Shown in pieces: positions 1 to 21,688 of a DNA stretch of 21,688 nt. The stretch is from a virus, in IMG/VR virus record IMGVR_UViG_3300042878_000203, positions 1 to 21,688 of that record; one strand, written 5' to 3'. Numbering within the stretch: position 1 is the first letter of the stretch; the number at the start of each line of letters is the position of its first letter. Made by a program: the position numbers and the translations under genes. The notes below the pieces were generated by a model. That model worked only from the letters and a program-made list of their open reading frames with translations, was not told the DNA's origin and ran no database searches.

Positions 1-1929
1 ATCTTTGCCAGCCTCACGGCGTTTCTTTTCAGCCTCAGTTAATGCTTCAACAGCATCTTTTTCACGCTCAAGCGCATCAATAACTTTATCTGAGGCATTA
101 GCCTGTGCAGCCTTAGCCTCATTAACTTTCTCTAGCGCCTCTGTGTAAGCGTCAGAGCCAATCTTTGCACCGTTCACGACCTCATCAAGCATTGTTTGTG
201 CCTCTGTTAAAGCACTGGTTGCTTCTGCTTGTGCATCAGTCGCATCGGCAACACTTAACTTTGCTTGCGCTAAAGCAATTTCTGCTTCACGAATATCAAC
301 CAAGTTTGAATCGGGATCAGCACGAACTTGAGCAAGTTTTTGTTCAGCATCTTTAACCGCAAAAATTGAGGCTTCAACATCGTAACCAGACTTCTCTAAT
401 GATCGTTGCGCCTTTGTAAGTAACTTCTGTTTGTCATTCGCTTGCTTACTGTCTCGCCCATAGCCTCTGATTATTTGGTTAAAGTTTTCTTGAGCCAAAG
501 AAAGTTTATGTGTCGCCTCACTCAACGCAGTATTTGCTTCTAGAACCTGTTTCGTTGCATCACGAGCAGAACGCTGTGCCTGTGTAACACCTTTGATTGC
601 GTCAATATATTTTTTTAATTTCTCTGTAACAGTTTCAACCACTTTCGCAGCACCACCACTAGAAGGCTCGTTACTGGTAACAGGTGAAAAGGTTGCGTTA
701 GTGCCTTGCCGTTCAGCGTTCTTTACCGACTGCAACGCTCTCGCATTTGCCTCTATCTGTTTTGCAGAGTTCTTTGCAGCGTTAGCAATACGCCCGAAAG
801 AAACCTCACCAATCTTTGCAATCAATGGCAGACCAGCACCAAAAAAGTTTGCTGCCTTAATCAACAAATTGATTCCACTGATCATAATGTTGATACCGAA
901 AATCCATTTATTGACCAAAAACTCTAAATAGTTAATAATGAAATTGATTACAGCATTAACAACCTTGCGGAAAGTTTCAAAGTTTTTGTACGCATAAATA
1001 CTCGCAGCACCGAAAGCGATAACAGCCAACACGATTGCGCCAACAGTTAAAGCAATAGGTGCAGCAGCAGCCGAAGCAGCAGCAGCCGAAGCACCAAACG
1101 CAGTCATCACGACTGTTGAAATGCTCATCGCCAAATTAAAAGCGATAACAGCAACAGCCAAAGAACCAAAAGCGATAGCGAAAATCATTACAAGTTTTTG
1201 ATTGCGATCTATAAAATCAAACAACGATATAAGCATCGCTGTCAATTTTTCTAAAACAGGCAACAAGGCAACACCTAAAGATTCTTGCAGTTCATTGAAA
1301 TTGTTTTTAAGTATTTTCATTCTGCCAGCAGCAGTATCAGCAGCGTTAGCAGTTGCGCCACCGAAAGTATTTGATAACTGTTGAAAGATGACTTCTGTAC
1401 TTGCGCCATCTTTGATCAACTCTCTGAGCGCAGGCGAGAGGCGTTGCAGTGCTTTGTAGTTGCCAGCGTATGCTTTCGCTAGCGCATCGGAAACTGTGCC
1501 GAGTGGTGCAGATGAGGCTGTTGCGATGTCTTGTGCCAACGCTAAACCTTTTGTCGCAACAGTTAAATCACCTGAACCGATGACCAGTGAACTTAGAGCA
1601 GCACGCAATTCTGTATCAGCAGTGCCCGATGCTTTTGACATCGCAGAAATAAGTTGTTCCGTTGATGCAACTGTCGCTTCATTAGCGCCAACAACTTTTT
1701 GCAAAGTTTGTGCCAGTTTTGCTTGCTCAACTTCATCTGCTGCTGCTGCTTGTGCAGCCTTAAACCCTGCAACAGATAACGCCCCAAGCACAGCGACAGC
1801 AGGCAGAAACGCTTTCTTGAGAACGAACGCAGATTTTTCTGCCGTTGTTTCAAGTTCCTTAAATTGTTTGATTGCTTTCTGAATACCTTTAGCATCAAAA
1901 TCGGAAACGATGTTAATTCCAACAGCCAT
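1..1929 (-). CDS. Tape measure protein, N-terminal 643 residues (C-terminus beyond window)
   Basis: This long open frame starts at an ATG one base after the stop of the previous gene and runs without a stop to the left edge. It is the usual length-setting tape measure protein of a siphovirus tail, the scaffold around which tail-tube subunits assemble. The start of the protein is a helical, alanine- and lysine-rich segment. The middle (roughly residues 235-320) has strongly hydrophobic stretches with an alanine-rich linker between two likely membrane-spanning helices. The last visible third is heptad-like, rich in Ala, Glu, Gln and Lys, and reads as coiled coil. Its position directly after the tail chaperones and one more tail-region gene supports the call. 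Tape measure proteins are often well over 800 residues, so a large part is probably missing. No lytic domain is visible in the part present. Confidence 0.9.
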   Translation of the reverse strand, partial: MAVGINIVSDFDAKGIQKAIKQFKELETTAEKSAFVLKKAFLPAVAVLGALSVAGFKAAQAAAADEVEQAKLAQTLQKVVGANEATVASTEQLISAMSKASGTADTELRAALSSLVIGSGDLTVATKGLALAQDIATASSAPLGTVSDALAKAYAGNYKALQRLSPALRELIKDGASTEVIFQQLSNTFGGATANAADTAAGRMKILKNNFNELQESLGVALLPVLEKLTAMLISLFDFIDRNQKLVMIFAIAFGSLAVAVIAFNLAMSISTVVMTAFGASAAAASAAAAPIALTVGAIVLAVIAFGAASIYAYKNFETFRKVVNAVINFIINYLEFLVNKWIFGINIMISGINLLIKAANFFGAGLPLIAKIGEVSFGRIANAAKNSAKQIEANARALQSVKNAERQGTNATFSPVTSNEPSSGGAAKVVETVTEKLKKYIDAIKGVTQAQRSARDATKQVLEANTALSEATHKLSLAQENFNQIIRGYGRDSKQANDKQKLLTKAQRSLEKSGYDVEASIFAVKDAEQKLAQVRADPDSNLVDIREAEIALAQAKLSVADATDAQAEATSALTEAQTMLDEVVNGAKIGSDAYTEALEKVNEAKAAQANASDKVIDALEREKDAVEALTEAEKKRREAGKD

Positions 1930-1930
1930 A

Positions 1931-2488
1931 TTATTTACCTGTTCCTGCGTTGATCGCTTTGGTTGTGTATGCGTTGATCTTGTTCACAACAGTTAAAACT
2001 TCTTGTTCAATTAAACCCTCATTAGATTTAACTGCACCGTACAACACACGAGAACGATATTTGCCGACACGACTTTTGCCACCGAACTTTGTGTCTAAAT
2101 TGTGTATGAATCGTTCGCCTAACATTCCTCTGCCACCTTTGCTACCAGCAGAATCATAAACTTGCCCACCACCGTCCATTTGTTGAATACGCAAGATCAC
2201 ACTGCCCCGAGTACCACCACGAGAAGAACCTGTACCTGTTTTAGGTTTCACACTTTTCTGCGCAATCGCACCGTTGTATGGTGGAAGGCGTGACTTTGTT
2301 TTAAGTCTGCCCCCTGAAGTATGCCATTGAGATAACGCCTCATCAGGGAACTCAGCACCGACCAACTTTGCTAAAGGTTGTGAAGCAGTCACCAAGTCTT
2401 TGCGCAAAGAATCGTACAAATCTTTCTCATAGTTCTTGAGATAGTAAAGTGTTTCGCTTATCCCATAAAACTTTAATTCTGTTGCCAT
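1931..2488 (-). CDS. Tail-region protein of unknown function, between chaperones and tape measure
   Basis: 185 residues starting at ATG. The first 45 residues are helical and charged. A basic, Gly/Ser/Thr-rich stretch follows (about residues 58-100, including a run resembling KTGTGSSRGGTRGS), and the C-terminal 60 residues are mixed helix and strand. It has some resemblance in size and style to HK97 gp10-type tail-completion proteins, but I do not recognise the family with certainty. In most HK97-like phages the gp10-type gene lies before the major tail gene rather than between the chaperones and the tape measure, so position argues for a different tail-morphogenesis role. The stop codon is separated from the tape measure ATG by a single base, which indicates translational coupling. 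Confidence 0.8.
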   Translation of the reverse strand: MATELKFYGISETLYYLKNYEKDLYDSLRKDLVTASQPLAKLVGAEFPDEALSQWHTSGGRLKTKSRLPPYNGAIAQKSVKPKTGTGSSRGGTRGSVILRIQQMDGGGQVYDSAGSKGGRGMLGERFIHNLDTKFGGKSRVGKYRSRVLYGAVKSNEGLIEQEVLTVVNKINAYTTKAINAGTGK

Positions 2489-2505
2489 AGCCGAACATCA
2501 TACAA

Positions 2506-2930
2506 CTAACGCCGTTTCGTTTGCGATTGCTTAACAACCCAACGATGATAAGCCAGCATCGTGTTCAACATTGATTCGCTCTCATTGAGTAAAACTGTTG
2601 GCGCAATATGATATTCGTGAGCAAGGTGAGCGATCAGCCAGTGTGCGGAATCATCACCAAACTTTATTTCTCTAAAGGGCTTTCAGCCTCATCTCGTGGC
2701 AATACCTGTGCAACAGTTCCAATCCAGTCGGGGTCAAACTTTAATTTTGTTTTGTTCCGATGTGTAAGAGCAGACCAAGCAAGCCACGCAAGATCAGTTA
2801 AACGCATTTCTTGTTCAAACTTAACTACAGATCGTTGCCACGTTCTCTCAAACCCAACAAAGTCAGCGAACACTGCATCAACAGGTTCTTTCGTACCGTC
2901 AAGATATTCAACTTCTAAAGCAATTCGCAC
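2506..2930 (-). CDS. Tail assembly chaperone, -1 frameshift fusion (G-T type), 141 residues
   Basis: The frame-0 chaperone (start GTG at 2930) contains the heptamer CCCTTTA at 2679-2673, read as CCT TTA in frame 0, three codons before its TAA stop. A slip of one base back continues as AGA GAA ATA AAG TTT and stays open for 55 codons to a TAG at 2508-2506. The added part reads as a compact helical domain (for example GDDSAHWLIAHLAHEY). In many siphoviruses the gene before the tape measure makes a short and a long product in this way, and both are needed for tail assembly. The -1 frame is closed by a TGA just upstream of the heptamer, so the slip must happen in a window of about seven codons containing this one canonical site. 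The reading is from sequence; frameshift efficiency is unknown. Confidence 0.85.
2664..2930 (-). CDS. Tail assembly chaperone, short product (G type)
   Basis: 88 residues, starting at GTG with a strong ribosome-binding sequence (AAGGAG, five bases before the start). It lies directly after the major tail protein and before the tape measure, the standard place for tail chaperones that bind the tape measure during assembly. The protein begins with a short beta-like segment (RIALEVEYLDG) and continues with a helical part around FERTWQRSVVKFEQEMRLTD, typical of this family in actinophages. It ends at TAA when no frameshift occurs. Confidence 0.85.
   Translation of the reverse strand: MRIALEVEYLDGTKEPVDAVFADFVGFERTWQRSVVKFEQEMRLTDLAWLAWSALTHRNKTKLKFDPDWIGTVAQVLPRDEAESPLEK
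2673..2679 (-). promoter_or_regulatory. Programmed -1 ribosomal frameshift site (CCCTTTA)
   Basis: The heptamer follows the X XXY YYZ pattern in the frame of the short chaperone (C CCT TTA). After a slip both anticodons can re-pair as CCC and TTT. It is the only such heptamer in the short interval where both frames overlap, bounded by a TGA in the -1 frame upstream and the TAA of frame 0 downstream. Confidence 0.85.
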
Positions 2931-2955
2931 TAGTTCTCCTTCTAATAGTTTTTAT

Positions 2956-3363
2956 TTATGCAGTTGTTTTAACGAGTGTTCCGCCAGTAAACGAAAGTGA
3001 AGTCATCATCAACTCTCCGACTGCGCCAGCCACTGGAGTATGCGCTGCCAAGAACGCCCCTGTGATCGTGTAGGTCGGGTTCGTAGGTGTAGCAATGCCT
3101 GTTTCGTGTTTGATGACAAGAGTTGTGGTTGTGCCAACAAGAGGAAAGATTGTTGCTTCAACTTGGCTTGTAGCGAAGTCTTGCATAAATTCAATATCAA
3201 CAGAATTATTTTGCAAACCACCTGCGAACTTGTGCCCACCATCGCCGAACGCTGTTACCTCTACCGAATCAATTTCGTAATTTAGGGTTACAGAATTAGA
3301 TTTCGTGGATAGGTCAATCGCATTCACGGTGATTGATGCGTTTGTTAAAACTTTGACAGCCAT
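2956..3363 (-). CDS. Major tail protein (tail tube subunit)
   Basis: 135 residues, rich in Thr, Val, Ala and Gly with alternating hydrophobic residues, as in beta-sandwich tail tube subunits that stack into the siphovirus tail. The segment around residues 28-55 (NYEIDSVEVTAFGDGGHKFAGG) resembles the loop and strand pattern of small HK97-type tail tube proteins, and the C-terminus SLSFTGGTLVKTTA is a typical terminal strand. It lies between the neck genes and the chaperones, the normal place for the tube gene. Function is inferred from position, size and composition. Confidence 0.85.
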   Translation of the reverse strand: MAVKVLTNASITVNAIDLSTKSNSVTLNYEIDSVEVTAFGDGGHKFAGGLQNNSVDIEFMQDFATSQVEATIFPLVGTTTTLVIKHETGIATPTNPTYTITGAFLAAHTPVAGAVGELMMTSLSFTGGTLVKTTA

Positions 3364-3365
3364 AT

Positions 3366-3536
3366 TTATTTGTCCATTTCTTTAGGTTCTTGTTTTGCTA
3401 CTTTAACATTAACTTCCGCAAGATGTCCACCATCAACAAGCGCATCAACATTGAAACCTTCTAGGTCATCGCCGTTAATGTTGTCGCCCTGTTTACCTAG
3501 TGTGCAGTTGTCGCTAACCACTTTATAGTTTGTCAT
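3366..3536 (-). CDS. Small acidic protein between neck gene and major tail gene
   Basis: 56 residues starting with MTNYKVVSDNCTLGKQGD. ATG and stop fit exactly between the flanking genes and the frame is fully open. The core DDLEGFNVDALVDGGHLAEV matches a pattern I recall from small proteins encoded at the same place in many actinophages, where a short valine strand is followed by a LEG-NVDALVDAGHL motif and a Lys/Glu tail. Function is unknown. A role at the head-tail joint or as a small virion component is possible from position only. Confidence 0.8.
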   Translation of the reverse strand: MTNYKVVSDNCTLGKQGDNINGDDLEGFNVDALVDGGHLAEVNVKVAKQEPKEMDK

Positions 3537-3543
3537 CACATTC

Positions 3544-3951
3544 CTATCCGTGAACAGTTACTTGAAATTGGATTTGCAAAAACTCTGCATCAGCAGAATT
3601 CAAACTTGTTATGTTCGCACCCGATGGTAGCACTAAAGTTTGGCACACGCCACCAAGTGTTTTATCTGATTCAATCGCTGCACGAATACTGGTAGCACCT
3701 GAGTAGGAAAGAAAACCATCAAGAATTGTGTAAGCGTTCCGATCAACATATCTTCCAACAATCACGAACACAGTCCAATCCATAGTGACATCACCGCCAC
3801 CCATCGCACGATGATAATTAACAGAGTTCAAAACAGGAAACGCCAACGGTGGATTCAGTTGCTCAGGTTGAAAAGAAGTGGCACGCAAACCACTAACAGT
3901 TGCAAGATTAGTTGCCAACCCTGTAGCAACTTGCAAAATAGTGGCAGGCAT
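3544..3951 (-). CDS. Neck / tail terminator-type protein
   Basis: 135 residues whose ATG shares a base with the stop of the connector gene (TAATG), so the two are translationally coupled. The protein has an N-terminal helix (ATILQVATGLATNLATV), a region with PPLAFPVLNSVNYHRAMGGGDVTMDWTVFVIVGR, then a mixed part ending in a strand (FLQIQFQVTVHG). The layout of a helix, a GGGD turn, a long central strand and a C-terminal strand resembles tail-terminator or head-closure proteins in this gene position. The exact assignment among neck proteins is uncertain. Confidence 0.75.
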   Translation of the reverse strand: MPATILQVATGLATNLATVSGLRATSFQPEQLNPPLAFPVLNSVNYHRAMGGGDVTMDWTVFVIVGRYVDRNAYTILDGFLSYSGATSIRAAIESDKTLGGVCQTLVLPSGANITSLNSADAEFLQIQFQVTVHG

Positions 3952-4553
3952 TAAGCGATACCGAACCTGCGATACGGCGACAATAGATCACGAACATCAG
4001 GGTCAACAGCACGAACCGTTATCGCCATATCAGCGAACCCGACAACACCAAGCGAGGCATTAAGGCGTGCGAACTGGCGCATAGAAAGCAAAATGCACGC
4101 TTGGTTAATGTCATCAGGCACAGCAGCCCAACCCCAAACAGTAGTTACCTGTACAGTCTCAAACGCTGGTGTAGTCAAAAGCGGAAATGTGTTGCCACCA
4201 ACCATTCGTGCCGATTCATAAGGTCGTGGAAAGATCGGGACATTTCTAGGCTGCAAAACATAATCTACGCCTTGTGTCAAAGTCTGAGCATAAGTGCCGT
4301 TACCTAACGAATCAATTTTGATAGTAACTGTTGCAGTCGCAACATCTCTATTAAATACCAACAGATATTCGTTGTAAGGAAACATCGGAACAGCAGTGCT
4401 AGTCGTCTGATAAAAGAACCTGCCTGTGTAACCATCAATACGCCGAGAAGCAGACTCAATGGCATTTTCTAAAAGCGTGTCATCAGTTGAATCAGTAATG
4501 CGCAACGCAGATTTCAATTCGGCAAGAGTGCAGTAACCGTTCGTAATTGCCAT
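3951..4553 (-). CDS. Head-tail connector protein (gp6-like)
   Basis: 200 residues. The N-terminus (CTLAELKSALRITDSTDDTL and the following helix ENAIESASRRIDGYTGR) is the hallmark of phage gp6-like head-tail adaptors, which form a ring under the portal. A beta-rich middle and a helical C-terminus (VPDDINQACILLSMRQFARL, then a segment ending LLSPYRRFGIA) complete the family pattern. Position after the capsid gene agrees. The ATG lies a few bases after the previous stop, with only a weak A-rich ribosome-binding sequence. Confidence 0.9.
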   Translation of the reverse strand: MAITNGYCTLAELKSALRITDSTDDTLLENAIESASRRIDGYTGRFFYQTTSTAVPMFPYNEYLLVFNRDVATATVTIKIDSLGNGTYAQTLTQGVDYVLQPRNVPIFPRPYESARMVGGNTFPLLTTPAFETVQVTTVWGWAAVPDDINQACILLSMRQFARLNASLGVVGFADMAITVRAVDPDVRDLLSPYRRFGIA

Positions 4554-4556
4554 ATT

Positions 4557-4766
4557 TTATTCTTTCTTTTTTTTGCCACGATTCAATGATGCCGTTTCTG
4601 TTTTCAATTCTTGCACAGCAACTTCAACATCTATTTCAGGGGTCATATATTTGTGATCAAAACCTGCCTCACGAAGCGCAACGTCAACCGCTTTAACACG
4701 ATCTTTCAAACCTCTGCGTTCGTAGCCTGCACGCTCTGCAAGTAATGATTGAATATATTTATTCAT
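4557..4766 (-). CDS. Small conserved protein following the major capsid gene
   Basis: 69 residues from the ATG at 4766, chosen because GGAG lies six bases before it; an ATG four codons earlier has no ribosome-binding site. The first half (SLLAERAGYERRGLKDRVKAVDVALREAG) matches a short helical module seen in small proteins downstream of capsid genes in many phages. The C-terminus is very basic (NRGKKKKE). Function is unknown. It is separated from the capsid gene by a strong hairpin at 4788-4821, which may lower its expression relative to capsid. Confidence 0.8.
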   Translation of the reverse strand: MNKYIQSLLAERAGYERRGLKDRVKAVDVALREAGFDHKYMTPEIDVEVAVQELKTETASLNRGKKKKE

Positions 4767-4787
4767 TTGTTTCTCCATAAATAGTAA

Positions 4788-4821
4788 GGGTTGCTGACAC
4801 CCCGAAGGATATCAGCAACCC
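4788..4821 (-). terminator. UUCG-capped hairpin after the capsid gene (terminator, attenuator or RNA-stability element)
   Basis: On the transcribed strand, GGGTTGCTGA pairs perfectly with TCAGCAACCC (10 bp). The inner bases TATCC and GGGTG can extend the stem by five pairs, two of them G-U, closing on a TTCG tetraloop. It lies 19 bases after the end of the capsid gene and about 20 bases before the next ATG. There is no strong T-run behind it, so simple factor-independent termination is unlikely. Partial attenuation or protection of the capsid mRNA 3' end is more plausible. Confidence 0.7.
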
Positions 4822-4840
4822 GAACAACTATTTGATCAAC

Positions 4841-6163
4841 TTAGAAAGTTGGTGTTACTAATCCCGTACCGCCGATAAGTGCGAACGCTTTGTCATATCG
4901 GTTCGCTGTAAACGCTGAGTAACCATAAACAATCATTGTTACATCAAGTTCAGCAGCCTTTGGTTGCTCAAATCGCAACATCATCGGCTCGCCTGAACCT
5001 TGTTCAAACAAGTGTGCTTCTTGAGTGTTGCCCAAAATGATGACATCTTCGTTAGCACCTGCACCATTTGTTGTGATGACATTTGCATCAGTGATTACTG
5101 GCAAACCAAGAATTGTGTATCCGCTATTTCCGTACACTGGCGCACCATTACCTGAAGCAATCGCAGGCTGACCGTTGAAGTTCGGCACTGGCACAGCCAA
5201 TGGTCGCTTCTGATCATCAAGTGATGCCAAGATGAAAGCAAGTCGGCGTGGGTGCATCAACATAAAGTTCGGTCCAGCGAAGAAGTTTGTTTGAATGCGC
5301 TGAATTGCATCAGCCAACTTCGGATAAAGTTCTGGAACTGTTGGTGATGCGTCTGTGTAAGTCACAACCTGCGTGATCACATTGGTTAGTGATGTTGCAC
5401 TTGTTGTTACGAACAGCGAATCAAGATTCGTGTGGTATGCGCTAACAAGGTCAGCCATAACTAGCGAATCAATGTTTGTGCCACGCTCAATAGATTGGCG
5501 TGAAACATTCTGCTGACCAGCAACAGTGACGATTGAAACATCAAGTTTCGTGTCGTCCATGTTTGTTTCTTGAACAGCAGCACCTTCAGTTTGAACTGCG
5601 GTTGCTGAACCTGTTGTTACTTTGCTGATGCTGATAACTAGACCTTGATCAGGTAATTGATGCTTGCGAGCAACATCAAGGAAAGGGCGACCTGCACGAG
5701 CGAACGGCGCAGCCAACTCGGTCAAGAATTGTGGCACGATAAGTCCAGCAAAGTTTGCGCTGGTCACATCACGGCGTTCAATCTTTTCTTCGTTCATGTG
5801 GCGAGCCAAACGCTGTTGCGCTGAGAAGTCATTGTTGAACTGTGCTGCGTAAGCATCTTTCAAGAAAGATGATTCTGCTTGTGGCGAGTAAGTGCGTGCC
5901 TCAGACTTTACGACTGTTCCACCAACAGCAACATCAAACTTCTTTTCTTTGCGAAGTTCTGCTGCTTCTGCTGAACGCTTTTCAAGTTCAGAGTGCTTTT
6001 CAATTTGCTCATCAAGTGAACGAACCTCAGCAAGAGTTGCAGTGATATCTGCATCTTCTTCAACTGTGAGTTCTCGGACTTCTGTTTGTGCTGCGACAAC
6101 AACTGCTTCTGCTTTTGCAAGTGCAGCATCACGCTTTTCAATAAGTGATTTACTAAATGACAT
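4841..6163 (-). CDS. Major capsid protein, HK97 fold, with N-terminal scaffold domain
   Basis: 440 residues from the ATG at 6163, chosen because of the perfect ATAGGAGGTCAT leader; the frame is open six codons further to a TTG that would be inside this ribosome-binding site. Residues 1 to about 95 are a charged coiled coil (KSLIEKRDAALAKAEA and onward), the delta or scaffold domain normally removed by the prohead protease. The rest shows HK97-type features: FAGLIVPQFLTELA, the P-domain helix with FFAGPNFMLMHPRRLAFIL, and the C-terminal FEQPKAAELDVTMIVYGYSAFTANRYDKAFALI. This is the shell subunit. It is preceded by the protease gene and followed by connectors, as in HK97-like phages. Confidence 0.95.
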   Translation of the reverse strand: MSFSKSLIEKRDAALAKAEAVVVAAQTEVRELTVEEDADITATLAEVRSLDEQIEKHSELEKRSAEAAELRKEKKFDVAVGGTVVKSEARTYSPQAESSFLKDAYAAQFNNDFSAQQRLARHMNEEKIERRDVTSANFAGLIVPQFLTELAAPFARAGRPFLDVARKHQLPDQGLVISISKVTTGSATAVQTEGAAVQETNMDDTKLDVSIVTVAGQQNVSRQSIERGTNIDSLVMADLVSAYHTNLDSLFVTTSATSLTNVITQVVTYTDASPTVPELYPKLADAIQRIQTNFFAGPNFMLMHPRRLAFILASLDDQKRPLAVPVPNFNGQPAIASGNGAPVYGNSGYTILGLPVITDANVITTNGAGANEDVIILGNTQEAHLFEQGSGEPMMLRFEQPKAAELDVTMIVYGYSAFTANRYDKAFALIGGTGLVTPTF

Positions 6164-6215
6164 ATGACCTCCTATGGTCAATCGGTTTATTTATTGTCCG
6201 AGTGTTAGAGGTAGT

Positions 6216-6229
6216 GACCCAATCGGGTC
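6216..6229 (-). promoter_or_regulatory. Short hairpin in the capsid gene leader
   Basis: GACCC and GGGTC flank a four-base loop (GATT on the transcribed strand), just after the protease stop and about 50 bases before the capsid ATG. The gap of 72 bases between these two genes is longer than most in this block. The stem is short; it could be a processing or stability element or chance. Confidence 0.35.
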
Positions 6230-6235
6230 GGCTGC

Positions 6236-6832
6236 TTAACGGCTGCGTAACTTCTCTACCGCTATCTGCGATTTTCGCAAACGCAATAGTGAAGTCGGTG
6301 CGATAGTAACAGATTCATTTCTTGAACGCAACTCGGCAACAGTTTCTTCATAAGCAGGAAAGGTAACAACACTGACATCAAATAGTTGAACTTCTTTAAG
6401 TTCACGAACAGAACGATCAGCATTGTATGAATCTTTGATCGTGCGAAAAGCGAAACTCATTTGTGAAAGGTCGCCACGTTTCATCGCAGAAATAATTTTT
6501 GCAGCATCAGGGTTGCTTGGGTCTAAGTCTGCCTCAACTCGCAAGCCACGCTCATCTTCTTCTAAAACAAGTGTGCCAGATTTGGTTCTTGCCAACGGTA
6601 CGCCTTCATGATCAACTAGCAGGCGAACATCTGCGCCATCGTTAATAGTTTTACTAAACGCACCACGCCTCACATATTCAACAAATGGCATCGGCTCAGA
6701 AGGTGAATCAAAAACTGATGCGTAACCAACCAAAGTATTGCCATCGCCTTCGGCACGCATCTCAAGATTGCTGTATGCGATAGTTCTTTTCTCGTCAATC
6801 GGTTTAGCAATCCAATTAAATGTTTCAGTCAT
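6236..6832 (-). CDS. Prohead protease, HK97 family
   Basis: 198 residues from an ATG with GAGGT seven bases upstream. Family features in order: VGYASVFDSPSEPMPFVEYVRRGAF (residues about 35-59), the probable catalytic histidine in LLVDHEG (His75), the DLSQMSFAF motif (about 121-129) with the candidate nucleophile serine, and LFDVSVVTFPAYEET near residue 155-170. This enzyme cleaves the N-terminal scaffold domain from capsid subunits during head maturation. The neighbouring capsid gene has such a domain, so the pair fits. Confidence 0.95.
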   Translation of the reverse strand: MTETFNWIAKPIDEKRTIAYSNLEMRAEGDGNTLVGYASVFDSPSEPMPFVEYVRRGAFSKTINDGADVRLLVDHEGVPLARTKSGTLVLEEDERGLRVEADLDPSNPDAAKIISAMKRGDLSQMSFAFRTIKDSYNADRSVRELKEVQLFDVSVVTFPAYEETVAELRSRNESVTIAPTSLLRLRKSQIAVEKLRSR

Positions 6833-6854
6833 AGTTACCTCACAATAGTTTATT

Positions 6855-7886
6855 TTAGTTATCTTTGCTACTGCTTGAATACTTCGGGTGCGAAGGTTTC
6901 AACAGATCATTATCGGTTACATATTTTGGGTTTGCTGGTGCACCTGTTCTACACAGAAATAGAAATGCGTTTACTCTTGCCATCGCCCACTGTGCCCTGC
7001 CTACATTTGGTCGGTGCGATGTTGAGAACGCACCTGCACCACGCCGATACACAGATTTCAAAGCGCCAAGAGTTGTGCGAGTCCAGTCAGGTCGGTTGCG
7101 TTCTTTCATCTTGTCATTATGTTCTTGCACTTTGTTTTGTAACGCTTTATTGGTTGCTTCGTTAAGAACGATGCCACCTGTTTTGCCTTGCGCTGAACCT
7201 TCAGGATTTTTTTCGCTACCTTTGATTTGATCTTTTTTAGGTGCAGGCGCACGAGTTTCATTCTCTAACTGGCTCACAATTCTTTCAGCGTATGCTTGTG
7301 CCCTTCGTGCGCTCGCTTTACTTGCACCGCCACCCCACAACAACATCGCTACAAGTCCAGCAGTAATTTCTGAACCTTGCACAGCATCAAGATCAACAAT
7401 ATGGCGAGCAATCCACGGCGATATTTTGCGCCATTTGTTTTCGCTTAATGGTTCACCGTTAGCCATACGGCGTGCATCGGCAACAGTTGCAGACACAAGC
7501 CCATCGCCCGATTCACCTTCACCGTGTAAGACAAGCCCACGCTTCGCACTCGCTCGCATAAATGCTGGAGCAACAAGATTTACTGCCCTATATTCTTCGT
7601 CATCTTCCATCTCGCTTAAATCCATCGGCTCATCTTCATCTTCTTCTTCGGCTTCGTAAGTCATCTTTGCTTGTAACAAAAGATTAATCGCCTCATCAAT
7701 CGCAGCAACCATCTCTTCATTTCTTTGCGAGCGTTCATCAGCCGTAGCGATATTTAATGCTGTCATCTGATCTAATGCTTCTTCATGTGTTGCGTGACAG
7801 CCACCATCAACAGGGATTGTTGAACCAACTTTTACTACGGCGTGTCCGTCACAATTTTCGGCGTTCATAATTACTTCGTAAGGCAT
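6855..7886 (-). CDS. Three-module conserved phage protein between portal side and protease
   Basis: 343 residues. Module 1 (about 1-50) has the pattern NCDGHAVVKV and CHATHEEALDQMTAL, a small domain I recall at the N-terminus of several phage head proteins. A very acidic linker follows (about 78-100). Module 2 (about 112-210) has RGLVLHGEGESGDGLVSATV, then ARRMANGEPLSENKWRKI, SPWIARHIVDLDA and a Gly-rich turn with AQAYAERIVSQLE. Module 3 (about 275-335) has GALKSVYRRGAGAFSTSHRP and WAMARVNAFLFLCR. Modules 2 and 3 recur in other phages, often fused to head-morphogenesis proteins, but their activity is not known to me. Position between portal and protease suggests a role in prohead assembly or an internal virion protein. 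Confidence 0.85.
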   Translation of the reverse strand: MPYEVIMNAENCDGHAVVKVGSTIPVDGGCHATHEEALDQMTALNIATADERSQRNEEMVAAIDEAINLLLQAKMTYEAEEEDEDEPMDLSEMEDDEEYRAVNLVAPAFMRASAKRGLVLHGEGESGDGLVSATVADARRMANGEPLSENKWRKISPWIARHIVDLDAVQGSEITAGLVAMLLWGGGASKASARRAQAYAERIVSQLENETRAPAPKKDQIKGSEKNPEGSAQGKTGGIVLNEATNKALQNKVQEHNDKMKERNRPDWTRTTLGALKSVYRRGAGAFSTSHRPNVGRAQWAMARVNAFLFLCRTGAPANPKYVTDNDLLKPSHPKYSSSSKDN

Positions 7887-7887
7887 A

Positions 7888-8142
7888 TCAATCCAAGTCA
7901 GGTGTTAAAACACGAACATTAGTTGTACCAGTATTTGCCACACCATACAAACTTTCACCAAATGGAACAATAATTGTGATCGTTTGATTGTTTGGTAAAT
8001 GCAAACCATCAGATGTAGTCACTGCACTATTGCCCAAATATGTGCTGCCACTTGTTGAGTGAAAGTAACAAGTACGAGGTTGATTATCTGCTGCGATAAG
8101 TAGTGTTGCTGAAGTTGTTACTGTTACTGATTTTGAAATCAT
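7888..8142 (-). CDS. Small beta-rich protein next to portal (possible virion or decoration protein)
   Basis: 84 residues, with GGAAAC six bases before the ATG. The sequence alternates small and hydrophobic residues with many Thr and Ser: SKSVTVTTSATLLIAADNQP, then SGSTYLGNSAVTTSDGLHLP, then TITIIVPFGESLYGVANTG and VRVLTPDLD. This resembles short jelly-roll-like proteins frequently encoded beside portal or capsid genes, sometimes annotated as decoration or minor structural proteins. Function is inferred from fold-like composition and position only. Confidence 0.75.
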   Translation of the reverse strand: MISKSVTVTTSATLLIAADNQPRTCYFHSTSGSTYLGNSAVTTSDGLHLPNNQTITIIVPFGESLYGVANTGTTNVRVLTPDLD

Positions 8143-8151
8143 AAATGTTTC

Positions 8152-9315
8152 CTACTTTTCAGGTGGTAATGCGTCAGTGCCGATGTTCGGTGTGATTGAA
8201 GGCGCAACAAACTCGTTGCCACCTTCATAAGGTTCACGGTTTTCAATCTCTCGTGCTTCGTTCGGTGTCATCGTGCCTGAAAGAATCTGCAACTGCTGAG
8301 CCTTAACACGAGTCATCAAGTCTGCTCGCAAGAACTCTGAAGCATTGAAACGAACCTGCTGTGTTAGTGGCAACATTTCGCTGAACGCTGTTTCTAATCT
8401 ACGAACCCAACCGAGCAAAGTGTATTGATAGAACGCTGAACCTACTGCTTCAAGATTTTGATATGTCTGCGAGTCGCCACCTGTACCAATAATTAAATGC
8501 AACGGTATCCGATACACACGAGCGATATCACGAATAATAGATTCCTTATGTTCAAGCATTTGCATATCAGCAGCACTAGTTGTTATCGGTCGCCATTTCA
8601 AACCGCCTTGCAAAACTGCTGGCTTACGATGTTTGTAGTGTGATTCCTCCCACGAATCTCTTATTTGTCTTGCTTGATCAGGTGTTAGTGCGCCATCAGT
8701 TTCTAAAACCGATGATGGTGTTGCACCTTCACCATAGAACTGTGCGAGGAATCTATCCATCGCTAAACCCATACCGACTGTGTTTCTCATTGTGTCAATC
8801 GGTGAAACACCACGCACCTGATTCGGCAAAATCAGCCAGTGAATCGCACGAATGTCTTTGCTTGAATACTGTTGTTTCCCTAACTCGTAAACCATTTCGC
8901 CTGTGTCAGTCTCAACAATTTTGTTGATCGCTTTCGGGTGAATGTTTCGCATCTCTAAAGGCAAACCATTTGAACCCTGCGGTGCATAAATGTATGCGTT
9001 GCCGTGCAAGGCAAGAGTTGCCATTGTCTGATGAACAAACTCAAACATATTTTGCCGATCATTCGGGCGTTGCAGAACTGACGGTGTTGGAAGTTTCTCA
9101 ATGCGACCACCACGAGTGCGAGTAAGTTCTAGAGGCATCGCAGCAATAGAATCAGCAAGAATAGTTACAGCAGAAATAACTGCACTATGTGCCAACGCTG
9201 TGAGTTCAGTTACGATCTCACCTGTATAGTTCGGGTAATAAGGTCGTGCAGATATTTGATATGGGTCTATAGAAGTTGGCAACGCACGCTGTTCAGACTT
9301 CCGAAACAAACTCAT
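8152..9315 (-). CDS. Portal protein, HK97 family
   Basis: 387 residues; the ATG overlaps the stop of the previous small gene (ATGA). Portal features are clear: SAVISAVTILADSIAAMPLEL near residue 45, HGNAYIYAPQGSNGLPLEM near 110, RAIHWLILPNQVRGVSPID near 157-175, FYGEGATPSSVLETDG near 195, then the helical stem with ESIIRDIARVYRIPLHLI and the C-terminal GTMTPNEAREIENREPYEGG. Twelve copies form the ring through which DNA is packaged by the terminase encoded just upstream. Confidence 0.95.
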   Translation of the reverse strand: MSLFRKSEQRALPTSIDPYQISARPYYPNYTGEIVTELTALAHSAVISAVTILADSIAAMPLELTRTRGGRIEKLPTPSVLQRPNDRQNMFEFVHQTMATLALHGNAYIYAPQGSNGLPLEMRNIHPKAINKIVETDTGEMVYELGKQQYSSKDIRAIHWLILPNQVRGVSPIDTMRNTVGMGLAMDRFLAQFYGEGATPSSVLETDGALTPDQARQIRDSWEESHYKHRKPAVLQGGLKWRPITTSAADMQMLEHKESIIRDIARVYRIPLHLIIGTGGDSQTYQNLEAVGSAFYQYTLLGWVRRLETAFSEMLPLTQQVRFNASEFLRADLMTRVKAQQLQILSGTMTPNEAREIENREPYEGGNEFVAPSITPNIGTDALPPEK

Positions 9316-9455
9316 ACTGTAAAGCCTCCAGCGACAATCAAAATTATTCCTGAAACAATAACACTAATCGGAACACTAAATGTTGCGATGCCACCGACAA
9401 CAAGAATCGCACCAACAATTTCCATCGCTGTAGTTATGTTTTGTTTGTTCATCAT
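9312..9455 (-). CDS. 47-residue two-helix membrane protein between terminase and portal
   Basis: A short frame that exactly bridges the gap between the large terminase and the portal: its ATG overlaps the terminase stop and its TGA overlaps the portal ATG, both as ATGA junctions. After a polar start (MMNKQNITTAMEI) it is almost wholly hydrophobic: VGAILVVGGIATF, a turn with a proline, then ISVIVSGIILIVAGGF. This predicts two short transmembrane helices. The coupling at both ends strongly supports a real gene. Small membrane proteins beside packaging genes occur in some phages, but no function is assigned; a small holin-like role is possible but unsupported. Confidence 0.75.
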   Translation of the reverse strand: MMNKQNITTAMEIVGAILVVGGIATFSVPISVIVSGIILIVAGGFTV

Positions 9456-10972
9456 TTCCAAATGTCCAATACTGAAGGCTGTATAACTGCTGTCGCTCTA
9501 GTTGTTGCACGATCTAACGCCATAACCATAGCAATACAAGCATCTATCTTGCGCCTTGATTTGCCTTTACTTAGTCGCCAGCCTGTATCAGTCATGCGTT
9601 GCGCTGCTGACAAGACTTGATCTGTGAATGTTGGTGAGCCATCGTGCGCAACTTTGTTGTTCACAATCATTTCGTAGGCGTTACCGCACGCAGGTATCAT
9701 TCGTGCAGCAGATTGACCAAACTCAACCATTGGCAAACCGTCATCGCTTAACACTTCAGCACTTCTTTGAAAGTATGCAGGGTCATAAGCGAACTCTTGC
9801 ACCTGATAAGTCTGATGAAGTTCACGCAAATACTTTTCAACATCAGCAACATCAACGCCTTCTAAACTTGGTTGCCAAATCTTTGCACGAACAACAACTT
9901 TTTCGCCTTGTGGTTGAGCGATAACCACCCCGATACTGTCGTGCTTTAATGCCATATCAATCCCAATCCAGACAGGTTCAGTCGTGTTTAGATCAAGATC
10001 GGATACGCATTGTTCCCAACCGCCTACAGGCAGCCACGATTCTTGCGACCTTACCCACTGATTGAGTCGCCAGCGTCTCATTCCCATCTCGGAAGTTTGT
10101 TTAACAGCAACAGCAAGATCATCGGGGTCAAGAAGTTTTTCTGCAAGGTTAGGGTTTGCTATGCGCCACGCTTTGCGGTCATCAATGGCGCAATCTGTTG
10201 GTGCTTCCCACCACCAAAACCCGAAACTGTCATCATCAACTTCGTTTGAAGAAACTTGTTTGCCGTATTGGTATAACTTGCCTGCGAGTGAATCTAAATC
10301 GTAGCCAGCAGTGGTGATACTGATTGTTAATGGTTCTATTCGTGCACCTGAGCCTAAAGTCATTTGATCATAAAGGTCGTGGCTTGACTGTCCCCAGAGT
10401 TCATCAAATAAAACGAGTGATGGATTCAATCCCGCCTGACCTTTGAAGTCTGATGACAGAACACGAAACACAGAACCGAAGCGTGGCATCTCAATAGCAT
10501 CACGATAAATTTTTGATTCAGCATTAAGCAAAGGACTATTAACAATCTGTTGTTTTGCTTCGTTGAAAATGATTCGTGCTTGCTGCCTGTCGTTTGCTAC
10601 TGCGTAAACTTCTGAACCTGATTCGCCTGCAATCATTCCGTAAACACCAACCGCAGACAACATCAAAGACTTGCCCTGCTTGCGAGGCAAACCGATTAGC
10701 GCACGGCGATAACGCAAACGCCCTGTAACATCGTCACGCTCATAAAGCGAACGCAACAACCATTTCTGCCAGTTAGTGAACTGCAACGGCTCACCTGATC
10801 TGAAACCTTTGAGAACATTAAAATAGTTTTCAGCGAAATCAATTATTTCATCGCCATCAGTTGAAACATTTTTGCGTGCCGTATAAAAGGCAGGTTTCCA
10901 TTTATCTGCTGGTTGAACGCTTTTCGGCAATCCGTTTATGTAAGTCGCTGAACTCGTGCTTCGTTGTTTCAC
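9452..10972 (-). CDS. Terminase large subunit (packaging ATPase and nuclease)
   Basis: 506 residues from GTG, which has AGGA four bases before it. ATPase part: Walker A-like GLPRKQGKS (residues 94-102), Walker B LVLFDE (186-191) and coupling motif ITTAG (219-223). Nuclease part: acidic residues in IGIDMALKHD (Asp339), FAYDP (Asp397) and RRKIDACIAM (Asp477), as in the RNase H-like terminase nuclease. The family is the HK97-type Terminase_1. It overlaps the small subunit by 71 bases; a TTG at 10930 would shorten the overlap but has a poor ribosome-binding sequence. It pumps DNA into the prohead through the portal encoded downstream. Confidence 0.95.
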   Translation of the reverse strand: MKQRSTSSATYINGLPKSVQPADKWKPAFYTARKNVSTDGDEIIDFAENYFNVLKGFRSGEPLQFTNWQKWLLRSLYERDDVTGRLRYRRALIGLPRKQGKSLMLSAVGVYGMIAGESGSEVYAVANDRQQARIIFNEAKQQIVNSPLLNAESKIYRDAIEMPRFGSVFRVLSSDFKGQAGLNPSLVLFDELWGQSSHDLYDQMTLGSGARIEPLTISITTAGYDLDSLAGKLYQYGKQVSSNEVDDDSFGFWWWEAPTDCAIDDRKAWRIANPNLAEKLLDPDDLAVAVKQTSEMGMRRWRLNQWVRSQESWLPVGGWEQCVSDLDLNTTEPVWIGIDMALKHDSIGVVIAQPQGEKVVVRAKIWQPSLEGVDVADVEKYLRELHQTYQVQEFAYDPAYFQRSAEVLSDDGLPMVEFGQSAARMIPACGNAYEMIVNNKVAHDGSPTFTDQVLSAAQRMTDTGWRLSKGKSRRKIDACIAMVMALDRATTRATAVIQPSVLDIWK

Positions 10973-11381
10973 CTGTTCCTAACAATCCTCGCTCCGATGG
11001 GCTGAACCCCACTTGACCCAATAGTGTAATGATTTGCCGATCTACTTCACGCAACGCACGCCGTTCACGCCACAAAGTCTGATCATTCTGCAACATAACC
11101 CTTAACCGTGTTCTTTCCTCTGTTGCTTCGCACAACATCAAAACGAGTTCAGTATCCATATTTTGTTTAAGCCAACTCGCACCAGACTGCCAAACCTGAT
11201 TCCACAAGTTCAAACCTTGAACCCCCAACGGTCTAAATGGTTCAGGGATATGCGATGAAGCAAGTGTTGTGATCTCAGCCAGCCTCACAACTTCAGGCAG
11301 TTTGCGCCCTGAAGGATTACCTATACGCCGTTTACGCTCAACAGGTTTACGATTTGAACCGCCTGAACCTTTGCCACCCAT
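10902..11381 (-). CDS. Terminase small subunit, P27-like
   Basis: 159 residues. The basic Gly-rich N-terminus (MGGKGSGGSNRKPVERKRR, then GNPSGRKLP) matches the start of P27-family small terminases. A helical core (LNLWNQVWQSGASWLKQ and MLCEATEERTRLRVML) and the C-terminal FSPSERGLLG segment also fit. It recognises phage DNA and hands it to the large subunit, whose gene overlaps its 3' end. Confidence 0.88.
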   Translation of the reverse strand: MGGKGSGGSNRKPVERKRRIGNPSGRKLPEVVRLAEITTLASSHIPEPFRPLGVQGLNLWNQVWQSGASWLKQNMDTELVLMLCEATEERTRLRVMLQNDQTLWRERRALREVDRQIITLLGQVGFSPSERGLLGTGETTKHEFSDLHKRIAEKRSTSR

Positions 11382-11420
11382 TTACTTAGTATGGCACAAG
11401 ATTATGCTGCTAGCGAAGTT

Positions 11421-11807
11421 TCATTGTGCTTTGCCTGTGCCGTTGCACTTGTAACAAACCGAACCAGTCGCTGCCCACACATCAGCGTGACCAGCACCAC
11501 CACAACGATCACACTTGCCAGCATCACGCAAATCTTTCTTTTCTGATTTCTTTTTGTCACGAAATTCCATCTGGCGTTTGCGAAATACTTCACGCTCAGC
11601 AAGCACCGCAGCCTTGTAAGAATCAGAACTGAAATGCGCCTGCCACTCAACACTTGTGCGTTCGCAACACAAAACTTCTTTTATCGTAAGCGGATCACGA
11701 ACTTGAACTGTCTCTGAACATACCGTGCGCCCCATTTCATAAAAGCCTTCGCCTTTAGAAACCTCTTGATTACAGTAGGCACACTGACCTGCGTATTTAT
11801 TTTTCAT
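11421..11807 (-). CDS. Zinc-cluster protein with DnaJ-like CxxCxGxG motifs
   Basis: 128 residues. The N-terminus has CAYC (residues 9-12) with further cysteines in GRTVCSE and VLCCERTS, consistent with a treble-clef or zinc-ribbon site. The middle is a lysine-rich helix (EVFRKRQMEFRDKKKSEKKD). The C-terminus contains CDRCGGAGH and CYKCNGTGK, paired motifs as in the zinc domain of DnaJ. The start is preceded by an AGAGGAGGACAAG leader that belongs to a repeated leader family in this window. It lies just upstream of the terminase genes. It may bind nucleic acid or a protein partner; function unknown. Confidence 0.85.
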   Translation of the reverse strand: MKNKYAGQCAYCNQEVSKGEGFYEMGRTVCSETVQVRDPLTIKEVLCCERTSVEWQAHFSSDSYKAAVLAEREVFRKRQMEFRDKKKSEKKDLRDAGKCDRCGGAGHADVWAATGSVCYKCNGTGKAQ

Positions 11808-11810
11808 CTT

Positions 11811-11835
11811 GTCCTCCTCTTGAACTTTGATTATT
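11811..11835 (-). repeat. 25-base repeated leader with ribosome-binding site (copy 1)
   Basis: This 25-base sequence, containing GTTCAAGAGGAGGAC at its downstream end, is identical to 17574-17550. It runs from the stop of one gene to the ribosome-binding site of the next. The core GTTCAAGAGGAGGAC also occurs in the two promoter-linked leaders near 12280 and 17810. Confidence 0.85.
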
Positions 11836-12079
11836 GGTTAAAAATAAAAAATTCTGTTTTGCCACTGGTTATTTTGTAGGTATTGCCATCAGAGCAAGTG
11901 ACCTTATAAAAGAAACCTCTGCAAGCAGTGCCTTCATCATTGATTAGGTTTGTCTTTTCTACTTCAAGAACTGTGACTAGTTGCTCACAAAATTGATCTG
12001 TGTAGTTCAGCCAGTTAAACGTGATACCCACTACATCACCAGCCTGAATTTTGTTGATTGTTTTTTTTACTGTTTGCAT
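11831..12079 (-). CDS. Small protein of unknown function
   Basis: 82 residues; the ATG overlaps the previous stop (TGATG). The protein begins with a basic helix-like stretch (MQTVKKTINKIQAGD), then shows alternating hydrophobic residues (VVGITFNW, FCEQLVTVLEVEKTNL, FFYKVTCSDGNTYKITSG) as in a small beta-barrel. Three cysteines are present without a clear metal-binding pattern. I do not recognise it. It is the second gene of the operon driven by the promoter near 12315. Confidence 0.75.
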   Translation of the reverse strand: MQTVKKTINKIQAGDVVGITFNWLNYTDQFCEQLVTVLEVEKTNLINDEGTACRGFFYKVTCSDGNTYKITSGKTEFFIFNQ

Positions 12080-12264
12080 CAGTTGATCACTTTTGACTGA
12101 ACGATTACACCATCAACGATATAGATATTTGCCCAATAAGACTTCTTGCCATTTGGTCGTTTAACTTCCGCAAAGTGTGTCCAACCAAGTTGAGTTCTAA
12201 AATTGTCAGGCGCTGTTTTGATCTGAACAATTTTGTAAGTCTGATTCTTGTGTGTAATTTCCAT
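12079..12264 (-). CDS. Small protein of unknown function, first gene after the 12.3-kb promoter
   Basis: 61 residues from an ATG with AGGAGG nine bases before it. It is mostly beta-like with basic and aromatic residues: NQTYKIVQIKTAP, LGWTHFAEVKRPNGKKSYW, then ANIYIVDGVIVQSKV. Its first codons are nearly the same as those of the gene at 17797, because the duplicated leader extends into the coding start. The rest of the two proteins is not visibly alike. Function unknown. Confidence 0.78.
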   Translation of the reverse strand: MEITHKNQTYKIVQIKTAPDNFRTQLGWTHFAEVKRPNGKKSYWANIYIVDGVIVQSKVIN

Positions 12265-12292
12265 TTTCTAAGTCCTCCTCTTGAACTATCAA
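12258..12292 (-). repeat. 35-base leader duplicate, copy A (with 17791-17825)
   Basis: A stretch of 35 bases is identical to 17825-17791. It covers the 3' arm of a hairpin, the ribosome-binding site and the first seven bases of the coding region. Upstream, the resemblance continues in broken form through the hairpin to the -35 region. Confidence 0.9.
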
Positions 12293-12304
12293 CTTTTGTT
12301 GATA
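12287..12304 (-). promoter_or_regulatory. Leader hairpin A
   Basis: TATCAAC and GTTGATA form a perfect 7-bp stem with a four-base loop, located just downstream of the promoter and directly ahead of the ribosome-binding site. The counterpart at 17821-17839 has different arm bases but the same pairing. Confidence 0.75.
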
Positions 12305-12309
12305 AAACA

Positions 12310-12340
12310 ATTATATACACACCAACCAAGATAAACTCAA
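12310..12340 (-). promoter_or_regulatory. Promoter A for the packaging and virion block
   Basis: On the minus strand TTGAGT (12340-12335) and TATATA (12317-12312, continuing as TATATAAT) are separated by 17 bases, a good fit to a housekeeping-sigma promoter. A GGTTGGT motif lies in the spacer and is shared with promoter B. The first gene start is about 46 bases downstream of the -10, leaving room for a short leader with the hairpin. Confidence 0.7.
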
Positions 12341-12342
12341 CT

Positions 12343-12442
12343 TATGGCAAAAATAAAAACTAGTTTTGCTGACAGTTTGTGCAGGTAGGGGGCACAGGGG
12401 TAGTAACCGTTTGCGTGTAGAAAAAACCGCTTTTGTTTTGAT
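12343..12442. other. Intergenic gap with GC-rich island and AT-rich palindrome (possible cos or terminator region)
   Basis: No gene fits here. The palindrome AAAACTAGTTTT lies at 12356-12367, and the arms GCAAAA and TTTTGC around it (12347-12352 and 12364-12369) could form a weak terminator for the HNH operon. A G-rich island with two near-repeats (GTAGGGGG and AGGGGTAG, 12385-12403) stands out in otherwise AT-rich sequence. Its place between the HNH gene and the terminase operon resembles the position of cohesive-end sites in many HK97-like phages. No direct proof is visible. Confidence 0.4.
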
Positions 12443-12751
12443 TTAGTTTGATGTTATTGGTTTGTTTTGTCTGCGTGAATTGCAAGATCGGTGGGCTGCT
12501 GCCAGTGGGCTGTTGGGGTCAGCAGGGATTAGGTGATCGGCTGTGAATGGGTCGTTAGGTTTCTTTGCTTCGCCACATATCCAGCAAGCAACGGCTGTTT
12601 CTCTTATTTGTTTCGCTCTTCTTTTGTAGTCGCCTTTGTAGTGCGGTCTGTCAGGTTTAGGGTGTTGTTTGTTCCAGAGTGTTTGGCAGTTGGTGCATCG
12701 GGTGGCGTTGCTTGTCAGCCTGCGACAGTTTAGGCAGGGTCTTTGAATCAT
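12443..12751 (-). CDS. HNH endonuclease
   Basis: 102 residues; the ATG overlaps the stop of the glycosyltransferase gene (ATGA). It has two CxxC pairs at the N-terminus (CLNC 6-9, CTNC 19-22), then the HNH core: CWIC (56-59), ADHLIPAD with the catalytic His73, and SPLAAAHRSCNSRR with Cys90 and Asn91. Small HNH proteins near terminase genes often cooperate with the terminase in cleaving packaged DNA at cohesive ends. Its coupling to the modification genes upstream also allows a role with them. Family call is firm; role is inferred. Confidence 0.92.
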   Translation of the reverse strand: MIQRPCLNCRRLTSNATRCTNCQTLWNKQHPKPDRPHYKGDYKRRAKQIRETAVACWICGEAKKPNDPFTADHLIPADPNSPLAAAHRSCNSRRQNKPITSN

Positions 12752-13608
12752 CTTTGCTTGCGGTGTTGTTGGTTAATTATTTTTGGTGTGGTGTTGTTCC
12801 ATTTGATGTGGTGGTGCAGGCGTTTGTTGTTTGTGCCCATTGTTCTTACTGTCACCGATGAAGGGTGCATGATGACGGTATAAAATGATTTGAGGTAAGT
12901 TCCTGATTCTAAATAAGTTTGAGTCATTCCTCCTTTGTTCTTTTGTGTTTGGTCTTGTGTAAGCATTATTGCGGTGGTGGTGAAATATAGTTTGCCTCGT
13001 GAGCCTTCCAGAACATAAGTGTTTACATCTTCGTTGATTCTGCCTACGAATGTTGTTGGGTTGTCTGTTTTGAATAGGAACGAGTTCATCGCTTTGCGTA
13101 GTAAAGGTTTGTTGATTGTTGCACCTTCCAGCCCACCAATGAAGTCGCCTCCTTGAGCCATCGCCACTGTTGATGCGCCCGAGTCATTTAAGAACTTGAT
13201 CATCGCTTGTATCACTGCATCTAAACATTTTGTTTCAATCACTTTAAGTTTGTTGTCTGATGGGTAGCGGTATTGAAACGAGTTGTAGTCATCATCTAAC
13301 TGCATAAAGTATTTGAGCCCTAAGTCTTTTGCTATTTGAAATGATGCGTTTCTTGCGCAAACTATTGTTTGAAGGTTGTTGCTTGTGTCGGCTAGGTCAA
13401 ATGTTTTGCTTACTGCTTTTTTGTCAAACATCAAAACATTTTCATCACCGTAACGCAATCGGTACTGGTCAGCAGTTTCATCTTCGTTATCAATTATAAA
13501 ATAAATGTTTCCTGTGTAACCACATTTTCTAAGAGTTTCATAAGTAGATACATTGTCAGGTCTGCCGTGTGTCAAGATGAAGGCTGCAAAAGTTTTATTC
13601 GGGTTCAT
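12748..13608 (-). CDS. Glycosyltransferase resembling the TET-associated (TAGT) family
   Basis: 286 residues. The N-terminus FILTHGRPDNVSTYETLRKC, followed by GYTGNIYFIIDNED and the DQYRLRYGDENVLMFDKK segment, is the pattern I recall for TET-associated glycosyltransferases of phages. ARNASFQIAKDLGLKYF is followed by MQLDDDYNSF, where the DDD (around residues 123-125) is the probable nucleotide-sugar and metal-binding motif of a GT-A fold. Family members are thought to add sugars to oxidised 5-methylcytosine in phage DNA. The C-terminal 40 residues are basic. It overlaps the ParB-like gene by 14 bases and the HNH gene by 4. No oxygenase is recognisable in the window, so substrate and sugar are open. 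The family call is from memory of motifs. Confidence 0.75.
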   Translation of the reverse strand: MNPNKTFAAFILTHGRPDNVSTYETLRKCGYTGNIYFIIDNEDETADQYRLRYGDENVLMFDKKAVSKTFDLADTSNNLQTIVCARNASFQIAKDLGLKYFMQLDDDYNSFQYRYPSDNKLKVIETKCLDAVIQAMIKFLNDSGASTVAMAQGGDFIGGLEGATINKPLLRKAMNSFLFKTDNPTTFVGRINEDVNTYVLEGSRGKLYFTTTAIMLTQDQTQKNKGGMTQTYLESGTYLKSFYTVIMHPSSVTVRTMGTNNKRLHHHIKWNNTTPKIINQQHRKQR

Positions 13609-14386
13609 TTAGTTCGCTGTCCAATAACTCTTTCATCGTTGTAGCAAACACTGCATAACCGTTCGCTATCGCATCATTTGCATCAATGATCACAAGTGCA
13701 GACGCTTCTATTAGTTTCTGTGTTTGTGGGGTTTGATGTGGATAGTATTCTGCGATTTTTTGATAGTTGAATACTATGTGTCGGGCTGCTGCAAAGATTA
13801 AGAAGTTTGATATTTCTGTGTCGGGTTCTAGTTTTTTGATTTGATCTACGAGTTGATTATATTTTGTGAAGTCAGCCAGTTCGCTTATTTGTGGTTTTTC
13901 GCCAACGATTTCATATTGTGGGGCTTTCAAGGTTTGGGTGTATTTTTGAAACTCATCTTGCAATCTGTTTTCGTTCTCTATGTCTGCCAACAATTCATCT
14001 AAGGCATCGCCATCAAACCCTGTGCCGTCTAATCCTGTTGGGGTTTGTTCTAGGTGTTTCAATAGTTCTGCCAGCCCTGCATCATCGTAAGAGGCTAGGT
14101 CGGTTGTTCTGTTGTCTGCTAACAGGATTCGTGTTGCGTCATCATCATCTTTGCTTTCAATGAAGCCGACAGCGATTTGTGACCAGCCTAAAGATTTTGC
14201 TGCTCGCCAAGTGTGGTTGCCTGCAAGGATTTGGTTTGTTCGCTTATCAACAACTATCGGGCGGTATTGTCCATGTGCTTTTAATGATTCTGAGATTGCG
14301 CCGATGTCGCCTTGACGCACATTCTTGGGGTGCGGTTCAATGCTGTTTACATCTACTGTTGCGAACTCTATTTGTCTCTGTTCCAT
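13595..14386 (-). CDS. ParB-like nuclease-domain protein
   Basis: 263 residues from the ATG at 14386, chosen because AAAGG lies six bases before it; the frame is open further to a TTG inside the previous gene. The N-terminal part is a ParB/sulfiredoxin-type domain: SIEPHPKNVRQGD (about residues 15-27), HGQYRPIVVDKRTNQILAGN, then HTWRAAKSLGW with the conserved GNH-RAA arrangement, and LLADNRTTDLASYD near 90-105. The C-terminal half is helical and not recognised. Such proteins are frequently paired with phage DNA methyltransferases, as here. They may bind or nick DNA or guide the modifying enzymes; activity is not proven. Confidence 0.88.
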   Translation of the reverse strand: MEQRQIEFATVDVNSIEPHPKNVRQGDIGAISESLKAHGQYRPIVVDKRTNQILAGNHTWRAAKSLGWSQIAVGFIESKDDDDATRILLADNRTTDLASYDDAGLAELLKHLEQTPTGLDGTGFDGDALDELLADIENENRLQDEFQKYTQTLKAPQYEIVGEKPQISELADFTKYNQLVDQIKKLEPDTEISNFLIFAAARHIVFNYQKIAEYYPHQTPQTQKLIEASALVIIDANDAIANGYAVFATTMKELLDSELNEPE

Positions 14387-14387
14387 C

Positions 14388-14549
14388 TCAATCCTTTTCA
14401 ATCGTATATTTTGTGAGGCTTAAAACTATGAGCCTGCCTTCAGACGTTACACCTAGCCAAGTTGGTGCATCGCTATCACATAGACAGCCAACAGTTCTTT
14501 TTAGATCAGGTTGAAACGAGTGATTGCAGTTGTGGCATTTGATTTTCAT
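14388..14549 (-). CDS. Zinc-ribbon miniprotein in the modification cassette
   Basis: 53 residues. The ATG overlaps the methyltransferase stop (ATGA) and the stop is two bases before the ParB-like ATG, so it fits the gap exactly. It starts MKIKCHNCNHSFQ and continues to VGCLCDSD, giving a CxxC...CxC zinc-binding pattern, then a short beta-like end (LGVTSEGRLIVLSLTKYTI). It may be a nucleic-acid or protein adaptor; function unknown. Confidence 0.75.
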   Translation of the reverse strand: MKIKCHNCNHSFQPDLKRTVGCLCDSDAPTWLGVTSEGRLIVLSLTKYTIEKD

Positions 14550-15814
14550 TTGTGTTCTGCGTGTCTGATACGTGCGTTAGCAATCTCAACATATTCTGCT
14601 GACAGTTCAACGCCAACAAAATTAAAACCTTCTAACACGGCTGCTTTACCTGTTGAACCTGAACCTGTGAACGGGTCAAGAACTGTGCCGTTCGGTGGTG
14701 TTACCAGTCTGCACAGGTATCGCATTAGGTCTGTTGGTTTGACGGTTGGGTGAAAGTTTTTATCTATCGCAGGTGCATTTGGTTCTTTGCCTTCGCCTAA
14801 GCCTGCTCCGAATCTGTGAACTTCTTTATCTTTCAATCCGTCTAACCCTTCGTTGCGGTCAGTTTTGTTGGCTTTCGCACAATAAAAGAACCTTGCAGCA
14901 GAACCATCGTCATTGAAACCTTGTCTTACATCAGGAAAGGTTGTTGAAGATTCAAACAATGAGTTTCCACCATAAACCTTTATGTTTAAGCCACTTCTTT
15001 GAGTTGCCATACCTTTGCTGTCAGGAAATAGTTGCATAACTTCTTCTGAGCCATCGTGAATAAAGTTCGCAGGAAACCGACCCTGTGAATGAGTGCTTGA
15101 AACACTGACATTCAAAGAACCATCAACCCCACCTTGCAACGTTTGACTTGATGCAGATTGCGTGCCTGTTGCTTCCCATCTATCATTTGTTTTAATCCTT
15201 GTTCCGTCAATGTTGATACCGCCAACACCGTGCGTCAAAACATTGTTGGCAACAGTTCCGTCAAGCGGTTTGCGTGCCATCACAATCGGTTCGTGCGCAG
15301 GTTTCAGTGCTGTTCCCCAACCTTCCCATTGTTTAGCCTCAGCCGTGGTTGGTGCAGTGATATCTCCCATCCGTGCTTCACCAAAAGCACCCGCCCCAAT
15401 AGTGGTTCTTTCCTCTGCGGAAGCGACACCTTTACGGGCGTGTAGTTTCTGTCCAATCACTTCACGCTCTGCACCAGCAGCCTTATCAATCGCCTTACTA
15501 ATGTTCAACGACTTAGGAAACCCCGAACCGTACACCCACATAATCTGATCACGAATCTGAAACCCTGCATCCTCTATCGCAACAGCAAGCCGATGATATG
15601 TGCGTGACCCACCAAACGCCAACAAGTGACCGCCTGCTTTCAACACCCTCAAACACTCAACCCAAACTTCAACATCATAAGCAACCCCAGTTGAATCCCA
15701 ACTCTTACCCATAAACCCGAGTTCATAAGGTGGGTCGGTAACGATGCTGTCAATGCTGTTATCTGGTAAAGATTTTAGAACTTGTCGGCAATCACCGAGC
15801 AAAATATCAAACAT
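14546..15814 (-). CDS. DNA methyltransferase, beta class (DPPY, probably N6-adenine or N4-cytosine)
   Basis: 422 residues. Motif IV is SIVTDPPYELGFMGKSWD (about residues 24-41), with the DPPY catalytic motif. Motif I, DPFTGSGSTG, comes near the C-terminus (about 385-394) and is preceded by HPTVKPTDLMRYLCRLVTPP. This order (IV before I) is the beta class of amino-methyltransferases. The intervening 340 residues hold the target-recognition region, with ARFFYCAKANKTDRNEGL near 310. DPPY usually goes with N6-adenine. It may protect phage DNA from host restriction. It is followed by coupled genes for a zinc ribbon, ParB-like protein, glycosyltransferase and HNH. No restriction enzyme partner is obvious besides HNH. 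Confidence 0.93.
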   Translation of the reverse strand: MFDILLGDCRQVLKSLPDNSIDSIVTDPPYELGFMGKSWDSTGVAYDVEVWVECLRVLKAGGHLLAFGGSRTYHRLAVAIEDAGFQIRDQIMWVYGSGFPKSLNISKAIDKAAGAEREVIGQKLHARKGVASAEERTTIGAGAFGEARMGDITAPTTAEAKQWEGWGTALKPAHEPIVMARKPLDGTVANNVLTHGVGGINIDGTRIKTNDRWEATGTQSASSQTLQGGVDGSLNVSVSSTHSQGRFPANFIHDGSEEVMQLFPDSKGMATQRSGLNIKVYGGNSLFESSTTFPDVRQGFNDDGSAARFFYCAKANKTDRNEGLDGLKDKEVHRFGAGLGEGKEPNAPAIDKNFHPTVKPTDLMRYLCRLVTPPNGTVLDPFTGSGSTGKAAVLEGFNFVGVELSAEYVEIANARIRHAEHK

Positions 15815-15820
15815 TAAACT

Positions 15821-16015
15821 TTAGAGTTCTTGACCTTGCGACATCGCAACCTGAATACGAGAAACAGTAGAACGCAAAGCAACAACCTCTGTTCTCAGCA
15901 ACTCATAGGCAACCCTTAATGCATCTCGTTCTTCACGCAAGCGATCTAACGCAACTTGCATATCATCGGTGCGTGCCTGCCAGTGTTGTACCTCTGCGTT
16001 CAATGAATCACTCAT
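15821..16015 (-). CDS. Small coiled-coil protein
   Basis: 64 residues; it overlaps the previous gene by 8 bases. The whole length from DDMQVALDRLREERDALRV to LLRTEVVALRSTVSRIQVAM has leucine/valine heptads, predicting one long coiled coil and probably a dimer. Six bases after its stop the methyltransferase begins, so it may be an accessory subunit of the cassette, but this is from position only. Confidence 0.8.
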   Translation of the reverse strand: MSDSLNAEVQHWQARTDDMQVALDRLREERDALRVAYELLRTEVVALRSTVSRIQVAMSQGQEL

Positions 16016-16196
16016 TTGTTTGCCCTTTGATAAGTTGATATTCTAATTCTTCTGCTTGTTCAAACGCCAACAAACAATCTTTAGTATCGCTGCCACTTAA
16101 TGAGTGCCTAAAAAGGCAGTCAGCGTAACCACCGTTCAAACCTCTAACGCTTAGTTCATCGTAAAGGTCGCTAGCGATTCTTCGCCAGTCGGTCAT
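16008..16196 (-). CDS. Small protein of unknown function
   Basis: 62 residues from the ATG at 16196, which shares a base with the preceding stop (TAATG); the frame is open further upstream but those codons lie inside the previous gene. The sequence begins MTDWRRIASDLYDELSVRG and has a helical C-terminus (CLLAFEQAEELEYQLIKGQ). I do not recognise a family. Confidence 0.75.
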   Translation of the reverse strand: MTDWRRIASDLYDELSVRGLNGGYADCLFRHSLSGSDTKDCLLAFEQAEELEYQLIKGQTNE

Positions 16197-16330
16197 TAGT
16201 TTTCTTCCTCGCTGTTGTGTTCTTCTTCCCATTCGCAGTATGAGCAAGTGCCATCATCGTTGTTCCAGTTGGCGCACACGCATCTGCGGTAAGGGTTCAC
16301 GCCTTTTGTTTCGTCATCAGTTTTTAACAT
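16196..16330 (-). CDS. 44-residue CxC...CxxC zinc-binding miniprotein
   Basis: A short frame overlapping its neighbours (14 bases upstream, TAATG downstream). The sequence has YRRCVCANWNNDDGTCSYCE, a CxC-(x10)-CxxC cluster, and an acidic tail (EWEEEHNSEEEN). The overlap pattern and the tight metal-site spacing support a true gene. Function unknown; it could be a small adaptor or an inhibitor-like protein. Confidence 0.7.
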   Translation of the reverse strand: MLKTDDETKGVNPYRRCVCANWNNDDGTCSYCEWEEEHNSEEEN

Positions 16331-16463
16331 TACTTTTCGCCCTTCTTCGTGTGATCTCGTTTTCTAAAGCCTCAACAGTTTCAATTAAATGCTCTGCTTC
16401 AACTTGCCCAACACTTAATCTTCTCAAGAACGCTACAGCGCTTTCTAAATCTTTGATTGTCAT
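16317..16463 (-). CDS. 48-residue helical protein
   Basis: The ATG at 16463 has AAGAGGACTG directly before it, a good ribosome-binding site. The sequence MTIKDLESAVAFLRRLSVGQ and the following EHLIETVEALENEITRRRAK are amphipathic helices ending in a basic tail. It overlaps the next miniprotein by 14 bases. The start lies about 20 bases downstream of the structured element at 16485-16552. Function unknown. Confidence 0.72.
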   Translation of the reverse strand: MTIKDLESAVAFLRRLSVGQVEAEHLIETVEALENEITRRRAKSNVKN

Positions 16464-16484
16464 CAGTCCTCTTCATAAAATTAA

Positions 16485-16552
16485 GTCCTTGTGGCAGCAA
16501 TACTTCCAACGCTCAAGAGGGGTTGAAAACGTTGGGTGCATACCACAAGGAC
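16485..16552 (-). ncRNA. Nested stem-loop element filling the intergenic gap
   Basis: The outer arms GTCCTTGTGG and CCACAAGGAC form a perfect 10-bp stem. Inside, CCAACG (16506-16511) pairs with CGTTGG (16530-16535), and TCAA with TTGA closes a six-base loop. On the transcribed strand the outer stem is followed by TTAATTTT. It could be an intrinsic terminator or attenuator with a branched loop, an mRNA-processing signal, or a small structured RNA. It is not a tRNA: no T-arm or anticodon arm of normal geometry is present. Confidence 0.5.
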
Positions 16553-16561
16553 ACTTTGAGC

Positions 16562-16801
16562 CTATCGGCTGCGACCTGTTAAACACTTCTTTCGCTCACG
16601 CTGATACGACCACTGGTAAGCGACCAAGATCAGTGATCTTGTTGCTGCACCGAGTAGCGCACCCATAACAACTGCCCAAATAATCCAGTCTGTTTGAGTG
16701 ACTTCATCAAATGGGCTTGCTGGCATAAAACCTATGATCAACAAAATCCCGACACCAGTTAGCGAACATAATAGTTTTGTTTTTGAAGTTAGTTCACTCA
16801 T
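16562..16801 (-). CDS. Two-helix membrane protein (holin-like candidate)
   Basis: 79 residues; the ATG overlaps the preceding stop (ATGA). Two hydrophobic stretches, LLCSLTGVGILLIIGFM (about 10-26) and WIIWAVVMGALLGAATRSLIL (about 39-59), are separated by a short acidic loop and followed by a positively charged tail (YQRERKKCLTGRSR). This is the topology of class II holins. The lytic-transglycosylase-like gene lies about 1.2 kb upstream, so a lysis role is possible but not shown; other small membrane proteins look the same. Confidence 0.8.
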   Translation of the reverse strand: MSELTSKTKLLCSLTGVGILLIIGFMPASPFDEVTQTDWIIWAVVMGALLGAATRSLILVAYQWSYQRERKKCLTGRSR

Positions 16802-17106
16802 TGCTTGCCTCCGATCTCATCAATGTTGTAAACGACTTTTTCTACTTTGCACAAGTGTACTCGCTGCTCGTCAAGGGTAAGCATTGATTTAACAAACTCT
16901 TGTGCCCCTGTTGTGATGTCCTCACCGTTTGATGCGAGGGTTAACAAGTTCATCAGCCAACTTAATGCGCCTTCTTCATCAAAACCTGCGTCTGCTTGAT
17001 CGTCTGACCAGTCGCTCATCGCTACTACAAGCCTGATTTCAAATAGGGCTGTGTCGCCTGATGAGACTAGTTCTATGTGGTCTAGTGAGTGTTTAGTGAT
17101 TTTCAT
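16798..17106 (-). CDS. Acidic protein of unknown function
   Basis: 102 residues with AGAGGAGG nine bases before the ATG. It starts with a strand-like segment (KITKHSLDHIELVSSG and LFEIRLVVAMSDW), then an acidic region (SDDQADAGFDEEGALSWLMN) and a helical end (GAQEFVKSMLTLDEQRVHL). I do not recognise it. The following membrane-protein gene is coupled to it by ATGA. Confidence 0.8.
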   Translation of the reverse strand: MKITKHSLDHIELVSSGDTALFEIRLVVAMSDWSDDQADAGFDEEGALSWLMNLLTLASNGEDITTGAQEFVKSMLTLDEQRVHLCKVEKVVYNIDEIGGKQ

Positions 17107-17133
17107 TTCTGTTCCTCCTCTTGGTGGTTTGGT

Positions 17134-17544
17134 TTATTTGCTGTAACAAGTTAATTCTTGAATCTTCTTAAAAAGGTCGCCTCTTTGCTCGCCAGTCAGA
17201 TCAGCCAGATAGGCGAGGGTGTTGATCTCGTGTTCTAATCTTTTTGATTCTTGCACAGTTTCTTCAAAGCGACTCGGGTTAATCCAGCCGAGATCAAGTC
17301 TTGAACCTTGCTGAAGTCTTGCCTGCTCTGACTTGGCAGTAGAGATCAATTGACCTAATGCTCGGTCAATATCTGTTCTGCTATCTGCAAACCTGATAAT
17401 CGCATTAAACATTGAGTGGGCTGCTCTGCCTTCTGCTGTTTCGTTTTCGCTTTCAATTCCTAACAGAACTTGCTTTGCAAGGCTGTAACTGCTGTCGTGT
17501 TCGCCTGATACTAGGTTCAGGATATTTGTTTTTAATTGTTCCAT
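17134..17544 (-). CDS. Helical protein of unknown function
   Basis: 136 residues, mostly alpha-helical by residue pattern: SYSLAKQVLLGIESE, HSMFNAIIRFADSRTDIDRA, LGQLISTAKSEQARLQQ, ESKRLEHEINTLAYLADL. Its start is preceded by the 25-base repeated leader (17550-17574). No domain is recognised. Confidence 0.82.
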   Translation of the reverse strand: MEQLKTNILNLVSGEHDSSYSLAKQVLLGIESENETAEGRAAHSMFNAIIRFADSRTDIDRALGQLISTAKSEQARLQQGSRLDLGWINPSRFEETVQESKRLEHEINTLAYLADLTGEQRGDLFKKIQELTCYSK

Positions 17545-17549
17545 TTTAA

Positions 17550-17574
17550 GTCCTCCTCTTGAACTTTGATTATT
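17550..17574 (-). repeat. 25-base repeated leader with ribosome-binding site (copy 2)
   Basis: Identical to 11811-11835. As there, it begins at the stop codon of the previous gene and ends just before the next start, so the repeat carries the stop context plus the AGGAGG site. Confidence 0.85.
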
Positions 17575-17797
17575 TTGCGCTTACTGAAGGCGCCATTGAA
17601 AAAGTGCCCAATGGGTAACAATATTCGCCTTCACCATTCAAACGAATTTTAACTGTTTTGATTTGGTTGAAGTAAGTCACGCTCACTGTTTTTGCTGTTC
17701 GCTTAACAACTGTGAACCTAAAAACACAATCGTAGTCACATGCTGAACGAGCAGATAATTCTTGACCAATTTCAAATTTCTTGTTTGCTGTTTCCAT
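17570..17797 (-). CDS. Conserved small phage protein, first gene after promoter B
   Basis: 75 residues from an ATG with AGGAGG nine bases upstream. It has FEIGQELSARSACDYDCVFR, then FTVVKRTAKTVSVTYFNQIK and the ending PLGTFSMAPSVSA. This pattern (ARS-CD-NCVF, VVKRTAK, SMAP) recurs in small proteins of many actinobacterial phages and plasmids that I recall as uncharacterised. It is probably a small beta-barrel. Function unknown. Confidence 0.82.
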   Translation of the reverse strand: METANKKFEIGQELSARSACDYDCVFRFTVVKRTAKTVSVTYFNQIKTVKIRLNGEGEYCYPLGTFSMAPSVSAK

Positions 17798-17825
17798 TTT
17801 CTAAGTCCTCCTCTTGAACTATCAA
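17791..17825 (-). repeat. 35-base leader duplicate, copy B (with 12258-12292)
   Basis: Identical over 35 bases to the leader of the gene at 12264, extending seven bases into the coding region. Both copies lie directly downstream of similar promoters. Confidence 0.9.
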
Positions 17826-17839
17826 GCGTTTTGCTTGAT
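17821..17839 (-). promoter_or_regulatory. Leader hairpin B
   Basis: ATCAAGC and GCTTGAT form a 7-bp stem with a five-base loop. The stem bases differ from hairpin A at several paired positions, yet pairing is kept, which points to selection for the fold. Confidence 0.75.
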
Positions 17840-17845
17840 GTATTA

Positions 17846-17876
17846 AATATAACCTGACCAACCAAAAAAACCTCAA
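17846..17876 (-). promoter_or_regulatory. Promoter B for the accessory and modification block
   Basis: TTGAGG (17876-17871) and TATATT (17851-17846) on the minus strand are 19 bases apart; a shifted -10 would give 18. The spacer has the same TTGGTTGGT segment as promoter A. The distance from the -35 element to the start codon is 80 bases, against 77 in promoter A. Confidence 0.65.
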
Positions 17877-17962
17877 TCATCAAACATCTTAAAACACTCT
17901 AAAACCCTTATTTTACGCAGTTTTCAAAGATTTTCTAAAACAATTTTTTTATGACAAACTTT

Positions 17963-18517
17963 TTAGGGCTGTTTCTGCCACGCTGACCAGCCCACTACAT
18001 CAAATAAGACTTTCGCCATCTTCAAATTAGTGAACGCATCAAGCAAAGGTTCTTGCTCACAAATATTGTGCTTCTTACAAAACAAACCTGCGTAATGTTT
18101 ATGCGATTGCAACCAGTGCACGCCATTCAATTGCATCAAACCAGTATCCGATCTGTGATTCCACTCAGTAACTTTTGTTATGTTGCAAAACTTGTCCACC
18201 TTGTCACCGCCTTTACGATTCGGGCAGCAGCCTGATTCACGAGCAGAAATCATTTTGACCATCGCTAAATCTTTTGGTAGCCAGCCAGCAGCCAAAGCGA
18301 CCTGATCAACCCAAGAACAATCGCCCCACATAAATTGTTTCGGGTAAACGTAATCGGTTGCAATAACATCTATCGCATCAACACGAACGAGGCTGTCTAG
18401 ATCAATAGCAACACTTCTAAAATCGTTAGGTGCGTTCACAGCGTGAGCAATTCCACCCCACCAAATAAAACATACACAAATTCCTGCAATAACTTTTTTC
18501 ATATAACTCCGATTCAC
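17963..18517 (-). CDS. Secreted lytic-transglycosylase-like protein, cysteine-rich
   Basis: 184 residues from GTG at 18517, which has AGGAGG at five bases as in the repeated leaders; an ATG five codons later is also possible. Residues 6-26 form a signal peptide (KKVIAGICVCFIWWGGIAHA). The lysozyme-like core shows MISARESGCC with the candidate catalytic Glu94, DTGLMQLNGVHW (124-135) and the end AFTNLKMAKVLFDVVGWSAW (161-180), as in SLT-type domains. Six cysteines in the mature part (67, 97, 98, 111, 147, 153) suggest disulfides and action outside the membrane. It probably cuts peptidoglycan for host lysis or wall remodelling. It stands apart from the tail genes, so a virion enzyme is less likely. 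Confidence 0.85.
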   Translation of the reverse strand: MNRSYMKKVIAGICVCFIWWGGIAHAVNAPNDFRSVAIDLDSLVRVDAIDVIATDYVYPKQFMWGDCSWVDQVALAAGWLPKDLAMVKMISARESGCCPNRKGGDKVDKFCNITKVTEWNHRSDTGLMQLNGVHWLQSHKHYAGLFCKKHNICEQEPLLDAFTNLKMAKVLFDVVGWSAWQKQP

Positions 18518-18871
18518 CTTGTCCTCCTTCTGAACGTGGTTGTTGGTTTATTAGTTTTCTTTGTTCTGTCCTTGACAGGTCGTGGCGTAGTCGCTCATCG
18601 TTCGCCTCAGTCGGCGTATGTCTCAACCCTATCACTTCTGTTGCTCTTGTTGTTTATACACATATATTTTTATTTGTATGTATGTGTATCAAGTAAGTAA
18701 ATCAGTTTTCTAAATCCCCCCATCGCACTGCCTCACTGCGATTCCCAACTCTTTTATTATTCGCCTCACACCACAATTGCTTGCAGCGTGATCTACCCTC
18801 GTTGCCGAGTGTCACCAACTACCTTGCGAACGGTTTAGGTCTATGAGTATTCTTCTAGTTATCTGTACCAA
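18518..18871. other. 354-base intergenic region with inverted repeats
   Basis: No convincing gene. The left end holds the ribosome-binding site of the lytic gene. An inverted repeat of ATACACATA and TATGTGTAT lies at 18656-18664 and 18681-18689 in an AT-rich stretch; a TTGATA at its upstream arm could be a -35 element, but no good -10 is at the right distance. ATCGCA and TGCGAT flank a nine-base loop near 18723-18743. CTCG-TTGC-CGAG (18798-18809) lies inside a wider GTGA/TCAC pair. The region could hold a promoter, an operator or an origin; I cannot decide. Confidence 0.5.
18656..18689. repeat. 9-bp inverted repeat with AT-rich spacer
   Basis: Arms ATACACATA and TATGTGTAT are perfect, with a 16-base spacer. 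The low complexity makes chance occurrence possible, but the place in the longest gap of the window makes an operator or hairpin worth testing. Confidence 0.4.
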
Positions 18872-19261
18872 TTATTTTCTACAAATACACCTTTTAACAA
18901 CTCTGTACTGGTGACCTAAGTGAACTTCGGTGTAGCAATCATCTAAAAGTGTTTTGTCTGCGAAGTTCCAGCGCTCGCCATTGTCCCAACCTTGACCTAA
19001 ACAGATTTCACAATTCTGCACCATCGCTGGGATTGTGTAGGCGTGCAACTGCCGAAAGACTCTGTGCACTTCTTTCAATGATGGAAACTTTTCAAACTGA
19101 TCCATTATCAGTGGAATAATTTTGCGTGCATCTTCAACGCTTTGAAATGTTAAAAAGTCATCACTTGTCCACGCACTCTTAACAGTGTTGCGTGCAATCT
19201 GACTTGTCGGAAACAGACCACAAATGCGGTCAATCATTCCTTCTATCTGTGCAGTGTTCAT
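18872..19261 (-). CDS. Putative replication accessory protein with C-terminal zinc cluster
   Basis: 129 residues; TAATG overlap with the previous gene. The N-terminal 75 residues are helical (IEGMIDRICGLFPTSQIAR, the TVKSAWTSDDFLTF segment, and FPSLKEVHRVFRQLH). The C-terminus has CEICLGQGWDNG (84-95) and VKRCICRK (CxC at 125-127), a likely zinc ribbon. Small proteins of this shape in phage replication operons are sometimes helicase loaders or replisome organisers, and the position agrees, but I cannot identify the family with certainty. Confidence 0.8.
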   Translation of the reverse strand: MNTAQIEGMIDRICGLFPTSQIARNTVKSAWTSDDFLTFQSVEDARKIIPLIMDQFEKFPSLKEVHRVFRQLHAYTIPAMVQNCEICLGQGWDNGERWNFADKTLLDDCYTEVHLGHQYRVVKRCICRK

Positions 19262-19689
19262 TATGCCTCCTCTTTAAGGTTTCTAAATATAGCCCAGTGC
19301 GAATCAACTTCAACAAACTTTTCATTTTCACTATATTTCGTGTTCTTTTCTACTATTGGCGCAGCCATAAAATCTGCGCCACTAATCAACAAGGCGTGCG
19401 TGCGCTCGTGGTTCAACATCACAAACCAAGTTTCAACATTTGATTCAACAAACTTTCGTTTGCGTGCCGAGAAATGTATGTGCTGATATGGAAAGTGTTT
19501 GCCTCGCCAGTTGTGTTTAACTTCTACTTCAAAAGCGAACTGCCTGCCCCATCGCAAAGCCAAAATATCTATACCAAACTTGTCAGGGTTTACGAACGCT
19601 TTGTAGCCTTTCATCGTGAGCCACTCAATGATCTGATGCTTTGCCCAATCGTCTTGATCGTAATGTTCTTGACTAAAAACTTTGCTCAC
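19261..19689 (-). CDS. Putative PD-(D/E)xK nuclease
   Basis: 142 residues from the GTG at 19689, which overlaps the previous stop as GTGA; the frame is open further but inside the upstream gene. The core has a helix with Glu22 (HQIIEWLTMKGYKAF), then GIDILAL with Asp41 and FAFEVEVKHN with Glu54/Glu56 and Lys58: the D...ExK pattern of this nuclease fold. It continues with HIHFSARKRKF and a strand (TWFVMLN), similar to Holliday junction resolvase-like or restriction-type nucleases. In the recombination operon it is likely to act on DNA junctions or ends. Confidence 0.78.
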   Translation of the reverse strand: MSKVFSQEHYDQDDWAKHQIIEWLTMKGYKAFVNPDKFGIDILALRWGRQFAFEVEVKHNWRGKHFPYQHIHFSARKRKFVESNVETWFVMLNHERTHALLISGADFMAAPIVEKNTKYSENEKFVEVDSHWAIFRNLKEEA

Positions 19690-20177
19690 GCTGTGCCCTC
19701 GTAGAACTCGTGCATCGCAGGTCGTACCAACTCCTCCCACGTACTCAACTTGATCATTACTAAGCCTTCTTTGCCCCAATCATCAGGCATTAAAATTGCT
19801 CGGGTAGGTTTACGCCTAGAACCATAATCTGACTCGTTAGAACGCACCTGAGCGTCTATACGACCCCACGCAGTGACTACAGCGCCTATCTGCTTACCTG
19901 ATTTGACTTCATTAGCAAACAGGACATCTTGCCAGTTTTCTTCGTTAGCGTCACCAAACTTGTTTGAAGGTGCAACACCAAGACGCTTACGAGCCACACG
20001 CTGCTTACTCAAACCTTTTGTGCGAGATCGTTTACCTCTCGCTGTCGGGTCAGCGCAACCCTTCACACGCTTGTTGCCATCTTTAGAAGGTCTGCCAAGT
20101 GTCCCGAACTTCGGGCAATCTTTTAGCGTGCATTTTTCTTTGTTGCCTTGACAGTCGCCTTTGCGTTCATCAGTCAT
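19686..20177 (-). CDS. Cysteine-rich protein, possible second nuclease (EVKSGKQ motif)
   Basis: 163 residues from the ATG at 20177, which overlaps the previous stop by 8 bases. The N-terminus has four cysteines (9, 16, 21, 41) in CQGNKEKCTLKDCPKF and KGCADPTARG, probably zinc-binding. A very basic segment follows (GKRSRTKGLSKQRVARKRLG). Then ENWQDVLFANEVKSGKQIG (80-98) has an E...ExK arrangement like PD-(D/E)xK nucleases, and a strand-rich end (RAILMPDDWGKEGLVMIKL). A DNA-binding nuclease or resolvase is plausible, but the family is not certain. Confidence 0.8.
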   Translation of the reverse strand: MTDERKGDCQGNKEKCTLKDCPKFGTLGRPSKDGNKRVKGCADPTARGKRSRTKGLSKQRVARKRLGVAPSNKFGDANEENWQDVLFANEVKSGKQIGAVVTAWGRIDAQVRSNESDYGSRRKPTRAILMPDDWGKEGLVMIKLSTWEELVRPAMHEFYEGTA

Positions 20178-20481
20178 GATCAACTACTTCATCATTCTTT
20201 GTTTGCTGACCACGCTTTAAACAATCTTTTTTCAATGCACCAATTATTGAACTTCGCAAGATTTCTAACATATGAATAAAAACATTTCTGTTATGAAGAT
20301 TCATCGGAGTTTTGTGCAACTCGTTTTCTAAAACATCAAACAGAAATTCGTGATAATCAACAAAACCAGCCTGAAATTCTTTTTTACTGAATTCGCTTAG
20401 ATGGTAATTGTAAACCCGAAACAAGTTCCATTTGTCTTCCGTTTCGTTGTATTCACCTTTATTGTTAGTCTCATTCATCAT
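20170..20481 (-). CDS. Protein of unknown function in the recombination operon
   Basis: 103 residues from the ATG at 20481, with GAGAAAG about eight bases upstream; an alternative TTG 13 codons earlier lies inside a palindrome. The protein is charged and helical: WNLFRVYNYHLSEFSKKEFQ, VDYHEFLFDVLENELHKTP and HMLEILRSSIIGALKKDCLK. I do not recognise it. Its leader holds the palindrome at 20495-20516, so it may be separately regulated. Confidence 0.72.
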   Translation of the reverse strand: MMNETNNKGEYNETEDKWNLFRVYNYHLSEFSKKEFQAGFVDYHEFLFDVLENELHKTPMNLHNRNVFIHMLEILRSSIIGALKKDCLKRGQQTKNDEVVDHD

Positions 20482-20494
20482 CTGGTTCTTTCTC

Positions 20495-20516
20495 ACCGCA
20501 AAAAGGTTTCTGCGGT
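20495..20516. promoter_or_regulatory. 22-base palindrome before the unknown gene
   Basis: ACCGCA and TGCGGT are the outer arms. The inner bases AAA and TTT also match, with one mismatch that would be a G-U pair in RNA. It lies 13 bases before the ATG at 20481 and after the WhiB stop. It could be a dyad operator, for example for WhiB or another regulator, or an RNA hairpin near the ribosome-binding site. Confidence 0.5.
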
Positions 20517-20553
20517 ACAACTCGTTTAATAAAACACGAACACAACCTTGCGT

Positions 20554-20823
20554 TCATCTCACCCTGTGCCTCTCATCTCTGATCACACGCCGTTCGGCAG
20601 GTGTCTTGCCACCATACATACCCCACTTGTCATCGGTATCAGGAAACGCCAAAACAAGTTCCAAACATTGTTCAGTCACAGTACAACGAGCACAAATCTC
20701 TCTCGCATCATTCCAACCAGCATCGGTAATTGCTAACCCGATGCCAGTTGGAGGAAAGAACACAGTGTGTTTGATACCACGACACGCAGCAGCCTCTCGC
20801 CAATGATCACGCTTTTCAATCAT
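20554..20823 (-). CDS. WhiB-family transcription factor
   Basis: 89 residues; TAATG overlap with the annealing-protein gene. The four cysteines of the iron-sulfur cluster are present: Cys14 (AAACRG), Cys44, Cys47 and Cys53 (ICARCTVTEQC). The turn WGMYGGKTPAERR (67-79) is the family's G-GG-ER signature, followed by a basic C-terminus (RDERHRVR). WhiB proteins bind the primary sigma factor and adjust promoter use; phage copies can block or redirect host WhiB functions. It is the best host marker in the window. Confidence 0.95.
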   Translation of the reverse strand: MIEKRDHWREAAACRGIKHTVFFPPTGIGLAITDAGWNDAREICARCTVTEQCLELVLAFPDTDDKWGMYGGKTPAERRVIRDERHRVR

Positions 20824-21524
20824 TAGAAAGGTTCTTCAGGTGCGCCAGTTTGAAGATTCATAATATGTTTAATCAACTCTGAACCCTCTTTAGTGGTCAA
20901 AGTGTTTAAGTTTTGTTTGCTAAACAATTCTTGAATCAACGGTGCAACATCGCCGTTCAACTTTTCTTTAGCCAATTTAGAAATCAAACCCTTCTGCTTA
21001 TCCGAAACCAAACCAGTGATTGATGTGACAGTTGCAGGCTTAGAAGTGAACACTTCTTCAATCTGTTTAATAGTCATCGGACTTGCAGGGTGGTTTTGTT
21101 TTGCTTCTTGAATAGGTGCAGAAGTTGTTGCGTGTTCCCAATCTTGTTTAGACCACAGGCTCAGACAGATACCAAAACGCATCGCAGCGTTTCGCAAGAA
21201 GTCGCCAACTAATTCTTTTTCATAATCGGGTTTATCTGAACGCACTGAACCAACACCGATCAACGATTTATTTAACAGCGTGAGAGTCGCCCACATTGTT
21301 ATCATTCCGTTTGCTTCGTGTGTTGCTGGTCTGCCATCTTGCCAAGCGACAGGTTGCCAATTCCACATCGGGTCAATCTCAATCAAGATTCGTGTGATCT
21401 CACTGTGCGAAACATAACTGAGGTTTATTCCGTTGCGTGGAATTGTGCCCACGATCTTTGGGTCAGGTGTTGCGTATTGTTCTAACACTGCTTTCAACAT
21501 TAGTGATTCTGTTTCATTACTCAT
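20823..21524 (-). CDS. Probable single-strand DNA annealing protein (ERF/Rad52-like)
   Basis: 233 residues; TAATG overlap with the exonuclease gene upstream. The central part, YVSHSEITRILIEIDPMWNW, then MITMWATLTLLNKSLIGVGS, and ELVGDFLRNAAMRFGICLSL near residues 105-127, follows the pattern of ERF/Rad52-type annealing proteins. The C-terminal 80 residues have a linker and a separate helical part (SDKQKGLISKLAKEKLNG). Coupling to a YqaJ-like exonuclease matches the usual phage two-component recombination system, in which the exonuclease makes single strands and this protein anneals them. The exact superfamily is uncertain. Confidence 0.82.
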   Translation of the reverse strand: MSNETESLMLKAVLEQYATPDPKIVGTIPRNGINLSYVSHSEITRILIEIDPMWNWQPVAWQDGRPATHEANGMITMWATLTLLNKSLIGVGSVRSDKPDYEKELVGDFLRNAAMRFGICLSLWSKQDWEHATTSAPIQEAKQNHPASPMTIKQIEEVFTSKPATVTSITGLVSDKQKGLISKLAKEKLNGDVAPLIQELFSKQNLNTLTTKEGSELIKHIMNLQTGAPEEPF

Positions 21525-21688
21525 TAGTTTGCCTTCTTTCTGTGTGTTCTCATCACACGATAGGGATTACCTTGCTTCTCATATTGCTTAACTAACTCAG
21601 GTTGCTCACTCTTTAATCGGGTCATATCAAAAGACATCTTGCCAGCCTGCTGCTTCCACGAAACAACTTGCACACCATTCACCAAACC
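21524..21688 (-). CDS. YqaJ-like phage exonuclease, C-terminal 54 residues (N-terminus beyond window)
   Basis: The frame is open from the right edge to a TAA that overlaps the next ATG. The visible end has VVSWKQQ, then FDMTRLKSEQPELVKQYEK and NPYRVMRTHRKK. This matches the C-terminus of YqaJ/lambda-type recombination exonucleases, which end with a VTWK...FD-RLK-EHPELYEKY pattern and a basic strand. The catalytic part is off the window. The pairing with an annealing protein supports it. Confidence 0.7.
   Translation of the reverse strand, partial: GLVNGVQVVSWKQQAGKMSFDMTRLKSEQPELVKQYEKQGNPYRVMRTHRKKAN

Follow-up and report, generated by a model that had tools for sequence, protein, structure and literature searches.

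The conserved unit at the locus studied was found to be a pair of genes, encoding a TAGT-family glycosyltransferase and a partner protein with a domain of about 110 residues, named PD. The locus lies on a virus fragment of 21,688 b, the whole of which is called the window. A preliminary description had gathered five genes at positions 12443 to 15814 into one DNA-modification cassette. All five open reading frames were confirmed at that place, on the minus strand and with neighbours overlapping by 4 to 14 nt (Table 1), but the cassette as a unit did not hold up, with the methyltransferase, zinc-ribbon and HNH-like genes absent from most relatives and only PD and TAGT recurring. We estimate a probability of about 0.55 that the pair forms a two-component enzyme, with PD as its obligate subunit, which glycosylates phage DNA late in infection.

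Table 1. Features of the PD-TAGT locus and its surroundings in the window.
Feature	Position	Strand	Basis
Terminase large subunit, downstream of module	9452..10972	-	phrog_9, E 2e-113
Terminase small subunit, downstream of module	10902..11381	-	phrog_83, E 8e-8
Small HNH-like protein, 102 aa, accessory	12443..12751	-	phrog_338
TAGT-family GT-A glycosyltransferase, 286 aa	12748..13608	-	PF20691, 138.7 bits, E 3.2e-40; phrog_842, E 4e-67; AF2 and Foldseek
NED motif of TAGT, residues 192-194	13027..13035	-	homologue alignment
DDD metal/nucleotide-sugar motif of TAGT, residues 105-107	13288..13296	-	homologue alignment
Overlap of partner and TAGT genes, 14 nt	13595..13608		similar overlaps in most loci
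Partner ('ParB-like') protein, 268 aa: ParB_N, then PD	13595..14401	-	PF02195; AF2 pLDDT 88.1
PD, TAGT-partner domain, ~110 aa, partner residues ~150-255	13637..13954	-	conservation; pairing with TAGT
ParB_N domain, partner residues 9-94, optional	14120..14377	-	PF02195, 38.4 bits, cut-off 26.3
Zinc-ribbon miniprotein, 53 aa, accessory	14388..14549	-	Cys pairs in translation
Beta-class DPPY DNA methyltransferase, 422 aa, accessory	14546..15814	-	PF01555, 107.7 bits

The TAGT glycosyltransferase and its T6 relative

The 286-residue protein is a TAGT glycosyltransferase, as had been proposed. It scored far above the Pfam cut-off for PF20691 (138.7 against 27.5 bits), covering positions 3-205 of the 205 in the model, and its catalytic residues are intact. 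Of the DDD motif, D106 and D107 are kept in 139 of 139 non-redundant homologues, while N192 and D194 of the NED motif were found in 138 of 138, with E or D at position 193 in all but one. The NED motif is probably the region of the catalytic base. An AF2 model (pLDDT 86.6) gave GT2/GT-A enzymes as best Foldseek matches, and a search against PDB sequences returned nothing significant.

The TAGT of phage T6 is reported in PMC13216743 to glucosylate DNA by adding a second sugar onto glucosyl-hmC. The T2/T6 beta-glucosyl-HMC-alpha-glucosyltransferase shares the PF20691 family, the GT-A fold and the phage origin with the protein of the window, which makes DNA a plausible acceptor, and with T6 as precedent TAGT may by analogy act on DNA. 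The relationship is a distant one: the T6 protein reaches 37 bits on PF20691, against 138.7, and is missed by a profile of the PD-linked TAGT group. Its gene stands beside a dCMP hydroxymethylase, T6 is without PD, and glucosyl-hmC is a substrate that PD-TAGT phages have no known way of making.

Pairing of PD with TAGT

The preliminary description had suggested that the zinc ribbon and the ParB-like protein could target DNA. The ParB-like protein did prove to be the essential companion of TAGT, although what is conserved in it is not the ParB domain but PD, the C-terminal domain that carries no annotation. Invariant residues of PD are Y154, P161, Y163, F200, L201, R207, H208, A217, Y220, E232, D240, A244 and G248. 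No Pfam or NCBIfam family matched PD above cut-off, with nothing useful in NCBIfam, and the best 50 PDB matches listed included none specific to PD. Assignment to PF23887 (Phage L5 gene 47-like) was rejected, its scores being sub-threshold only (best 17.9 bits, cut-off 27).

A search with PD alone retrieved 121 loci, every one of them with TAGT on the same strand. In 117 of the 121 the spacing was between -206 and +19 nt, the two genes nearly always overlapping; fusions of PD to TAGT were not seen among the PD proteins compared. Across 139 non-redundant loci the only recurrent pair was PD (132) with TAGT (139). These two were also the only families common to ten large phage and virus genomes (Nocardia NTR1, Lactobacillus jlb1 and phiLdb, the Rac-like EcoS-683R6, the archaeal HHTV-2 and five metagenomic genomes). 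A hidden third enzyme common to all genomes was considered and rejected, as none was present in these ten.

The correlation of PD and TAGT distances was 0.38, compared with 0.11 for ParB_N and TAGT at the same 59 loci. The PD-TAGT correlation is modest, and set against one terminase family it came out little higher (0.45 for PD, 0.36 for the terminase family). Lactobacillus phage c5 has the pair intact, and phage Ld17 has lost PD and shows an internal deletion in its TAGT. On one contig (G037), which is a fragment, TAGT was present and PD was not detected, and this counts against obligate pairing. From the pairing as a whole we infer that PD is a physical, obligate subunit of TAGT.

ParB_N was present in 74 PD proteins and lacking in 59, with 11 changes on the TAGT tree, at least four of them forced. 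Because of this repeated exchange and the 59 proteins without it, ParB as the obligate partner was rejected. The partner protein is not a canonical ParB partition protein: its box reads GNHT instead of GERR, and HTH_ParB gave no Pfam match in it, the C-terminal part being PD. Similar ParB_N domains are found on phage DNA methylases (phrog_498, with Vincenzo DNA methylase among the fold matches). Here, the domain is joined to PD instead of to a methyltransferase, and it is dispensable.

Neighbouring genes and distribution

The methyltransferase was correctly described as a beta-class DPPY amino-methyltransferase, with the N6_N4_Mtase profile (Pfam PF01555; 107.7 bits, cut-off 26.7) and the motif order, DPPY at residue 27 and DPFTGSGST at residue 380, in agreement. 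This domain was found in only 6 of 48 PD-TAGT records. Homologues of the zinc ribbon, for which Pfam and PHROG gave no match and NCBIfam sub-threshold matches only, occur in only eight of the first 89 records. The HNH-like protein stayed under its Pfam cut-off (14.8 against 21.4 bits) and matched phrog_338, 'HNH endonuclease', with an E-value of 1.3e-5; its family adjoins TAGT in 6 of 139 loci. All three genes are optional neighbours.

The PD-TAGT pair is carried by many phages of bacteria and archaea, ranging from archaeal to Lactobacillus phages. An intact copy was counted in 887 of 5,426 E. coli genomes, and Rac-like prophages with the pair are present in about one sixth of the complete E. 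coli genomes. Of 102 loci, at least 56 have the terminase large subunit at +1 to +6 from the pair, and it was never found upstream of the pair. Most of the viral records compared are fragments. Terminase and portal families differ between the loci, and no conserved structural gene accompanies the pair.

Proposed activity and competing explanations

In the reading that we favour, a catalytic GT-A subunit (TAGT) and a small obligate subunit (PD), made from overlapping genes, would transfer a sugar from a nucleotide-sugar onto phage DNA. The position next to the packaging genes would fit an action late in infection, shortly before or during packaging, and the role would probably be protection against host nucleases. 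Neither TET/JBP nor a dCMP/dUMP hydroxymethylase would provide the acceptor as a 5-hydroxymethyl group: the pair may act on ordinary DNA, at a canonical base or at some other group, or the acceptor may be prepared by PD. ParB_N, where present, could serve as an exchangeable module for recruitment to DNA. A stronger version, which we put forward only tentatively, is that the pair is self-sufficient and places the sugar directly on a canonical DNA base, with no methylated, hydroxymethylated or hydroxylated precursor from any other phage enzyme, and occurs widely in phages and prophages, across many bacterial phyla and in archaea. Small or ParB-like partners of DNA-modifying enzymes are found in Com-Mom of phage Mu and in DpdA-DpdB, where normal DNA is modified without precursor nucleotides. 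The likeness of PD-TAGT to these systems is put forward as an analogy only.

The sugar may instead go to a protein, which could belong to the capsid, to the packaging apparatus or to the host, or could be PD, and this we regard as unlikely, though still a serious contender. GREB1, a relative, is reported to be an O-GlcNAc transferase acting on protein (as cited in PMC12645433), and the E. coli TAGT bears the RefSeq name 'GREB1-related protein'. Within PD, the invariant Y154 and Y163 are situated in a conserved N-terminal segment, where a stretch modelled with low confidence contains or adjoins them, and adjacency to packaging genes would suit a virion protein as target. However, the characterised phage TAGT, that of T6, works on DNA, and fusions of the partner to a ParB_N of the DNA-methyltransferase kind recur. 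The variable terminase and portal families and the lack of a constant structural gene also speak against a protein target.

Modification of DNA ends or of the sugar-phosphate chain rather than of a base, for example of a 3' hydroxyl at the packaging site, is improbable. The pair stands upstream of the terminase, and AvpGT, a bacterial enzyme reported in PMC11959488 to glucosylate the 3'-OH of nucleosides, is among the closest solved folds to TAGT, but at a TM of about 0.5 this match is generic for GT-A enzymes.

The classical route would have TAGT glycosylate a hydroxymethyl-pyrimidine, provided by a C5-methyltransferase with TET/JBP or by a dCMP/dUMP hydroxymethylase encoded elsewhere in the genome. 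It is suggested by the TET association in the name of the Pfam family, by the dCMP hydroxymethylase adjoining T-even TAGT genes and by the window being a fragment. As described earlier, no oxygenase or C5-methyltransferase was matched in the window record, the Tet_JBP profile search having been run without a positive control, and absence from a fragment says little by itself; the relatives carry the stronger evidence on enzyme absence and make of it a pattern, where the short window alone could have misled. A C5-methyltransferase was found in 1 of 48 PD-TAGT records (control genomes were detected), and the thymidylate-synthase superfamily likewise in 1 of 48, a search that covered the relatives and detected T6 as control. 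Tet_JBP was found in none of 57 relatives (0 of 58 records), again without a positive control, and TET is presumably absent from PD-TAGT phages. In the small complete genomes of phiLdb, jlb1, HHTV-2 and NTR1, homologues of C5-methyltransferase and of thymidylate synthase are both missing and TET was not detected; the sole families shared by all ten large genomes are PD and TAGT. The glycosyltransferase family is what the locus has in common with TET/JBP-associated systems, and the theme of methylation, oxidation and glycosylation does not fit here, as the earlier reading had suspected. Since C5-methyltransferases and thymidylate-synthase-type enzymes are nearly absent and TET is undetected, the acceptor would not come from the known phage routes, and the classical route, already disfavoured, is very improbable.

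It is hardly credible that the acceptor comes from the neighbouring DPPY methyltransferase, for instance as N6-methyladenine that is then oxidised and glycosylated: the genes overlap in the window and in the close relatives L002 and L006, but N6/N4 methyltransferases are rare among PD-TAGT records and no oxygenase was found.

With DNA as the target of PD-TAGT, the chemistry would be a new DNA hypermodification, likely serving counter-defence; with a protein as target, it would be a new phage system of protein glycosylation. Phages with a 'solitary TAGT', lacking alpha-GT and beta-GT, number 288 of 753 in PMC13216743, where their function is given as unknown, and very likely overlap with the PD-TAGT group. 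The passages of that account concerned report no partner; PD, its near-universal pairing and the position upstream of the terminase are added here. This group of hundreds of phages, most of which lack the enzymes known to make a hydroxyl acceptor, thereby gains a defining partner. Accessible study objects are the Lactobacillus phages c5, with the intact pair, and Ld17, with its natural loss, as well as the archaeal HHTV-2 and the Rac-like prophages of E. coli.

Conservation of the PD-TAGT gene pair

The match to the glycosyltransferase family PF20691 (TAGT) spans the full length of the window protein. An AlphaFold2 model of this protein, built from 41 homologues (pLDDT 86.6, pTM 0.87), had GT2/GT-A enzymes as its structural matches, namely TarP, chondroitin polymerase, AvpGT and SpsA. 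Across 139 non-redundant homologues D106 and D107 were invariant, as were K172, N192, D194, Q222 and G227 wherever aligned. TAGT is an enzyme under strong selection.

A first set of 89 records was gathered by similarity to TAGT or as named phages. The ParB-like gene was found with phmmer in 84 of them, its end lying nearly always inside or beside the TAGT start. Alignment located the conserved part of this partner in its C-terminal 110 or so residues (PD), and many partner proteins measure just 126–166 aa, which is PD alone. PD queried on its own yielded 121 loci, the best 80 of at least 588 viral loci and 41 from bacterial genomes. All 121 contained a TAGT on the same strand; the two genes were adjacent (−206 to +19 nt) in 117, and gaps of 407–954 nt separated the best-scoring PD and TAGT ORFs in the other four. 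PD and TAGT were the recurrent families in 139 non-redundant loci (80% identity), with terminase genes as the next commonest neighbours, and were the only two families common to ten large genomes with very different hosts. The real unit at the locus is the gene pair PD and TAGT.

A terminase large subunit gene lies one to six genes downstream of the pair in at least 56 of the 102 loci with room for it, and upstream in none of these 102. Since several PHROG families are represented among these terminases, the position has been retained across differing phages; it fits late expression. Genes for radical SAM proteins, small methyltransferases, UDP-galactopyranose mutase, NAD-dependent epimerase or a GT4-type glycosyltransferase were found close to the pair in a minority of loci. 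Such genes, each a single or few cases, are as expected if the sugar or its donor varies.

PD is predicted to be a helical domain, and library searches with it gave zero matches over the cut-off. Model confidence was lower in parts of two conserved stretches, the Y-P-Y segment at the N-terminus and the LVIID region, a pattern that folding upon a partner would produce. The literature searched, of incomplete coverage, gave no report of the domain; an earlier description is possible.

Acceptor-making enzymes and the probable target

The enzyme survey covered 48 records with the module or a remnant (49 with T6). Among the 48, a 191-kb Vibrio phage was the only one with a match to thymidylate-synthase-type enzymes, the T6 control being matched as well; a C5-methyltransferase occurred in one record and an N6/N4 methyltransferase in six. 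Tet_JBP was matched in none of 58 records nor in the window; no control genome gave a match, hence this evidence is weaker. As a rule, no known acceptor-making enzyme was detected in the PD-TAGT records searched, less firmly so for the TET part. Unlike the PD-linked TAGTs, that of T6 adjoins a dCMP hydroxymethylase; it scores just 37 bits on the Pfam model, is missed by the profile of the PD-linked group, and T6 is without PD. T6 TAGT and the PD-linked TAGTs therefore form distinct branches of one family, each with its own genetic partners.

PD and TAGT most likely act as one enzyme, which would glycosylate phage DNA ahead of packaging. The sugar could be received by a canonical base, by a DNA end or by a group that PD creates. 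Family precedent in T6 (PMC13216743, PMC13390438), the ParB_N domains and the packaging context all point to DNA. A protein target is the chief alternative, since GREB1 is reported in PMC12645433 (citing Shin et al. 2021) to O-GlcNAcylate proteins. In PMC13216743, a solitary TAGT is recorded in 288 of 753 phages and its function termed yet to be defined.

ParB_N domains, apparent decay and E. coli copies

ParB_N precedes PD in 74 PD proteins and is absent from 59; none of these is a PD-TAGT fusion. On the TAGT tree the ParB_N label changed 11 times, at least four of the changes being forced by well-supported branches. In 59 ParB_N-bearing loci, distances correlated with those of TAGT at r 0.38 for PD versus 0.11 for ParB_N, modest values in absolute terms, with 0.36 for one terminase family on its own subset. 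In fold, the ParB_N part resembles Noc/ParB, the serine kinase SerK and sulfiredoxin, and also phage DNA methylases with ParB domains.

The pair is apparently decaying within one genus of Lactobacillus delbrueckii phages: TAGT is split into two ORFs in phiLdb, and Ld17 lacks PD and has a TAGT that is internally deleted and disrupted at the C-terminus. Metagenomic contig G037 was the sole intact exception seen, with an intact TAGT and no detectable PD; the remaining apparent gaps were contig ends or one split PD. A small HTH-like protein occupies the place of PD 5' of the G037 TAGT. At another locus (L074), one ParB_N-PD gene is followed by two tandem TAGT copies and a radical SAM protein.

Among 5,426 complete E. 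coli genomes, 887 contain an intact pair (at least 80% of a 1,717-base query covered, some copies being marked as incomplete genes). Its genes are annotated ynaK plus 'GREB1-related protein' or hypothetical, and the terminase lies directly downstream. In K-12 NEB 5-alpha, ynaK of the Rac prophage is a 5' remnant of a ParB_N-PD gene; ydaY follows, and PD, TAGT and terminase are gone.

Gene content of the window

The window record is a linear IMG/VR virus sequence of 21,688 bases and unknown completeness. The five ORFs of the preliminary description were all recovered on the minus strand, with mutual overlaps of 4–14 nt. TAGT, ParB_N and N6_N4_Mtase scored above curated Pfam cut-offs, the HNH ORF was weak in Pfam and backed by PHROGs, and the zinc-ribbon ORF had no above-threshold match. 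Genes for terminase small and large subunits, portal, protease and major capsid lie 3' of the module. The WhiB gene and the near relatives suggest an actinobacterial host.

Positions of window features and of variant loci
Feature	Position	Strand	Remark
WhiB transcription factor, phage-encoded	window 20554-20823	-	PF02467, 57.8 bits
19-nt element AGTTCAAGAGGAGGACTTA	window 12269-12287, 17547-17565, 17802-17820	-	exact copies
19-nt element AGTTCAAGAGGAGGACTTA, fourth copy	window 11808-11826	-	3 mismatches
ynaK remnant, K-12 NEB 5-alpha	L241 3001-3264
Ld17, apparently decayed pair	L088 75-833
phiLdb, apparently decayed pair	L085 836-1713
G037 exception	L076 9710-10879
Tandem TAGT locus	L074 8264-10879

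The 19-nt element includes a ribosome-binding-site-like AGGAGG, and its copies sit just 5' of four gene starts (expected in shuffles, 0). It resembles the start-associated sequences of some mycobacteriophages.
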